From Aequorivita iocasae (GTDB lineage Bacteria > Bacteroidota > Bacteroidia > Flavobacteriales > Flavobacteriaceae), in contig NZ_CP068439.1 in the NCBI RefSeq assembly GCF_016757735.1, forward strand, positions 2,940,001 through 3,004,000: DNA of 64,000 bases, in the 5' to 3' direction. Positions 1 to 64,000 of the stretch are shown in pieces (within the stretch, counting starts at the first letter, position 1; the number at the start of each line of letters is the position of its first letter). Under the pieces are notes generated by a model. It searched no databases. It was not told the origin of the DNA and saw only the letters and a list, made by a program, of their open reading frames with translations. Position numbers and translations under genes: made by a program.

Positions 1-965
1 GTTTTTTGCAACGCCTGTTTGAAAAAGAGGAATTTCAATTTAAGCAACAAACATTTAAAACTTTGAATTATAATGAAATTCTCGACCAAAATTTTATTGT
101 TCTTAATGAGTTGAAAGAGATACCCGCATCATTGGCCACGGCGCTTAAATCTTTCAGTGACGAGGGCGGAAGCATATTAATTATCCCTGTGTCAGAAATA
201 GATTTGAACAGTTATAACAACTATCTTTTAACAATGACTTTAGGAACACTTTCTGAAGAAAAGGTACAGGAAAAAAAGATTACGAAGATTGTTTTTTCAC
301 ATCCGCTTTTTAAAGATGTATTTGAAAAAGAAGTAGCAAATTTCCAATATCCGAAGGTCAATTCGTTTTACGATGTTTCATCAAAGGCAACTCCAGCAAT
401 AAGTTTTGAGGACAACCACCCCTTTTTGCTTCAAAAAAACAAAACCTATCTATTTACTGCTCCTATAAACAAGGAAAATTCCAATTTTCAGAATTCGCCA
501 TTAGTTGTCCCCACTATTTATAATATGGCTTTGCAAAGTCTGCCTTTACCCCGCTTGTATTATACCATTGGACAGCAAACCGAAATTGCAGTACCCATAC
601 AATTGGGTCAAGATGAAATCCTAACAGTTAAGAACAGTGCGGAGCAGTTTATTCCGCTACAGCAAACCAAGGCTAATTATGTTTTGATGACAACCACTGA
701 GGAGCCCGCGAAAGCTGGGAATTATCAAATAATGAAGAAAAACGAGTTCTTAGAAAATATAAGTTTCAATTATTCACGCAGCGAGAGTGAATTACAATAC
801 TTGAACCCCGAAGATTGGGAAGGTGTGGAGGTTTATAGTTCGGTGGAAGCTCTTTTTGATTCTATTGAAGATGCAAACGCAATTAACAGTTTTTGGAAAT
901 GGTTTGCTATTTTTGCATTGCTCTTTTTACTTTTTGAAATGCTTATCTTAAAATTCTACAAATGA
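1..965 (+). CDS. BatA-like membrane protein, C-terminal part (5' truncated by window)
   Basis: The frame is already open at the left edge (TTT TTG CAA...), so the first visible TTG is not a credible start and only the last ~320 residues are present. The visible part is mostly soluble, with beta-type segments and no catalytic motif I recognise, and ends in one strong transmembrane helix (WFAIFALLFLLFEMLIL) with a very short cytosolic tail. This matches the C-terminal part of the flavobacterial BatA-domain (N-terminal double-transmembrane) proteins usually found directly upstream of a dihydroorotase-like gene. Its stop overlaps the next ATG in an ATGA arrangement, so the two are translationally coupled. 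The family call is inferred from tail topology and neighbourhood; the diagnostic N-terminus is outside the window. Confidence 0.55.
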   Translation, partial: FLQRLFEKEEFQFKQQTFKTLNYNEILDQNFIVLNELKEIPASLATALKSFSDEGGSILIIPVSEIDLNSYNNYLLTMTLGTLSEEKVQEKKITKIVFSHPLFKDVFEKEVANFQYPKVNSFYDVSSKATPAISFEDNHPFLLQKNKTYLFTAPINKENSNFQNSPLVVPTIYNMALQSLPLPRLYYTIGQQTEIAVPIQLGQDEILTVKNSAEQFIPLQQTKANYVLMTTTEEPAKAGNYQIMKKNEFLENISFNYSRSESELQYLNPEDWEGVEVYSSVEALFDSIEDANAINSFWKWFAIFALLFLLFEMLILKFYK

Positions 966-2218
966 AGATACTACTGAAATCAGCAACCATAGTAGATGCT
1001 TCCAGCAAGCATCATTTAAAGAACCGGGATGTTTTGATAGAAAATGGTAAAATTTCAAAAATTGCGGCAACAATTCCTTCTTCCGAAAAAGTAAAAGAGG
1101 TTTCTTTAAAAAACCTGCACATTTCCCCAGGTTGGTTTGATAGCAGTGTTTCCTTTGGCGAACCCGGTTTTGAAGAACGGGAAACTATCGAAAACGGTTT
1201 AAAAACAGCAGCTTATAGCGGATTTACAAGTGTTGCCGTAAATGCCAACAGCTTTCCGGTTACGGACAGCAAAGGGCATATAAAATTTCTGAAAAGTAAA
1301 GCCGAAGGAAATGCCGTGAGCCTCTACCCTATTGGCGCACTAACTGTGGGCAGCAAAGGAACAGATCTTGCCGAATTGTACGATATGCAGAGCGAAGGCG
1401 CTGTTTCCTTTTACGATTATAAAAACCCCATTGCTAATGCAAACTTGCTAAAAATAGCGCTGCAATACACACAGAACTTTGATGGCTTGGTACAATCGTT
1501 CCCTTTTGAAAAATCTGTGGCGCGAAACGGAATGGTGAACGAAGAGGTAAACAGTACCCGATTGGGCTTAAAGGGGATTCCCGCCCTTTCGGAAGAACTA
1601 CAAATAATTAGAGATTTATATATTTTGGAATATACCGGCGGCAAGCTTCACATCCCGACCATTTCCACAAAAAAATCAGTGGAATTGATCAAGGACGCCA
1701 AAAAGAAAGGGCTGAATGTAACGTGTAGCGTTTCCATTTTCAACCTTATTTTAACAGATGATGTTTTGGAAGAATTTGACACTAACTATAAATTGCTTCC
1801 GCCCTTGCGCACCAAAGAAGATACAAAAGCATTATTAAAAGGACTGAAAGACGGTACCATTGACGGCATTACCAGCGACCACAATCCAATAGATGTTGAG
1901 CACAAAAAAACCGAGTTTGACCACGCGCATTTCGGAAGTATTGGTCTGGAAGGCTGTTTTGGCGCGCTCAATATGGTTTTGGGAATTGAGGAATCTGTTA
2001 AGGCGCTTACCGGTTTGAAAAAAACGTTCAATATTCCTTCGGAAAAAATTGAGGAAGGAAACCGTGCCGAACTCACTCTTTTTAACCCTGAAGAAAATTG
2101 GGTTCTTGCTGAAAAGGATATTCTATCAACTTCAAAAAATGCCGCACTTCTGGGATCAAAATTAAAAGGAAGGCCCTACGGAATTGTATCCAATAACCAA
2201 TTGGTATTAAATAAATAA
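962..2218 (+). CDS. dihydroorotase homologue lacking metal ligands
   Basis: A 418-residue amidohydrolase-fold protein of type I dihydroorotase (PyrC) length. Active dihydroorotases carry DxHxHxREPG; here residues 60-69 read DSSVSFGEPG, so both metal-binding His are Ser and the substrate Arg is Gly. The later HxxH of the HVST motif is H230-I-P-T (second His lost), and the His-His pair before the LLLT segment is F260-N261. The DH pair (D306-H307) and the surrounding SDHNP and GLEG segments remain. Known active enzymes need these ligands, so I infer this copy does not hydrolyse dihydroorotate by the usual mechanism; non-catalytic PyrC-like partners of aspartate carbamoyltransferase are known in other bacteria. 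ATGA overlap with the upstream membrane protein, and the next ATG follows its stop directly, so this is an operon. Confidence 0.8.
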   Translation: MKILLKSATIVDASSKHHLKNRDVLIENGKISKIAATIPSSEKVKEVSLKNLHISPGWFDSSVSFGEPGFEERETIENGLKTAAYSGFTSVAVNANSFPVTDSKGHIKFLKSKAEGNAVSLYPIGALTVGSKGTDLAELYDMQSEGAVSFYDYKNPIANANLLKIALQYTQNFDGLVQSFPFEKSVARNGMVNEEVNSTRLGLKGIPALSEELQIIRDLYILEYTGGKLHIPTISTKKSVELIKDAKKKGLNVTCSVSIFNLILTDDVLEEFDTNYKLLPPLRTKEDTKALLKGLKDGTIDGITSDHNPIDVEHKKTEFDHAHFGSIGLEGCFGALNMVLGIEESVKALTGLKKTFNIPSEKIEEGNRAELTLFNPEENWVLAEKDILSTSKNAALLGSKLKGRPYGIVSNNQLVLNK

Positions 2219-2539
2219 ATGAAAAATACTCCCGCAGGAAAATCTACCGCGCTCATTGCATATGCACCCTTTGTGGGTTTTATTATTGCCTATTTTTTCA
2301 ATAGGGAAGAAAACCACCCCTTTGCCACTTGGCATATTAAAAATATGTTTGGGATCACTTTAATGTTTATCGTTTCACTAGTTATACAAGCACAGATAGA
2401 TGTGACTATTGGCGATATTCTATGGCTCATTTGTGTTTTACTGTGGCTATTTTCTTGGTCTATGGCTTTTTTCAACAAAAAGAAGGGTATTCCTTTTTTA
2501 ACTGAAAAATTTCAGGATTGGTTTACTTTTTTAAATTAA
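2219..2539 (+). CDS. small DUF4870/Tic20-like membrane protein
   Basis: A 106-residue protein with about three hydrophobic helices and the pattern seen in DUF4870-type proteins: an opening TALIAYAPFVGFIIAYF helix, a His-containing loop (HPFATWHIKNM), two more helices and an amphipathic tail ending FQDWF. Its ATG follows the dihydroorotase-like stop with no gap, indicating operon expression. No enzymatic residues are evident; it is presumably an inner-membrane protein of unknown role. The next gene is a clear paralogue (shared His-loop and FQ(D/E)WF tail), so the pair looks like a tandem duplication. Confidence 0.75.
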   Translation: MKNTPAGKSTALIAYAPFVGFIIAYFFNREENHPFATWHIKNMFGITLMFIVSLVIQAQIDVTIGDILWLICVLLWLFSWSMAFFNKKKGIPFLTEKFQDWFTFLN

Positions 2540-2587
2540 AGTATTAATTACCTTTAGCTTAAATAACACTAACCTAAAATAAAAAAA

Positions 2588-2911
2588 ATGGAAACAACTA
2601 CAGACAATGGTAAAACGGTTGCTATAATTGCCTACATCACACTTATTGGTTGGATCATCGCATTAATAATGAACAATGGAAACAAAACTGCGCTAGGTTC
2701 CTTCCACGTACGCCAATCTTTGGGCATAATGTGTGTGGGCGTGATTTTGGCCATTATAAGCGGAATTATTGGTATATGGATTTTGTCAACAATTGTAAAC
2801 TTGTCACTTTTGGTGTTTTGGCTATTGGGGTTGATAAGTGCAGTGCAGGGCGAAATGAAACCCGTTCCGGTACTTGGCGAACAATTTCAGGAATGGTTTA
2901 AGGGAATATAA
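2588..2911 (+). CDS. small DUF4870/Tic20-like membrane protein (paralogue)
   Basis: A 107-residue protein with three predicted transmembrane segments, a loop GSFHVRQSLG corresponding to the ATWHIKN loop of the preceding gene, and the same C-terminal amphipathic signature (VLGEQFQEWFKGI). The ATG lies 48 nt after the upstream stop in an A-rich leader, typical of Flavobacteria, where strong Shine-Dalgarno sequences are rare. A strong hairpin terminator follows immediately, so this is probably the last gene of the operon that starts upstream of the window. Function unknown; membrane location is inferred from hydropathy. Confidence 0.78.
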   Translation: METTTDNGKTVAIIAYITLIGWIIALIMNNGNKTALGSFHVRQSLGIMCVGVILAIISGIIGIWILSTIVNLSLLVFWLLGLISAVQGEMKPVPVLGEQFQEWFKGI

Positions 2912-2927
2912 TTTTAAACAATTTTTA

Positions 2928-2980
2928 ACGAGACCTTTTCTGCTGAAAGAACTTCAGTTTAAAAGGTCTTGTTTATTTTT
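2928..2980 (+). terminator. rho-independent terminator after the DUF4870-like pair
   Basis: A 12-bp stem with one G-T pair (ACGAGACCTTTT at 2928-2939 with AAAAGGTCTTGT at 2961-2972), with a smaller inner CTGAA/TTCAG helix, leads into a T-rich run. The T-run also contains a TATTTTTG (2974-2981) matching the Bacteroidota -7 element, so the same bases may end the upstream operon and start the esterase gene. Confidence 0.8.
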
Positions 2981-2987
2981 GCAGTCT

Positions 2988-3644
2988 ATGGAAAAACAGA
3001 CTTTACTTTTAAAACATAACTATAGACCCGCAAAAAATGCTTCTGAAAATCCGCCCGCAATTATTATGCTTCACGGTTTCGGGAGCGATGAAAATGATTT
3101 GTTTTCCTTCGCCAACGAACTTCCGGAGAAATATGCAATCATTTCTTTAAAAGCTCCAATTCGTTTGGAACCTTACGGAAATGCTTGGTACAATATCTAT
3201 TTTGACAATTCGCAGGGGAAATTCAGCGATGACGAACAGGCAATAGCTTCGCGCGAATTGGTTTCAAAATGTATTGATGAAGTAGTTGAAAAATACAAAG
3301 TTGACAAAAATAATATTACGCTTCTCGGGTTTAGTCAAGGTACCATTTTAAGTTTTGCAGTTGCATTGAGCTATCCCGAAAAGGTAAAAAACGTAATCGG
3401 CCTGAGTGGTTATATTAATGAGGAAATTTTAAAGGAGGGCTATGCTACAAACGATTTCAGCAACCTAAAGGTTTATACTTCACACGGCAGCGTGGACCAA
3501 GTGATTCCCGTGCAATGGGCCCGAAAAACAGAGCCTTTTCTCAAAAAATTAAATATTGACTGCAAGTATTCGGAATTTCCCGTAGGTCACGGGGTTGCTC
3601 CCCAGAATTTTTATGAACTTAAAAGTTGGTTGGATAAAAATTAA
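2988..3644 (+). CDS. alpha/beta hydrolase, phospholipase/carboxylesterase family
   Basis: A 218-residue cytosolic serine hydrolase of the short carboxylesterase family (PF02230 type). The oxyanion/HGFG segment (MLHGFGSDENDL), nucleophile elbow GFSQG, acid in HGSVDQVIP and C-terminal His in GHGVAPQN give a complete catalytic triad. Substrate is probably a small acyl ester or lysophospholipid; the sequence does not decide. I chose ATG 2988 over an upstream in-frame start because the extra N-terminus would overlap the preceding gene and the terminator, and the family normally starts just before the first strand. A TAnnTTTG -7 element ends 7 nt upstream, giving a very short leader. Confidence 0.85.
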   Translation: MEKQTLLLKHNYRPAKNASENPPAIIMLHGFGSDENDLFSFANELPEKYAIISLKAPIRLEPYGNAWYNIYFDNSQGKFSDDEQAIASRELVSKCIDEVVEKYKVDKNNITLLGFSQGTILSFAVALSYPEKVKNVIGLSGYINEEILKEGYATNDFSNLKVYTSHGSVDQVIPVQWARKTEPFLKKLNIDCKYSEFPVGHGVAPQNFYELKSWLDKN

Positions 3645-3666
3645 TCGGTGACCTTCATTCAAATAT

Positions 3667-4161
3667 TTAATTTTGATATAAAAAGGAAGCGATTGGCGTC
3701 AATTCAAGTTCGTTTTTATCGTTGAAATAATATTCCAAAATCATTTCGCCCCAATAGGTGTTATCGGTAAAGTCTGCATGGATCCATTTATGATTGAGAA
3801 ATTTCAGTTTGTTTATTTTCATATCACCCGCCATTCCCTCAAATGGAACTAAAGGATTGTTCCCTTTTTTAAGATTGAAATCATAAATCTGATCAGAAAC
3901 CATTGCTTCCACCTCGGCTGCCTCATAACCGCGGTTTTCAAAATAGGTCATTGCATTGTCATTTCCCATTAAGGTGAAATAATTCAAGTTCCTAATTTGG
4001 CCTTGAAGACCTTCGATAGAGTCGTTATATTTTTGGACTTTGGCTTCCAGATTTTCGATTTTAGTCTCCTGCGATTCAAAAATACTTTTCTCGTTCATAT
4101 ATTGGTAAATAATGAATAGCAAAGCAAAAAGAAACAAGTACATAAAAATTTTATTCCTCAT
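3667..4161 (-). CDS. membrane-anchored coiled-coil protein of unknown function
   Basis: A 164-residue protein with a single N-terminal transmembrane helix (IFMYLFLFALLFIIYQYM), then a coiled coil (about residues 30-60, rich in E, K, L, Q) and a mixed C-terminal domain of about 90 residues (from YFTLMGNDNAM) with aromatic and acidic residues. No family I recognise with certainty. ATG 4161 is preferred over an in-frame TTG two codons upstream: it lies 2 nt past the stop of the metallo-hydrolase gene, a typical coupled arrangement. Probably co-transcribed with that gene. Confidence 0.7.
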   Translation of the reverse strand: MRNKIFMYLFLFALLFIIYQYMNEKSIFESQETKIENLEAKVQKYNDSIEGLQGQIRNLNYFTLMGNDNAMTYFENRGYEAAEVEAMVSDQIYDFNLKKGNNPLVPFEGMAGDMKINKLKFLNHKWIHADFTDNTYWGEMILEYYFNDKNELELTPIASFLYQN

Positions 4162-4163
4162 AA

Positions 4164-4940
4164 TCAAATTGTTATAGTAAGTGTATCATAAGCCAAGTGA
4201 ACGTTTTTCGGAAGTTTTTCCTCCACTTCCTCGTGAAAGCCCATCAAATGGCTAATATGGGTGAAATATGTTTTTTCAGGTTTTATTTTTTTAACGAAAT
4301 CAAGTGCCTCCGAAAGATTGAAATGTGAATAATGTGGCTCTTCGCGCAAGGCGTTTACAACTAAAACTTTTGTTCCTTTTATTTTTTCAATTTCCTCTTC
4401 GGCAATGGTTTTAACGTCCGTTAAATAAGTAAAGCTTCCCACCCTAAAACCTAAAACCGGCAAGGTGTCGTGAAATGCTTCAATAGAAACAACTTCCTTT
4501 CCACCTATTGTGAAAGGTTTGTCTTTATCAATTTCAATTTCTTCTACACTGGGGGCTCCAGGGTATTTATTTTCAGTTTCAAAAATATAGGCAAAGCGTT
4601 CGTGCAATGACTTAAAAACTCGCTTATGGGCATAGAAAGGCATATTGCCCTGCATAAAATTAAATGGGCGGATATCGTCCAAACCTGCGGTGTGGTCACT
4701 GTGCTCATGCGTTAAAAGAATGCCGTCCAGTTTTGAAACATTTTGGCGTAACATTTGCTGTCTAAAGTCTGGACCGCAATCAATAACGTAAGCAAAATCA
4801 TCCCATTGCAACAAAACCGAAACGCGCAAACGTTTATCTTTTGGGTTACTGCTTTTACAAACAGGGTGATCGCTTCCTATTACGGGTATGCCTTGTGAAG
4901 TTCCAGTGCCGAGAAATGTAACGCGAAATGTTGATTTCAT
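4164..4940 (-). CDS. MBL-fold metallo-hydrolase (PhnP-like)
   Basis: A 258-residue metallo-beta-lactamase-fold phosphodiesterase. It begins with the GTGTSQGIPVIG strand-loop seen in PhnP/coenzyme PQQ B-like enzymes, then a Cys (PVCKS), the HxHxDH motif as THEHSDHTAGLDDIRP, a further His (FHDTLPVLG), Asp (TDVKT) and C-terminal His (THISHLMG), so two metal ions can be bound. PhnP hydrolyses cyclic phosphodiesters; the substrate here is unknown and no C-P lyase genes are nearby. A TATTTTTG -7 element on the minus strand (4946-4953) lies just before the ATG. It shares its transcript with the coiled-coil gene downstream. Confidence 0.85.
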   Translation of the reverse strand: MKSTFRVTFLGTGTSQGIPVIGSDHPVCKSSNPKDKRLRVSVLLQWDDFAYVIDCGPDFRQQMLRQNVSKLDGILLTHEHSDHTAGLDDIRPFNFMQGNMPFYAHKRVFKSLHERFAYIFETENKYPGAPSVEEIEIDKDKPFTIGGKEVVSIEAFHDTLPVLGFRVGSFTYLTDVKTIAEEEIEKIKGTKVLVVNALREEPHYSHFNLSEALDFVKKIKPEKTYFTHISHLMGFHEEVEEKLPKNVHLAYDTLTITI

Positions 4941-4965
4941 CTGCGCAAAAATACTGGTATTTTTT

Positions 4966-4994
4966 TTGTTTACCTATTGTATTTGCTACCTTTG
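4966..4994 (+). promoter_or_regulatory. sigma-A type Bacteroidota promoter
   Basis: TTG (4966-4968), 18 nt spacer, TACCTTTG (4987-4994), matching the TTG-N17-23-TAnnTTTG consensus described for Flavobacterium. It lies 25 nt before the ATG of the 484-residue conserved protein. Confidence 0.75.
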
Positions 4995-5019
4995 TTATAT
5001 AAAAAAATAGAACGTTGCT

Positions 5020-6474
5020 ATGCCGGAAACCATAATAGGAGACAAGGAATTTGAAAATATCCCCTCTATAAAAAGTAAGGCTTTACGAATTAATCTGAAC
5101 GAAAACATTTACGGCACTTTTGCTGAAATTGGAGCCGGGCAAGAAACCGTTCGGAATTTTTTTAGGGCCGGTGGTGCTTCAGGAACCATTGCAAAAACGA
5201 TGTCTGCCTATGATAAAGACTTTAGCGACGCAATCTATGGAATAGAGGAAGATGGTAGATACGTAACAGAATCAAGGCTTCAAAAGATGCTTTCGCATGA
5301 GTTTAACTTGATTGAAGAACGTATAAATCGTGAAAAACACCCAAACAGACTTTTCTTTTCGTATGCAAATACTGTTGCCACAATCGATTTTGCTAAAAAA
5401 TATAAAGGTCACGGTTGGGTAGGTATTCGGTATCAAATAGACCCTAAGGAACCCTATAACGAAATAACCCTTCACATTCGTTTTCACGAAAATGATGCCC
5501 AATTACAGCAGATTACACTTGGTACCTTAGGCGTAAATTTAATTTACGGTGCTTATTATAAATATGACCAACCCAATAAATTGCTTCGTTACCTATACGA
5601 TCATATAGATAAAGATAAAATTGAAATTGATACCATAAACTTTTCTGGGCCCCGTTTTAAGGACGTTGATAACAGATTGATGAGTCTTCAGCTAATTAAA
5701 AATGGCATGACCGATGCGGTTATGTTTAATCCTGAAGGTCACAATATACTTCCGGCAAGAATTCTTTATAAGAAAAATATATTGGCCCTTCGCGGAAGTT
5801 TTAGACCTGTTACCAAGGTTAACATAGATATGTTTGAACGTTCTTATGAAATGTTTTTGAAGGAAAACAGGGTAGAAAAAGATAGAACTGAAGTAATATT
5901 TGAAATTACACTTTCAAATTTGCGGGCAGAAGGTGAAATTGACGAGGAAGATTTTATGGACCGCGCCAGACTCCTCTGTTCTTTGGGGCATACGGTTATG
6001 ATTTCAAACTTTCAGGAATACTATAAACTAGTAGAATATTTCTCCAGATATACAAAGATGCGCATGGGACTTGCCATGGGCGTCAATAATTTGGTGGATA
6101 TTTTTGATGAAAAATACTATCGACACTTAAGTGGCGGTATTTTGGAAGCCTTTGGAAAACTATTTTTTAAAGATCTAAAGGTTTACCTCTACCCTATGAA
6201 AGATGCAGAAACGGGAGAGTATACTAATAGTGAAAACCTGAAAGTGCATCCACGAATGAAAGAATTGTACAAATTCTTTAAATACAACGGCAAGGTTGTA
6301 GATATCACAGATTACAACCCTGACAACATGGAGATATTTTCTCGTGAAGTGTTGGCAATGATAGAAAATGGTGATGAAGGATGGGAACAGATGTTGCCAC
6401 CTGGGGTTTCAGAAATTATAAAGGATAAACAACTTTTCAATTATAAGCCTACGGCTGAAAAGGTAGATAATTAA
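5020..6474 (+). CDS. conserved cytosolic protein of unknown function (484 aa)
   Basis: A large soluble protein with no signal peptide or membrane segments. The N-terminal region carries a striking glycine-rich stretch (EIGAGQETVRNFFRAGGASG, then TIAKTMSAYDKDFSDAIYG), and downstream there are well-ordered segments such as NPEGHNILPARILY, LRGSFRPVTKVN and MRMGLAMGVNNLVDIF. Similar proteins occur widely in Bacteroidota and elsewhere; some database entries name them after TonB receptors, but nothing here looks like a barrel or plug. I cannot assign a reaction. It has its own good promoter and is flanked by divergent and convergent genes, so it is monocistronic; its TAA overlaps the end of the convergent peroxiredoxin gene. 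Confidence 0.75.
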   Translation: MPETIIGDKEFENIPSIKSKALRINLNENIYGTFAEIGAGQETVRNFFRAGGASGTIAKTMSAYDKDFSDAIYGIEEDGRYVTESRLQKMLSHEFNLIEERINREKHPNRLFFSYANTVATIDFAKKYKGHGWVGIRYQIDPKEPYNEITLHIRFHENDAQLQQITLGTLGVNLIYGAYYKYDQPNKLLRYLYDHIDKDKIEIDTINFSGPRFKDVDNRLMSLQLIKNGMTDAVMFNPEGHNILPARILYKKNILALRGSFRPVTKVNIDMFERSYEMFLKENRVEKDRTEVIFEITLSNLRAEGEIDEEDFMDRARLLCSLGHTVMISNFQEYYKLVEYFSRYTKMRMGLAMGVNNLVDIFDEKYYRHLSGGILEAFGKLFFKDLKVYLYPMKDAETGEYTNSENLKVHPRMKELYKFFKYNGKVVDITDYNPDNMEIFSREVLAMIENGDEGWEQMLPPGVSEIIKDKQLFNYKPTAEKVDN

Positions 6475-6923
6475 TTCAGTATCTGCGCAGCGTGATCTTT
6501 GGTTTTAACCTTATCGATGACACGGGTTATGGTTCCGTTTTCATCCATTATAAAAGTTTTTCTGTGAATTCCGTCAAATTCCCTTCCCATAAACTTTTTG
6601 GGTCCCCACACTCCGAAACCATTGATTACCTCCATGTTCTCATCTGCCAGTAACGGAAAGGGGAAATCAAACTTTTCTTTAAATTTTTTTTGCCGTTTTT
6701 CACTATCGGCACTTACGCCCAATAATTCATAGCCTTCTTTTTGCAATTCTTTATAATTGTCTCGAAGATTACAGGCTTCCGCGGTGCACCCAGGGGTATT
6801 GGCTTTGGGATAGAAAAACACAATCCATTTTTTTCCTTTATAATCTTTTGACGAAATTGTATTTCCGTCCTGGTCATTCACTGTAAAATCTGGAGCCTTA
6901 TCTCCTACCTTTAATGTTTTCAT
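6471..6923 (-). CDS. bcp: thioredoxin-dependent thiol peroxidase (Bcp/PrxQ)
   Basis: A 150-residue peroxiredoxin Q with GDKAPDFTVNDQDG at the start, the peroxidatic Cys in the motif TPGCTAEACNLRD (with the resolving Cys five residues later, the helix-alpha2 PrxQ arrangement), and the conserved FPLLAD and GVWGPKKFMGRE segments. It reduces hydrogen peroxide and organic hydroperoxides using thioredoxin. ATG 6923 gives the canonical family N-terminus; an upstream in-frame start would run into the divergent nth gene. Only 30 nt separate the two divergent ATGs, which suggests overlapping DNA-protection expression, though no operator is visible. Confidence 0.93.
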   Translation of the reverse strand: MKTLKVGDKAPDFTVNDQDGNTISSKDYKGKKWIVFFYPKANTPGCTAEACNLRDNYKELQKEGYELLGVSADSEKRQKKFKEKFDFPFPLLADENMEVINGFGVWGPKKFMGREFDGIHRKTFIMDENGTITRVIDKVKTKDHAAQILN

Positions 6924-6953
6924 TATACTTATTTTTGCATAAAAGTACTTAAA

Positions 6954-7610
6954 ATGACCAAGCAAGAAAAGGTAACCTTTGTTATTGATACGTTAAATAA
7001 GATTTATCCACAAGTTCCAATTCCCCTAGATCACAAAGACCCCTATACCCTATTGATTGCAGTATTGCTTTCTGCACAAAGTACAGATGTTCGCGTCAAT
7101 CAAATTACGCCACTTTTGTTTGAAGTAGCCGATAATCCTTATGATATGGTGAAACTTTCCGTAGACGAAATTAGGGAAATCATAAAACCAGTGGGTCTCT
7201 CGCCAATGAAATCGAAGGGTATCCGCGGACTATCAGAAATATTAATAGATAAATATAACGGGCAAGTACCAGCTGATTTTGAAGCGTTAGAGTCTTTACC
7301 CGCTGTAGGTCATAAAACAGCAAGTGTCGTCATGAGCCAGGCTTTCAACGTACCTGCTTTTCCAGTGGATACTCACATACACCGATTGATGTACCGTTGG
7401 GGTTTTTCGAATGGAAAAAATGTAGTGCAGACAGAAAAAGATGCAAAACGTTTATTCCCAAAAGATTTATGGAATATACTGCATCTTCAAATTATTTGGT
7501 ACGGAAGACATTACTCTCCTGCCCGAGGCTGGGATTTGGAAAAAGATATCATTACCAATACTATTGGGAGAAAAACAGTTATAAAGGATTACTGGAAAAG
7601 CAAGAAATAG
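6954..7610 (+). CDS. nth: endonuclease III without iron-sulfur cluster
   Basis: A 218-residue DNA glycosylase/AP lyase of base excision repair that removes oxidised pyrimidines. The helix-hairpin-helix is at residues 114-126 (SLPAVGHKTASVV) with catalytic Lys121, and the catalytic Asp139 sits in VDTHIHR. In E. coli Nth the C-terminus binds a [4Fe-4S] cluster through C-x6-C-x2-C-x5-C; here the equivalent segment reads GRHYSPARGWDLEKDI and the whole protein has no cysteine at all. The fold is otherwise full length, so this is a cluster-less form and not a broken gene. A TATTTTTG -7 element (6930-6937) lies 16 nt upstream; a strong terminator follows. Confidence 0.93.
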   Translation: MTKQEKVTFVIDTLNKIYPQVPIPLDHKDPYTLLIAVLLSAQSTDVRVNQITPLLFEVADNPYDMVKLSVDEIREIIKPVGLSPMKSKGIRGLSEILIDKYNGQVPADFEALESLPAVGHKTASVVMSQAFNVPAFPVDTHIHRLMYRWGFSNGKNVVQTEKDAKRLFPKDLWNILHLQIIWYGRHYSPARGWDLEKDIITNTIGRKTVIKDYWKSKK

Positions 7611-7660
7611 CTGGTTGAGAGTTTCGAGAGTTACTCCTATATAATCCCCTAACTTTTTTC

Positions 7661-7697
7661 AAAAAAAAACCCCGAAAAGCTAATTCCGGGGTTTTTC
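7661..7697. terminator. bidirectional terminator between nth and the sigma-factor unit
   Basis: AAAAACCCCG and CGGGGTTTTT arms pair over 10 bp around a ~12-nt loop, with an A-run on the left and a T-run on the right. It can therefore end both nth (plus strand) and the small gene behind the sigma factor (minus strand). Confidence 0.88.
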
Positions 7698-7703
7698 CAA
7701 AGT

Positions 7704-7856
7704 TTAGTTTAGAAGTGCTTCAAACTTCATTTTATGGTAATCTATAACACTTAAAGCCATCGAATAATCCAGAAGAAATTTAATGGTTTCTTCTTTTGGA
7801 ACGAGATTTTTATTCACGCCGTCCACACGTGATGTTTCTGAGTAAAATTTTTGCAT
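7704..7856 (-). CDS. small conserved-looking protein, 50 aa
   Basis: An ATG-initiated 50-codon frame: begins MQKFYSETSRVDGVNKNL and ends KMKFEALLN. It is soluble and of mixed charge (KEETIKFLLDYSMALSV helix). It lies 57 nt downstream of the ECF sigma gene on the same strand and just before the shared terminator, filling the only coding-sized space there, which argues that it is real and co-transcribed with the sigma factor. It does not resemble an anti-sigma factor: no membrane segment, no zinc motif. Function unknown. Confidence 0.65.
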   Translation of the reverse strand: MQKFYSETSRVDGVNKNLVPKEETIKFLLDYSMALSVIDYHKMKFEALLN

Positions 7857-7913
7857 AGAACGTTATTTTGAGGTTTTATTTTCAAATAACGTAACAAAAA
7901 TTACTTTATTGTA

Positions 7914-8498
7914 TCAATTGGTCAATATAATATTATGTTTATCAATCACTTTGCGCAAATTGATTAAGGCATACCGCATCCTGCCCAGAGCAGTGTTAAT
8001 GCTAACGCCTGTTTGTTCGCTTATTTCCTTAAAACTCATATCCTTATAAATTCGCATAATAAGAACTTCTTTTTGGTCGTCTGGCAGCTCTTGAATCAAA
8101 CGCCGAACATCATCTTCAACTTGACCCTTTATTATCTGTTTTTCAACGTTTAAGGCATTGTCGCTTAATACCGAAAATATATTGAAATCATTATTATTTT
8201 CAAATTTCGGCATGCGGTTGTTCTTTCTGAAATGGTCTATCACCAAATTATGGGCAATTCGCATTACCCAGGGAAGAAACTTGCCTTCTTCATTATAGGC
8301 GCCTCTTTTTAGGGTTCTAATAACCTTGATAAAGGTATCTTGGAAAATGTCTTCAGCGACATCCCGGTCAAAAACTTTCGAATAAATAAAACTGTAGATT
8401 CTTTGCTTGTGTCGAGTTATCAACTCGCTAAGTGCAGATTCATTACCGTTCATATAAGCGCTCACTAAAAACGCATCAGAGTTTGTGCTTTGCTTCAT
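7914..8498 (-). CDS. RNA polymerase ECF-type sigma-70 factor
   Basis: A 194-residue ECF sigma factor. Region 2 is recognisable from ELITRHKQRIYSFIYSKV through DVAEDIFQDTFIKVIR and FLPWVMRIAHNLVIDHFRK (regions 2.1-2.4), and region 4 from ELPDDQKEVLIMRIYKDMSFKEISEQTG with the helix-turn-helix SINTALGRMRYAL. No FecR-type or zinc anti-sigma gene is next to it; only the 50-residue gene follows. It stands divergent to uvrA with 255 nt between them. Such orphan ECF factors are common in Flavobacteria; target genes cannot be inferred here. Confidence 0.92.
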   Translation of the reverse strand: MKQSTNSDAFLVSAYMNGNESALSELITRHKQRIYSFIYSKVFDRDVAEDIFQDTFIKVIRTLKRGAYNEEGKFLPWVMRIAHNLVIDHFRKNNRMPKFENNNDFNIFSVLSDNALNVEKQIIKGQVEDDVRRLIQELPDDQKEVLIMRIYKDMSFKEISEQTGVSINTALGRMRYALINLRKVIDKHNIILTN

Positions 8499-8698
8499 AT
8501 CAATACTTCTTTAAAAAATAAACAACTATGGATTTGGTTGCTTAGTTACAATGTTTATTTGTTAAAAGTAATGATCAGCTATAGGCAATAATTTTTTTAT
8601 ATGACGTTAAGAGCCGTAAATATAACAACAAAGAAATCACAAATGCAAAAAAAAGGTTAAATTTTTCATTAAAAAATAATAATAACCGCAAATGTGTA

Positions 8699-8724
8699 TT
8701 GCTAAAACCGATATAGTATCTTTG
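8699..8724 (+). promoter_or_regulatory. probable uvrA promoter
   Basis: TATCTTTG (8717-8724) is a perfect TAnnTTTG -7 element 29 nt before the uvrA start; the nearest TTG (8699-8701) is 15 nt upstream, slightly shorter than the usual 17-23 nt. The 255-nt gap between the divergent sigma and uvrA genes is otherwise A/T-rich; I see no further clear element in it. Confidence 0.6.
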
Positions 8725-8753
8725 CAAAAAGCTATAAAAAAAGGAAAAATAAA

Positions 8754-11531
8754 TTGAGTACCGAAACCATAGATACTAAAAAAAACATCCTGATTCAGGG
8801 TGCTAAACTTCATAATCTTAAAAACATTTCTGTTGCTATTCCTCGAAATAAACTGGTAGTAGTAACAGGTCTTTCCGGAAGCGGAAAATCCAGTTTGGCT
8901 TTTGACACGCTCTACGCAGAAGGCCAGCGCCGTTACGTGGAGAGCCTTTCCAGCTATGCCCGGCAATTTTTGGGAAGACTGGATAAGCCAAAAGTAGATT
9001 CCATTAAAGGCATTGCTCCCGCAATTGCAATTGAACAAAAAGTTAATTCTACAAATCCTCGGTCAACCGTAGGTACTTCCACAGAGATTTATGATTATCT
9101 GAAATTACTTTACACCCGGATTGGGAAAACCATTTCTCCAATTTCTGGAAAGGAAGTTAAAAAAGATACAACTACAGATGTCATAAACTTCATAAAAAAA
9201 ATTCCCGAAGGTGAAAAATTACTGCTTGTGGCCCCTATTTTTTTAGAAGAAGGACGAACAATGGAAAACAAAATTCAAGCATTAGCACAACAAGGCTACT
9301 CAAGAATTAAAATAAATGATGAAGTATTACGGATTGATGAATTAGAAGGCAAATCCTTTCCGAATAAAATAGATTTGGTAATTGATCGAATCATTACAAA
9401 AGACGAAGAAGATTTTTACAACAGATTGGCCGATGCCATGGAAATAGCTTTCTTTGAAGGAAAAGGCGAACTTTATATTGAATCCCTTTCAACAAAAAAA
9501 ATCACTGAATTCAACAATAGATTTGAAGCTGACGGAATGGTTTTTATGGAGCCGAACGTGCATCTATTCAGCTTTAACAACCCGTACGGCGCTTGCCCGA
9601 CTTGTGAAGGCTACGGCGATGTTATTGGTATTGATGAAGATTTGGTAATCCCCAACACTGCGCTGTCTGTTTATGAGAATGCCATATTTCCTTGGCGAGG
9701 AGAAAGCATGAGCTGGTATCGCGATCAATTGGTGAATAACGCTTATAAGTTCGATTTTCCCATTCACAAACCGTGGTTTCAACTTACCGATGAACAAAAA
9801 CAATTGGTTTGGGACGGCAATAAATATTTTGAGGGATTGAATTCTTTCTTTTCCTTTTTGGAGTCAAAAAGCTATAAAATCCAAAACCGGGTGATGCTTT
9901 CGCGCTATCGCGGAAAAACAAAATGTACCACGTGTAAAGGAAAACGTTTACGTCCCGAAGCTGGCTATGTAAAAATAAACGGAACCGCAATTCAGGAATT
10001 GGTAGAACTACCACTGGATAAAACTGCGGAATTTTTCAAAAAATTAAAGCTTTCAGAATTTGAAGAAAAGGTTGCAAAACGCTTATTGCTCGAAATAAAC
10101 AATCGGCTTCGTTTTTTACAGGATGTTGGGCTTGGCTATTTAACATTGAATAGAAAATCGAATACACTCTCGGGCGGCGAATCGCAACGAATAAATCTTG
10201 CCACCTCTTTGGGAAGCAGCCTTGTAGGCTCGATGTATATTTTGGATGAACCGAGCATTGGGCTGCACCCAAAAGATACAGAAAGACTTATCGTTGTTTT
10301 AAAATCGCTTCGAGATTTGGGAAATACGGTAATAGTAGTAGAGCACGACGAAGATATAATGAAAGCCGCTGATGAGATAATTGACATTGGCCCAGAAGCC
10401 GGAACTTTTGGTGGCGAAGTGGTTGCACAAGGAACCTATGCTGAAATTTTAAAATCTGATTCCCTAACCGCAAAATATTTAAATGGCGAAATGGAGATTG
10501 AGGTTCCGAAGAAACGACATACTTCAAAGAATAAAATCTCAATTACGGGCGCAAGGCAGAACAACCTAAAGAATATTAATGTTACTTTCCCATTGAATGT
10601 TTTCACTGCGGTAACGGGTGTTTCGGGTAGTGGAAAAAGTACTTTGGTGAAGAAAATTCTCTATCCTGCCTTAATGCGTGAAATTGGTGGATATGGCGAA
10701 AAACCAGGACAATTTTCAGAAATAAAGGGAGATTTCAACACCATCAAAAGTATTGAATTTATTGATCAAAACCCAATTGGACGTTCCAGCCGAAGCAATC
10801 CCGTAACCTATATTAAAGCATATGATGATATTCGGAATTTGTATGCTTCGCAGAAATTATCAGATATTCGCGGTTACAAGGCAAAACACTTCAGTTTCAA
10901 TGTAGATGGGGGTCGCTGCGAAACTTGCAAAGGCGAAGGTGAAGTTACTATTGAGATGCAGTTTATGGCTGATGTTCATTTGGTTTGTGATACGTGCAAT
11001 GGTAAACGCTTCAAAAAAGAAGTGCTGGAAGTTACTTTTCAAGGTAAAAACATAGATGACATTCTCACGATGACCGTTGATGACGCCGTGGCCTTCTTCA
11101 ATGAATATAAACAGGATAAAGTTGCAGCAAAATTACAACCATTACAGGATGTGGGATTAGGATATGTGCAATTGGGCCAAAGCTCCTCTACCCTTTCCGG
11201 TGGTGAGGCACAACGTATCAAGCTTGCTTCCTTTTTGGTGAAAGGAACTTCAAAGGAAAAAACGGTATTCATTTTTGATGAACCTACAACCGGACTTCAT
11301 TTTCATGATATTAAAAAACTTTTGGCTTCCTTTTATGCTTTACTCGACAGAGGCCACACGGTAATTGTGGTAGAACACAATTTAGATTTGATTAAATGCG
11401 CAGACCATATAATAGACCTTGGGCCAGAAGGAGGTGAAAATGGCGGAAATGTTGTAGCTGAGGGCTCTCCGGAAGAAGTCGCAAAAAGCAAAGAGTCTTT
11501 TACCGCTTCCTATTTAAAAGAAAAACTTTAA
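8754..11531 (+). CDS. uvrA: excinuclease ABC subunit A
   Basis: A full-length 925-residue UvrA, the damage-recognition ATPase of nucleotide excision repair. The first ABC module has Walker [10 protein letters not shown] (residues 39-47) and signature [12 protein letters not shown]; the second has GVSGSGKST and [12 protein letters not shown], with Walker B/D-loop segments [11 protein letters not shown] and [11 protein letters not shown]. Paired Cys motifs for zinc binding are intact (CPTCEG, CTTCKG, CETCKG, CDTCNG). The start is TTG ([10 protein letters not shown]): there is no in-frame ATG nearby and the N-terminus fits the family. It is divergent from the ECF sigma gene; no uvrB is in the window. 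Confidence 0.97.
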
Positions 11532-11609
11532 GAGTTAGTTTTTTGGCACACTAATTGAAATCAAAATAATAGAAATAAGACTTTTAGTTTTTTTGGTTGG
11601 TTAGTTTTT

Positions 11610-11650
11610 AAAATCCGTTGAAGTGGTAAAACAGTTCAGCGGATTTTTTA
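11610..11650 (+). terminator. terminator downstream of uvrA
   Basis: AAAATCCGTTGAA (11610-11622) pairs with TTCAGCGGATTTT (11635-11647) with a single G-T wobble, followed by more T residues. It is preceded by a TTTTTTGGTTGGTT motif (see the matching copy at 13118). Confidence 0.82.
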
Positions 11651-11809
11651 TTTGAATATCTTTAAAATTCCCTTCCAATCATATAGCAATCCAAAAAACC
11701 TTTTGAAAATCAGATACTTAAAACTTTGGCACGGTCGTTGGTTATTTAATAGCGTACTCAGCTGACCAAAAATTTAAAGCAAGTACGAACCTTTTAAAAA
11801 TTGAAACTT

Positions 11810-13111
11810 ATGAAAAACATAGCATTTATTTTTAGCGTCCTTTTGATGGGATTTTCAGCAAATGCAACTTCTATTGAAAGTGAAGACAACCTAAGAAGAG
11901 GATATGACGGAAGTGCCTACATCTTTGTTGAAGGCGATGTGGAATTTTCCGTTTTTCCCGATGGTCAATTTGATTTTGTATATGTGGGACCTCAAAAAGG
12001 TTCAAGCGTTACAATAAACACTCCCAATGTAAATATAAGTTTCAATTCGGGATATGATTATGACGCTTATGTACAGTACGATGATTACGGAGCGGTCATA
12101 CAAGTAGAAAGTGTCCCTATCTATTATGATTACTACGGACGTATCATTCAAGCGGGTAATGTGGACATTCAATACAACGACCGACGCTTAGTACGCGTTG
12201 GCGGGCTTCACATAGTTTATAATAATTATGGCTATTTTTCACACGCCACCGGTGTTATAAATGTGTACAATCCTTATTACGTTTACCGTCCTTGGCACGT
12301 ATATTACGCACCTCCTATTTATACACACTGTGTAGTTTACGATCTGCCCTACAGAAGATATTACAGTCCAATTAGATACAGTTACCATGACCATGTTGTC
12401 TATTATAAACAGAGACATCGGGTAGCTTACCATAATGGCCGCAGAGATTTTTATCGTCCGGGAAGCCGAGTTTACGATAAAAAAGGTAGAGCCTCAATAA
12501 ACAGGAGTTATAATCCAAACAGAAAAAATACTATGATTGCGACCAGCAATACACGATCTAATAGTACTGTAAGAAATAATAGCACCATCCGCAACAATAC
12601 TTCTCGAAGCAATAATGCTATCCGAAACAACAACTCTCGTAACAAAAGTGAAATAAGAAGCAATAATACGCGTAGCGAAACCATATCTAAAAATAGAAGC
12701 TCGAATAGTAAAAGTGCTGCTGTTATTAATAGAAGCGGTCAAAATAATAGAAGTTATTCCAATACACCAAGTAGAAATACTGTAACTTCTCGAAATAGCG
12801 GTAACACAAAGGTAAAAAGCAATACCACTCGTAACAATGTAAGAAGTACACGAAGCGAAAACACAGTTCGGTCAACTAATAATAGAACTGTTTCTAGCAA
12901 TAAAACAGTGCAAAGACAAACTCGAGCAACTTCAAACAACAGAAGCAGTTCAGTGAGCAGAAATAAAACCCAGGCTCCAAAGCGGGAAACCGCTAGCCGT
13001 AGCCGTAGTACAGTAAATAAATCCAGCGCTCCTTCGCGCAGCAGTTCAAAAGCTAGCACCTCTCGAGGCAATTCATCTAGAGAAGCTAATTCCAGAAGAG
13101 GACGCGGATAA
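11810..13111 (+). CDS. secreted Tyr-rich / Arg-Asn-Ser-rich protein, unknown function
   Basis: 433 residues from ATG 11810 (a TTG three codons upstream is less likely). A clean signal peptide (MKNIAFIFSVLLMGFSANA) is followed by an acidic and tyrosine-rich half (repeats such as YDYYGRIIQ and VYNNYGYF, then YNPYYVYRPWHVYY) and, from about residue 210, a strongly basic low-complexity tail built from Asn, Arg, Ser, Thr and Lys with recurring RNN, RSNN and NRS units and no hydrophobic core. The tail should be disordered and highly positively charged. It is exported; whether it stays in the periplasm or reaches the surface is not visible. No family recognised. Flanked by hairpin terminators on both sides, so monocistronic. 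Confidence 0.8.
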   Translation: MKNIAFIFSVLLMGFSANATSIESEDNLRRGYDGSAYIFVEGDVEFSVFPDGQFDFVYVGPQKGSSVTINTPNVNISFNSGYDYDAYVQYDDYGAVIQVESVPIYYDYYGRIIQAGNVDIQYNDRRLVRVGGLHIVYNNYGYFSHATGVINVYNPYYVYRPWHVYYAPPIYTHCVVYDLPYRRYYSPIRYSYHDHVVYYKQRHRVAYHNGRRDFYRPGSRVYDKKGRASINRSYNPNRKNTMIATSNTRSNSTVRNNSTIRNNTSRSNNAIRNNNSRNKSEIRSNNTRSETISKNRSSNSKSAAVINRSGQNNRSYSNTPSRNTVTSRNSGNTKVKSNTTRNNVRSTRSENTVRSTNNRTVSSNKTVQRQTRATSNNRSSSVSRNKTQAPKRETASRSRSTVNKSSAPSRSSSKASTSRGNSSREANSRRGRG

Positions 13112-13135
13112 AGATAGTTTTTTGGTTGGTTGGTT

Positions 13136-13183
13136 AAACCTCCGTGATTCGCTATTGGCGGGGATCGGGGGTTTACTTTTTTT
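13136..13183 (+). terminator. terminator after the Asn/Arg/Ser-rich protein gene
   Basis: AAACCTCCG (13136-13144) and CGGGGGTTT (13166-13174) pair with one T-G wobble and are followed by a T9 run. The T-run abuts the end of the convergent glycosyltransferase gene. Confidence 0.7.
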
Positions 13184-14461
13184 TTAATTCAAAACCAATG
13201 AAGCCATTTGCTTCGTCAGTTCCCTTCTACTGTATTTTTCAATCCCTTCGGAAGAAACCATTAAGTCGCCACTTTTGAAATCTTTGTATAATTGAAGTAG
13301 CGCGTCTTTCAATTCATCGTTATCCCAATAGCTGAAAAATTTCCCCGAATTGGTTTCAGCAATAATTCCCTCAATATCACTTTCCTTTGGCCCCAAAGCA
13401 ATTATAGGGCGTTTGGCAGCTAGATACTCAAATAGTTTTCCTGGAATAATAGCACGGGTTTCCGCACGGTTTATTTCAACCAAAATTAAAACCTGACTTG
13501 TATGTTGAAGCCGTAGTGCTTCGGAATGGGACACATATCCCAAAAACTTACAATTTTCCAATAGTTGGAAATTTTCAAGGCTTTGCTTCACTTCATCACT
13601 TACGGCTCCAGCAAATTTCAGCTGTAAATCATTTTTGAAAAGGGCATTTTCTTTGCAAATTTCAGCAAGCACTTTCCATAAAATCTCTGGGTTTCGTTCA
13701 CTCAACAAGGAGCCTATATGTGAAATTGAAAAGACAGAATCTATCTCAAAATCAATTTTCTCCGTAATATCGTAACCGTTCGTAATAACCTCAATTGGCT
13801 TTTCCGTAATCATCCCAAACTCCTTTTTGGTCGTTGGGCTCGTCACTGTAATAATATCTGCCGATTTTAAAACCGAAGCTTCTAATGCTTTGTGTTTTCG
13901 CTTTGAAGATTTGCTTAGTCGAAGTGAGCTGTGGTAATGGATTGTCGTCCACGGATCCCGAAAATCTGCCATCCATTTTACATCCAATTCCTTATGAAGT
14001 TGCATCCCGATCAAGTGAAGGCTGTGCGGCGGTCCTGTAGTAATCACTACATCTACAGGATTTTCAGAAATATATTCTGAAAGAAATTTTACCGAAGGTT
14101 TTACCCAACCCACGCGCGCATCGGGAATAAAAAAATTGCCGCGAATGTAAAGCATCAGCTTTTCCAGAACGGAAATTTCCTTTTTTGAAATAATACCGCT
14201 GCTTATCTGTTTGGTTTTCTTTTTTGAAAAGAGTTTCGCAAATCGATACGGTTCCTTAATTGGCTTTTTTAAAATTTTGATATCCGAAGGAATTTCAGAA
14301 GAAAAATTTTCATCAATCAAAGGATAGTTCGGATTTTCGGGAGCATACACTATGGGTTCCACGCCAAATTCCCTAAAATATTTTACAAACTTCAACCACC
14401 GCTGTACGCCCGGACCGCCCGCGGGAGGCCAATAGTATGTGATGATAAGGGCGCGTTTCAT
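13184..14461 (-). CDS. glycosyltransferase, GT4-like (GT-B fold)
   Basis: A 425-residue cytosolic or membrane-associated glycosyltransferase. The N-terminal acceptor-side domain starts ALIITYYWPPAGGPGVQRWLKF with the GGPGVQR loop typical of GT4 enzymes; the C-terminal domain has the nucleotide-sugar binding segment (ISHIGSLLSERNPE, KFLGYVSHSEALRL) and the ExxxAAKRPIIALG acidic motif (KLFEYLAAKRP). The sugar and acceptor are unknown. Its start directly follows the stop of the upstream YfhO-like gene (adjacent bases), so the two form an operon probably acting on envelope glycans or lipids. Confidence 0.88.
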   Translation of the reverse strand: MKRALIITYYWPPAGGPGVQRWLKFVKYFREFGVEPIVYAPENPNYPLIDENFSSEIPSDIKILKKPIKEPYRFAKLFSKKKTKQISSGIISKKEISVLEKLMLYIRGNFFIPDARVGWVKPSVKFLSEYISENPVDVVITTGPPHSLHLIGMQLHKELDVKWMADFRDPWTTIHYHSSLRLSKSSKRKHKALEASVLKSADIITVTSPTTKKEFGMITEKPIEVITNGYDITEKIDFEIDSVFSISHIGSLLSERNPEILWKVLAEICKENALFKNDLQLKFAGAVSDEVKQSLENFQLLENCKFLGYVSHSEALRLQHTSQVLILVEINRAETRAIIPGKLFEYLAAKRPIIALGPKESDIEGIIAETNSGKFFSYWDNDELKDALLQLYKDFKSGDLMVSSEGIEKYSRRELTKQMASLVLN

Positions 14462-16897
14462 TTATTCTTGCTGTTCTTTTTTTCGAAAGGCAAAATACAG
14501 CCCGCTCAATAAAATTAATAGGAATATAATACTGCTCACCAAAGAAATGGTACTTCCGGTTTGGATTACTTTCGGCTCAAACTTGAGTTCTATTTTATTA
14601 TTTCCCGCCGGGATAACCATAGCACGAAGAACATAATTGGCTCGGAAATATTCAGCAGGTTTACCATTTATGTATGCGTTCCAACCTTTTGGGTAATATA
14701 CTTCCGAAAAGACTGCCAATTGTGGCGACTTGGTAGAAGCTTCGTAAACCAAATGATTGGGTTGATAAGTGAAAAGTTCAATAGTTGCCGTACTATCCCT
14801 TTCAATTTTTTGGCTCGGAATTTTTGAAAGAAATTCTTTATTGATAACTGCGGTTCTTTTGGTGTCCAAACTGTCCAAAAGCTGGATTTCCTCATTTGCA
14901 TTTTCCGCAGGAAGTACATTTTCAACAAACCAAGCATCGCCGTTGGCATACGGATTGCGCTGAGCCACGGGTCCGCCATTTTTACTTTGAACAATAATAT
15001 AGCGCACGTTCAGCATATTTAGGATGCCTATATTGCCTTTGCTAATATAAAACTCGTTTAAATCCTGCATCCTGCCGGGCTTTGCAGCGTGGTAACCCCC
15101 TAAAGCATTGTGATAATAACTGGCGCGCCCACTATTGAAAGCATTTGCGGCAGCATCATAAACACGGTAATGCCCATCATCTTCCAAAATTTGTATGTCT
15201 GCGCCATTTTTTTGGAAAGGCTGCTCAACCAACTTTGCCTGTACAAAATCTTCTTCATTCACATATCTTCTATCAACGCCTACCAAATCTACCAATACCA
15301 ATAAGCAAAGTGCAGCAACGGCAAAACCTTTTTTAACAGTGCCTTTCATAAAAAACCAAAGAACTGCAGCCGTTAAAAGCACAAATATCAACGAACGGAT
15401 AGCATCTGAAGTGAAAAGCGACATTCTATCTTCACGAATGGCCTCCAAAAATGGAAGTCCCATTTCATCCCTAAAATAGCTATCGTACGGACTCGCAAAA
15501 TCGAACAATGTTGTTTTAAAAAGAATAAATAGCAAGGTAATTCCACCCACAATTCCTGTTGACCAAAGCAACGCTTTTTTCTTTTCATCTTCTTTTTCAA
15601 AATGACTAAAAAACTGATGTAAACCAACAATAGCAAGGATTGGAAGAATTAATTCAATAATTACTTGGATTGAGGAAACTGCGCGGAATTTATTGTACAT
15701 CGGCACATACTCAATGAAAAACTGAGTCAGCCCTTTAAAATTGTCTCCCCAAGAAAGTAGTAAGGTTAAAATAAAACCTGAAACTATCCACCACTTTAAT
15801 CTCCCACGAACTAAAAAGAGCGCCAACACGGCAAGAAATATAACAATCGCACCTATATATGCCGGAGCTCCCACATAGGTCTGTTCACCCCAATACATTG
15901 GAATTTGGTTTAAAACTTGATTGGCTTCCTGTGCCGAAGCACCCATTCGCATTAAATTTTCAACAGTTTTTGAATCCTTCGGAAATTCTTCGGAAGAACT
16001 ACCGCCCATAAAACGGGGAATAAACAAGTTGAAACTTTCCAGCCTGCCGTAGCTATATTCGGTAATGTAATCGTAATCTAGCCCTGTTTTGTTGTCTTTC
16101 GGCGTACCGTCTGCATTTATTGTCAATTCAGTTTTTCCGCGAGTAGAAGTATCCGCATATTCCTTGGTTGCCAAAATATTTGTAGCATTCAAGCCTACGG
16201 AAATTATTACTGCAACCATCATGATACCTACAGCTTTGAAATAATGGGGCAGCATTTTCCTCTTAAAAGCATCAATCAAATAAACAATGCCGATGATTAC
16301 TACTAACAGCATCAAATAATATGTCATTTGGAAGTGGTTTGCAACCAGCTCCAGTCCCATTGAAACGGTCAGCAGTAAAAATCCCCACAAATATTTTCCA
16401 CGGAACGTGAGAAATATTCCGCTTAAAACAAAGGGCATATAGGCTATTGCATGGGCTTTTGCGTTATGGCCCACGCCTAAGATTATTATCAAATAGGTTG
16501 AAAATCCAAACGCAAGCGCACCCAGAAAAGCCAATTTATAATCGACCTTCAGAACCAAAAACAGGATATACATTCCTATGAAATAAAGGAAAAGATAATC
16601 TGCCGGACGGGGCAGAAAACGAATGGCAAGATCGAGCTGTTTTATGTAATTGTTTGGGTATTTTGCACCCAATTGATACGTTGGCATTCCGCCGAAAGCG
16701 GCATCGGTCCAATAGGTTTCTTCGCCGGTTTTCTCTCGGAAATCATTTTGCTGTTTTGCCATTCCGGTGTATTGTACAATATCACTTTGGAATATCTTTT
16801 TTCCCTGTAAAACCGGGTTAAAATAGGCTAGCGAAGCCACTATAAACAAAACGAAAACAACTAAATGCGGAAGGAATTTTTTATAGCTGGACTGCAT
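14462..16897 (-). CDS. YfhO-family multi-spanning membrane protein
   Basis: 811 residues with about 12 hydrophobic segments in the first 530 residues, an early periplasmic loop with QSDIVQYTGMAKQQNDFR and YWTDAAFGGMPTY (the acidic first-loop pattern of GT-C glycosyltransferase-like YfhO proteins), then a large extracytoplasmic C-terminal domain and a last helix (ISLVSSIIFLLILLSGLYFAF) before a KK-containing tail. In Firmicutes YfhO modifies teichoic acids with glucose from a lipid-linked donor; by analogy this could transfer sugar from a polyprenyl carrier. Coupled to the GT4 gene downstream, which could make such a donor; that link is inference. Confidence 0.85.
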   Translation of the reverse strand: MQSSYKKFLPHLVVFVLFIVASLAYFNPVLQGKKIFQSDIVQYTGMAKQQNDFREKTGEETYWTDAAFGGMPTYQLGAKYPNNYIKQLDLAIRFLPRPADYLFLYFIGMYILFLVLKVDYKLAFLGALAFGFSTYLIIILGVGHNAKAHAIAYMPFVLSGIFLTFRGKYLWGFLLLTVSMGLELVANHFQMTYYLMLLVVIIGIVYLIDAFKRKMLPHYFKAVGIMMVAVIISVGLNATNILATKEYADTSTRGKTELTINADGTPKDNKTGLDYDYITEYSYGRLESFNLFIPRFMGGSSSEEFPKDSKTVENLMRMGASAQEANQVLNQIPMYWGEQTYVGAPAYIGAIVIFLAVLALFLVRGRLKWWIVSGFILTLLLSWGDNFKGLTQFFIEYVPMYNKFRAVSSIQVIIELILPILAIVGLHQFFSHFEKEDEKKKALLWSTGIVGGITLLFILFKTTLFDFASPYDSYFRDEMGLPFLEAIREDRMSLFTSDAIRSLIFVLLTAAVLWFFMKGTVKKGFAVAALCLLVLVDLVGVDRRYVNEEDFVQAKLVEQPFQKNGADIQILEDDGHYRVYDAAANAFNSGRASYYHNALGGYHAAKPGRMQDLNEFYISKGNIGILNMLNVRYIIVQSKNGGPVAQRNPYANGDAWFVENVLPAENANEEIQLLDSLDTKRTAVINKEFLSKIPSQKIERDSTATIELFTYQPNHLVYEASTKSPQLAVFSEVYYPKGWNAYINGKPAEYFRANYVLRAMVIPAGNNKIELKFEPKVIQTGSTISLVSSIIFLLILLSGLYFAFRKKEQQE

Positions 16898-17013
16898 AAT
16901 TTGGTAGATGGATTTGAAGTGGGGAAATTAAGGATTTTTTTTTGGAAACACCACTGAAAAAGGAAACACGAACCATGAGGTTTTGATACACGACTAAAAA
17001 AAGGTCTATTTGC

Positions 17014-17043
17014 CGTGAGTCAAAACGTCGTGAGTCAAAACGT
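17014..17043. repeat. 15-bp perfect tandem duplication
   Basis: The unit CGTGAGTCAAAACGT occurs twice head to tail (17014-17028, 17029-17043), 5 bp downstream of the stop of the DUF4834 gene, in the 151-nt gap before the YfhO-like gene. Nothing else recognisable is in that gap. Confidence 0.9.
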
Positions 17044-17048
17044 CTTTA

Positions 17049-17312
17049 TCAATCCACTTCCTCAAACTCCACATATTCCCCAACCTTTTTACTATTTCGG
17101 GAATTTGGCGAAGGATTTTTATCAATGGTAATACTCCCCTCCTTTTCGCGCTGGGTGTTCATTTTTGGATTATTTCCGAAGAATTGCTCAAACTGCTGTC
17201 CTGCTTTTTTTGAAATATAGCGTATTAAATAAGGGGTTGCCAGTCTAATAAGAAACTTTAGACCAAAGTATACCAGAAGAACGATTAATATCGTTTTTAG
17301 GAATGTCATCAT
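17049..17312 (-). CDS. DUF4834 family small membrane protein
   Basis: 87 residues: an N-terminal transmembrane helix (FLKTILIVLLVYFGLKFLIRL), a basic amphipathic segment (YLIRYISKKAGQQFEQFF), and a polar tail ending in KVGEYVEFEEVD. This is the layout of DUF4834 proteins, known only from Bacteroidota and of unknown role. The start could be either of two consecutive Met codons. A minus-strand CAAAAATA (17330-17337, that is TATTTTTG) lies 18 nt upstream and is a good -7 element. Confidence 0.75.
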   Translation of the reverse strand: MMTFLKTILIVLLVYFGLKFLIRLATPYLIRYISKKAGQQFEQFFGNNPKMNTQREKEGSITIDKNPSPNSRNSKKVGEYVEFEEVD

Positions 17313-17418
17313 AACTGTAAAATTCTTTCCAAAAATAACGATTGGTGTAGAAAAAGACGAATGTTGACTATTAAATAAATGGTAAAATCTTATATCTTTG
17401 AACTAAACCCAACTTTCC

Positions 17419-18396
17419 ATGAATATCAAACTTCCCTCTCTATTTCTGCTTTGCACTATTTCTTTTTCAACTGTTTCGGCACAATATACCGAAATGATCA
17501 ACACTAACCGGCCAGGAGGCTCGCAAGGTGCTTTTTCGGTTGGTACTAATGTACTTCAGGTTGAAACTGGATTTAGCTACGGAAAAGAAAAGCACGATCT
17601 TTTGAAAACAGAGACAAACGGTTTTAATATTGATTATTCCGTACGCTATGGTTTTTGGAAAGAACGTCTGGAAGTGAGCCTTATGGGCGAGTTTCAATCA
17701 AATTCGGTTACAGATAATCGATCATCATCAACAAGGGAATACAGTCTTTCGAACTTTAAGAGCAATACACTTGGCGCTAAATATTTAATATACGATCCCT
17801 ATCGAAAACGTGACCTAAAAGGCCCTAACCTTTACAGCTGGAAAGCAAATAACAAAACGCAATGGGCAGATTTAATTCCGGCAATCTCTATCTATGCGGG
17901 CGCCAATTTTGATTTTGCCGACAATCCATTTACTCCAGAGGCCGAGAGCAGTATTAGTCCAAAATTGGTGCTTTCTACCCAAAATAATTTTATTGGCGGG
18001 TGGGTTTTTGTAACCAATATTATTGTAGATCGGGTAACAACAGATTTCCCTACTTATGGCTACATAATAACGCTTACGCACGCTACCAATCGCTATTTTT
18101 CGGTCTTTCTTGAAAATCAAGGTTTAAAAAGTGACTTTTATGCAGACCAATTAATCCGCGGTGGCGCTGCTGCCCTCATTAATCAAAACCTACAAGTAGA
18201 TCTTTCACTAACTTACAGTTTTAAGGATACTCCATCTAAATTTTATGGACGAGCAGGCCTAGCCTATAGATTTGATATGCACAATAAAGATGAATATTTA
18301 GAGGATGATGCAAATAAAGAGATGAAAGACAAAAAAGAAAAGGATAAAAAAGAAGAACGCCAAGAAGAATTGAACTTGGACGAAGGTGGTGAATAA
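17419..18396 (+). CDS. outer-membrane beta-structure protein (PF13557-like 'transporter')
   Basis: 325 residues with a signal peptide cleaved after TVSA, then INTNRPGGSQGAFSVGTNVLQVETGFSYG, the opening of the family once named for meta-pathway phenol degradation proteins: small outer-membrane barrels of unknown substrate. Alternating amphipathic strands with aromatic girdles run to SKFYGRAGLAYRFDMHN. It ends with a very acidic/lysine-rich tail (DKKEKDKKEERQEELNLDEGGE region, last ~30 residues), likely a disordered extension. A TATCTTTG -7 (17393-17400) precedes the ATG. The GNAT-like gene follows after 14 nt, so the two are probably one operon. Confidence 0.75.
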   Translation: MNIKLPSLFLLCTISFSTVSAQYTEMINTNRPGGSQGAFSVGTNVLQVETGFSYGKEKHDLLKTETNGFNIDYSVRYGFWKERLEVSLMGEFQSNSVTDNRSSSTREYSLSNFKSNTLGAKYLIYDPYRKRDLKGPNLYSWKANNKTQWADLIPAISIYAGANFDFADNPFTPEAESSISPKLVLSTQNNFIGGWVFVTNIIVDRVTTDFPTYGYIITLTHATNRYFSVFLENQGLKSDFYADQLIRGGAAALINQNLQVDLSLTYSFKDTPSKFYGRAGLAYRFDMHNKDEYLEDDANKEMKDKKEKDKKEERQEELNLDEGGE

Positions 18397-18410
18397 TAAC
18401 ATTTTTGTGT

Positions 18411-19529
18411 ATGATTACAATAAAACAACTTACCTCAAAAAGTGATCTTAAAAAATTTGTCACTTTTCCCTTTAAATTATACAAAGACAGCAAATATTGG
18501 GTTCCATCACTCATTAAGGATGAGATGGAAACCTTGGATACTGAAAAAAATCCTGTTTTTAAAAATGCCGAAGCTTGGTATTATTTGGCTTATAAAGGAG
18601 ATGAAATTGTTGGTCGTATCGCAGTTATTTTAAATCATTTGGAGGTAAATGAACAGGGGAAGAAAAAGATACGCTTTGGCTGGTTGGATATGGTTGATGA
18701 TATTGAAGTGACCAAAGCCTTACTTGAAAAAGCATACGAAAAAGGCCATGAACACAACCTGGAATATGCCGAAGGCCCCGTAGGCTTTAGTAATATGGAA
18801 AAAGCGGGAATTTTAACAATGGGTTTTGAGGAAATGAACACCATGATTACTTGGTATCATTACCCATATTATGCAGAGCACTTGGAAAAACTGGGCTTTG
18901 AGAAACAGGCAACTTGGGTAGAATATAAAATGAACATACCTCCTGCTATTCTTGATAAAGTGAAAAAATTCTCAAAGTTAGTTCGCGAACGTTATCAAAT
19001 ATCTGTTATTCGTTTTAAAAACAAAAAAGAAATCCTTCCGTACGTAGATAGTATGTTCGATTTGCTGAACAAAACCTATAATAGCCTACAGACCTTTGTT
19101 CCAATCCAACAATATCAAATTGATTATTATAAAGAAAAATATTTTAGTTTTATACATCCTGATTATATAACCTGCATAAAAGACAAGGAAGGAAAGCTTA
19201 TAGCATTTTCAATCGTAATGCCTTCTTTTTCCAAAGCACTGAAAAAAGCCAACGGCAAACTCTTTCCGTTTGGTTGGAGTCATATTTTGAAAGCCCAGAA
19301 AAAGAATGATACAGCCGCTTTTTATTTAATAGGAATTGACCCAGAATACCAAGGCAAGGGCGTTACGGCTATTATTTTTGAAGAGATGCAATATCTCTTC
19401 AATTCCAAAGGAATACAGACCGTTGAAACAAATCCCGAATTAAAGGAAAACACTGCGGTACAGTTGCTTTGGAAAGATTATAATCCAGTACAACATAAAG
19501 AGCGGAGTACTTTTAGAAAGAATATTTAA
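18411..19529 (+). CDS. GNAT-like N-acetyltransferase-fold protein
   Basis: 372 residues from ATG 18411 (an in-frame TTG two codons earlier is less likely). It has two acyltransferase-like halves: an N-terminal part with YYLAYKGDEIVGRIAVILN and a C-terminal part with FYLIGIDPEYQGKGVTAIIFEEM, whose Q-G-K-G matches the acetyl-CoA pyrophosphate loop (Q/RxxGxG/A) of GNAT enzymes. Related Bacteroidota proteins are sometimes labelled GTP cyclohydrolase, which nothing here supports. No signal peptide; cytosolic. The acceptor is unknown. Co-directional with the outer-membrane protein gene upstream and closed by a strong terminator. Confidence 0.75.
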   Translation: MITIKQLTSKSDLKKFVTFPFKLYKDSKYWVPSLIKDEMETLDTEKNPVFKNAEAWYYLAYKGDEIVGRIAVILNHLEVNEQGKKKIRFGWLDMVDDIEVTKALLEKAYEKGHEHNLEYAEGPVGFSNMEKAGILTMGFEEMNTMITWYHYPYYAEHLEKLGFEKQATWVEYKMNIPPAILDKVKKFSKLVRERYQISVIRFKNKKEILPYVDSMFDLLNKTYNSLQTFVPIQQYQIDYYKEKYFSFIHPDYITCIKDKEGKLIAFSIVMPSFSKALKKANGKLFPFGWSHILKAQKKNDTAAFYLIGIDPEYQGKGVTAIIFEEMQYLFNSKGIQTVETNPELKENTAVQLLWKDYNPVQHKERSTFRKNI

Positions 19530-19532
19530 ATA

Positions 19533-19562
19533 AAAAATCCACCCAAAAAAGGTGGATTTTTC
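19533..19562 (+). terminator. terminator after the GNAT-like gene
   Basis: Perfect AAAATCCACC / GGTGGATTTT stem (19534-19543 with 19551-19560), 7-nt A-rich loop and terminal T residues, 4 nt past the stop codon. It lies between convergent genes and could act in both directions. Confidence 0.9.
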
Positions 19563-19597
19563 AATATTATAAGATTCCCGCCTGCGCGGAAATTTGT

Positions 19598-20863
19598 TTA
19601 AATCTTCTCTCCCATCGCCTCAGCAACAGCGGCAGAAAGACGTTTATAAGTACCGTTCTCCAAGCGCTCGCGGATGGATGAAAAAGCTTCCAAAGTCTCT
19701 TCAATATCCTGCATAGTATGTGAAGCCGTTGGAATCATTCTTAAAAGAATCAATCCTTTCGGAATTACTGGATAAACTACAATTGAGCAGAAAATACCGT
19801 GGTTTTCACGAAGATCTTTTACAAGAGCCATGGCTTCCGGAATACTTCCTTTTAGATAAACTGGTGTTACGCAACTTTGCGTGGTTCCTATATCAAAACC
19901 TCTTTTTTTCAATCCACCCTGAAGTGCGTTTACATTTTCCCAAAGTTTTTCCTTCAATTCGGGCATGGTGCGAAGCATATCCAAACGCTTCAAAGCGCCT
20001 TCCACCAAAACCATTTGCAAGGATTTTGCAAACATTTGCGAACGCAGGTTGTATTTTAAGTAATTCATAATCTCTTCGTCACCCGCAATAAAAGCTCCGG
20101 TACTCGCCATAGATTTTGCAAATGTGGCAAAATAAATATCAATTCCATCCTGAACGCCTTGCTCCTCGCCTGCTCCAGCACCAGTTTTACCAAGTGTTCC
20201 GAAGCCATGGGCATCATCCACAAAAAACCGGAAGTTGTATTTTTTCTTAAGTGCAATAATTTCCTTCAATTTTCCCTGTTCCCCTCGCATTCCGAAGACT
20301 CCTTCAGAAATAAGAAGAATGCCACCGCCAGTTTTTTCAGCTACTTTTGTGGCACGCTGAAGGTTTTTTTCGATACTTTCCATATCGTTGTGCTTGTATG
20401 TAAAACGTTGCCCCAAATGAAGGCGAACACCATCAATAATACATGCATGGGCATCAACATCATAAACAATCACGTCGTCTTTTGAAACGAGTGCGTCTAT
20501 AGTTGAAACCATTCCTTGATAACCAAAATTCAAAAGATAAGCTGCCTCTTTGCCTACAAAAGCTGCTAGCTCTCTTTGTAATTGCTCGTGAAGATCGGTA
20601 TGGCCACTCATCATCCGGGCGCCCATTGGGTATGCAGAGCCCCATTTTTTGGCAGCTTCAGCATCTACTTTTCTAACTTCTGGGTGGTTGGCAAGACCTA
20701 AGTAATCATTAATACTCCAAGTTATTACTTCTTTGCCCTTAAACTTCATCCTGTTAGAGATTGGACCTTCCAGTTTTGGGAAAACAAAATAGCCTTCCGC
20801 TTGTTCAGCCCATTTTCCTAACGGACCTTTATCTTTATAGATTTTATCGAATAAATCTTTCAT
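19598..20863 (-). CDS. alpha-oxoamine synthase (candidate cysteate/serine acyltransferase)
   Basis: A 421-residue PLP enzyme of the family containing serine palmitoyltransferase, KBL and BioF, which condense an amino acid with an acyl thioester with loss of CO2. Seen: WSINDYLGLANHPEV, His139 in DAHACIIDG (stacks on PLP), Asp-Ala-His in FFVDDAHGFGTLG, and the Schiff-base Lys250 in ATFAKSMAST. In Flavobacterium johnsoniae a member of this family is the cysteate acyltransferase making capnine, the sulfonolipid base needed for efficient gliding. The adjacent cysteine-synthase-like gene, which could supply cysteate, favours that role, but serine palmitoyltransferase for sphingolipids is the main alternative. 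A minus-strand TAATTTTG lies at 20889-20896. Confidence 0.85.
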   Translation of the reverse strand: MKDLFDKIYKDKGPLGKWAEQAEGYFVFPKLEGPISNRMKFKGKEVITWSINDYLGLANHPEVRKVDAEAAKKWGSAYPMGARMMSGHTDLHEQLQRELAAFVGKEAAYLLNFGYQGMVSTIDALVSKDDVIVYDVDAHACIIDGVRLHLGQRFTYKHNDMESIEKNLQRATKVAEKTGGGILLISEGVFGMRGEQGKLKEIIALKKKYNFRFFVDDAHGFGTLGKTGAGAGEEQGVQDGIDIYFATFAKSMASTGAFIAGDEEIMNYLKYNLRSQMFAKSLQMVLVEGALKRLDMLRTMPELKEKLWENVNALQGGLKKRGFDIGTTQSCVTPVYLKGSIPEAMALVKDLRENHGIFCSIVVYPVIPKGLILLRMIPTASHTMQDIEETLEAFSSIRERLENGTYKRLSAAVAEAMGEKI

Positions 20864-20955
20864 TAAATCTTTAGTTAAAAATGCGGGACAAAATTAATTA
20901 AATTATTTGTGAGATATTAGATTTTGGGCAGTAGATTTTAGAATGTCACTATCAG

Positions 20956-20992
20956 AAAAAAAAATCCCGAAAGCGCGTTGCAATCGGGATTT
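20956..20992 (-). terminator. terminator after the cysteine-synthase-like gene
   Basis: On the minus strand AAATCCCGA and TCGGGATTT arms enclose a 13-nt loop, followed by a run of eight T. It separates the transcripts of the two PLP-enzyme genes. Confidence 0.88.
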
Positions 20993-21028
20993 AAGTGATT
21001 TAATACTTTTTACTTCTTATTTGGGAAA

Positions 21029-22066
21029 CTATTTCACAAATTCTATTTGATGAATTTCAGCAGTTTCAGAATCAAAAAAGCCCTGCTGGCTCATCCATTC
21101 ATCATTGTAAATTTTGCTCATGTAGCGTGAACCGTGATCGGGAAATATAACAACTATATTGCTGTTTTGGTCAAATTCACCTTCTTCTTCAAGTTGCTTC
21201 AAACCTTGCATTGCCGCCCCGCTTGTATAGCCCACAAACAGTCCTTCAGTTTTTGCAAGTTCGCGGGCAGTGTGGGCACTGCTCTCATCTGTTACTTTTT
21301 CGAATTTATCAATAATATTGAAGTCTGTAGCGGTAGGAATTAAGTTCTTTCCCAAACCTTCAATGCGATATGGATAGATTTCATTGGCATCAAATTCCTT
21401 GGTTTGGTGATATTTTTGAAGTACAGAGCCGTAAGCGTCAATACCTATTACTTTTATATTTGGATTCTTTTCTTTTAAAAAACGTGCCGTTCCAGAAATG
21501 GTTCCTCCGGTTCCACTGCAAGCTACCAAATGGGTGATTTTCCCCGCTGTCTGTTCCCAAATTTCCGGACCAGTAGTTTGATAATGTGCATCAATATTTA
21601 ATTCATTAAAATATTGATTTATGTAAACCGAACCTTTTATTTCATTGTGAAGTCTTTTTGCAACCTCGTAATAGGACCGAGGATCATCTGCGCTTACGTG
21701 TGCGGGGCATACGTAAACCTTAGCTCCCATTGTTTTCAGCATATCAATTTTATCAGCCGAAGATTTTGAACTTACGGCCAAAATACATTCGTAACCTTTA
21801 ATAATACTAACCATCGCTATGCTAAAACCTGTGTTGCCGCTTGTGGTTTCTATAATAGTATCGCCTGGCTTAAGAATACCTTTTCTTTCGGCTTCTTCAA
21901 TAATATAAAGTGCAATACGGTCTTTGGTAGAATGTCCCGGGTTGAATGCTTCAACTTTTGCGAAATAATTACCCTTCATCTTCTGGGTAATCTTGTTAAG
22001 CTTTATCAACGGTGTGTTGCCTATAAGTTCCAACACGTTATTGTGGGCTTTTATTTCTTCTTTCAT
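21029..22066 (-). CDS. PLP-dependent cysteine synthase family protein (candidate cysteate synthase)
   Basis: A 345-residue fold-type II PLP enzyme. [11 protein letters not shown] and [11 protein letters not shown] carry the PLP Lys48, [13 protein letters not shown] is the substrate/phosphate loop, and [16 protein letters not shown] anchors the PLP phosphate. It resembles cysteine synthase and cystathionine beta-synthase catalytic domains but has no C-terminal CBS domains. The usual reaction replaces the beta-substituent of an (O-acyl/phospho)serine by a nucleophile; sulfite in place of sulfide would yield cysteate. The adjacent alpha-oxoamine synthase makes that attractive, but plain cysteine or cystathionine synthesis cannot be excluded. 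A good minus-strand TACCTTTG element (22123-22130) lies upstream and a terminator downstream. Confidence 0.85.
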
Positions 22067-22144
22067 AAAGAGGGAGTTCGTTTTAAAATGACTTCAGTAT
22101 GAAACTGAAAATTTTAACCGCACAAAGGTAAGGAATTATTTTTA

Positions 22145-24280
22145 TTACTCCTTAATTCCTTCCAAATCCAATAGAAAGGCATAGTCCATAGCTACTTCCT
22201 TTAACGCCTCAAAGCGTCCGGAAGCACCGCCATGGCCAGCATCCATATTGGTTTGCAACAGCAATATATTATTGTCAGTTTTTAAATCTCTAAGTTTGGC
22301 GACCCATTTCGCGGGTTCCCAATATTGCACTTGGCTGTCGTGCAGACCCGTTGTAACCAGCATATTTGGATAGGCCTTTGCCGCAACATTATCATAGGGT
22401 GAATAACTTTTCATGTAATTGTAATATTCAACCTCATTGGGATTTCCCCACTCGTCATACTCTCCTGTAGTTAACGGAATGGAATCATCTAGCATAGTTG
22501 TAACCACATCCACAAATGGTACAGAGGCTATTACGCCATTGTACAATTCTGGAGCCATATTTACAATGGCGCCCATCAAAAGGCCGCCAGCAGAGCCACC
22601 AGAAGCATAAAGATGCTCTGGAGAAGTATAACCCTCTTCTATTAAATATTTGGAAGCATCAATAAAATCGGTAAATGTATTTTTCTTTTTTAGCAATTTT
22701 CCGTCCTCATACCATTGACGCCCCATATATTCCCCACCGCGAATGTGCGCAATTGCGAAAACAAAACCACGGTCCAACAAACTTAACCTAACCGTAGAAA
22801 AGTAAGGATCTATAGTAGCACCATAGGAACCATAACCATATACTAACGTTGGGTTTTTACCATCTTTTTTAATTCCCTTTCTGTAGATAACCGACATAGG
22901 GATTTTTGTTCCATCCGCGGCAGTTGCCCATAAGCGCTCGGTTTCATAGTTATTTTTATCAAATTTTCCTCCCAAGACTTCGGTCTCTTTCAAAACCGTT
23001 TTCTCTTTGCTTTCCATATTGAAATCAATAACCGAAGCGGGTGTATTCAATGAATTGTAACCGTACCGAAGCACCTTTGTGTCAAATTCTGGATTCTGGG
23101 TTGTATAGGCTGTATAGGTTTCGTTATCAAAAGGCAAATAATAATCGGTTTCACCTTTCCATTTTTTTATTCGAATTTTGGTTAAACCGTTATTACGCTC
23201 GCTCACCACCAAATAATCCTTAAAAATATCGATATCTTCCAACAGCACATCATCACGATGCGGAATCATATCCACCCAATTTTCTTGGGAAGTTTTGTCT
23301 ACCGATGTTTTCATAAGTTTAAAGTTGAGCGCTTTGTCCTTATTGGTCAGAACATACCAATGGTTGCCGTAGTGCGAAATGCTATATTCCAACCCTCTTT
23401 CACGCGGCTGGAAAATTTTAAATTCGCCCAATGGGTTATCGGCATCCAAAACCCTGTATTCTGAAGTCAGTGTACTGTAACTCCCTATTACTATATATTC
23501 TCGAGATTTTGTTTTGTAGACGTAGGTGCCAAAGGTTTCGTCCTCTTCAGTAAAAATCAACTCGTCCGTTATAGGATCGGTGCCTAAGGTATGACGGTAA
23601 ATTCTATCGGCACGCAGCGTTTTCTCGTCCTTTCGGGCGTAAAAAAGTGTTTTATTACCGTTTCCCCACGTTGCACTTCCCGTTGTTAAAGGAATACGTT
23701 CTGGGTAAATTTCACCGGTTTCTAGATTCTTTATATAGATGTCGTATTTTCTTCGGCTTAGGGTATCTACCCCAAAAGAAACAAGCTTATTGTCTTCAGA
23801 AACATTCAATCCTGTTAGATTGTAATAGGAATACCCCTTCGCCATTTCGTTCACATCAAAAAGAATTTCTTCCGCAGCGTCCAAAGAGTTTTTTTTGCGG
23901 GTATAGATCGGATAATCCTTTCCGGTTTCATATTTTGTGATGTAGTAATAACCATTAAGTTTGTACGGAACTGACTCGTCATCCTCCTTTATGCGCGCCT
24001 TCATTTCCTCAAAAAGATTTTTTTTGAAATCTTTTGTGTGTGCAGTCATTGCTTCGTAATATTCATTTTCTTCCTTCAAATAATTTATTACCTTTTCATC
24101 CTCGAGATTGTTGAGCCAGTAATATTCATCAATGCGAACATCTCCGTGCTTTTCAAGTTTTTTATTAATTTTTTGAGCTTTCGGGGGCGTGATTTTCATG
24201 ATTTCTTCTGCAGTTTTCTGTGCATTAATTGAAGGCGCAAAAATAAGATAAGCAATTGAAAAGAAGGCCAATTTTTTCAT
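22145..24280 (-). CDS. S9 family peptidase, oligopeptidase B type
   Basis: 711 residues including a signal peptide (MKKLAFFSIAYLIFAPSINA), so periplasmic. The N-terminal ~400 residues form the beta-propeller (DEYYWLNNLEDEKV opening typical of oligopeptidase B/prolyl oligopeptidase), and the C-terminal alpha/beta-hydrolase domain has the Ser elbow ASGGSAGGLLMG, Asp in TGLHDSQVQYWEPAKW and His in DAGHGGASGRF. The RGGEYMGRQWYEDGKLLKKKNTF segment is characteristic of this family. It should cleave short peptides after basic residues or proline. Monocistronic; divergent from ybaB. Confidence 0.92.
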   Translation of the reverse strand: MKKLAFFSIAYLIFAPSINAQKTAEEIMKITPPKAQKINKKLEKHGDVRIDEYYWLNNLEDEKVINYLKEENEYYEAMTAHTKDFKKNLFEEMKARIKEDDESVPYKLNGYYYITKYETGKDYPIYTRKKNSLDAAEEILFDVNEMAKGYSYYNLTGLNVSEDNKLVSFGVDTLSRRKYDIYIKNLETGEIYPERIPLTTGSATWGNGNKTLFYARKDEKTLRADRIYRHTLGTDPITDELIFTEEDETFGTYVYKTKSREYIVIGSYSTLTSEYRVLDADNPLGEFKIFQPRERGLEYSISHYGNHWYVLTNKDKALNFKLMKTSVDKTSQENWVDMIPHRDDVLLEDIDIFKDYLVVSERNNGLTKIRIKKWKGETDYYLPFDNETYTAYTTQNPEFDTKVLRYGYNSLNTPASVIDFNMESKEKTVLKETEVLGGKFDKNNYETERLWATAADGTKIPMSVIYRKGIKKDGKNPTLVYGYGSYGATIDPYFSTVRLSLLDRGFVFAIAHIRGGEYMGRQWYEDGKLLKKKNTFTDFIDASKYLIEEGYTSPEHLYASGGSAGGLLMGAIVNMAPELYNGVIASVPFVDVVTTMLDDSIPLTTGEYDEWGNPNEVEYYNYMKSYSPYDNVAAKAYPNMLVTTGLHDSQVQYWEPAKWVAKLRDLKTDNNILLLQTNMDAGHGGASGRFEALKEVAMDYAFLLDLEGIKE

Positions 24281-24290
24281 AAAGAAGGCT

Positions 24291-24321
24291 TGATTAATAA
24301 GTGTACAAAGTAGTAAATTTG
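24291..24321 (+). promoter_or_regulatory. sigma-A type Bacteroidota promoter of ybaB
   Basis: TTG (24291-24293), 20-nt spacer, TAAATTTG (24314-24321), 21 nt before the ATG: an excellent match to the Flavobacterium consensus. Confidence 0.8.
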
Positions 24322-24342
24322 CATTAAACTAAAACAAAAAAA

Positions 24343-24666
24343 ATGTTTGGAGATTTAATGGGAATGATGGGAAAACTTAAAGAAACCCAAGAGAAAGTAG
24401 AAGCAACCAAAAAACGGCTTGACAACGTATTAATTGACGAAGCTAGCAGTGATGGACTTTTAAAAATAACCTTAACGGCAAACCGAAAAATTAAAAGTGT
24501 TGAAATAGCAGATAGTTTGCTGGAAGATAAAGAGCAATTAGAAGATTATTTAATTTTAACCTTGAACAAAGCCATTGAAAAAGCTACAAATGTTCACGAA
24601 ACAGAAGTAGCTGCGGTTGCAAAAGAGGGCATGCCCAACATTCCAGGAATGGATATGTTTAAATAA
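24343..24666 (+). CDS. YbaB/EbfC family nucleoid-associated protein
   Basis: 107 residues: N-terminal [25 protein letters not shown] helix (the Met-rich start of the family), a central beta-hairpin ([19 protein letters not shown]) and a long C-terminal helix ending PNIPGMDMF. YbaB-type proteins are small homodimers that bind DNA with little sequence preference. In many bacteria the gene sits with dnaX and recR; here it stands alone after its own promoter, which is usual in Flavobacteria. Confidence 0.92.
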
Positions 24667-24766
24667 TATGCTAAACTTATTATAAATACACTCAGCAATT
24701 TTTTAAACACCTTGTTTTTCACGATATTGAAGTTTTAAATATTCAGTCAACCTTTAACACCAAATT

Positions 24767-25087
24767 ATGTTTGAACTCAAAAAAAGCGGTGATAAATTTC
24801 ACTTTGTATTAAAAGCGGCCAACGGCCAAGTTATTTTAACCAGCCAAATGTACGCCACCAAAGCTTCCGCTATGAATGGAATTGAATCTGTCCAAAAAAA
24901 CTGCGGAAAAGACAGTAGTTTTGAAATAAAAACCGCAAAAAACGGAAAAATTCACTTTAATATTAAAGCTACCAACGGACAGATAATTGGGAGCAGCCAA
25001 ATGTACGCTGCAGAAAGTGGCGCAAAAAACGGAATTGAATCCGTGCGTAAAAATGCTCCAGGAGCTACGGTAAAAGAAGTTGAGTAA
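24767..25087 (+). CDS. YegP family protein (DUF1508 tandem repeat)
   Basis: 106 residues made of two near-identical halves: each has F(E/H)(L/I)K...G..HF..KA.NGQ(V/I)I..SQMYA...(A/G)..GIESV.KN. This duplicated DUF1508 module is the YegP/UPF0339 signature; structures show an all-beta dimer-like fold but no reaction is established. No signal peptide. The 100-nt leader shows no clear -7 element that I can call. It converges on the threonine aldolase gene with a single base between the stops. Confidence 0.9.
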   Translation: MFELKKSGDKFHFVLKAANGQVILTSQMYATKASAMNGIESVQKNCGKDSSFEIKTAKNGKIHFNIKATNGQIIGSSQMYAAESGAKNGIESVRKNAPGATVKEVE

Positions 25088-25088
25088 C

Positions 25089-26111
25089 CTATTTATAGTT
25101 TTTCAGGATTTTTAAAAACGATTCGTGCTTACTTTCGGTGTAATCGAGATGCGTAACAATACGTAGCTTGCCCTGCCCCATTGCGCTGATTTTTATGTTT
25201 TTTTGAAGAAGGTCATTCATAAACTTCTCTTCTGAAATTTCTTTTTCCAAATAAAATATTACAATATTGGTCTCGGTAGGTTCTACCTTTTTTACATAGG
25301 CTTGTTGCGAAAGTACTGCTGCAATTTCAAATGCCTTTTTGTGGTCTTCTGCTAACCGTTCCATTTGATTGTCCAATGCGTAAATTCCGGCAGCTGCCAT
25401 AAAACCTATTTGACGCATACCTCCTCCTAGCACCTTGCGTACACGCATGGCTTTCTTCATAATGTCTTTTTTGCCAATTAAAACACTCCCCATGGGCGTG
25501 CCCAAACCTTTGCTTAAGCAAACAGAAATGGTATCAAAAACTTTTCCGTATTCTTTTGGATCTTCCTTTTTGGCAATTAAAGCGTTCCAGATGCGCGCTC
25601 CATCCAAGTGAAAGCCAAGTTGGTGTGTATCGCAAACCTGTTTAATTTTTTCAATTTCTGAAAAATTGTAACAGGCGCCACCACCTTTATTCGTAGTGTT
25701 TTCCAAACAAACCAAACTAGTTAGCGGACTATGGTAAAAGTCTGGTGGATTAATGCTCTCTTCCACTTGTTCCGCAGTTATCATTCCTCTGTTGCCGTCA
25801 ATTAATTTGCACGAAACACCACTATTGAAAGAAACGCCCCCACCTTCATAATTATAAACATGGGCCCATTTATCGGCTATCAACTGTTCTCCCGGTTGGG
25901 TATGCATTTTAATGGCCGCCTGATTTGCCATACTTCCCGTGGGAAAAAAAAGAGCGGTATCCATCCCAAACATTTCTGCCAATTTTTGTTCCAGGTTATT
26001 GGCCGTGGGGTCTTCTTTATAAACGTCATCGCCCACTTCAGCATTTAGTATGGCTTCCAGCATGCCCATTGTGGGCTTTGTAACGGTATCGCTTCGTAAA
26101 TCTATAATCAT
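25089..26111 (-). CDS. low-specificity L-threonine aldolase
   Basis: A 340-residue fold-type I PLP enzyme that cleaves L-threonine/allo-threonine to glycine and acetaldehyde. Seen: the family opening IDLRSDTVTKPT, FPTGSMANQAA, HVYNYEGGG, the FHLDGARIWNA Asp that binds the PLP nitrogen, and the Schiff-base Lys in CLSKGLGTPMGSVL. Length and motif order are canonical. The upstream secreted-protein gene ends 9 nt before this ATG, so the two may share a transcript, though no functional link is evident. Confidence 0.92.
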   Translation of the reverse strand: MIIDLRSDTVTKPTMGMLEAILNAEVGDDVYKEDPTANNLEQKLAEMFGMDTALFFPTGSMANQAAIKMHTQPGEQLIADKWAHVYNYEGGGVSFNSGVSCKLIDGNRGMITAEQVEESINPPDFYHSPLTSLVCLENTTNKGGGACYNFSEIEKIKQVCDTHQLGFHLDGARIWNALIAKKEDPKEYGKVFDTISVCLSKGLGTPMGSVLIGKKDIMKKAMRVRKVLGGGMRQIGFMAAAGIYALDNQMERLAEDHKKAFEIAAVLSQQAYVKKVEPTETNIVIFYLEKEISEEKFMNDLLQKNIKISAMGQGKLRIVTHLDYTESKHESFLKILKNYK

Positions 26112-26120
26112 CTGTATTTT

Positions 26121-26750
26121 TTACTTTTCTCTTAATAAACTTCCAGAGTCCTCCATATTTTTGAACATTTCCGATAGCAAAATATCCAATTTTACTAGTG
26201 GTAGTGATCTATTATGCTCTGCATTAACGTTTTTATATTTTGACTCGTTGGTCAAATCAAATTCCCGAAAGCTCTTTTCAAAAGATTTTCCATCAAAAAC
26301 GAATTTATATTCTTTGTGGCAAGAATTCACAGTCATATTTCCGTAGGCATTCTCATCTACTTTTTCACCTTCATAAGGTTTTATCTCGCCCTGTTTCAAC
26401 GCCTGTTTGTCTTTAAAGAATTTCTCAATAGTCTTTTTTCTACTTATGCTTATAGGCATAAAACTTCCGCAATTGTCAAACTTTTGTAGCTTCATAACAT
26501 CTTCATCTTCGCTCCAAAAAACATACACAGAATAATAGGTGGATTTGGATGTGCACAGTTTGCCGTCAGGTAAATTAAACATCTGAATATTCCCATCACA
26601 ATAATCTTTCCTGTAAAAATATTCAGGGTTTTGTTGCAATTCAAGTTCTGCCATTTTTTGGGCAACCAGACTATCAACAAAGGCTTCATCATTTTGTGCG
26701 AAACCTATAGCTGTAAAGATGCATGTAAATAAAAGCAATGATTTTTTCAT
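26121..26750 (-). CDS. secreted protein of unknown function
   Basis: 209 residues with a signal peptide (MKKSLLLFTCIFTAIGFA, then QNDE). The mature part is polar, with several Cys (YCDGN, KLCTS, FDNCGSF, NSCHKEY) that could form disulfides in the periplasm, and a Lys-rich stretch KKTIEKFFKDKQALK. I recognise no family. It precedes the threonine aldolase gene in the same direction with a 9-nt gap. Confidence 0.72.
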   Translation of the reverse strand: MKKSLLLFTCIFTAIGFAQNDEAFVDSLVAQKMAELELQQNPEYFYRKDYCDGNIQMFNLPDGKLCTSKSTYYSVYVFWSEDEDVMKLQKFDNCGSFMPISISRKKTIEKFFKDKQALKQGEIKPYEGEKVDENAYGNMTVNSCHKEYKFVFDGKSFEKSFREFDLTNESKYKNVNAEHNRSLPLVKLDILLSEMFKNMEDSGSLLREK

Positions 26751-26874
26751 AAAAGAAAAGATTTAAAGGATTATTAATTCAGAATTGATAATCTCTAAGA
26801 AATTATAAAATTAGCCGAAAAATTCGTTCGGCTCACGAAGTTAATAGTATTTTTGCTGAAATTCTTACCTAAAA

Positions 26875-27982
26875 ATGACTACAACAGACCAAATCAAAGA
26901 CCTTAAGGTGCGGCTAGATGCCTTGAGGCGCTATCTTTGACATTGCTGGCAAAAGCATAGAGATTACAAACGACGAAGAAAAAACCTTTGACCCCAACTT
27001 TTGGAACAATCCGCAGGAAGCCGAAGCTTTTATGAAAGTTCTCCGTACCAAAAAAAAATGGGTTACCGATTACGAAACCGCAAAAACACTTACCGAAGAA
27101 GCTGAAATTCTGCTCGAATTTTATAAAGATGGCGAAGGCAAGCCAGAAAATGTAGATGCCGCTTTTGAAAAAGCTGAATCTGCAATTGAAGATTTGGAGT
27201 TCCGCAATATGCTGGGCGAAGAAGGCGACGACATGAGCGCCGTACTACAAATTACAGCAGGTGCCGGCGGAACCGAAAGTTGCGATTGGGCGCAAATGCT
27301 CATGCGGATGTATTTAATGTGGGCACAAAAAAACGGTTATAAAGTAAAAGAATTGAATTTTCAGGCGGGCGATGTTGCAGGGGTAAAAACCGTAACGCTG
27401 GAAATTGAGGGCGAATACGCCTTTGGTTGGCTAAAAAGTGAAAATGGAGTCCATCGTTTGGTGCGTATTTCTCCATTTGATAGCAATGCAAAAAGACACA
27501 CAAGTTTTGCGAGTGTTTATGTATATCCATTGGTTGACGATACGATCGAAATTGAAATAAATCCCGCAGATATTTCTTGGGAATTTGCCCGCAGTAGCGG
27601 CGCCGGCGGACAAAACGTAAACAAGGTAGAAACGAAGGCCATCCTGACCCACCACCCTTCCGGTATTGTTATTCACAACAGCGAAACCCGAAGCCAACTA
27701 GACAATCGCGAAAAAGCGATGCAGATGCTCAAATCACAATTGTATGAAATTGAACTTCGCAAGCAAATGGCACAGCGTGCCGAAATTGAGGACAACAAAC
27801 TTGCCATAGAATGGGGCTCGCAAATACGCAACTATGTGTTACACCCTTACAAACTTGTAAAAGATGTACGTACAGGCCACGAAACCGGAAATACGGACGC
27901 TATGTTGGACGGTGAGATTGATGAATTTCTAAAAGCCTATTTGATGATGACGGGACAGAAAGAGAAGAGTGATGAACTGTAA
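26875..27982 (+). CDS. prfB: peptide chain release factor 2, programmed +1 frameshift
   Basis: Frame one runs from ATG 26875 for 21 codons to CTT TGA C (in-frame TGA at 26938-26940). Skipping one T and continuing from GAC at 26939 gives a 368-residue RF2. The slip site and its 5' context (AGG CGC TAT CTT TGA C) closely match the E. coli prfB site, where RF2 scarcity favours shifting and so regulates its own synthesis. The body has the SPF codon-recognition motif (RISPFDSNAKR) and the GGQ hydrolysis motif (SGAGGQNVNKVE). A TATTTTTG -7 (26848-26855) lies 19 nt upstream. It is intact, not a pseudogene: simple gene finders would start at the ATG at 27032 and lose the N-terminus. Confidence 0.95.
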
Positions 27983-28011
27983 AAAAAACAAAGGGAACAA
28001 GATTCTAAAAT
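27983..28011. repeat. 29-bp direct repeat, left copy
   Basis: Begins one base after the prfB stop. Contains AAAGGGAACAAGATTCTAAA and is identical over 29 bp to 29637-29665. The left arm AAGGGAA can pair only imperfectly with TTCCCCTT at 28017-28024, so it looks like a degraded prfB terminator. Confidence 0.9.
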
Positions 28012-28126
28012 TTTCATTCCCCTTATAATTTTCATATTGGATATAATAATTTAAGTCTATAACATCCTTTTCGCACCTACTAAAACATCTTCTGAATATT
28101 ATTAATATATTACTCTAAATAAAATT

Positions 28127-29638
28127 ATGAAAAAAACGCTACTCTTATTTGTAATACTAGCTTTGAGCCTTAAATGTTCAAAAAAGGATGATGATATTCA
28201 GAGAGTCGAAGGTGCGCCAATTGCTGTTGATGACTCAACGACTACTCCAAATAATCGTTCTGTGGTAATTGATGTACTATTGAACGATGAAGCAGGGGAT
28301 AATCCTTTAGACCCCTCTTCGGTGATTATAGAAAATGCTGTAAGCCATGGAATTACCGAAATAAATCCCATAACAGGCGAAGTAAAATACACTCCAAATT
28401 CCACATTTATCGGGGTTGATACCTTTACATACAAAGTTTGTGACAATAGTAGTAATGCACTATGCGATAGTGCAAATGTAACCATAAATGTAACCAATGG
28501 GGGCGGGGATGACACCCCACCCTGTCAAATGGTCGAAAATTTCACAGCCACATATACTTCCGATAGCATTACAGTTTCATGGAATCCTTGTGTAGATCCT
28601 AATGGAGAGGAGGTAACTTATTTATTAACTTTTGTAAAAGAAGGCTATGACTGTTATTTTGATGGTACCTATGATATGTACTGGCTTGATTTTACTACCA
28701 CGGAAAATTCACTCACCTTTACAAATGCAAACACAGATAATCAACTTCAGCTATTTCATCGATATTATATTAATATAAGAGCCCAAGACCCAAGCGGTAG
28801 TACTTCTGACCCAAATTCAATTTCGGTGAACTTTATGCCAATTGGTACACTTAATCAGGATATTATTTTACGGCATCAATATGCAGTAGATTTATTTGAA
28901 GGACATCAAATCGATGTTGTAAATGGAGAGATTTATACATATGAACCTTGTATGGACTTTGGAATCCCCACATCGAGCCCTATAATAGACCTCTCTCCAT
29001 TAACTGGAATTAAGGAAATTAATGGAGATGTTACTCTTACAAGTTTTGGTTTACACCAATTTCATACTCTAGAAGGCTTTGAAGATGTTACAAAAATTAC
29101 AGGGAAATTAAAAATAGAAGGCAAATATGACCGCAACTTTGTCAACGATGTAAGTCAATTATCAAATTTAACAGAACTGGGTGGGTTCGAAATGGTCGGT
29201 AACTCAATATCATCTATTAATGGAATAGATAATCTACAAACGCTGGGCGGAAATTTTTATTTAGAAAACAATAAAAGTTTAAACCAAATATCTGGTTTCT
29301 CTAATCTTCAAACAATAAAGAGCGTTGAAATAAGTAGAAACCCTAATTTAAATAATTTAAATGGCTTACTAAATTTAACCACAATTCAAGATTTTCTAAT
29401 TCTAGATGATAATGATTCCATAACAAACCTTGATTTCTTATTGAATTTGGTACTCATTGAATGTGGTGGAGGTTCTAACAATGATTTAACGATAACTAAC
29501 AATTATTATTTAGAAGATTTTTGTGGGCTAAGGGACTTTCTTACAAATGGGGGATTATGCTCTGGAAATTACGTAATAGCGGGCAATGGATTTAATCCAA
29601 CCGCTCTTCAAATAATAAGCGGCGATTGCCGCCTATAA
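28127..29638 (+). CDS. surface lipoprotein with Ig-like, FN3-like and leucine-rich L-domain
   Basis: 503 residues. A lipoprotein signal (LALSLKC, then SKKDDD; acidic residues after Cys resemble the Bacteroidota surface-export signal) precedes an Ig/cadherin-like domain (residues ~30-120, PIAVDDSTTTPNN... GVDTFTYKVCDNS), a fibronectin III-like segment (~135-235, SDSITVSWNPCVDP) and a leucine-rich receptor-L-like region (~280-490: NLTELGGFEMVGN, NLQTLGGNFYLENN, NLQTIKSVEISRN). This is an adhesion or recognition architecture with no enzyme motif. The DNA looks more A/T-rich than its neighbours and the gene is bracketed by identical 29-bp repeats, suggesting acquisition or insertion next to prfB. 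Confidence 0.82.
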   Translation: MKKTLLLFVILALSLKCSKKDDDIQRVEGAPIAVDDSTTTPNNRSVVIDVLLNDEAGDNPLDPSSVIIENAVSHGITEINPITGEVKYTPNSTFIGVDTFTYKVCDNSSNALCDSANVTINVTNGGGDDTPPCQMVENFTATYTSDSITVSWNPCVDPNGEEVTYLLTFVKEGYDCYFDGTYDMYWLDFTTTENSLTFTNANTDNQLQLFHRYYINIRAQDPSGSTSDPNSISVNFMPIGTLNQDIILRHQYAVDLFEGHQIDVVNGEIYTYEPCMDFGIPTSSPIIDLSPLTGIKEINGDVTLTSFGLHQFHTLEGFEDVTKITGKLKIEGKYDRNFVNDVSQLSNLTELGGFEMVGNSISSINGIDNLQTLGGNFYLENNKSLNQISGFSNLQTIKSVEISRNPNLNNLNGLLNLTTIQDFLILDDNDSITNLDFLLNLVLIECGGGSNNDLTITNNYYLEDFCGLRDFLTNGGLCSGNYVIAGNGFNPTALQIISGDCRL

Positions 29639-29665
29639 AAAACAAAGGGAACAAGATTCTAAAAT
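29637..29665. repeat. 29-bp direct repeat, right copy, left half of a hairpin
   Basis: Starts inside the stop codon of the lipoprotein gene and is identical to 27983-28011. Here CAAAGGGAAC (29643-29652) pairs perfectly with GTTCCCTTTG (29670-29679), an intact 10-bp terminator-like hairpin, although the T-run after it is short. Confidence 0.9.
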
Positions 29666-29823
29666 CTGAGTTCCCTTTGCAAATCATATTCCTTCTGCTG
29701 GCATTATCCGTGTCGAAGTTTTACGGGTGTATTCTCAGCTGTTTTTGAAACTTAAGCACCCCGATATGATATGTGAATGAATTTACAAAAAATATTTATT
29801 CCAATGTGTTTATTTTCAAAATT

Positions 29824-29994
29824 TTAACTTTTACGTTTTCCTACAAAATCAGCGGCCCAAAAAACTAATAAAAGCAACAGAAATATTCCAGCAATGTATT
29901 TTGCCGGTTCAATTTCACCATCGCCAATACCTATAAAACCTATTACTCCAAAGACAATAGCCAAGATAATATAGATTGCTTTCCAATGAAGCAT
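29824..29994 (-). CDS. small DUF1328-like membrane protein, 56 aa
   Basis: ATG at 29994, then MLHWKAIYIILAIVFGVIGF followed by IGIGDGEIEPAKYIAGIF and a second helix ending VFWAADFVGKRKS. Two transmembrane helices with a Gly-rich turn match the DUF1328/YtjA pattern (W-x(n)-GxxGF-x-GI, then AK(Y/I)..). The sequence has a basic tail, as expected for a small inner-membrane protein. It occupies the otherwise empty 29.64-30.09 kb interval. Function unknown; related small proteins are often stress-induced. Confidence 0.7.
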   Translation of the reverse strand: MLHWKAIYIILAIVFGVIGFIGIGDGEIEPAKYIAGIFLLLLLVFWAADFVGKRKS

Positions 29995-30090
29995 GAGATG
30001 GCAGGTTTTAAGGTTGTTTAATAAAAGGTATTAAAGTTAAAATATTTCTGTCTAAATTTTAACAATCGCGCTTTTTTTTAATACAAAAAT

Positions 30091-31818
30091 CTATGGTTCT
30101 AGAACCTTAAAATATCTTTTAGCGGAAATATGAATACCCCTGTCGTTAAAACCTTCCAACAAAATTTCATATAAACCCGGAACGTCTGAGGTATAAAAAG
30201 TGGTGGAATACGCTGTGTCCTTAAAAGAAAGGCTAGGCTCCCAAAGCAATTGTACCCGATAGTCAGGTATTCTTGAAATTACATTCCTATTGCTATAGTC
30301 TGGACTGTAATATTTTTTTTGCTTAACCGCAGGAGGCAAATTTATCATCTCAACAAAACTTTTTGAAAGGTTAGGAACAAAATCCCCTTTTTTTGTTTCC
30401 ACAGCAATAATCCCACTATAAATCTTAGTTCCGTAGCGGTAAGGTGTGTTTATAATCCGAATGCTCTCAATATCCCTGGCTTTATAATTTATTAATTCCG
30501 AATTATTCTGGATTAACATTCCATCCATTAGTACCAAGGGGTCTATGTCATTAAATTTTGCAATCCGGTCAGGGTCATATTCGTTATGGATAATAAATTT
30601 AGCATCATCTCCATTCCCTCTAATTGCCGCGAGGGTAATTACCTCCACAAAAGTTTCACGCACGGAAGGAAATCTGGTGTAGTCATCCAATTTAAAAACC
30701 GTTCCCAAATCTTCATAAAAGCAAGGATTGGTTTTACTGGGTAAAATACTATCCTTTTTAGTATCAAAATAAGCATTTTCAACTTGTAATTGAATGCTTC
30801 GCTCCAATAACCAATCTTTCAAGGCTTCATCAAGTTTTAAAAAATAGGATTTATTTTTCTGTATTGGAAGTTCTTTTTTATCCAAAACCACTTTATATGA
30901 ATTTTTTTCCATTTCGTTACCATATAATTGAACGATACTATTTTCAGAATTATAGTCCTCTGAAACGGAAAAGAAAAACCTGCCATTGCTGTTTGTTTTT
31001 GCCACTTTAAAGATATAATCCTCTCCAGGAACAGTAAGTGCAACTTCTATATTTGATACAGGCATACTGTCTATTTTAGACAATACCAATCCCGAAATAA
31101 GCTCTCCTCTAAGCTCTGGCACATAGAAAACTTCTGAATAAATTTTTGCTGCTGTTGGGATCTTGCCCGAAATTTCAATAGGATTTATTTTTCGTACCGA
31201 AAGTACATACCTGCCTTTCATCCCTTTAAGAGAATTTTCCAGTTTTAGACTGACTTTTTCACGGAAACCATAACTTTCTTTATCTAAATTAATTTTAGCC
31301 TTTGCTGGATTATTTTCTTCTGAAAAGTGAGGACTTTTTTCAACAATATGATTCATAAAAATTGTATCGCCCGTTTTACTGAAAGCCTCTTGTTTCGTAA
31401 AAGTATTGATGATGTAAATATCTTTCTGTACAAAAGCAGCAGCTTCATTATTCCTTGAATAATTGGTGTAGCTTATCAGTTTGTACGCTCCTGTCTTCAA
31501 ATTTGAAGGAATGAAAAAATCTCCGTTGGCAGTCCCGTCCAACAATTTCAATTTATGGTTAAAGACCAACGAGTCCTGCTGGTCTCGCAATGAAACATAA
31601 GCTATCGCGCTTAAAGAGCCTTGGTGGGATAACGCATTGGTGACGTATACTTTGTATTGAAGTAATTCTCCAGCTAGAAAAACCTGCGAGTTGATGGACA
31701 ACTCCACGTTTTCCTCTGGAAAAACACTTACATCAATTGTGAGCTTATCTTTAGGAATTTGAGCCGTAGCAGTGAATCCATAAATAACAAAAACTATAAA
31801 AATTAATTTTTTTACCAT
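30091..31818 (-). CDS. secreted MG2-like protein with a TonB-plug-like segment
   Basis: 575 residues from ATG 31818; an upstream in-frame start would overlap the DUF4249 gene. Signal peptide MVKKLIFIVFVIYGFTATA. Residues ~20-130 resemble the MG2 domain of alpha-2-macroglobulin-like proteins (NSQVFLAGELLQYKVYVTNA). A middle carboxypeptidase-regulatory-like segment (GLVLSKIDSMPVSNIEVAL) follows. Near residues 440-500 there is PLVLMDGMLI, then ARDIESIRIINTPYRYGTKIYSGIIAVETKKG, which mimics the plug domain of TonB receptors (VDG...DIESI...YG...G.I.I.TKKG) but without a barrel. It is the last gene of the TonB/DUF4249 operon, so probably works with that receptor at the cell surface or periplasm. 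Confidence 0.78.
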   Translation of the reverse strand: MVKKLIFIVFVIYGFTATAQIPKDKLTIDVSVFPEENVELSINSQVFLAGELLQYKVYVTNALSHQGSLSAIAYVSLRDQQDSLVFNHKLKLLDGTANGDFFIPSNLKTGAYKLISYTNYSRNNEAAAFVQKDIYIINTFTKQEAFSKTGDTIFMNHIVEKSPHFSEENNPAKAKINLDKESYGFREKVSLKLENSLKGMKGRYVLSVRKINPIEISGKIPTAAKIYSEVFYVPELRGELISGLVLSKIDSMPVSNIEVALTVPGEDYIFKVAKTNSNGRFFFSVSEDYNSENSIVQLYGNEMEKNSYKVVLDKKELPIQKNKSYFLKLDEALKDWLLERSIQLQVENAYFDTKKDSILPSKTNPCFYEDLGTVFKLDDYTRFPSVRETFVEVITLAAIRGNGDDAKFIIHNEYDPDRIAKFNDIDPLVLMDGMLIQNNSELINYKARDIESIRIINTPYRYGTKIYSGIIAVETKKGDFVPNLSKSFVEMINLPPAVKQKKYYSPDYSNRNVISRIPDYRVQLLWEPSLSFKDTAYSTTFYTSDVPGLYEILLEGFNDRGIHISAKRYFKVLEP

Positions 31819-31820
31819 AA

Positions 31821-33032
31821 TCAATCTTCCCAGAAATCGGGTCTTACATTTGATGAAAAAGAGGTACACACAGTGCATTCGGGCTTCGCGATAGTATACA
31901 AAACACCCTGGGCAAAGCTGAATACTTGATAATCATAGAATGTTAAATATGTGTAGATTATCTCCCTTTCATCGGGATCATTATCTAGGTTTGTATTGTC
32001 GCGATAATCAAGCAATAGTAAATCACAATCTACAAAATAGGGTGGCTTTTCCAACCCAAAATCGTCATAATTAAAATAGATTCTCTTTGATGTCATGGAT
32101 GAAACTTCAAAAAATCCCAAAACCTTTTCATCGGGATTTTCCTCAGAAACCATATTGCCCGCTACATATCCAGGCTGTCCTTGTGACAGAAGACTTTCAA
32201 TACTACCAAGTTCTTTAATGATTTTATAAAAAGTATAGGCTTCAACGCTTTGTACATATTGTTTTACCAAAATACTGTAACGGGTCTGCATTTTTGCATC
32301 AAGTTTGGAGAGATATCTCACTGGAAAGCGGAAGACTTTATTTTCGTTCAATTCTGTTGTGGTGGTTTGGTTTATTCCGGTTGAAAATTCTGTGGAATAA
32401 CAAATTTCCTCTGGCTCCCTGGGAGTAAGAATCACCTGATATGTACCAGAAATGGGATCAAAATCAATAATTTCTGAATTGTAGGGAGATGGATACGGAG
32501 CCACTATTTTATATGTTTCTTCATACGCATACCTATAATATTTTGCATTACCGGTTGGATCTTCTGTGTCTATCAAAATCTGAACTCCATCTTTTTCTTC
32601 TGTTGCATCCACAACTCTTTCCGCATAAAGTTCATCAATACCTACAGATGGCGGTAAGGTAACTGCGGAAGAAGAGTATCGTTTTCCGTCTGATGTTATA
32701 ATATTCAAAGTATAGGAAACGCCAGGTTGTGCGCTAAATGAGTTTTGGGATATAAAATTGCCGGTTTCGCTATCCCAATAAAAGCTGAAACTCTCGCCAT
32801 TGCTTCCGGTGACGGTAACATCGGCATCATTTACAAGCAAAATTTCGGGATTTTCCAAGGACGAAGTTTTACTCAGCTTTACAATTTGAGGTTTAAACTC
32901 ATCTGTTATAGTACTTTCTACCACCAAAACGCTTTCGAAATCTACGGTTTCTATCTCAAAAGGTTCCGTACAGCCCACTTGAAAAAGCAGAAGTGCGAAA
33001 AGACCGATCAATATAATTCTGTTCCTCATCAT
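31821..33032 (-). CDS. DUF4249 family lipoprotein
   Basis: 403 residues with a lipobox ending LFQVGC (Cys21). The order TEPFEIETVDFESVLVVESTITDEFKPQ, a Ser/Thr-rich first beta domain (PGVSYTLNI...DGKRYSSSAVTLPP) and a C-terminal Cys pair (KPECTVCTSF) fits DUF4249. These lipoproteins are encoded directly after particular TonB-dependent receptors, as here (1-2 nt gap), and are thought to act as receptor-associated surface lipoproteins. Substrate unknown. The gene is followed after 2 nt by the MG2/plug-like gene: tight translational coupling throughout. Confidence 0.88.
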   Translation of the reverse strand: MMRNRIILIGLFALLLFQVGCTEPFEIETVDFESVLVVESTITDEFKPQIVKLSKTSSLENPEILLVNDADVTVTGSNGESFSFYWDSETGNFISQNSFSAQPGVSYTLNIITSDGKRYSSSAVTLPPSVGIDELYAERVVDATEEKDGVQILIDTEDPTGNAKYYRYAYEETYKIVAPYPSPYNSEIIDFDPISGTYQVILTPREPEEICYSTEFSTGINQTTTTELNENKVFRFPVRYLSKLDAKMQTRYSILVKQYVQSVEAYTFYKIIKELGSIESLLSQGQPGYVAGNMVSEENPDEKVLGFFEVSSMTSKRIYFNYDDFGLEKPPYFVDCDLLLLDYRDNTNLDNDPDEREIIYTYLTFYDYQVFSFAQGVLYTIAKPECTVCTSFSSNVRPDFWED

Positions 33033-33034
33033 TC

Positions 33035-35797
33035 CTAAAACTTAAAGTTATACGTAATAGTAGGCACGGGCACGGAGAAAATAGAAGTTTTATACGCTTT
33101 TATTTCTCCAGCTTCATTTACAAAAAAGACCGAATATGGATTGTTTCTTCCCAAAACATTATAAACTGAAATATTTATAAAACTGTGCGCTAACTTATTC
33201 AATTTGTGGTTGCCTTCTATATTTACACCTAAATCCAATCTATAATAATCTGGAATTCGGAACTGGTTCCGGTCGCTATATAGTACTTGTTCCTCGCCCG
33301 CAAAAATATACCTGCCAATAGGGTATGTAATCGGGCGTCCCGTTTGGTAGGTGAAATTGCCCGAAAAACTAAAACGCTTGGTAAGTTTGTAATTGGCTAC
33401 TACCGAAAAGTCATGGGGCTTATCGTAATTTGCAGGAAAAAATTCACCATTATTCACACGTTCCTGCATTAACTGGCTGTCCAGCTTTATCTGGGAACGG
33501 GAATAGCTATAGCCCAAATAACCGTTGAACCTGCCCGAATTCTTCTTTACCAAAAACTCTACTCCGTACGCTTTTCCTTCACCTTGCAGAAGATCGGTTT
33601 CAAGGTCGTCGTTTAAAATTAACTGGGCGCCAACCTTATAATCCAGCAAATCGTTCATTGTTTTATAATATCCTTCAAGACTGAATTCAACGTCTTTTCC
33701 GGAAAGATTTTTAAAAAAGCCCAGACTATATTGGTTTGCGCGCTGGGGAGCAATATTTAAATCTGAAAGTTTCCAAATATCTGTGGGAGATTGGGTGGTA
33801 TTCGTGGATAGTAAATGCAAATATTGAATGGTCCTGTTGAAACCCGCCTTTACCGAAAAATCATTGCCCAACAAATAACGCGCAGATATTCTATATTCTG
33901 GCCCACCATAGGTTTTTATGGATTCGTTTTTACCGAATTCCTTCACCTCTACAATTGAATTTTCACTTTTAGGAACTCCTTCAGCATACACGTTTTGTAT
34001 TGAGGGCCCTAAAGCCATATAAAACGAATAACGCAATCCAAGATCGAGCAAAAATTTATCGCTTACTTCCCATAAATCTGAAAGATAGACTGCCGATTCC
34101 AGCCCTTTTTCACGGTCAATTGTTTTGGCCTCCACATCAGAATTTTCACCAATAGGCTCAATATTTCCGGGATCTATGGAATAAAGCTTGCTGCTTAGGC
34201 CATAACTGAGTTTGTGCTTATTACTTAACTTATAATTGAAATTCAGTTTTGCCTGATACTCGTTTAGTTCATAACCAAAGTCGAAATCTTCGTTGGCATC
34301 TGCCTCATAGTTAATACCATATTTGTATTGGCTATTTACCAAAATCACTTCTGCCCTGCTCTTTTCACTAAATGTATGTCCGTATTTTAAAGAAATCAAT
34401 CGATTGTTATAATCAAAAATAGAATCAGAAGTTATGCTGAAACGGTCTTTACTATAGTAAAATGTACCCTGGATGCTATTATTGTTGTCTATATTATGTT
34501 TGTATTTCACGATACCATCGTAAAAGGTAGCTTCGCTGTTTTTAAGTGCCTCTTCATCTAAACTTCGCAATATCCAGTCTGAATATGTGGCCCTGAAACC
34601 CGCAATTACAGAAGCTTTCTTATTTACCACTGGAACTTCAACGGCGAGATTTGCGGTTATTGGCCCAACGGAACCTTCGCCAGCAAATTTTTCCATATTG
34701 CCCGATTTGGTCTCAATATCAAAAACCGAGGAAAGCCTTCCGCCGTATTCCGCCGGGATACTTGCTTTATAAATTTCGAGACTTCCCGTTGTAAAAGGAT
34801 TTACTGCAGAAAAGAAACCTAAAAAGTGTGAGGGATTATAAAGAACGGCATCGTCTAAAAGAATAAGGTTTTGATCTGCACGACCGCCACGAACATTAAA
34901 TCCGCTTGCGCCTTCCCCCGCTGTTTTTATACCGGGCATAGTGGTTGCAACTTTTAGAATATCGCGTTCACCTAAAACCAGGGGAATTGTTTTAATCGCT
35001 TCAATGTCAATATTCGTAACGCCCACCACGGCATCGCGTACGTTTGCATCCTTATTTGATTTTACGACCACTTCCTCCAGCGATTCGGTATTTTCTCGCA
35101 ATTCAATATTCAAAGAACCATCGCCGTACATAATTACATCTTGACGAATTTTTTCAAAACCCAAAAGATTTGTTTCCAGTTTGTTTAATCCGTAGGGAAG
35201 TCGAATACTGAACCGCCCCTCGGCATCTGTAACAGCATATTTTGTTCTGTCTATAGTTGAAATAGAAAGATTTTGAAGCGGCTCCCCAGTTTTTGAGTTT
35301 TTAAAAACACCTGAAAGTGTATAGGTTTTGTTTGCTGCGTTGGCTGTTTGCTTGCCGATGGTTACAAGTTTTCGGGTCTCAACAGTTCCCTGTGCGGCAT
35401 ATTCTTCTTGAAAAATGGGTGCATTTTTAGTGTCCTCAAGCTGCTTTTCTTCGGTCTTTTCTTCATTAAAATAATCAGGGGGCAAATCAGTATAAACGTA
35501 AGTATTGTTCAATAAAATGACATTGCCATCCTTGAACACAAAGTTGATGTTGGTATTGCTGAAAAGTTCTTCCAAAACATTCTGGAGCGATTCATTTTCA
35601 AAATCTTTCGTGACAAAATGCCCCTTTAGCCAGGTTTCATCAAAATAGAATGTTTTATTTGAAAGGGTTTCCACCTTTAGAACTGCTTCCTTTAAAGGAG
35701 TGTTGTTGAATGAAACCGTAATATTTTTATTGTTTTGCCCGAAAGTTGCGGCAGTAATCAAAAAAAATAAAACATGGACAAAAAATCTATTTTGCAT
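33035..35797 (-). CDS. TonB-dependent receptor with N-terminal STN domain
   Basis: 920 residues from ATG 35797 (signal MQNRFFVHVLFFLITAATFG). Order: STN/secretin-type N-domain (~25-95, NITVSFNNTPLKEAVLKVET), an acidic linker, a carboxypeptidase-regulatory-like beta domain (~170-255), the TonB-box/plug (ESLEEVVVKS, then GFNVRGGRADQNLILLDDAVLYNP and SLEIYKASIPAEYGGRLSSV) and a 22-strand type barrel ending in aromatic FKF. STN domains usually signal through FecR/sigma pairs, but none lies nearby. No SusD gene follows, so this is not a classic glycan-uptake pair. It is second in a four-gene operon. Confidence 0.93.
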   Translation of the reverse strand: MQNRFFVHVLFFLITAATFGQNNKNITVSFNNTPLKEAVLKVETLSNKTFYFDETWLKGHFVTKDFENESLQNVLEELFSNTNINFVFKDGNVILLNNTYVYTDLPPDYFNEEKTEEKQLEDTKNAPIFQEEYAAQGTVETRKLVTIGKQTANAANKTYTLSGVFKNSKTGEPLQNLSISTIDRTKYAVTDAEGRFSIRLPYGLNKLETNLLGFEKIRQDVIMYGDGSLNIELRENTESLEEVVVKSNKDANVRDAVVGVTNIDIEAIKTIPLVLGERDILKVATTMPGIKTAGEGASGFNVRGGRADQNLILLDDAVLYNPSHFLGFFSAVNPFTTGSLEIYKASIPAEYGGRLSSVFDIETKSGNMEKFAGEGSVGPITANLAVEVPVVNKKASVIAGFRATYSDWILRSLDEEALKNSEATFYDGIVKYKHNIDNNNSIQGTFYYSKDRFSITSDSIFDYNNRLISLKYGHTFSEKSRAEVILVNSQYKYGINYEADANEDFDFGYELNEYQAKLNFNYKLSNKHKLSYGLSSKLYSIDPGNIEPIGENSDVEAKTIDREKGLESAVYLSDLWEVSDKFLLDLGLRYSFYMALGPSIQNVYAEGVPKSENSIVEVKEFGKNESIKTYGGPEYRISARYLLGNDFSVKAGFNRTIQYLHLLSTNTTQSPTDIWKLSDLNIAPQRANQYSLGFFKNLSGKDVEFSLEGYYKTMNDLLDYKVGAQLILNDDLETDLLQGEGKAYGVEFLVKKNSGRFNGYLGYSYSRSQIKLDSQLMQERVNNGEFFPANYDKPHDFSVVANYKLTKRFSFSGNFTYQTGRPITYPIGRYIFAGEEQVLYSDRNQFRIPDYYRLDLGVNIEGNHKLNKLAHSFINISVYNVLGRNNPYSVFFVNEAGEIKAYKTSIFSVPVPTITYNFKF

Positions 35798-35816
35798 GGA
35801 TAATTTCAACTTCAAA

Positions 35817-36551
35817 TTAGAATTGGTTTTTGGTCGTTTCCAGACTGTCAAGGAATGTTAGAAGCTTGATCATAAAAAGGTCTGGATTGGATTTATTGAG
35901 CGCTTTATAGGTTTTATAGAAGTCGCGAATCTCTTTGTCTTTTTCAGGAATGAATTCACGTAAATCCTTTTCGGAATCTACCAATGAATACCTTCCCTTG
36001 CTTTTCACTATATAAAAATTTGCCTCGGAAAATCTATACTGAATACCGCTATTTAGAGCTTTATCTTTTTTCTTTTTAGTGTGTTTTATATACAATTCAA
36101 AAACATTTCCAAGATAGGCAGCCTCGAAAAAACCATTGCCCGAAATATTTAAATCCACATCGCTTAACCTAACAAAATTGTGACTGCCAACCGAAAAAGA
36201 TGCTACAAATTCAGGAATGAGCTTGACGTTAAAAATGCTTAAATTATCATCAGAACGCGTTAACAGATTGTCTTCCAATAAATCATAATTCAAAAGCACG
36301 TTTACATAGTACTGGCCATTATAAGTTACGGACCCACGAGTATAATCATACCCGTTATAATATCTGTAAGTGCCATCAGTATTTAAGAAAGGGTCAGTAA
36401 ATTCCGTTCCATTATAAAGACCCGTATTTTCCAGCCCTACAATCTTATCGTAGGTTTCATAAATTTCATTCGGCAGTTTTGATTGTGAAAACGCTACCAG
36501 ATTAAGCAGCAGGAAAAATAGAAAGAAACGGTAGGCTTTAGAAATGTTCAT
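35817..36551 (-). CDS. secreted protein at head of the TonB/DUF4249 operon
   Basis: 244 residues from ATG 36551 (a TTG two codons upstream is weaker). Signal peptide AYRFFLFFLLLNLVAFS. The mature protein is beta-rich: YYNGYDYTRGSVTYNGQYYVNVLLNYDLLEDNLL resembles proteins that record a surface coordinate or ligand, and there is a basic patch KHTKKKKDKA. I recognise no named family. The stop lies 19 nt before the TonB receptor start, which ties it to that system. No -7 element with both halves is clear upstream. Confidence 0.72.
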   Translation of the reverse strand: MNISKAYRFFLFFLLLNLVAFSQSKLPNEIYETYDKIVGLENTGLYNGTEFTDPFLNTDGTYRYYNGYDYTRGSVTYNGQYYVNVLLNYDLLEDNLLTRSDDNLSIFNVKLIPEFVASFSVGSHNFVRLSDVDLNISGNGFFEAAYLGNVFELYIKHTKKKKDKALNSGIQYRFSEANFYIVKSKGRYSLVDSEKDLREFIPEKDKEIRDFYKTYKALNKSNPDLFMIKLLTFLDSLETTKNQF

Positions 36552-36686
36552 TATCAAATTTTGCGATTTTAAAAGTACAAAAAAACAACTCTTAAACTAA
36601 AACCCTTCCTATTAAATCAACTTTTATCTTCAAATTTTCTATTTTGGAAACTTATCTTCGTAGAAATCTTGAAGAATAATTTTATA

Positions 36687-37166
36687 ATGAAAGCAGCAAC
36701 ACTCAAAGAAATAAAGACAGAGCTTACCCACCGTTCCACGCAGGAGTTGCTGGAACTTTGCCTTCGGCTTTCAAAATTCAAAAAGGAAAACAAAGAACTG
36801 CTTACTTACCTTTTGTTTGAGTCTGCCGATGAAGAAGCCTTTATTCAAAGTATCAAAGACAAGGTTGATGCAGATTTTGAAATGATAAATACCAAAACCT
36901 TCTTCTACATAAAAAAAAGCGTTCGGAAAATTTTGAGAGAGCTCAAAAAATTCATCCGTTATTCACAAAATAAGGAAACTGAAGTAGAACTTTTGCTTTA
37001 TTTTTGTGAAAAACTGAAAGATTTTAAACCATCCATTAAAAGAAACACAACCCTTTCCAACCTTTACTTTAGGCAAATAGAGTTTGCAAAAAAGAAAGTT
37101 TCAACCTTGCACGAAGATTTGCAGTATGATTTCAATTTGGAAATAGAAGAACTATCAAAATTTTAA
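36687..37166 (+). CDS. conserved all-helical protein of unknown function
   Basis: 159 residues from ATG 36687; an earlier in-frame start would add six residues of leader. The protein is helical, charged and cytosolic: TLKEIKTELTHRSTQELLELCLRLSKFKKEN, then FFYIKKSVRKILRELKKFIRYS and CEKLKDFKPSIKR. No catalytic motif. The arsenate-reductase-like gene starts 6 nt after its stop, so the two are an operon, but the link gives no clear function. Confidence 0.75.
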   Translation: MKAATLKEIKTELTHRSTQELLELCLRLSKFKKENKELLTYLLFESADEEAFIQSIKDKVDADFEMINTKTFFYIKKSVRKILRELKKFIRYSQNKETEVELLLYFCEKLKDFKPSIKRNTTLSNLYFRQIEFAKKKVSTLHEDLQYDFNLEIEELSKF

Positions 37167-37172
37167 AAAAAC

Positions 37173-37514
37173 ATGATAACATTTTACCACAACCCCCGTT
37201 GCAGCAAATCGCGCCAGGCCTTGAATTTATTGGAAGAGAAAGGAGAAACCATTGAAGTTGTAAGATATCTTGAAACCCCTCCATCCCACCAAGAACTGAA
37301 ACAAGTAATTGAACTTTTAGGAATTGCACCTATTGATTTGGTTAGGACACAGGAAGAAGTCTGGAAGACAACCTATAAAAATAAAAATCTAAGTGATGAG
37401 CAAATCATTGATGCCATGGTACAAAACCCCAAGTTAATTGAACGCCCTATTGCAATTAAAGGAACCCATGCTATAATAGGAAGACCTCCCCAACAGGTGC
37501 TTGATATTTTATAG
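37173..37514 (+). CDS. ArsC/Spx-family thioredoxin-fold protein (arsenate reductase-like)
   Basis: 113 residues with the glutaredoxin-linked ArsC fold. The active-site loop is HNPRCSKSRQAL (catalytic Cys10, equivalent to CGTSR in E. coli ArsC), followed by the Arg-containing VRTQEEVWK and the RPIAI segment with its Arg near residue 90 and GRPPQQVL near 104, together the three-Arg oxyanion pattern. True arsenate reduction is plausible; YffB- or Spx-like redox roles are alternatives, and no arsenite efflux gene is adjacent. Translated with the helical protein upstream (6-nt gap). Confidence 0.85.
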   Translation: MITFYHNPRCSKSRQALNLLEEKGETIEVVRYLETPPSHQELKQVIELLGIAPIDLVRTQEEVWKTTYKNKNLSDEQIIDAMVQNPKLIERPIAIKGTHAIIGRPPQQVLDIL

Positions 37515-37598
37515 GTTTGCGATATTTATTTAACAGAACTTTAGCAATTTCCAATTAAACCACGGCTATTTTCGTGTGTCAAAATTGCTAAAAATTAC

Positions 37599-40088
37599 AT
37601 GAAAATAACCCTCTCGTTTCTGTTCGCACTTGCCTCCACGATCTTATTGGCGCAAAACCCTGATAATAAAGAAGTTCTTATAAAAGGCATTATTCTTGAA
37701 GAAGGCACCAACTACCCTTTGGAATATTCCACAGTCTCTTTTATAAATAAACAAGGAAAGACCGTTACAGGAGGCATAACCGACACCGAGGGAAAATATA
37801 GTATTGAAGTGCCCCCAGGCGTTTATACTGTGAAATTTGAATTTATCTCCTATAAATCCAAAGAACTAAAAAACCAAAACCTAACCAAAAACACCACCCT
37901 TCCCACTGTAAATCTGGCTTTGGACGCAGCTAGTTTGGACGAAGTCGTAATACGTGCTGAAACTACTGAAGTACAAGTACGGCTCGATAAAAAAATATAC
38001 AATATTGGTAAAGACCTTACCGCAGGAGGAGCCACAGTAAGTGATGCGCTAAATAACGTGCCTTCGGTAACGGTTGATATTGACGGGGCCATTGCCCTTC
38101 GCGGAAATGAAAATGTACGTATTCTTATTAATGGAAAACCTTCAGCAATTGCAGGATTTGGCTCCACTGATGCCTTGCGACAGCTGCCTGCAGAAGCCAT
38201 TGAACGTGTAGAGGTTATTACTTCGCCTTCTGCCCGATACGATGCTGAAGGAACCGCCGGAATTTTAAATATAATTCTTAAAAAGGAAAAAACGCTTGGG
38301 CTTAACGGCTCACTAAGTACCAGTCTTGGCGTGCCGCTTAACAGCAGCGCGTCGGGAAATATAAATTTACGTACGGACAAGTTCAATATTTTCAATACTA
38401 CGGGCGTATATTACCGGAATAGTCCCGGAAATGCATTTTTTAACAATAATTACTTTCCACGGACCGTAATAGACTCTGCAGGAAATCAAGTAATAAGAGA
38501 ACCACAATTTGACCAAGTAATAGAAAGAAGAAAATATGACCGAATGGGGAAAGGCTTCAATACCAACCTTGGGATTGAATATTTTTTAACCGACAAATCA
38601 TCGGTCACCGCAAGTGTGTTTTATCGCAAAGGCGATGGAGAGGATGAGACAACGAACAATACCTTTAACTACAACAATAATACGATTGAGGAACGAATTA
38701 CGCGAATTGAGATTGAAAGCGAAGATGACAAATCTTATCAATTTTCATTGAATTACGTTAATGATTTTAATGATAACGGCCATAAATTAACAGCCGATTT
38801 TCAATATGAAAGTGATAAAGAAACTGAACGGTCATTTATAACGGAACGAGAAGTTTTTCCAGATAATGAAATACTTCCGGCCGAGGATATAATTCAAAAA
38901 GAAGACCAAACAGAATATTTGGCACAGGCCGATTATGTGTTGCCCATTGGGGAAAACGCACAGTTTGAGGCAGGGTATCGAGGTAATTTTGAAGAAACCA
39001 TTACAGATTACACCTTATTGGAAGAAAGAGGAACTTCGGGCATCTTTGATAGAAATGACAGTCTTTCCAATATTTTCACCTATAATGAAAATGTACACGC
39101 CGTTTATTCACAATACGGAAATAAATTTGGAAAATTCTCCTTTCTGCTCGGGCTTCGTGTTGAAAACACACAGTTAAAAGGAAAGGTCGATGCTGAGAAT
39201 GTAACCGAGAATACCTCTTTCGACCTAAATTTTGACAAAAATTATACAGGTCTTTTCCCCACTGTAAACTTGACGTATGAGCTGAAAGAAAATGAAAACA
39301 TTACGTTGGGTTATAACCGACGTATTAATAGACCGCGCAATTGGTTCATAAATCCATTCCCTTCACGTTCCAGTGAAGCAAACGTGTTTCAGGGCAATCC
39401 AGATTTGGATCCTGCCTACGCAAGCGCTTTTGACTTGGGGTATCTAAAACGATGGAAAAAACTTACCTTAACTTCTTCTATCTATTACCAATATGAAACC
39501 GATGCGTTTGAAAGAGTTCAGGAAGAAACCGGTGAAGTTACAAGCAACGGAATTCCGGTAATCCGTACAATTCCTATTAACCTTTCCACAAACGAGCGTT
39601 ACGGCTTTGAACTGGGCTTGCTATACAACCCAACAAAATGGTTAAACTTAAACGGTAGTTTTAATTATTTTCTCTTTAAAACGGAAGGATTTTATAATGA
39701 TGTAGATTACGGTGCTGAAAATACCAGTTATTTTGGCCGCTTCAGCAGTAAAGTGAAGCTGCCCGCTAAAATTGAATGGCAAACCAATGCTTTTTACAGA
39801 GGACCTTCAAACAACTCGCAAACAGCATCTGACGGCATCCTTTCCGTAGATATGGCAATGAGTAAAGACATTATGGATGACAACGGAACCTTGGCTTTGA
39901 ATGTTAGTGATCTTTTCAACACCAGAAAAAGAAACAGCATTACAACTACCGATACATTTACAAGTGAAAGTGAATTCCAATGGCGACAACGCCAAGTAAC
40001 TCTTACTTTCACTTATAGATTCAACCAGAAAAAACAGCGCCAACGTCCGGAAAGAGGTAATGATGACGATGGTGGTTTTGAAGGTTAA
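37599..40088 (+). CDS. outer-membrane receptor with carboxypeptidase-like domain (OMP_b-brl_3 type)
   Basis: 829 residues with signal peptide LSFLFALASTILLA. A carboxypeptidase-regulatory-like domain (~25-110) leads to a TonB-box-like LDEVVIRAE, a plug (GGATVSDALNNVPSVTVDIDGAIALRGNENVRILINGKPSAI, then AIERVEVITSPSARYDAEGTAGILNIILKK) and a barrel of the PF14905 group with Asn-rich extracellular loops. It ends FTYRFNQKKQRQ followed by a polar tail. Ligand unknown; no SusD-like or DUF4249 partner follows. Single gene with its own terminator. Confidence 0.9.
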   Translation: MKITLSFLFALASTILLAQNPDNKEVLIKGIILEEGTNYPLEYSTVSFINKQGKTVTGGITDTEGKYSIEVPPGVYTVKFEFISYKSKELKNQNLTKNTTLPTVNLALDAASLDEVVIRAETTEVQVRLDKKIYNIGKDLTAGGATVSDALNNVPSVTVDIDGAIALRGNENVRILINGKPSAIAGFGSTDALRQLPAEAIERVEVITSPSARYDAEGTAGILNIILKKEKTLGLNGSLSTSLGVPLNSSASGNINLRTDKFNIFNTTGVYYRNSPGNAFFNNNYFPRTVIDSAGNQVIREPQFDQVIERRKYDRMGKGFNTNLGIEYFLTDKSSVTASVFYRKGDGEDETTNNTFNYNNNTIEERITRIEIESEDDKSYQFSLNYVNDFNDNGHKLTADFQYESDKETERSFITEREVFPDNEILPAEDIIQKEDQTEYLAQADYVLPIGENAQFEAGYRGNFEETITDYTLLEERGTSGIFDRNDSLSNIFTYNENVHAVYSQYGNKFGKFSFLLGLRVENTQLKGKVDAENVTENTSFDLNFDKNYTGLFPTVNLTYELKENENITLGYNRRINRPRNWFINPFPSRSSEANVFQGNPDLDPAYASAFDLGYLKRWKKLTLTSSIYYQYETDAFERVQEETGEVTSNGIPVIRTIPINLSTNERYGFELGLLYNPTKWLNLNGSFNYFLFKTEGFYNDVDYGAENTSYFGRFSSKVKLPAKIEWQTNAFYRGPSNNSQTASDGILSVDMAMSKDIMDDNGTLALNVSDLFNTRKRNSITTTDTFTSESEFQWRQRQVTLTFTYRFNQKKQRQRPERGNDDDGGFEG

Positions 40089-40106
40089 CCGTGATTGATT
40101 GCCAAT

Positions 40107-40138
40107 AAAAAAGGGAACCAAATTGGTTCCCTTTTTTT
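40107..40138. terminator. bidirectional terminator
   Basis: AAAAAAGGGAACCAA and TTGGTTCCCTTTTTTT are near-perfect complements around a minimal loop, with A- and T-runs on either side. It serves the receptor gene (plus) and the 56-codon gene (minus), which converge here. Confidence 0.92.
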
Positions 40139-40158
40139 ATATATTTTTTTAAAAGAAA

Positions 40159-40329
40159 TTATTTCAATTCCTTTTTTTTCTTTTCCTCACGCTTCAATTT
40201 CCAGTTTTCATAAAGCGCTCCCCCGATCCAGTAAGGAAGAATGCTCACCAAGAAAATCATTAACCAAAAACCCATGGTAAGGATGGTTAAAAATGCAAGA
40301 AAACCTAGATATTGTTCAAATGTAAACAT
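40159..40329 (-). CDS. small membrane protein, 56 aa
   Basis: ATG 40329 opens a 56-codon frame: MFTFEQYLGFLAFLTILTMG, a continuing hydrophobic segment to ILPYWIGGALYENW, then the very basic tail KLKREEKKKKELK. One long or two short transmembrane helices with a positively charged cytosolic end. It stops 20 nt before the shared terminator. The space between receptor and fumC is otherwise empty, and codon use is normal, so I treat it as real. No family assigned. Confidence 0.68.
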   Translation of the reverse strand: MFTFEQYLGFLAFLTILTMGFWLMIFLVSILPYWIGGALYENWKLKREEKKKKELK

Positions 40330-40431
40330 GATGCAGCTTTTTTTAAATGATGCCCCAAAGATAATAGGTTTTTTTGAAAAACGACTACAAAAATTTTCGA
40401 TTTATTCACAACAAATAAACAGCCGTGCGGG

Positions 40432-40462
40432 TTGACCAACTTTTGGCTTTTCGCTACCTTTG
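40432..40462 (+). promoter_or_regulatory. sigma-A type Bacteroidota promoter of fumC
   Basis: TTG (40432-40434), 20-nt spacer, TACCTTTG (40455-40462), 39 nt before the ATG of fumC. Confidence 0.8.
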
Positions 40463-40501
40463 GCATAAGAATTCATTTATTTCAAATTAAAGACTTTAAC
40501 A

Positions 40502-41896
40502 ATGCAATACAGAATAGAAAAAGACACCATGGGCGAGGTAAAAGTACCTGCCGATAAACTTTGGGGCGCACAAACCGAGCGTTCTTTCGAAAACTTTAAA
40601 ATCGGCCCCCGTGCTTCCATGCCGATGGAAATTATATATGGTTTTGCATATTTAAAGAAAGCCGCCGCCTACACCAATTGCGATCTTGGCGTTCTTTCGG
40701 AAGAAAAAAGAGATTTGATTGCCAAAGTTTGCGATGAAATTTTGGAAGGAAAACACGACGATCAATTTCCACTGGTAATCTGGCAAACCGGAAGCGGAAC
40801 CCAAAGCAATATGAACGTGAATGAGGTAATTGCAAACCGTGCCCATCAACTTGCCGGAAAAACTATAGGTGAAGGCGATAAAACGCTTCAACCAAATGAC
40901 GATGTAAATAAATCACAATCCTCAAACGATACTTTCCCAACGGGGATGCACATTGCTGCTTATAAAAAATTGATTGAAACCACCCTACCTGGTGTGGAAC
41001 AACTTCAGAAAACACTTTCAAAAAAAGCATCGGAATTTAAAGATGTTGTAAAAATAGGTCGTACCCATTTTATGGACGCCACTCCCCTAACCCTCGGACA
41101 GGAGTTTAGTGGTTATGCTGCACAACTTGAGCACGGAATCAAAGCATTAAAAAACACCCTACCACATTTGGCAGAACTTGCATTGGGAGGAACCGCTGTG
41201 GGAACTGGCTTAAACACCCCTAAAGGCTACGATGTAAAAGTTGCCGAATACATTTCAAAGTTTACTGATCTGCCTTTTGTTACAGCAAAAAATAAGTTTG
41301 AAGCCCTTGCAGCACACGATGCTTTTGTAGAAAGCCACGGTGCTTTAAAGCAATTGGCGGTTTCGTTAAATAAAATTGCAAATGATGTGCGAATGCTTGC
41401 CAGCGGCCCAAGAAGCGGTATTGGCGAAATCAACATTCCAGCAAATGAGCCCGGTTCTTCCATTATGCCTGGAAAAGTTAATCCTACACAATGCGAAGCA
41501 CTGACAATGGTTTGTGCGCAAGTGATCGGGAATGATATGGCTATCGCCGTGGGAGGAATGCAAGGCCAATTTGAATTAAACGTTTTCAAACCCGTAATGG
41601 CAGCAAACTTTCTTCAATCAGCGCAATTGATTGGCGATGCCTGTGTGTCTTTTGATGTCCATTGCGCACAAGGTATTGAGCCAAATTACGAAGTAATCAA
41701 AAAACAGTTGAACAATAGTTTAATGCTAGTAACTGCCTTAAATCCAAAAATCGGCTACTACAAAGCTGCGGAAATTGCAAACACGGCACATAAAAACGGA
41801 ACAACATTAAAAGAAGAAGCTGTAAATCTTGGTTATTTAACTGCGGAAGAATTTGACGAATGGGTAAAACCAGAGGATATGGTGGGAAGCCTTTAA
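40502..41896 (+). CDS. fumC: class II fumarate hydratase
   Basis: 464 residues, cytosolic homotetrameric iron-independent fumarase converting fumarate and malate in the TCA cycle. It begins [26 protein letters not shown] (fumarase/aspartase N-terminus), contains [18 protein letters not shown] and the TSFD-equivalent catalytic pair [11 protein letters not shown] plus [16 protein letters not shown], and the superfamily signature [16 protein letters not shown]. Length and motif order are canonical. Flanked by its own promoter and terminator: monocistronic. Confidence 0.97.
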
Positions 41897-41910
41897 GTTT
41901 TAATGAATTT

Positions 41911-41944
41911 AAAAAGGGGTGAACATTCGTTCACCCCTTTTTTT
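41911..41944. terminator. bidirectional terminator between fumC and ccsA
   Basis: AAAAAGGGGTGAAC (41911-41924) pairs perfectly with GTTCACCCCTTTTT (41929-41942) around a 4-nt loop. The right T-run overlaps the last codons of the convergent cytochrome c biogenesis gene. Confidence 0.93.
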
Positions 41945-44900
41945 ACTTCAACCTTTTCTTCTTCTTGCCATAAAATTTCCTATACCTAAAATAGGCAACC
42001 GTACTTAAAATGGCTGCAAATAGTGTGATCCACCAAACAAAAGTGGGTGTTGCTGGCGCATCGCCACTTGCATAGGAATGTAAACCACTTAGATAAAAAT
42101 TCACTCCAAAATAAGTCATCATAATTGAGGCGTAGGCAAACATTGCCAAAACATTGAACGTCCATCGGCCGCGAAGTCCGGGAACCAAACGTGCGTGGAT
42201 TACAAATGCATAAATCATAATGCTTATAAGGGCCCAAGTTTCCTTCGGGTCCCAGCCCCAATAGCGCCCCCAACTTTCATTGGCCCATTGGCCCCCCAAA
42301 AAGTTCCCAATAGTGAGTAAAACCAAGCCAACCGTCAGCGCCATTTCAGTGATAACGGTTAATTCGCTGATGTTGATTTCCATCTTTTTGTAATTGCCCT
42401 TTGTGGTAAAAATCATAAGAAACAATGATACCGCCGCTAAGATCATACCCAACGTAAAAGGTCCGTAGCTCATAACAATCACTGCCACGTGAATCATTAG
42501 CCAATAACTGTCCAAGACCGGCTGTAAAGTAGAAATTGATGGATCCAACCAGTTCTCGTGAGCAACCCAAAGTATGATTGCTCCTGCAAAAGCCGTGGCT
42601 GCTACAGTTAAATCACTCTTTCTTCCGAAAGCCAATCCAAAGAAAATGGTAGCCCAAGCCACATAGACTACAGATTCATACGCATCACTCCAAGGGGCAT
42701 GACCACTTATATACCAGCGCAATGCCAAACCTAATGTCATCACAGCAAAGAAAATCCACATTATTATTTTTGAACCTTTGATGAGGGTGCGAAGTATTTT
42801 TCGATCCTTGAAAAGTTGTGCAATAATAAAAACCATCATCAAGATTCCGAAAATGGCAAAATACTTATAAAGCCTGTTGAAAATATCTGCTTTGTTATAA
42901 ATAGTTTCCGCACGGAGTTTGTTTTCTGAAGGCATTACTTCTTCGCCATATTTTTTCTGGAAATTGGTTATACTTTCCAAAAATTCATCCGCCTGCGTAT
43001 AATCGCCAGTTTCCCTTGCCTTTTTCAAGCTGTCGAAATATAGCGGCAAAATATTTTTGGCGTAAAGCGAATCCATTCCCTTAAGATTGGCCTCTCCCAA
43101 TTCGGGATAGGAAACCCATTTATTGCCTTCATCATCTGGAATGGGAAAGATTTTCAGAATACTTCCGCTAAGGGCGGCATTCAAAAGTGAAAAGTTTTCG
43201 TGGGCGCGTATAAAATCCTTTTGAAATTGATTGGGTGTATTGGTACGTGTTGCAGCTTCCAAATAAGGCTCCAGCTTATAATTTCCTTTTTCATCAAAAA
43301 GGTCAAGCAGGGCAATATCCTTTTGGCCTTCGGGAACACCGGCTACGTGGCGAATACTGTCATTGCCTCTTTTTAAAGCAATCAGCGGCACTTCTACCCA
43401 AAGTCTTGGAAACTCCGCCATAGAGATGAAAACCTGGTTAGCATCCAAGCCTTCATAATTTTCATCTCTACTAATCTTTCGCAAAAGCTCATTTGCAAAA
43501 GTATTGATGGGTTTCATCCGCCCGTTATCCTGAATTATTAAATGGCCAAATTTTGCCGCATGCTCCTTACTCACCGCATTTGCTTTTATCAATGAGTCAA
43601 TTTGCTTCTTTGGCACTGCTTTATGGGCTGGGGAGCCGTGGTGCTGTGCAATTCCAGAAAGCGAAAAAAGCAGCACCAAAATAGTGATCATACTTTTCTT
43701 TTTCTGCTTTATTCTTTTTAAAATCTCTTCCAATTTTCCAAAACGGCTATGCTTACTGAACAGAATGGCCATCAAGCCGAAATAAAGGAAAAAATAACCG
43801 ATATAGGTAATCCAAGTTCCCCACCAATCATGGTTTACCGAGAGAATGGTTCCGCCTTCGTCTGGATCAAAACCAGACTGGAAAAAACGGTAGCCTTCGT
43901 GGTCGAGCACATTATTCATAAAAATATCTGTATCAAAATGGGTCTTGTCCTCATTAATGACGGTGACTTTACTTTTGAAGGAAGAATATCCTTTTTCGGT
44001 ACCGGGATATTTTTCGGCAATAAAATCGTTTAAGGTTATGCTAAATGGAAGCTCAATTTCCTTTGAGCCATAACTGGTATAAACCTTTAACCCTGCGATT
44101 TCAGTTTCAACAGGATTGGGAGCTGTTCCCTTGCCGCCGAGCATTGCAATGGTTTTTGATTCATCGCCAGAAGCTATTTTAAGGATAAGTGCGTCTTGAT
44201 TGCTGGGTTGATCTGCGGCTGCCTTAACAACACCAAACTCTCCTTTGGTGACAGGCTCAGGAATTACAAATGAAATGCCGCCCATACGGTAAAGAGAGCG
44301 AAGGTTAAAGGGCTGTACGCTGTCTGCAACCACTTTTCCTTGAGATTGATCTGCCATTATCATATAATCACCTTCAAAAGGGCTGGAAATAGTATAATTG
44401 CCATCTTCGGAATAGGTGATGTTAATTGCCCCATCCGTAGGCTCGTTAACTGCAAATAGAATGTTGTGGATGCTTGAAACTTCTCCTACTTTCACCCAAT
44501 GGTCATGACGCTCGCCATCACCCGCTTCCACTATCTTTATATATTCTTCCCCATTGTCACTGGGCGTAAGACCCTCTACGGCACCTTTTATAAATTCTTT
44601 AAATTTGATGGTTACCGGTTGGTTATTGTAATCGGTTTCTATGATGAAATCGTTGTCCAGTTTTTCAGAAAGTCGTAATGCTTTTGGTTTTAATTTTCTA
44701 CGTTGCGCCACTCCATCAATCACATAGTCACCATCGATAAAAACATCCAAATATGATTGTTCAGAAAGTATAGTGTTTTCCGTTTGCCCTTCTCGAATGT
44801 GCATTACTCCTTCAAAACCAATATAGCGCGTAACGAAAGCACCAATAATTATTAAAATGAAAGCCAAATGGAGCATTAACGAAGCCCACATTTTTCGCTT

Positions 44901-45125
44901 GTGAAGATTATAGCGAAAAATATTCCCCACAAAGTTGATTACAAAAAGCAACATTATTGCCTCAAACCACCAAGCATTGTATATAAGTTCACGTGTATAG
45001 GCCGTTGGCGGGCTTTGGGAGTCGGCGTCCATAAAGGTTCCAGCGGCCATAGCTGCTGCAAAAACGATAAATAAAACGGCTGTTAAACGGGTAGAGAAAA
45101 GAACGGAAGCAATCTTTTTTTGCAT
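41943..45125 (-). CDS. ResB-CcsA fusion, cytochrome c biogenesis (System II)
   Basis: 1060 residues from ATG 45125. The N-terminal half is ResB-like: four helices separated by a long periplasmic domain (FEGVMHIREGQTENT... FQSGFDPDEGGTILSVNHDWWGTWITYIGYFFLYFGL). A central periplasmic stretch begins after a second hydrophobic segment (SMITILVLLFSLSGIAQHHG), and the C-terminal part is CcsA with the tryptophan-rich haem motif WGRYWGWDPKETWALISIMIYAFVIHAR and external His-bearing loops. System II proteins bring haem across the membrane and join it to CxxCH apocytochromes. The fused form is usual in Bacteroidota. A minus-strand TATTTTTG lies at 45143-45150. Confidence 0.93.
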   Translation of the reverse strand: MQKKIASVLFSTRLTAVLFIVFAAAMAAGTFMDADSQSPPTAYTRELIYNAWWFEAIMLLFVINFVGNIFRYNLHKRKMWASLMLHLAFILIIIGAFVTRYIGFEGVMHIREGQTENTILSEQSYLDVFIDGDYVIDGVAQRRKLKPKALRLSEKLDNDFIIETDYNNQPVTIKFKEFIKGAVEGLTPSDNGEEYIKIVEAGDGERHDHWVKVGEVSSIHNILFAVNEPTDGAINITYSEDGNYTISSPFEGDYMIMADQSQGKVVADSVQPFNLRSLYRMGGISFVIPEPVTKGEFGVVKAAADQPSNQDALILKIASGDESKTIAMLGGKGTAPNPVETEIAGLKVYTSYGSKEIELPFSITLNDFIAEKYPGTEKGYSSFKSKVTVINEDKTHFDTDIFMNNVLDHEGYRFFQSGFDPDEGGTILSVNHDWWGTWITYIGYFFLYFGLMAILFSKHSRFGKLEEILKRIKQKKKSMITILVLLFSLSGIAQHHGSPAHKAVPKKQIDSLIKANAVSKEHAAKFGHLIIQDNGRMKPINTFANELLRKISRDENYEGLDANQVFISMAEFPRLWVEVPLIALKRGNDSIRHVAGVPEGQKDIALLDLFDEKGNYKLEPYLEAATRTNTPNQFQKDFIRAHENFSLLNAALSGSILKIFPIPDDEGNKWVSYPELGEANLKGMDSLYAKNILPLYFDSLKKARETGDYTQADEFLESITNFQKKYGEEVMPSENKLRAETIYNKADIFNRLYKYFAIFGILMMVFIIAQLFKDRKILRTLIKGSKIIMWIFFAVMTLGLALRWYISGHAPWSDAYESVVYVAWATIFFGLAFGRKSDLTVAATAFAGAIILWVAHENWLDPSISTLQPVLDSYWLMIHVAVIVMSYGPFTLGMILAAVSLFLMIFTTKGNYKKMEINISELTVITEMALTVGLVLLTIGNFLGGQWANESWGRYWGWDPKETWALISIMIYAFVIHARLVPGLRGRWTFNVLAMFAYASIMMTYFGVNFYLSGLHSYASGDAPATPTFVWWITLFAAILSTVAYFRYRKFYGKKKKRLK

Positions 45126-45183
45126 TATAGGAAATTTTGGCGCAAAAATAAGGAATTGCACCCATTTAGACTACTGAAATCTG

Positions 45184-45591
45184 TTAACTATTGCCGTTTT
45201 TTAAGTCTTCTTTTCTGGCGTTGAAAATATTCAGATGTATGAAAGTTCCCATGTTTCGGGCACGATTTTTAGCAACATTGGCTGTGTCGCCTTCAAAAAG
45301 CTCATCAATGGTTTCATGCCAAAGGTTGATCCACGTCCCAAAGTGCAGTTCGTTAACGGCACCACCCACTTTTTTATCTACCTCAATATGAGCGTGCATA
45401 GGGTTTCCGAAGTATTTTCTTTTAAAGAAAAGATTTGTCTCCCAGAAATCGGTCAGCAATTCTAAGTGAGTTTCCCAATCGGTGATAATTCCATTAAAAA
45501 TAGGCCCTAGAAGTGCGTCTTTTCTAATTTTTGAATAAAACGTTCTTACCAGCAAAGACACATCTTCTCGGGACTCTATTTTCTTTTTCAT
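45184..45591 (-). CDS. group III truncated haemoglobin
   Basis: 135 residues with the short 2/2 globin fold: SREDVSLLVRTFYSKIRKDALLGPIF at the A/B helices, WETHLELLTDFWETNLF (C/E region), the GNPMHAHIEV segment with a candidate haem-ligand His, and ELHFGTWINLWHETIDELFEG near the G helix. Truncated haemoglobins bind O2 or NO and are often linked to nitrosative stress. It follows the 95-residue membrane protein directly (adjacent coordinates) and lies opposite a Crp/Fnr regulator, which could control it. Confidence 0.88.
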   Translation of the reverse strand: MKKKIESREDVSLLVRTFYSKIRKDALLGPIFNGIITDWETHLELLTDFWETNLFFKRKYFGNPMHAHIEVDKKVGGAVNELHFGTWINLWHETIDELFEGDTANVAKNRARNMGTFIHLNIFNARKEDLKNGNS

Positions 45592-45879
45592 CTATAGCAA
45601 AGTTATCAAAATCAGCAGCAAGTTTGCAATTAGGCTCACTATAAGTAACCAAAAAGAAAATTTTCGGTTTGAACCCGCTAACAACGCTGCATTATATCCC
45701 ATACATAAAGCCACACAGATGGTTAGCTCAACCCCTGAAACGATTCCGGTTCCCTGGGCTAACACCGTCATAGCGGCAATAGAGCCAATACAGCTGTTCA
45801 AAATAATGGTCAGCGGAATATACATGTAAAAATCGTTCTCAAATTCTTTTTGCAAGGTTTTGATTGAAAGTGTTTTCAT
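45592..45879 (-). CDS. small membrane protein upstream of truncated haemoglobin
   Basis: 95 residues from ATG 45879; an upstream in-frame start would read through the divergent promoter region. An N-terminal amphipathic segment (MKTLSIKTLQKEFENDFYMY) is followed by three or so transmembrane helices (IPLTIILNSCIGSIAAMTVLAQ, VELTICVALCMGYNAALLA, FWLLIVSLIANLLLILITLL). No family recognised. Its stop abuts the globin start, so they are co-expressed. Confidence 0.72.
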   Translation of the reverse strand: MKTLSIKTLQKEFENDFYMYIPLTIILNSCIGSIAAMTVLAQGTGIVSGVELTICVALCMGYNAALLAGSNRKFSFWLLIVSLIANLLLILITLL

Positions 45880-45908
45880 ATTATAAATAGGGTTTTGAAT
45901 TTTAAGAT

Positions 45909-45918
45909 GTAAATTTAC
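45909..45918. promoter_or_regulatory. candidate operator palindrome in the divergent Crp/globin gap
   Basis: GTAAATTTAC is a perfect 10-bp palindrome in the 81-nt space between the divergent starts of the membrane/globin genes and the Crp-type regulator. It also resembles a degenerate -7 element (TAAATTTA) on each strand. No classical FNR box (TTGAT-N4-ATCAA) is present. Confidence 0.35.
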
Positions 45919-45960
45919 CATGCGAAACAGGCCTTGTTTTATGAGGCAAATCATAAAGAA

Positions 45961-46548
45961 ATGATTCCCGAAAATCTACTATTGAATTACAGCGCAACAC
46001 TTGAAAACATTAATGCTTCGGAAATAATCCTTCACGAAAAGAGACGGGCCGATTTCTATTTTCAGATTAAGACCGGCGAGGTAAAAATGTTCAATCTTAA
46101 CGAACAGGGAAAAGAATTTGTGCAGGGTATTTTTTATGATGGGGAAAGCTTCGGTGAACCACCATTGCTGGGTGATTTTAAATATCCGGCCTCCGCTTCT
46201 GCCGTAAAGCAAACACAGCTTTACAAATTAAGCAAAACAAAATTGTTTGAATTGCTTACCGAAAACCCCGAAGTCAACCTAAAATTTACCAAAGCGCTTG
46301 CAAAACGGCTTTATTACAAGGCTACCATTTTAAAGGAAATCTCAGTACATCCTCCCGAACATCGTATTTTAGCTCTAATAGATTTTTTAAAACGAAAATA
46401 TGGCTCCGATGGACTTTTCCAAGTGGAATTGACCCGTCAACAAATTGCAGATTTAACAGGACAGCGGGTTGAAACTGTGATCCGTGCCATAAAACAGCTA
46501 GAGCAGGACGGCGAGATAAAATTGATAAAACACAAAGTGTTTCGTTGA
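45961..46548 (+). CDS. Crp/Fnr family transcriptional regulator
   Basis: 195 residues from ATG 45961. An N-terminal cyclic-nucleotide-binding-type beta-roll (FYFQIKTGEVKMFNLNEQGKEFVQGIFYDGESFGEPPLLG), a dimer helix (ENPEVNLKFTKALAKRLYYKATIL) and a C-terminal winged helix (ELTRQQIADLTGQRVETVIRAIKQLEQDGEIKLI) are visible. There are no Cys for an Fe-S cluster, so it is not a direct O2-sensing FNR; the effector is unknown. It is divergent from the small membrane protein/truncated haemoglobin pair with 81 nt between starts, a layout that suggests it regulates them. Confidence 0.9.
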   Translation: MIPENLLLNYSATLENINASEIILHEKRRADFYFQIKTGEVKMFNLNEQGKEFVQGIFYDGESFGEPPLLGDFKYPASASAVKQTQLYKLSKTKLFELLTENPEVNLKFTKALAKRLYYKATILKEISVHPPEHRILALIDFLKRKYGSDGLFQVELTRQQIADLTGQRVETVIRAIKQLEQDGEIKLIKHKVFR

Positions 46549-46662
46549 AAATTAAAAGAAAAGGGAAAGGACGAGTTTATATAGTAACAAGAATTTTAAA
46601 TCACATCTTTCTTTATTCATTTTTCTCTATTCTTTTTTTCTAAAAACCGCTAACTTCGCACT

Positions 46663-47427
46663 ATGACAAAGGTGGTTTTCTTAGGCTTCGGAAATGTGAA
46701 CTCGCATTTACTCAATGCTTTAAAGAATAGTTCTGAAGTTTCTGTTAAACAGGTCTTTAACAGAAATTACGTCAAAATGATTTCGCCATTTGAAAAAATT
46801 CCGTTTACAGATGAAATATCAAAAATTGCCGATGCAGATGTTTATATAATCGGGATTCCCGATGACGCCATTTCAACATTTTCCGAATCACTTTTATTTC
46901 AAAATAAATTGGTAGTCCACACTTCGGGCGGCGCTGCACTGAACGTGCTTTCTTCAAAAAACCGACGGGGTGTCTTCTATCCGCTACAAACTTTTTCCAA
47001 GCAACGGGAAATTGATTTTGAACAGATTCCCATTTGCATAGAAGCTGAAAACTCCAACGATTTGGAAACGTTGCAAAAGTTGGGCAAAACCATTTCAAAA
47101 AATGTAGCTGAAATTTCTTCGGAAAAAAGAGCCAAGCTCCATCTTGCCGCGGTGTTTGTAAACAATTTCGTAAACCATTTATATGAAATAGGAAGTGAAA
47201 TTTTAAACGAGGACGATTTGCCGTTTGATTTGCTGAAACCGCTAATTGCTGAAACCGCATCAAAAATTAAAACCCTTTCACCCGAAGAAGCGCAAACAGG
47301 GCCGGCAAAAAGAAACGACAAAAAAACTATTGAAAAACATTTACATTTGTTGGCTGACAGTCCTTACACAAAACTCTACGAACTATTTACAGAGCAATTA
47401 AGCCAGAAATATGGAAAAAAGCTATAA
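46663..47427 (+). CDS. Rossmann-like/DUF2520 domain protein
   Basis: 254 residues. An N-terminal NAD(P)-binding type fold begins VVFLGFGNVNSHLLNAL (GxGxxxxHL) and continues to VYIIGIPDDAIS and VVHTSGG, as in pyrroline-5-carboxylate reductase-like and KPR-like proteins; the C-terminal part (RAKLHLAAVFVNNFVNHLYEIG, SPEEAQTGPAKRNDKKTIEKHL) is DUF2520. The substrate is unknown. It overlaps the kdsC-like gene by 17 nt, so expression is coupled. A near-consensus TAACTTCG lies 5 nt before the start. Confidence 0.87.
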   Translation: MTKVVFLGFGNVNSHLLNALKNSSEVSVKQVFNRNYVKMISPFEKIPFTDEISKIADADVYIIGIPDDAISTFSESLLFQNKLVVHTSGGAALNVLSSKNRRGVFYPLQTFSKQREIDFEQIPICIEAENSNDLETLQKLGKTISKNVAEISSEKRAKLHLAAVFVNNFVNHLYEIGSEILNEDDLPFDLLKPLIAETASKIKTLSPEEAQTGPAKRNDKKTIEKHLHLLADSPYTKLYELFTEQLSQKYGKKL

Positions 47428-47944
47428 AGAATATCTAAAACACATAACCACCTTCATTTTTGATGTGGACGGCGTCCTAACAGACGGTACAATTCAAGTG
47501 AACACACAAGGTGAAATGTTCCGGACCATGAACATTAAAGACGGCTACGCACTTAAAACGGCTGTCGAACAAGGTTTTAATGTCTGCGTTATCTCAGGTG
47601 GCTCCAATGAAGGCGTGCGCATTCGGCTTCAAAATCTGGGCGTGAAAGATATCTTTTTGGGAGTCCACAATAAAATCAAAATCTTAGAAGATTACTTAAA
47701 CACCAACAACCTAAAGCCAAAAAACACTTTATTTATGGGCGATGATCTTCCCGATTATGAAATTATGCACAAGGTTGGCCTACCTACTTGTCCGCAGGAT
47801 GCGGTTCAGGAAATCAAGGCAATATCCAAGTATGTTTCACACAAAAAAGGCGGCAAAGGCTGCGTTCGGGATGTTATTGAGCAAGTATTGAAAGTTCAGG
47901 AAAAGTGGATGCCTACAAAGGGTGTGAGCGCAAAATATGATTAA
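47411..47944 (+). CDS. KdsC-type HAD phosphatase (KDO 8-phosphate phosphatase)
   Basis: 177 residues, capless C0 HAD family. Motif I is FDVDGVLTDG with nucleophile Asp18 and acid Asp20; motif II lies at VISGGSNEGV, and the conserved MGDDLPDYEIM carries the metal-binding Asp pair; GGKGCVRDVIEQVL is the C-terminal tail that closes the site in KdsC tetramers. The expected reaction dephosphorylates 3-deoxy-D-manno-octulosonate 8-phosphate for lipopolysaccharide core. Its start overlaps the DUF2520 gene and the UbiA-type gene follows 41 nt later. Confidence 0.9.
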   Translation: MEKSYKEYLKHITTFIFDVDGVLTDGTIQVNTQGEMFRTMNIKDGYALKTAVEQGFNVCVISGGSNEGVRIRLQNLGVKDIFLGVHNKIKILEDYLNTNNLKPKNTLFMGDDLPDYEIMHKVGLPTCPQDAVQEIKAISKYVSHKKGGKGCVRDVIEQVLKVQEKWMPTKGVSAKYD

Positions 47945-47985
47945 CCCATTCCCGAAACAAAACTCACAACGAAAAGCCTGAAATC

Positions 47986-48897
47986 TTGGAATATTTAAAA
48001 CTCATCCGTTATCAAAATCTGTTGTTTTTAGCCCTAGTGCAGATTTTTATTAAATATGGTCTTTTCACTTCCTTTGGTGTTGAAACGACACTAAACAATT
48101 TTGGGTTTTCATTATTGGTAATGGCTACACTCTGCATTGCAGCAGCCGGAAATATTATTAACGATATTTACGATGTTGAAATTGACAAGGTCAATAAACC
48201 CAATAAGGTTTTAATCGGAAAAAAGATTTCCGAGCGAAACTCCAACCGACTTTTTATAATATTAAACATTATAGGCGTTGCTATAGGTTTTTATCTTTCA
48301 AACGTTATTGGGAAACCAGGCTTTGCGGCACTTTTTATAGGTATTTCTGCACTTCTTTACCTCTATGCCTCATATTTGAAGGGAATGCTGCTTATTGGAA
48401 ATCTCTTGGTTTCCGCCTTAGTTGCTATGAGTCTTATAATTGTGGCGCTTTTTGATTTGCTTCCAATTATAACCCCGCAAAACCAAGCTGGACAATCGGC
48501 TGTTTTTAAAATACTTTTGCATTATGCATTGTTTGCCTTTTCCATAAATTTTATTCGTGAAATTGTAAAGGACCTACAAGACATTAACGGCGACAAAAAA
48601 GCTGGAATGAATACATTGCCCATTGCGTTAGGACGAAAAAGAACCATTACGATTGTTTTTGTTTTGGGAGTCTTAATCACTTTGGGGGTCGTGCTTTATA
48701 TGTACGAACATTTGTATAGCCAACAAATTTTGCTGCTTTACTTTCTCTTTGCCATTGTTGCCCCACTGCTCTATTTTTGTATAAAAGCTTGGGATGCGAA
48801 TACGCCAAAGGAATACGGATTGCTTTCAAAACTCTTAAAATTTATCATGTTTTTGGGAATATGCACTATTCCGTTGTATCGATTTATAACTTTATAG
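47986..48897 (+). CDS. UbiA-family prenyltransferase
   Basis: 303 residues, TTG start (MEYLKLIRYQNL...); no in-frame ATG lies between this and the upstream stop. About eight or nine transmembrane helices and the two Asp-rich prenyl-diphosphate motifs: NDIYDVEIDKVNKPNK (NDxxDxxxD) and REIVKDLQDINGDKKAG (DxxD). The spacing and NKPNK feature suggest the branch often named geranylgeranylglycerol-phosphate geranylgeranyltransferase in Flavobacteria, but the prenyl acceptor is not decidable here. Lies between kdsC and maf in the same direction. Confidence 0.87.
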   Translation: MEYLKLIRYQNLLFLALVQIFIKYGLFTSFGVETTLNNFGFSLLVMATLCIAAAGNIINDIYDVEIDKVNKPNKVLIGKKISERNSNRLFIILNIIGVAIGFYLSNVIGKPGFAALFIGISALLYLYASYLKGMLLIGNLLVSALVAMSLIIVALFDLLPIITPQNQAGQSAVFKILLHYALFAFSINFIREIVKDLQDINGDKKAGMNTLPIALGRKRTITIVFVLGVLITLGVVLYMYEHLYSQQILLLYFLFAIVAPLLYFCIKAWDANTPKEYGLLSKLLKFIMFLGICTIPLYRFITL

Positions 48898-48927
48898 AAA
48901 CAAGAATTCAGAAACCAGAAACTTAAA

Positions 48928-49515
48928 ATGCTTCGCGAAAAACTGAAAAACTACAACATAATTCTCGCTTCCGGTTCGCCCAGAAGGCAAGCTTTTTTCA
49001 AGGAATTGAATTTAGACTATACCATCAAGGTAAAAGAAATTAAGGAAACCTATCCCAATCATTTAACTAGCTCACAAATAACTGATTATCTTTCACAACT
49101 TAAAGCATCAGTTTTTACAAATTTGAACGAAAATGATATTCTCATTACCAGCGACACCATTGTTTGGAAAGACGAAAAAGCGCTTGAAAAACCAAAAGAT
49201 TTTGAAAATGCAAAAGCTATGCTTCAAAATTTGAGCGGGGAAATGCACGAGGTCATTACTTCGGTATGTTTTACATCCAAAGATTTTCAGATTACCGTAA
49301 ACGATGTCACAAAAGTTTGGTTCAAGAAGCTTTCCGATGAAGAAATTGATTTCTACATAAAAAACTACAAACCTTTTGATAAAGCGGGAAGCTATGGTAT
49401 TCAGGAGTGGATAGGATACATTGGCATCGAAAAAATTGAAGGTTGCTATTTCAACGTTATGGGACTTCCCACGCGACTTGTTTATAAAACGTTAACCCAG
49501 ATTGCCAACCGTTGA
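48928..49515 (+). CDS. Maf family nucleotide pyrophosphatase
   Basis: 195 residues. The family P-loop-like opening IILASGSPRRQAFFKEL, SDTIVWKDEKALEKPKD (catalytic Asp and Lys-Pro turn), HEVITSVCFTS and KAGSYGIQEWIGYIGIEKIEGCYFNVMGLPT match the Maf/YhdE house-cleaning group that hydrolyses non-canonical NTPs such as dTTP/UTP analogues. The GCYFNVMGLP segment indicates YhdE-like rather than YceF-like. Its 3' end contains a promoter for the next gene. Confidence 0.93.
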   Translation: MLREKLKNYNIILASGSPRRQAFFKELNLDYTIKVKEIKETYPNHLTSSQITDYLSQLKASVFTNLNENDILITSDTIVWKDEKALEKPKDFENAKAMLQNLSGEMHEVITSVCFTSKDFQITVNDVTKVWFKKLSDEEIDFYIKNYKPFDKAGSYGIQEWIGYIGIEKIEGCYFNVMGLPTRLVYKTLTQIANR

Positions 49516-49531
49516 ATTTGTGTTATTTTTG
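49502..49531 (+). promoter_or_regulatory. internal promoter in the end of maf
   Basis: TTG (49502-49504), 19-nt spacer, TATTTTTG (49524-49531), 18 nt before the ATG of the lipoprotein gene; overlaps the last codons of maf. Confidence 0.7.
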
Positions 49532-49549
49532 AGCAAAATTCTTCTGATA

Positions 49550-50485
49550 ATGAACCTTTTCAAATTCATCCCTCTTTTCGTTATTTTATACGTGATAAGC
49601 GGCTGCAATGCTTCCGAAGAAAAAAGTGATTCACAACCCATTTCAGCTAAAAAAGAAACCTCCAAAACCGCAACACCGCGTAACATTTCAAAAGAATTTA
49701 AAGAATATTGGTACAGCGGTACTGCAGAAATTACTTCGTATAGTCTAATGCAGGAGCGCTATGGCGAAATTCGTGAAGGAAGTGCAGTTAATATTTTTGT
49801 TACTGAAGATTTTCTGCCCGATGCACAGGTAAAGGCAAACAATGTTTCCGAAGAAAATATTTCTGTAATGAAATTGAACCAAATGAAGAATTTCAATACC
49901 GGCATCTATCCGTACTCAATAATGACGAGCACCTTCAGCCCAATTTCCGAAAAGGAACATCCGCTAAAAATCACGAACAGTGTACAAGAATGGTGCGGAC
50001 AAGTGTATATGCAGCTTAACAACCGTGCAGAGTTTGAAATTGAAAGTCACTCCTATTTTCAAGGCGAAGCTGACCAAGAAATTTCTTTGCCAAAAACCTA
50101 TTTGGAAAACGAGCTTTGGAACCTTATAAGAATTAACCCTGAAGAGTTGCCTACCGGCGATGTGATGATCATCCCTTCGTTTGAATATTTGAGGCTTAGG
50201 CACAAGGAAATTAAAGAGCATAATGCTTTCGCCAGTTTAAAACAAGGTGATTCCATAACCATTTATACCTTAAACTACCCTGATTTACAGCGGCAATTAA
50301 TGCTCTTTTTCAACAGTACATTTCCTTATGAAATCGAAAAGTGGGAAGAAATTAACGCTGCAGACCAAAACGATACGCTGCGTTTAAAAACCACTGCCAC
50401 AAAACTGAAAAGGATAAAAAGTGATTATTGGAAAAAAAATGCCAACGCACACTTAAACTTGCGGGATTCGCTGCAACTAAAATAA
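49550..50485 (+). CDS. lipoprotein of unknown function (maf-linked)
   Basis: 311 residues from ATG 49550. An earlier in-frame TTG would add sequence that overlaps maf and breaks the signal. Lipobox: VILYVISGC, then NASEEKSD. The mature protein is acidic and beta-rich (EYWYSGTAEITSYSLMQERYG, NLIRINPEELPTGDVMIIPSFEYLRL). Related Flavobacterial proteins are sometimes called Maf inhibitors because of their neighbour, without any sequence basis. It lies 4 nt before the mscS gene. Confidence 0.75.
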   Translation: MNLFKFIPLFVILYVISGCNASEEKSDSQPISAKKETSKTATPRNISKEFKEYWYSGTAEITSYSLMQERYGEIREGSAVNIFVTEDFLPDAQVKANNVSEENISVMKLNQMKNFNTGIYPYSIMTSTFSPISEKEHPLKITNSVQEWCGQVYMQLNNRAEFEIESHSYFQGEADQEISLPKTYLENELWNLIRINPEELPTGDVMIIPSFEYLRLRHKEIKEHNAFASLKQGDSITIYTLNYPDLQRQLMLFFNSTFPYEIEKWEEINAADQNDTLRLKTTATKLKRIKSDYWKKNANAHLNLRDSLQLK

Positions 50486-50489
50486 AAAC

Positions 50490-51050
50490 ATGAATATCCA
50501 AGAACACACCCTTCAACTTATAGAATCTGCCGTATTGATTCTGGTATTGCTATTTTTAAGGTTGATGCTCAAAAGAACCGTACGTAACTTTGCCAAAAAA
50601 ATAGAACGGTTGGAGCACCGTACAGGTTTAATCATGAAACACGTGGACTTTGCTGTTTTCTTTCTGATGGTTTTGGGCCTCATCCTTATTTGGGGAGTGG
50701 ATTTTAGAAATTTGGGACTGGTGATGTCGTCAGTTTTTGCGGTTATTGGAATTGCCTTTTTTGCGCAATGGTCAATACTCAGCAATGTTACAAGTGGTGT
50801 GATTATGTTTTTCACCTTTCCCTATAAAATTGGTGATTATATAAAAATACATGACAAAGAAATGCCCTGCGAAGGCATTATAGAAGACATTAAAACCTTT
50901 CACATTATTTTACACACAAAAGATAATGAAATAGTTACCTATCCTAACAGCATGATGCTCCAAAAAGGGGTAAGCATTGTAAAGGCCGAAGCGTTTCACG
51001 AACAGCAACATGAACTCGATAAAAATAAGGAAGGCCTTCCCCACGAATAA
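50490..51050 (+). CDS. MscS-type mechanosensitive channel, short form
   Basis: 186 residues: one or two hydrophobic helices (SAVLILVLLFLRLMLK, FAVFFLMVLGLILIWGVDF), then the pore-lining helix and beta domain GLVMSSVFAVIGIAFFAQWSILSNVTSGVIMFFTFPYKIGDYIKI, which is the TM3/beta signature of MscS. The C-terminal cage domain is absent and the protein ends in a charged tail, as in minimal Bacteroidota MscS. It relieves turgor on osmotic down-shock. Follows the lipoprotein gene by 4 nt. Confidence 0.87.
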   Translation: MNIQEHTLQLIESAVLILVLLFLRLMLKRTVRNFAKKIERLEHRTGLIMKHVDFAVFFLMVLGLILIWGVDFRNLGLVMSSVFAVIGIAFFAQWSILSNVTSGVIMFFTFPYKIGDYIKIHDKEMPCEGIIEDIKTFHIILHTKDNEIVTYPNSMMLQKGVSIVKAEAFHEQQHELDKNKEGLPHE

Positions 51051-51103
51051 TTTCACAAATAAGTATCTTTGAAGGGTTTTGAATAAATCAGCACTTAAAT
51101 TTT

Positions 51104-53596
51104 ATGCATAAACCATTTTTTTTCCGTCTTCTATTTTTATTTTTTTCGTTAGTCGCCGTTGCACAAGCGCCAAAAAAACCTACCGCTTCTGAAATTTACC
51201 ACAACCTTCAAAAATTGAATTTTGTAGGCTCCGCACTTTATATCGCAGCACATCCTGATGATGAAAACACGCGGCTCATTTCCTATTTGGTTAACGATGT
51301 GCACGCAAATACTGCCTATCTTTCCATAACCCGTGGCGACGGCGGACAAAATCTAGTGGGTCCTGAGCTACGCGAACTTTTGGGCGTTATCCGAACGCAG
51401 GAACTTTTGGCAGCTCGAAAGACCGATGGTGGACAGCAATTTTTTACCCGAGCAAATGATTTTGGCTACAGCAAAAATCCAGATGAAACCTTTGAATTTT
51501 GGACCAAAAACGAAGTGTTGAGCGATGTGGTTATGACCATCCGAAAATTCAAACCGGATATTATTGTAAATCGTTTTGACCATCGCAGTCCCGGCAGCAC
51601 ACACGGCCATCACACAGCTTCGGCCATGTTGAGCTTGGAGGCTTTTGATATGGTTGACAATGCTTCAAAATTTCCAAAATCCGCTGCGGAATATGGGGTG
51701 TGGAAACCACAGCGACTATTTTTTAATACTTCGTGGTGGTTTTATGGAAGCCAAGAGAAATTTGAAAAGGCCGATAAGAAAAACCTCGTCTCTATTGAAA
51801 CTGGCAACTATTTCCCAGCGCTCGGTCTTTCAAATGGTGAAATAGCCTCGTTGAGCCGCAGCATGCACAAATCGCAAGGCTTTGGCAGCACAGGCTCCCG
51901 TGGCACCGAAACGGAATACTTGGAACTGTTGAAAGGAAGCAAACCATCAGATAACGACCTTTTCGAAGGAATAAATACAACTTGGTCACGACTGGAAAAT
52001 GGAAAGGAAATTGGGGCAATTTTGAATCCTTTGGAAGAAAGCTTTAATTTTAAAAATCCTTCGGAAATGTTACCCCAGCTTTTGAAAGCCTATCCATTGG
52101 TTTCAAATATAAAGGATGAACATTGGCGAAATATCAAGCTAAAGCAACTAAAACAACTAATTTTAGATTGTAGCGGCATTTTTATTGAAGCGGTTTCCAA
52201 AACAAATACAATCAATCCAGGAGAAAATTTTGAAGTAACTCTTGAAGCCGTAAACCGTGGAAATGCAGAAGTGGTTTTAAAATCGTGGAAAAATTCTGAA
52301 GGAAAAGAGCTTTGGAATTCTTCTGAAGTTCTTCCTTTTAATAATAAGAAAAACATTGAAATAACTGTTACTGCCGGAAATAACAATCCTCCCTACTCCT
52401 CACCCTATTGGCTCAATGAAAAGGGAAGCGTTGGAATGTACGCTGCACCCGAAGCCCTGATTGGACTGCCCGAAACGCCTGCTTTGGAAGAAATTACTTT
52501 TGAATTACAATTCGGGAATAGTACAATTCCATTCACGAAAAATATAATTTACAAATTCAACGACCCCGTAAAAGGCGAAGTGTACCGTCCGTTGGAGGTG
52601 TTGCCAGAAGTAACTGCTTCCATCCCCGACAAAGTCTTGATATTTGCAAGCGATGATGCAGAAAATGTTTCGGTAATTGTCCGCGCTGGAAAAGACGATA
52701 TTTCAGGAAGCCTGAGTTTGCAACATCCCGAAGGCTGGAAAGTAACGCCAGCACAGCAAACATTCCAGCTTGAACGGAATGGTGAAACGAAAACCTTTAA
52801 TTTTACGGTAACTCCGCCCAACGGTCAAAGTGAAGGTTTTTTAAAACCAATTATAAATGCCGACGGAAAAATATTTGACAGGGAATTGGTAACCATCGAT
52901 TATGATCACATTCCATACCAAAGCGTGTTATTACCATCCGAAGCGAAAGTTGCCAAAATTGCCATTCAGAAAAAGGGGCAGAACATTGGCTACATTAACG
53001 GCGCAGGCGATGCTATTCCGGAAAGCTTGAAGCAAATTGGCTATTCAGTTACTACAATTGACCCTTCAAATATTACAACGGAAAACCTTCAAAGGTTTGA
53101 TGCCATTGTTGTTGGAATTCGTGCCTACAACACCGTTCCCGAACTCGCTTTTGCACAAAATTACCTTAATAAATATGTGGAAAACGGCGGAACGCTTATC
53201 GTGCAGTACAATACCAGTCGCGGGTTGGTTACCGAAAACCTTGCGCCTTATGAACTGAAATTATCGCGCGATCGGGTTACCGATGAATTTTCAGAAGTAA
53301 AAATATTGGCGCCAGAAAATCCTATTTTAAATACACCCAACAAAATAACACAAAACGATTTTGAAGGCTGGGTACAGGAACGCGGCTTGTATTTTCCTAA
53401 CGAATGGTCCAAAGAGTTTACCCCAATTTTAGGTATGAATGACAAAGGGGAAAGCCAAACAAAAGGCTCACTCCTTGTGGCCAAATACGGAAAAGGATAT
53501 TATATTTATACGGGATTGAGCTTTTTCCGCGAACTTCCCGCTGGCGTTCCCGGAGCTTACCGATTGTTTGCCAATATGCTTTCAATCGGAAAATAA
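51104..53596 (+). CDS. secreted PIG-L family deacetylase
   Basis: 830 residues with signal peptide FFFRLLFLFFSLVAVAQA. The first ~270 residues are the LmbE/PIG-L deacetylase: AHPDDENTRLISYL (metal His/Asp), LSITRGDGGQNLVG, and HRSPGSTHGHHTASAM with the zinc His pair. It should remove an N-acetyl group from an amino-sugar substrate. Residues ~270-560 form beta-sandwich domains and ~600-830 a Rossmann-like glutamine-amidotransferase-type module (IVVGIRAYNTVPELAF, LIVQYNTSRGL). A TATCTTTG (51064-51071) lies upstream. The microprotein and symporter genes follow immediately. Confidence 0.88.
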   Translation: MHKPFFFRLLFLFFSLVAVAQAPKKPTASEIYHNLQKLNFVGSALYIAAHPDDENTRLISYLVNDVHANTAYLSITRGDGGQNLVGPELRELLGVIRTQELLAARKTDGGQQFFTRANDFGYSKNPDETFEFWTKNEVLSDVVMTIRKFKPDIIVNRFDHRSPGSTHGHHTASAMLSLEAFDMVDNASKFPKSAAEYGVWKPQRLFFNTSWWFYGSQEKFEKADKKNLVSIETGNYFPALGLSNGEIASLSRSMHKSQGFGSTGSRGTETEYLELLKGSKPSDNDLFEGINTTWSRLENGKEIGAILNPLEESFNFKNPSEMLPQLLKAYPLVSNIKDEHWRNIKLKQLKQLILDCSGIFIEAVSKTNTINPGENFEVTLEAVNRGNAEVVLKSWKNSEGKELWNSSEVLPFNNKKNIEITVTAGNNNPPYSSPYWLNEKGSVGMYAAPEALIGLPETPALEEITFELQFGNSTIPFTKNIIYKFNDPVKGEVYRPLEVLPEVTASIPDKVLIFASDDAENVSVIVRAGKDDISGSLSLQHPEGWKVTPAQQTFQLERNGETKTFNFTVTPPNGQSEGFLKPIINADGKIFDRELVTIDYDHIPYQSVLLPSEAKVAKIAIQKKGQNIGYINGAGDAIPESLKQIGYSVTTIDPSNITTENLQRFDAIVVGIRAYNTVPELAFAQNYLNKYVENGGTLIVQYNTSRGLVTENLAPYELKLSRDRVTDEFSEVKILAPENPILNTPNKITQNDFEGWVQERGLYFPNEWSKEFTPILGMNDKGESQTKGSLLVAKYGKGYYIYTGLSFFRELPAGVPGAYRLFANMLSIGK

Positions 53597-53607
53597 TTTA
53601 AAAAAAC

Positions 53608-53718
53608 GTGACCGAAGAAAAACAAAAATTTGTTTGGAAGTGGAAGTACACAGTTGTACTTCTGCTTAATGCTGTATATATCTATCTGTTTTATTTATTA
53701 ATGCAAAACTTCGCCTAA
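53608..53718 (+). CDS. 36-residue single-pass membrane microprotein
   Basis: GTG start 11 nt after the PIG-L stop; protein MTEEKQKFVWKWKYTVVLLL then NAVYIYLFYLLMQNFA. A charged cytosolic start, a WKWKY interface and one transmembrane helix. The TAA is immediately followed by the ATG of the sodium:solute symporter, so translation is coupled. It fills the gap exactly, in frame and without wasted bases, and many SSS transporters have a short membrane partner gene directly upstream. I infer a small subunit of the symporter; there is no family match I can name. Confidence 0.75.
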   Translation: MTEEKQKFVWKWKYTVVLLLNAVYIYLFYLLMQNFA

Positions 53719-55419
53719 ATGCAGCAGATTGATTGGATTGTTTTAATCGGGACCCTTCTCTTTATCGTGCTTTACGGCACCTGGAAATCACGCCAGCAAA
53801 AGGACGTTGGTGATTATTTAAAAGGCGGAAACACAGCGCATTGGTGGACTATTGGGCTGAGTGTTATGGCTACCCAGGCCAGCGCCATCACCTTTCTATC
53901 CACCCCCGGACAAGCCTTTCACGACGGAATGGGCTTTGTACAATTCTATTTTGGATTGCCCATTGCGATGGTAATTATCTGTTTGGTTTTTATCCCGATT
54001 TATCATAAACTCAACGTTTACACTGCTTATGAATATTTAGAAAGCCGTTTCGACAAAAAAACACGGACACTTACTGCAATCCTATTTTTGATACAGCGTG
54101 GTTTAGCCTGCGGCATCACCATTTTTGCACCCTCCATCATACTTTCAGCTGTATTGGGTTGGAATTTAATTTATTTGAATATCATCATAGGTGTTCTTGT
54201 GATTATCTATACCGTGAGCGGCGGCACAAAGGCCGTGAGCGTTACCCAAAAACAGCAAATGGCTGTTATTTTCTTCGGAATGTTGATTGCTTTTCTTTTA
54301 ATTCTCAATTATCTTCCACTTGATATTTCGTTTTCCAAAGCACTTGAAATTGCAGGTGCCAATGGCAAAATGGACATCCTCGATTTTTCTTTTGATTTTG
54401 ATAACCGCTATACTTTTTGGAGCGGAATTATTGGCGGATCATTTCTGGCCCTCTCCTATTTTGGTACAGACCAAAGCCAAGTGCAGCGCTATCTTTCCGG
54501 AAGAAGCGTCAAGCAAAGCCAAATGGGCTTAATTATGAACGGCTTGCTAAAAGTACCAATGCAATTTTTCATATTGCTTGTGGGAATTATGGTTTTTGTT
54601 TTTTATCAATTCAACAGTTCCCCTTTGCACTTTAACCCAGCTGCGGTAAAAGATGTAAAAAAATCTGAATATGCAGGGGAATACAAAGCTTTGGAAGTAC
54701 AAAAAGAAGCCATTGATAAAGAATTGGCAGCAACGCAAATAAGTTATTCCAAAGCGGAAAGCGATGCCGCCAAACAAACCTTGGCTCAAGAAATTAAATC
54801 TCTTAACAGCACCGAAAAACAGTTGCGGGAACGGTCGGTAGCCGTAATCAAAAAAGCAAATCCAAATGCGGAGACCAACGATAAGGATTACGTTTTTATC
54901 CACTTTATTCTCAACAACCTTCCGCGGGGGTTGATTGGTTTGCTCTTGGCCGTCATTTTGAGTGCTGCAATGTCCTCCACTGCTTCCGAATTAAATGCTT
55001 TGGGCAGCACAACGACCATTGATCTTTACAAACGTAACGTGCCGGGCAAACGTGAAAGGCATTATGTGGCTGCTTCGCGTGGGTTTACCCTTTTATGGGG
55101 AATTATTGCCATTGTTGTTGCCTGTACCGCAAATTTATTCGATAACCTTATTCAGCTTGTAAACATTATCGGTTCCATTTTCTACGGAAATGTTCTGGGT
55201 ATATTTCTTCTCGCCTTTTTTATAAAATATGTACGCAGCAAAGCGGTTTTCATCGCAGCACTCATCACCCAGATAATCATTATCTATTTTTGGTATATAG
55301 ACCTTATGCCTTATCTGTGGCTAAATTTGGTGGGTTGTGTTTTGGTAATGGCGATTGCGGTTTTGTTGCAGGTTTTATTGCCGAAAAATGACAATTCGGA
55401 AGAAATCATTTTAGAATAA
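53719..55419 (+). CDS. sodium:solute symporter (SSS family)
   Basis: 566 residues, 13-14 transmembrane helices. IDWIVLIGTLLFIVLYGTWKSRQ then GDYLKGGNTAHWWTIGLSVMATQASAITFLSTPGQAF is the TM1-2 sodium-site region, and ALSYFGTDQSQVQRYLSGRSVKQSQMG is the SSS signature. Between about residues 305 and 385 there is a long charged, helical cytosolic insert (KALEVQKEAIDKELAATQ, then TLAQEIKSLNSTEKQLRE), followed by NLPRGLIGLLLAVILSAAMSST. The solute is not predictable, but linkage to the secreted PIG-L deacetylase suggests an amino-sugar or sialic-acid-like product. Confidence 0.9.
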   Translation: MQQIDWIVLIGTLLFIVLYGTWKSRQQKDVGDYLKGGNTAHWWTIGLSVMATQASAITFLSTPGQAFHDGMGFVQFYFGLPIAMVIICLVFIPIYHKLNVYTAYEYLESRFDKKTRTLTAILFLIQRGLACGITIFAPSIILSAVLGWNLIYLNIIIGVLVIIYTVSGGTKAVSVTQKQQMAVIFFGMLIAFLLILNYLPLDISFSKALEIAGANGKMDILDFSFDFDNRYTFWSGIIGGSFLALSYFGTDQSQVQRYLSGRSVKQSQMGLIMNGLLKVPMQFFILLVGIMVFVFYQFNSSPLHFNPAAVKDVKKSEYAGEYKALEVQKEAIDKELAATQISYSKAESDAAKQTLAQEIKSLNSTEKQLRERSVAVIKKANPNAETNDKDYVFIHFILNNLPRGLIGLLLAVILSAAMSSTASELNALGSTTTIDLYKRNVPGKRERHYVAASRGFTLLWGIIAIVVACTANLFDNLIQLVNIIGSIFYGNVLGIFLLAFFIKYVRSKAVFIAALITQIIIIYFWYIDLMPYLWLNLVGCVLVMAIAVLLQVLLPKNDNSEEIILE

Positions 55420-55488
55420 GTGTAAAATCCACCATTGGATGTACGAATATTTAAGTAGAATTATTCGTGTATTCGTGGCAAAAATGCT

Positions 55489-56532
55489 TTATCTCCTAAA
55501 TAACAACTTCGAAATACGATTGTTTCCCGAAGCAAAAGCAAGGCTATCATTTACAAACTCAATAGCAAAAAAACCTTCTTTTGAAAGTTGTTTCCAATTC
55601 TTTCCTCCATCGCCGCTAAAGGAAATTCCAGGTGAGCCGATTGCAACAATCCCCTGCCCTTCCGTTCCGGGAATAAATTTTACAGAAGATCGATACCCCG
55701 GTTCTTTTCCGTTGGAAATCAATTTCCACGTTTTACCGCCATTTTTGGTTATGGCTTTGTTTCCTTCATTAAATGATTTGTCTTCCCAATTTCCACCGAA
55801 AATGACTCCATGCCTTTCATCCCTAAAATCAATACTATAAATGCCCGTCATCGCTTTGCCCTGAACAATTGGCGTGTCAAAAACTTCCCAACTTTTTCCT
55901 TTATCGGCTGTGTGCATTACCCGCGATTTTCTTCCGCCCGTGGCTACCCAGGCATTATCGCCAAAAATGGCAATATTGCTATTACTTGCCGCAAAGGCAG
56001 CTTCGCCTTTTTCAACCTTGGGAAGGTTTTCGCACGGCAGTTTTTTCCAAGTATTTCCACCATCACGGGTTATGATTACAGACATACAATTTTCAAGGGG
56101 ATCGCCAATAGCAATGCCTTCGTTTTCATTCCAAAATTTCATGGAATCGTAAAAAACATTCTCGCCTTTTTCGGTGTAAACTTCTTCAATATTTGTTGCT
56201 TCGGTACCGTTAAAGCCAATTTTATAAAGGACGGCCGGATTGGCAATACTCAAAACAAATACAGCTTCCTTTGTGGTTGCGATGGAACGAAAATGCAGCA
56301 ACGAATCGCCGTATTTTATAATTGCCAATTTGGGAGTATCGCCATCAATCAACCCTACCTTGCCCTTATCTGCTGCAAACCAAACCCTATTTTCATCCAA
56401 GGGTTGAATGGCACGAATACTCAAACTATCAATAAAGACGGGCGTGATTTGAACAGAATTGATTTCAATTTCAGTTTTCTTTTCACAAGAAAAAAGTAGC
56501 ACTGTGGCAAAGATGGCAATTACAAAACGCAT
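55489..56532 (-). CDS. YCF48/BNR-repeat beta-propeller lipoprotein
   Basis: 347 residues from ATG 56532; longer starts run into the repetitive intergenic region. Lipobox ATVLLFSC. The body contains sialidase/YCF48-type repeats: ITRDGGNTWKKL, HTADKGKSWEVF, ITKNGGKTWKLI and FSGDGGKNWKQL (the Asp-box-like xxDGGxTW). These form a propeller without the catalytic residues of a sialidase, so it is a structural/assembly factor-like protein of unknown partner. Convergent with the symporter gene. Confidence 0.85.
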   Translation of the reverse strand: MRFVIAIFATVLLFSCEKKTEIEINSVQITPVFIDSLSIRAIQPLDENRVWFAADKGKVGLIDGDTPKLAIIKYGDSLLHFRSIATTKEAVFVLSIANPAVLYKIGFNGTEATNIEEVYTEKGENVFYDSMKFWNENEGIAIGDPLENCMSVIITRDGGNTWKKLPCENLPKVEKGEAAFAASNSNIAIFGDNAWVATGGRKSRVMHTADKGKSWEVFDTPIVQGKAMTGIYSIDFRDERHGVIFGGNWEDKSFNEGNKAITKNGGKTWKLISNGKEPGYRSSVKFIPGTEGQGIVAIGSPGISFSGDGGKNWKQLSKEGFFAIEFVNDSLAFASGNNRISKLLFRR

Positions 56533-56612
56533 AATTTTTTTTTCTTCAAAAGTAACCATTCTAAAATTCCAAATAACAAATTCCAAATCACAAATCACAA
56601 TTGAGTACCAAC

Positions 56613-56638
56613 TGTCAGTCTGAGCGCAGTCGAAGACC
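56613..56638. repeat. dispersed palindromic repeat, intergenic copy
   Basis: TGTCAGTCTGAGCGCAGTCG is followed by AAGACC: the core CTGAGCGCAGTCGAAG (56620-56635) is identical to the copy inside purL, and the GTCT/AGAC arms can pair. It lies in the 237-nt gap upstream of the RsmB-type gene, in a low-complexity stretch rich in AAATTCCAAAT-like and TTTCGTATTT-like repeats; a TACCTTTG -7 follows at 56743-56750. Confidence 0.85.
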
Positions 56639-56769
56639 CCAATTTCAAATCACAATCGTAAATTGTATTTCGTATTTCCTCATTTCATATTTCCAATTTT
56701 ACACGTATCTCCCATTTCGTATTTAGTAAATCAAAATTGTGATACCTTTGCAACCAATTAAACATAATA

Positions 56770-57981
56770 ATGAAATTACACAGAAATTTAGTATTCGCAA
56801 CCATAGATTCCCTTCACTTGATTTTTAACGAAAACAAGCAGGCAGACAAGGTTCTGAAAAATACTTTGAAACGCGATAAGCGCTGGGGTGCCCGCGACCG
56901 TGCTTTTATAGCCGAAACTACCTACGATATTGTACGCTGGAAACGTTTGTACGCCGAGATTGCCGAAGTTCGTGAACCCTTTGACCGTCCAAATCTTTTC
57001 AGGTTATTTACTGTTTGGGCAACCTTGAACGGAATTGCAATCCCACCATGGAAACAATTTGAAGACACCCCAACCCGCAGGATTAAGGGGAAGTTTGACG
57101 AACTTTCAAAAATCAGAAAATACCGCGAATCCATTCCCGATTGGTTAGATGAATTGGGGCAGAAAGAATTGGGCAAAAAGTGGGATAAGGAAATTGCTGC
57201 GCTAAACCAACAGGCCGATGTGGTCTTGCGCGTTAACACCCTAAAAACCACTGTTGAAAAACTTCAAAATGAATTGGCCGATCTCGAAATTGAAACCGAG
57301 ATTTTAAAAGGATATCCCGATGCTTTAAAGTTGAAGGAGCGAGCAAACGTGTTCACCACCGATGCCTTTAAAAATGGCTTGTTTGAAGTGCAGGACGCCT
57401 CTTCACAGAAAGTGGCGGAAATGCTCGATCCTAAACCTGGAATGCGCGTAATAGATGCCTGTGCCGGAGCTGGCGGAAAAAGCCTCCACATTGCCACAAT
57501 GATGGAAAACAAAGGGCAATTGATTGCAATGGACATCTATGAAAACAAGCTGAACGAGCTGAAACGCCGTGCAAGACGTAACGATATTTTTAATATTGAA
57601 ACCCGCGTGATCGATTCTACGAAGGTGATAAAAAAATTAATCGATAAAGCCGATAAGGTTTTGATTGACGCGCCTTGCTCCGGATTGGGTGTTTTAAAGA
57701 GAAATCCCGATGCCAAATGGAAACTTCAACCTGAATTTCTGGACAACATTCGCGCAACACAAAAGGAATTGCTTAACAGTTACTCACGTATGGTAAAACC
57801 CGGCGGACAATTGGTTTATGCAACCTGCTCCATCCTTCCCTCGGAAAACGAGATGCAAGTAAAAGCATTTTTAGCGCGCGAGGAAGGAAAGGATTTTTCA
57901 CTATTAAATGAAGAAAAAATAATGCCCAGCAAAAGCGGATTTGATGGATTTTATATTTCTTTGCTGCAAAAAAAAGATTAA
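56770..57981 (+). CDS. RsmB/NOP2-type rRNA (cytosine-C5) methyltransferase
   Basis: 403 residues. An N-terminal helical RsmB-like domain (LKRDKRWGARDRAFIAETTYDIVRWKRL), then the SAM-binding site RVIDACAGAGGKSLHIA (residues 227-243), the catalytic pair Cys303 (DAPCSGLG) and Cys353 (ATCSILPSEN), and the basic RRARRNDIF loop. Members methylate C5 of a cytosine in 16S rRNA using a two-Cys mechanism. The exact site cannot be told from sequence; RsmB is the closest E. coli type, but the usual NusB domain is not obvious. Monocistronic with a 237-nt leader region. Confidence 0.9.
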   Translation: MKLHRNLVFATIDSLHLIFNENKQADKVLKNTLKRDKRWGARDRAFIAETTYDIVRWKRLYAEIAEVREPFDRPNLFRLFTVWATLNGIAIPPWKQFEDTPTRRIKGKFDELSKIRKYRESIPDWLDELGQKELGKKWDKEIAALNQQADVVLRVNTLKTTVEKLQNELADLEIETEILKGYPDALKLKERANVFTTDAFKNGLFEVQDASSQKVAEMLDPKPGMRVIDACAGAGGKSLHIATMMENKGQLIAMDIYENKLNELKRRARRNDIFNIETRVIDSTKVIKKLIDKADKVLIDAPCSGLGVLKRNPDAKWKLQPEFLDNIRATQKELLNSYSRMVKPGGQLVYATCSILPSENEMQVKAFLAREEGKDFSLLNEEKIMPSKSGFDGFYISLLQKKD

Positions 57982-58001
57982 TATCAAAACACAATTAAAA
58001 A

Positions 58002-59045
58002 ATGAACAAAATATTTACCCTATTTCTTTTATTAAGCCTACAAACCCTTTTTGCCCAACAGCCTTATTATGACGATGTTAATCTTTCCTTGACCGGACAA
58101 GACTTATATTTTGCGCTGCAACAAAAAATTGAAAATGCAAGCACATCCTTCAATTATGGCGATACGCGCGATTCCATGAAAATTACGGATGAAGATCCCG
58201 AAAACAATAACAATGTTTTATTGCTTTACGGGTATGATGATACTGGAAGCTGCACTACAGACCGAAGCCGTGACAAGGATGATTTTGGAGGTGGCAGTTG
58301 TCAATACAACCGTGAGCATACTTTTGCCCGATCAAACGCAAATCCTTCAATGGGAAATGTAGATAATGGAACTACAGGAATTGGCGCCGACCCACAAAAT
58401 ATTCGACCCACCGACCAACAAATGAACAACAACCGCGGAAGCAAAAAATTTGCTGCCGGATCTGGAAATGCCGGCAATGTGGGTAGCGGAAATTGGTTCC
58501 CTGGTGATGAGTGGAAAGGTGATGTGGCAAGAATAATGATGTATATGTACACCAGATATGGCGATCGTTGCAATCCCTCTTTAAATGGAACTGGGGCACT
58601 ACAGGGCTCCACAGAAATGTTACAAATTTATTTACAATGGAATGCCGAAGATCCTGTTACAGATTTTGAAGACCAACGAAACCCCCATTTGGAAACCGTG
58701 TACGGAAATCGCAATCCTTTTATAGACAATCCATATTTGGCAACACTTATTTGGGGAGGCCCCGTGGCGGAAGATCGCTGGGGTTTAATGGGAACCGAAG
58801 AATTAATAGCTGAAAATATTTCAATATATCCAAACCCAACTTCTGAAATTATTTGGATTAAGGACAATACTTCTTTTTCAGTCGATCATTATTCAGTCTT
58901 TGATGTTTCAGGAAGACGAATATTGTTTAATACGTTCAATGCTTCTGAAAAGAAAGTAGATGTTTCTAATCTCAATAGCGGGGTTTATCTTTTGGAACTG
59001 GTTTCTTCAGAAAGAAAAATTACCAAAAAAATTATGGTGCAATAA
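58002..59045 (+). CDS. secreted endonuclease I with T9SS sorting domain
   Basis: 347 residues: signal peptide FTLFLLLSLQTLFA, then the EndA/NucM nuclease fold. SCQYNREHTFARSNANP holds the catalytic His of the H-N-H-like site, and DPQNIRPTDQQMNNNRGS continues the Mg-binding region. From about residue 270 the sequence ENISIYPNPTSEIIWIK, then LNSGVYLLELVSSERKITKKIMVQ is a complete type IX secretion C-terminal domain. The protein should be exported and either released or attached to the cell surface, degrading environmental DNA. Its stop leads directly to a strong terminator. Confidence 0.92.
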   Translation: MNKIFTLFLLLSLQTLFAQQPYYDDVNLSLTGQDLYFALQQKIENASTSFNYGDTRDSMKITDEDPENNNNVLLLYGYDDTGSCTTDRSRDKDDFGGGSCQYNREHTFARSNANPSMGNVDNGTTGIGADPQNIRPTDQQMNNNRGSKKFAAGSGNAGNVGSGNWFPGDEWKGDVARIMMYMYTRYGDRCNPSLNGTGALQGSTEMLQIYLQWNAEDPVTDFEDQRNPHLETVYGNRNPFIDNPYLATLIWGGPVAEDRWGLMGTEELIAENISIYPNPTSEIIWIKDNTSFSVDHYSVFDVSGRRILFNTFNASEKKVDVSNLNSGVYLLELVSSERKITKKIMVQ

Positions 59046-59062
59046 ATAAATTGAACACTATA

Positions 59063-59090
59063 GAAAGAGCGGGCAATGCCCGCTCTTTTC
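59063..59090. terminator. bidirectional terminator between the two T9SS cargo genes
   Basis: GAAAGAGCGGGCA (59063-59075) and TGCCCGCTCTTTT (59077-59089) form a perfect stem of more than 10 bp. Convergent genes end on both sides. Confidence 0.9.
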
Positions 59091-59117
59091 ATTTTAGGAT
59101 TATATCAACTTATAAAT

Positions 59118-62036
59118 TTACTTTACAATAATTCGTGCCGTTTTAAACGACTTGGTGTTTTGGCCCCCTATTCTTACGAGATAAACCCCACTTGGCACTT
59201 CACCCATATCAAGTTTTGCTTTAAAGCAATCGCCCATCTTATCTAGCATCTTTACTTTAAGTTGTTGCCCTAGCATATTATAAATGGCCAAATAAGCCTT
59301 ACCCTCATAGGCCGTTATAAAATTTACTTCAAAGTTCTTGTTGTTTTCTGAAGTAATTATCAAATCACCTTTGCTGATTGAAAAATCGTTTACGCCCAGC
59401 GTTCCAATATTTGCGGTGTAATCTTCGGTTTCCCCGAAATCAGTTTCTTCACAAGCATCTGCCGGTACAGGGCCATTCCAATTGGTCTTTGCGCGCATAC
59501 GGTGTGGACCAGTAGCTGCTCCTGCTGGCACAACCAAGTCCATGGTTACTGTATAGGTTCCCTGACCTTGACCGGAAGCAATCTCTACATTGTCAACCAC
59601 CACTTCGTTAGGAGAAAATGTGGAATCATCATTAAAATCAATCCAAACTTTCACAAATTGATCGCCATACCCTGTGGTTACTGTCAGTTCATTTGTACTG
59701 TCTGGAGCTAAGTTAGCAACCAGGTTTGTGAAATCGCCATAACCCTCGCAAGCTGATGCATTATTTATTTCGGCCACTGCGAATAACTGAAACCCATCTC
59801 CAACAGAACAATCAATTACAGGCTGGCATAAAATGTTTTCTACATCAGTTGTAACGGAGTCATTGGCTGCATTGAGATCACTCGCTAAAGCAGTTGAAAC
59901 GGTTACGGTATAAACTCCCAATGCTGTAAAATCAGCAGTTTGTGTAAAGCTATAGCTCACCTCTTCCTCGGAATCAATTGGGCCTGCAAAAGTCTCAATT
60001 ACAGGTGCACCACCATTGATGACATATTGTATATCAAAGTTTGACTGCGTATTGGCTCCAAAGTTTTTTATTGTTGCCGTGATAGTTTCGTTACCCAAAC
60101 CAGAACTCGAAACTGGCGCTGTTATTTCTATTGCTCCCACGTCATTTGTCAAAAGATGGGTAACTTCTTTTGTGAATTGATCATTCGCAGGAAACTCATC
60201 TCCAGAGAGGTTTGATTTTACTTGAATGGTGTATGTTTGCCCAGAGTTTGACAAGTCAACTGTTTGCGAAAAAGTATAGTTTGCGGTAGCACCTGCCGCT
60301 ATGCTACCAGAAAAGGTTTCCGTTGCTATTAAATTTCCATCCACACGTAGTTCCAAAGGAATATTTGCTTGGGTCGCAGTTCCGAAATTACGAATGCTTA
60401 CCGCCACTGTTTCAGCATTTGTTAGAATTCCGTTTTCGGGTTGAATTAGCGCATTGACACCTACGTCATTGGCAAAACCTCCAGATAAGGTAAATGCAGC
60501 AATTTGTGTTCTCCAGTTATTGTCCGAAGAAAAATATTCTGCAGTATGCCAAAACGTAAAGTTGTTAGGATCTAAAGTTAAATGGGAATAGTCACCAAAC
60601 CTATTGGTGAAAGTCTGAACACCCGCACCGGGAACAATTTCAGTTTCGGCCACCGTCATTTGACCCAATGGATCCCCATCAAATCTACCCGTGTACCGTA
60701 TTCCCGCTTTTAGGGTGCCACTAGCTATGTTAAAGGCAAGGCCAATATTTCCTGCAGCGTCCATTCCCGCACTTCCCATAAAGCGACTGTTTCCATCGGC
60801 AGGTGCATAAGTGCCTTCCTGAAATATGGACCAAGGGTTTGAGGCATCATTCCGAAGTTCAATCCAGCGAATACCCGATGTGTCATTGCCATCAATATCG
60901 GTATTAAAGGTTATTACCCAGCTATTGTGATCGGCAAAGCTTCTGTAGTTTGGCGCATAAGAAATAACACCGCCAATCATATCAATTTTTTGGCTAGTAC
61001 CAGGCTGTTGTACATCACCTGTTCCAAATGGTGCAAATACTGAATTAAATGGCGCAGTGGGTATTTCTAAGGGAGCAGAAATTGTAGAGTTGCTTGTTGT
61101 AACCCAATCCAGTTCAATTTCCCATACTTTTAAATGATCAAAAGTAACCCCCGACCATCCATCATCCTGAAGGTAAGTTACATATCCAGGAACATCGGCG
61201 GGATAATTTGTCCCCAATAGGTTTGCTGGCTCCGGACTTAAAACCGTATTGGTATTCTGGGTTGCGCCAGGAAGTGGGAAGCCCACAATCTTTGGGCTGG
61301 CGCCACCTGCCAGCATTACATCTCTTTCTACCGCATAAACCTTATTTGTGGTTCCAATATTGGCAGTAAGGTAATACGCGTCGTGCCATACGCTATAATG
61401 AGGATAATCCGGAAAACTCCCGAAAGTATACTGATACACATTATAGGCGCCTGTGGGGTCATTGGTTTCAGAAACACCTATGGCTAGCGAATTATTCAAC
61501 GAACCAAATTGACTCACAAACCATCGATCTGCCAGTTGATCATAAAGCACAATGGGATCTCCGGAATTTGTGCCAATGCCTAAAAATGTTCCCAAAGCAA
61601 CAGGACCAACAACAAGGTTACCAGTTTTATCAAAAATCTTTACGATCGAATTAACAGCGTGAACGTAATGGTTTGGTCCCACTGCTCCTGTAGGATCGGG
61701 CGGAACAAAACCCGACTCGGAGGAAGAGGCACCAATAAAATTTTGTTCAATTGCCCTAGTCTGGATATTTCCCAAGTTCTTTTGAACTGTTTGGTCTATA
61801 CCTAAAGGCAAGGCATTTTCATTAACTTGTTCATGGTAGCGCGAACCGTTTTGTACAATACGGATTTCCTTAACGGTTTGGTCAAAGTTTTCTTCTTGAA
61901 GGGCAAAATCCCTTAAAGGGATTGTTTTCTTAATAAAAGTGCCTACAATAACCTCATCCGGCGGAAAAGTTTCCTGAGAGTATGCTCCCAATCCAAACAG
62001 CATACAGGTTACAATTAGTAATTTTTTTAGTTTCAT
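59118..62036 (-). CDS. large T9SS cargo protein with CARDB-like and GEVED domains
   Basis: 972 residues. Signal peptide KKLLIVTCMLFGLGAYS, then a ~450-residue propeller-like part (DPTGAVGPNHYVHAVNSIVKIFDKTG, DPIVLYDQLADRWFVSQF, FPDYPHYSVWHDAYYLT, NRFGDYSHLTLDPNNFTFWHTAEYF), two CARDB-like Ig domains (from NDVGVNALIQPENG and NDVGAIEITAPVSSSG), a GEVED domain (FVKVWIDFNDDSTFSPNE... GETEDYT) and the sorting domain ending GVYLVRIGGQNTKSFKTARIIVK. This architecture suggests an adhesin or surface-associated protein rather than an enzyme. Convergent with the nuclease gene; both use type IX secretion. Confidence 0.88.
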   Translation of the reverse strand: MKLKKLLIVTCMLFGLGAYSQETFPPDEVIVGTFIKKTIPLRDFALQEENFDQTVKEIRIVQNGSRYHEQVNENALPLGIDQTVQKNLGNIQTRAIEQNFIGASSSESGFVPPDPTGAVGPNHYVHAVNSIVKIFDKTGNLVVGPVALGTFLGIGTNSGDPIVLYDQLADRWFVSQFGSLNNSLAIGVSETNDPTGAYNVYQYTFGSFPDYPHYSVWHDAYYLTANIGTTNKVYAVERDVMLAGGASPKIVGFPLPGATQNTNTVLSPEPANLLGTNYPADVPGYVTYLQDDGWSGVTFDHLKVWEIELDWVTTSNSTISAPLEIPTAPFNSVFAPFGTGDVQQPGTSQKIDMIGGVISYAPNYRSFADHNSWVITFNTDIDGNDTSGIRWIELRNDASNPWSIFQEGTYAPADGNSRFMGSAGMDAAGNIGLAFNIASGTLKAGIRYTGRFDGDPLGQMTVAETEIVPGAGVQTFTNRFGDYSHLTLDPNNFTFWHTAEYFSSDNNWRTQIAAFTLSGGFANDVGVNALIQPENGILTNAETVAVSIRNFGTATQANIPLELRVDGNLIATETFSGSIAAGATANYTFSQTVDLSNSGQTYTIQVKSNLSGDEFPANDQFTKEVTHLLTNDVGAIEITAPVSSSGLGNETITATIKNFGANTQSNFDIQYVINGGAPVIETFAGPIDSEEEVSYSFTQTADFTALGVYTVTVSTALASDLNAANDSVTTDVENILCQPVIDCSVGDGFQLFAVAEINNASACEGYGDFTNLVANLAPDSTNELTVTTGYGDQFVKVWIDFNDDSTFSPNEVVVDNVEIASGQGQGTYTVTMDLVVPAGAATGPHRMRAKTNWNGPVPADACEETDFGETEDYTANIGTLGVNDFSISKGDLIITSENNKNFEVNFITAYEGKAYLAIYNMLGQQLKVKMLDKMGDCFKAKLDMGEVPSGVYLVRIGGQNTKSFKTARIIVK

Positions 62037-62212
62037 GGTATGTATTTAAAAAATTGATGATGAAAGGTAAGACATATTACTTAAAATTTAATTGTTAATA
62101 ACCAGAAGTTTACTATAAAATGATAACTCAGAAATCTTACATTTTTATGTGATTAAAAATCCTTCAAATTTGGTTATCTTTGAACCTTCTAAAACACCAA
62201 ATATTCAATAGG

Positions 62213-64000
62213 ATGATTCACTTTTTTGGCAACGTTCAAAACACTGTTTTTGCAGTCCAAACCCACGGAAATATTTCAGAAGAAAACACTAAAAAGTTGG
62301 AGTGGCTTTTCGGCAACCAACCTAAAATTGCAAAATCCGTCCTGTCCCCAAACGCGACGGATTTTTTTGTGGGGCCTCGTGCCGCAATGGTTACTCCGTG
62401 GAGTACCAATGCCGTGGAAATTACGCAAAATATGGGGATTGAGGGAATCATTCGTATCGAGGAGTTTCACAGCAATAAGGTTGAAAAAGGAACTTTTGAT
62501 CCTATGCTTTCGCAGAAATTTAGCCAATTGGATCAGGATATTTTCGATATCCACATCAAACCAGAGCCTATTTTGGAAATTGATGATATTTCAGAATATA
62601 ACCAAAAAGAAGGGTTGGCCCTAAATGCCGAGGAGGTTGAATACCTTGAAAATCTTTCAAAAAAACTAGACAGAAAACTTACCGATAGTGAAGTTTTTGG
62701 TTTCAGTCAAGTAAACAGTGAACATTGCCGCCATAAAATCTTTAACGGAACTTTTGAGATAGACGGTAAGGAAATGCCCTCCTCCCTATTCAAATTAATT
62801 AAAAAAACATCTGCCGAAAATCCGAACGACATTGTTTCGGCCTATAAAGACAACGTCGCTTTTATAAAAGGCCCAAAAGTGAAACAATGGTCGCCCAAAA
62901 GTGGCGACAAACCCGATTGGTACGAGGAAAAAGATTTTGAAAGTGTGATTTCCCTAAAAGCGGAAACCCACAACTTCCCAACAACCGTAGAGCCTTTTAA
63001 CGGTGCGGCCACCGGAAGCGGTGGTGAAATTCGCGACCGATTGGCTGGTGGAAAAGGATCTTTGCCCTTAGCGGGAACGGCCGTATATATGACTTCATAT
63101 TCACGATTGAATGAGGAAAGACCTTGGGAAAAAGGAATGAAAGAACGCGATTGGCTTTACCAAACGCCATTGGATATATTGATAAAAGCCAGTAATGGCG
63201 CTTCCGATTTCGGAAATAAATTCGGACAACCCTTAATTGCAGGTTCGGTGCTCACTTTTGAACATGATGAAAAACAGGATGTCACCCTGAGCGCAGTCGA
63301 AGGGTCTCGCAAGTTAGGATATGACAAAGTAATCATGCTCGCGGGCGGAATTGGCTACGGAAAAGCAAATCAAGCCATAAAAGGCAAACCCCAGGAAGGC
63401 AATAAAATTGTAGTCCTTGGGGGTGATAACTACCGCATCGGAATGGGTGGCGCCGCCGTTTCTTCCGCAGATACGGGAGAATTTCACAGCGGAATTGAAT
63501 TGAACGCAATACAAAGAAGTAACCCCGAAATGCAAAAACGTGCCGCAAACGCCATCCGCGCCATGGTGGAAAGTGATGAAAATCCAATCGTTTCCATTCA
63601 CGATCACGGCGCTGGCGGACACCTAAATTGCTTGAGCGAATTGGTGGAAGACACTGGCGGAAAAATTGATTTGGACAAACTCCCTATTGGCGACCCTACC
63701 CTTTCCGCAAAGGAAATTATGGGCAATGAAAGCCAAGAGCGCATGGGCTTGATAATTGGTGAGGAAAACATCCAGAAACTGAAGAAAGTTGCAGATCGCG
63801 AGCGTTCCCCAATGTATGAAGTGGGGAAAGTTACGGGCGACCAACGTTTCTGTTTCGAAAACGAAAATGGCGAAAAACCTATGGATTTCGCTTTGGAGGA
63901 TATGTTCGGCAGTTCTCCAAAAACCATAATGAAAGACAAAACCGTAAACAGAAATTATAAAAATGCTGATTACGAAGTTTCGAAAATAAAAGATTACGTT
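62213..64000 (+). CDS. purL: phosphoribosylformylglycinamidine synthase, large type (3' truncated by window)
   Basis: The frame from ATG 62213 (MIHFFGNVQNTVFAV) stays open to the right edge, giving the first ~596 residues of the ~1200-residue single-chain FGAR amidotransferase, the fourth step of purine synthesis. Seen: FFVGPRAAMVTPWSTNAVEI, FSQVNSEHCRHKIFNG, SLKAETHNFPTTVEPFNGAATGSGGEIRDRL and NPIVSIHDHGAGGHLNCLSELV, the ATP/substrate sites of the PurM-like halves. A TATCTTTG (62175-62182) precedes it. Between FEHDEK (about residue 354) and RKLGYDKVIMLAGG the protein carries an extra QDVTLSAVEGS-like stretch encoded by an inserted palindromic repeat. The glutaminase domain is beyond the window. 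Confidence 0.96.
   Translation, partial: MIHFFGNVQNTVFAVQTHGNISEENTKKLEWLFGNQPKIAKSVLSPNATDFFVGPRAAMVTPWSTNAVEITQNMGIEGIIRIEEFHSNKVEKGTFDPMLSQKFSQLDQDIFDIHIKPEPILEIDDISEYNQKEGLALNAEEVEYLENLSKKLDRKLTDSEVFGFSQVNSEHCRHKIFNGTFEIDGKEMPSSLFKLIKKTSAENPNDIVSAYKDNVAFIKGPKVKQWSPKSGDKPDWYEEKDFESVISLKAETHNFPTTVEPFNGAATGSGGEIRDRLAGGKGSLPLAGTAVYMTSYSRLNEERPWEKGMKERDWLYQTPLDILIKASNGASDFGNKFGQPLIAGSVLTFEHDEKQDVTLSAVEGSRKLGYDKVIMLAGGIGYGKANQAIKGKPQEGNKIVVLGGDNYRIGMGGAAVSSADTGEFHSGIELNAIQRSNPEMQKRAANAIRAMVESDENPIVSIHDHGAGGHLNCLSELVEDTGGKIDLDKLPIGDPTLSAKEIMGNESQERMGLIIGEENIQKLKKVADRERSPMYEVGKVTGDQRFCFENENGEKPMDFALEDMFGSSPKTIMKDKTVNRNYKNADYEVSKIKDYV
63281..63306. repeat. dispersed palindromic repeat inserted in purL coding sequence
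   Basis: GTCACCCTGAGCGCAGTCGA then AGGGTC: core CTGAGCGCAGTCGAAG (63287-63302) identical to the intergenic copy, here flanked by ACCCT/AGGGT arms that pair. Read in frame it encodes VTLSAVEGS. Confidence 0.9.

Follow-up and report, generated by a model that had tools for sequence, protein, structure and literature searches.

An in-frame palindromic repeat in purL, and re-use of PurL loops by different repeats in Aequorivita-type genomes

Short palindromic repeats that reside within protein genes and leave the reading frame intact have been described as Rickettsia palindromic elements (RPE), which occupy solvent-exposed places of the encoded proteins. According to the part of PMC3767692 used here, the size of an RPE is 100–150 bp (68–192 is given for the insertions of RPE-4/6/7), different RPE classes have been reported at one site, and both a 'hotspot' and a 'divergence of one insertion' are left possible as its origin. 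The other point of comparison is the REP sequences. In the sections of PMC3733652 and PMC8266576 that we draw on, the GTAG REPs with RAYT/TnpA-REP are described as 20–40 bp long, with an unpaired 5′ tetranucleotide and a hairpin, present in many copies and sometimes intragenic; in the E. coli group this hairpin has a bulge. The same part of PMC3733652 describes CGTC REPs, which occur in Bacteroidetes, often bear the tag TGTC, have no known dedicated transposase and are intragenic in some copies. It also reports different REPs at about the same site in recB of two Xanthomonas species. Two Flavobacterium species appear in a table of PMC12306157, and the word 'intragenic' is absent from the available text of that source.

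Here, we analysed a window of 64,000 nucleotides, corresponding to positions 2940001–3004000 of a single-contig 3.35-Mb chromosome rated 100% complete. Among the matches listed, the closest named relatives of this genome belong to Aequorivita (93% and 87%). The window ends within purL (Table 1), whose product carries in this part the Pfam domains FGAR-AT_N, FGAR-AT_linker and AIRS_C, and has phosphoribosylformylglycinamidine synthases as its top PDB matches (E 6.5e-100). The initial annotation had described a palindromic dispersed repeat lying in frame in this gene and adding the peptide VTLSAVEGS, and this description was confirmed: the purL open frame of 1260 aa is stop-free across the element, the inserted codons sit between LTFEHDEKQD and RKLGYDK, and the exact core is found 16 times in the whole chromosome. 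The element, TGTCACCCTGAGCGCAGTCGAAGGGTC, has 27 nt, is read as ..D-VTLSAVEG-S.. and is composed of a TGTCA head, an NN-CTGAGCGCAGTCGAAG-N'N' hairpin and a 2-nt tail. Its location had been given correctly, while the bounds, 63278–63309, had to be corrected to those of Table 1. The proposed 16-bp identity with an intergenic element at 56.6 kb was recovered exactly, the second core lying at 56620–56635 in a copy upstream of an ORF and outside PurL. The predicted structure of the window part of PurL is of low confidence (mean pLDDT 59.6).

Table 1. Positions of purL, the in-frame element and its intergenic copy within the window
Feature	Position	Strand	Basis and remarks
purL (phosphoribosylformylglycinamidine synthase), 5′ part	62213..64000	+	ORF list; start MIHFFGN; runs past the window end
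REP-type palindromic element in purL	63280..63306	+	covariance model 37.3 bits, E 4e-7; exact core
Nine added codons VTLSAVEGS, PurL loop 1	63281..63307	+	sequence and translation; loop without insert in 16/27 genus PurLs
16-bp core CTGAGCGCAGTCGAAG, also in the intergenic copy	63287..63302	+	exact match
Intergenic copy of the element	56613..56639	+	covariance model E 1.8e-6; outer stem GT/AC where the purL copy has CC/GG

The hairpin is backed by compensating changes, as in REPs. Of 223 distinct genus copies, 219 and 217 can form the first and the second pair beyond the core, with ~90 and ~125 expected from column composition, and the third pair shows no excess (82 formed, 94 expected). The covariation score of 49 aligned copies was 0.404 versus 0.090 after shuffling (0/500), and slid partners reached at most 0.081. 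From the covariation and the pair counts we therefore conclude that the element is a hairpin in which a GA bulge is conserved and whose TGTCA-type head is left unpaired; GTCA stands before the stem in 128 of the 223 copies. The stem has four outer pairs, the outer two of which vary, and two inner pairs past the GA bulge, and the 16-nt core includes a 6-nt loop. Single-copy RNA folding was no better than that of shuffled sequence (z −0.27 for the purL copy, 0.94 for the intergenic one), and it is covariation that supports the stem; the structured palindrome of the initial annotation is short and imperfect. Four of the six frames of the consensus are open by reading (VTLSAVEG, CHPERSRR, PFDCAQGD and PSTALRVT), and all four kinds of peptide are present in PurL. 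An Rfam scan of L016, L037 and L141 at E≤0.1 returned a single match, a sub-threshold Thr_leader in L141 at some other place than the repeats.

The repeat is dispersed in the genome and in the genus. The window contains the core at two places and none further at ≤2 mismatches (shuffle mean 0.00, 100 shuffles). Exactly the same two places are scored at E≤2 by the covariance model, which was trained on 49 other copies with both window copies left out. In the own genome the model gives 33 matches at E≤1, and the genome-wide count of the core that the initial annotation had recommended revealed a large excess, the 16 exact copies being joined at ≤3 mismatches by others to a total of 44, versus 7 for a reversed control pattern. 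Two core types were searched in the genus, CTGAGYTTGTCGAAG (a 24-nt unit counted from TGTCA) and CTGAGCGMAGTCGAAG (25 nt). All 28 genomes hold at least one of them, and the reversed control gave 0 in all 28 for both patterns. Copy numbers per genome are low, from a few to a few tens, and in its size and its many dispersed copies per genome the repeat agrees with the 20–40 bp REPs. The VTLSAVEG-bearing PurLs of two other species (G001 and G021) come with 41 and 25 copies of CTGAGCGMAGTCGAAG in their genomes, so the same residues were not found in species free of the repeat, which had been named as the finding that would speak against insertion. Separately, seven copies of the repeat are arranged in tandem at C1:2576993–2577259 of the own genome (L008–L012, L024), with a period of 40 bp and a CAACAAATCTGTCACA-like spacer between them.

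The element works like the Rickettsia palindromic elements, with a different repeat and in Bacteroidota. Similarly to RPE and the Wolbachia WPE, it is an in-frame palindrome in conserved protein genes; unlike RPE, its unit is 24–27 nt and it is found in Bacteroidota; the comparison is with published descriptions of RPE. It differs from the GTAG REPs in its head, which is TGTCA here, and GTAG is absent from the 12 commonest heads of the 223 copies. The tag is that of the CGTC REPs, with TGTC in 127 of 223 copies and CGTC in 3; however, the 8–9 bp stem starting with two AT pairs and the 4–5 nt loop of that class are not seen here. The literature text searched gave no match to six core strings of the repeat, and among the matches listed, no title or abstract opening described repeats in PurL or the presence of this repeat within genes of Flavobacteriaceae.

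PurL sites are occupied recurrently within the genus. A PurL match was obtained in 27 of the 28 genomes, and loop 1 (LTFEH to LGYDK) could be read in all 27: it is empty in 16, holds the REP in 7 and holds a GC-rich palindrome of an unrelated family in 4 (G012, G019, G025 and G026; L077, L087, L079 and L074). The REPs of loop 1 lie in both orientations and in three frames. They are in plus orientation and read VTLSAVEG in G000, G001 and G021, and are in minus orientation in G027, G011 and G002, where they are read as FDKLS, and in G003, where the reading is PSTNSGT. Over the loop 1 stretch, G027, G011 and G002 are each exactly 24 nt longer than an empty relative. The GC-rich palindrome is of the CCCCCTCCGGCTCCCC..GGGGGAG kind and is read as APSGSPKGGE-like peptides; a similar PSKGGE occurs in the linker of other species. 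In loop 2 (SYSRLNE..RPWEK), a core-like sequence with 1–2 mismatches is present in 6/27 members (G001, G009, G015, G020, G021 and G023). The FGAM-synthase/GATase linker, located before the glutaminase domain, is readable in 26 members (not G019). Ten of these have a core-like sequence there, within 4 mismatches of the cores tested, and the window's own genome, past the window end, is one of the ten. A nested state is seen in the linker of G021, in which a contiguous 24-nt REP interrupts an older REP that G014 has whole. The linker of G013 likewise shows a 24-nt difference from that of G014, with an opposite-strand core in that stretch. The element matches in PurL of the own genome and of the genus contain no stops and their frames are open, which supports the earlier claim that the element can enter coding sequence without breaking the frame. 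Since the same loops are filled in relatives by various repeats, in different orientations and frames, we conclude that the PurL loops act as a recurrent landing site for this and other repeats. This re-use, missed by the initial annotation, is the more interesting fact. As in the Xanthomonas recB case, one gene site is used by different REPs, but that case concerns two species, whereas here a series of empty, filled, reversed and nested states is seen in 27.

Beyond the genus, 80 named purL loci were taken as the best 80 of 596 matches to a query containing the insert. The covariance model (E≤2) found 12 places in these loci, 11 of them in PurL, all at the three sites and in 9 of the 80 loci. 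By length, this makes 11 matches in 296 kb of PurL versus 1 in the other 313 kb (609 kb in total), the sole match outside PurL being in L116 (E 0.0033). Of the 11 PurL matches, eight reach E≤0.023, and the other three (E 0.26, 0.52 and 1.4) are weak on their own. One locus, L155, holds repeats at all three PurL sites. Its contig (JAADHG010000237.1) is labelled Chlorobiota, its PurL is 82% identical to the query, and it is perhaps a misbinned Flavobacteriaceae contig. In a family sample of 129 genomes, nearly all of different genera, the PurL query had matches in 127, and in 27 of those, own genome included, the match was split or carried at least 5 extra residues over the segment from loop 2 to loop 1, as judged by match length. 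Forty purL genes were taken: 26 from this group of 27, 13 without insert and one whose match was truncated. The core was found at ≤2 mismatches in four (L386, L398, L402 and L405), and the four model matches in the 40 genes were weak (E 0.07–1.5; L402, L386 and L398). To be set beside the CGTC REPs is another repeat, longer and of the CGTCATTGCGA type, which lies in frame in the PurL linker of other genera (L141, L144, L383 and L392) and is read as IANEVKQS...PRNDR-like peptides; L144 has CATC, in the form CATCATTGCGA.

Many longer loops of other genera cannot be recognised as products of repeats. A test with shuffled residue order and random synonymous codons did not support decayed repeats as the source of every long loop-1 variant in the family (e.g. 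NSASSTSKARK): a clear match to a core was seen for 10 of 43 distinct loops, and p<0.05 for 3 of the remaining 33. The DNA of a peptide look-alike, NDLTFNAVEGS in L112, does not stand out either (p 0.35). In the solved PurL (1t3t group), which we take to be that of Salmonella, the corresponding loop exceeds the empty loop of the genus in length, so that the short loop initially expected at this place is only partly borne out. With the core in 4 of the 40 genes taken, loop length varies for other reasons as well.

Across Aequorivita-type genomes, copies of the repeat are mostly outside gene interiors. In a set of 146 distinct copies of the 24-nt type (from 150 matches) and 78 of the 25-nt type (a partial sample), 28 and 6, respectively, lie well inside ORFs of at least 200 aa (34/224). 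A repeat-made ORF (L277) accounts for two of the 28, so that 32 remain. The preference of the 24-nt type for ORF interiors (Fisher p 0.03) is only a hint, because copies share ancestry, the 25-nt set is a partial sample and two of the 28 are doubtful. Host genes of in-frame REPs include metG, argS, leuS, metH, mfd, mnmE and trpF, and further interior copies are hosted by genes for a methylmalonyl-CoA mutase small subunit, a GSCFA protein, an FAD oxidoreductase, an S66 peptidase and a GT87-like protein. Of the interior copies, purL hosts 4 among the 28 and 2 among the 6; the former number would be very unlikely by length alone (Poisson 6e-8), under a null that ignores that only tolerated insertions survive and that counts descent-shared copies (argS) apart. 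In metG, one place is used by different repeat readings. The metG genes of G006, G011, G014, G021 and G023 (L255, L290, L298, L332 and L228) carry repeat-derived segments at two places, in frames that differ by species (GHAELVEALSWND, NVTLSPSTSLRTGSVEGSIKWND). The leuS gene of G002 (L341) has, besides an in-frame repeat, a DUF559-like stretch within the open frame.

As for the mover, Y1_Tnp (PF01797) has no match in the own genome, and matches are present in 19 of the 28 genus genomes. A copy of the repeat (≤2 mismatches) occurs in 5 of 20 Y1_Tnp loci examined, and is exact in 2. Unlike in a GTAG REPtron, where repeats flank the transposase gene, the copies show no regular link to these Y1_Tnp loci. 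A RAYT as the mover was rejected on the same counts: the own genome is devoid of Y1_Tnp matches, as are G010 and G024, yet each of the latter has 21 copies, and only 5 of the 20 loci contain one.

The reading that we consider very probable is that of a REP-like element whose selfish or passive insertion is filtered by selection to tolerant loops, and in which loops with filler, the PurL sites among them, are re-used. The 24–27-nt element has been copied into many places of Aequorivita-type genomes, perhaps by a Y1/HuH transposase acting in trans or by another single-strand mechanism, and it may be 'mobile-like'. Insertion would be widespread and selection would purge gene-breaking copies, leaving survivors in loops that tolerate a change of length. 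A loop that already contains filler may then accept more insertions, including a repeat inside a repeat. The added peptide is most likely tolerated filler.

A stronger version, which we hold only tentatively, sees true hot spots of integration in the PurL loops of Flavobacteriaceae: the mover would favour these loops and later the repeats within them, and the exact 24-nt unit of eight codons with four of six open frames would suit coding sequence. If this is true, loops of housekeeping enzymes are rewritten again and again by a selfish element that is compatible with coding.

The origin of the inserts was assessed on a gene tree of PurL (32 sequences, built without the three variable sites) that has 12 open forks. 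Loop 1 needs 10 state changes for the 10 insert-bearing rows of 26 genus members, and the count is the same whether scored in five states or as present/absent (the partial G019 is absent from it). Three starred sister pairs are split in loop 1 occupancy, namely G027/G004 (100/96), G021/G008 (100/100) and G002/G013 (100/100). With groups defined by the insert after the tree had been seen, forcing the VTLSAVEG carriers (G000, G001 and G021) into one clade was rejected (p-AU 1e-10), as was joining G027 with G011 (p-AU 0.018), while one clade of the GC-rich trio was not rejected (p-AU 0.079). For most carriers, hotspot use is distinguishable from divergence by the empty sister sites and the opposite orientations.

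These data also bear on the unlikely alternative of one ancient insertion, inherited vertically and lost or diverged in many species, with gene conversion by genomic copies keeping some inserts identical. The VTLSAVEG trio agrees with it: 30 nt around the repeat are identical in genes that are 80–83% identical, the flanking codons beyond the repeat are shared (EKxD...S), as descent of one allele would give, and codons and frame correspond to those of HDExxD-VTLSAVEGS-like loops of other genera (L120, L188 and L386). The part of the Rickettsia japonica paper used here leans the same way for RPE-4/6/7, with hotspots kept possible (PMC3767692). However, elements in loop 1 are also reversed, read in other frames or drawn from an unrelated family, and empty sites occur in well-supported sister pairs. 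The explanation may still apply to the VTLSAVEG subset alone. For these carriers, repeated insertion, conversion of an old insert and a very short exchange are each possible.

Exchange of short purL segments between species by homologous recombination, which would spread a few insert alleles while insertion itself is rare, seems quite improbable. It would explain why species that fall apart on the tree share identical inserts, as in the two rejected clades above. However, in the pairs compared, the 60-nt blocks flanking the insert are no closer between carriers than the whole gene (G000/G001, 0.82 and 0.77 vs 0.822; G027/G011, 0.85 and 0.88 vs 0.834), so any tract that was transferred must have spanned hardly more than the repeat itself.

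Retention of the peptide for a role in PurL, e.g. in subunit contacts or regulation, we regard as very improbable: the insert is in frame in several species, but unrelated peptides occupy the same place, 16 of the 27 genus members are without any, and REP-derived peptides are also found in unrelated enzymes. Short as the core is, chance similarity was rejected, with 0 copies expected from shuffles, and a sequencing or assembly artefact can practically be dismissed for a single-contig genome with other species alike.

Our preferred reading of selection-filtered insertion into tolerant loops concerns palindromes of a kind that, in protein-coding sequence, is best known from Rickettsia and Wolbachia, where, in the part of PMC3767692 used here, the choice between a hot spot and a diverged single insertion is left open. 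In Aequorivita-type genomes, close relatives display empty, filled, reversed, foreign and nested states in one enzyme, so the hot-spot question becomes accessible to ordinary comparative data. Short repeats can lengthen the loops of housekeeping enzymes with the frame kept open, in PurL as well as in methionyl-, arginyl- and leucyl-tRNA synthetases, MetH and Mfd.
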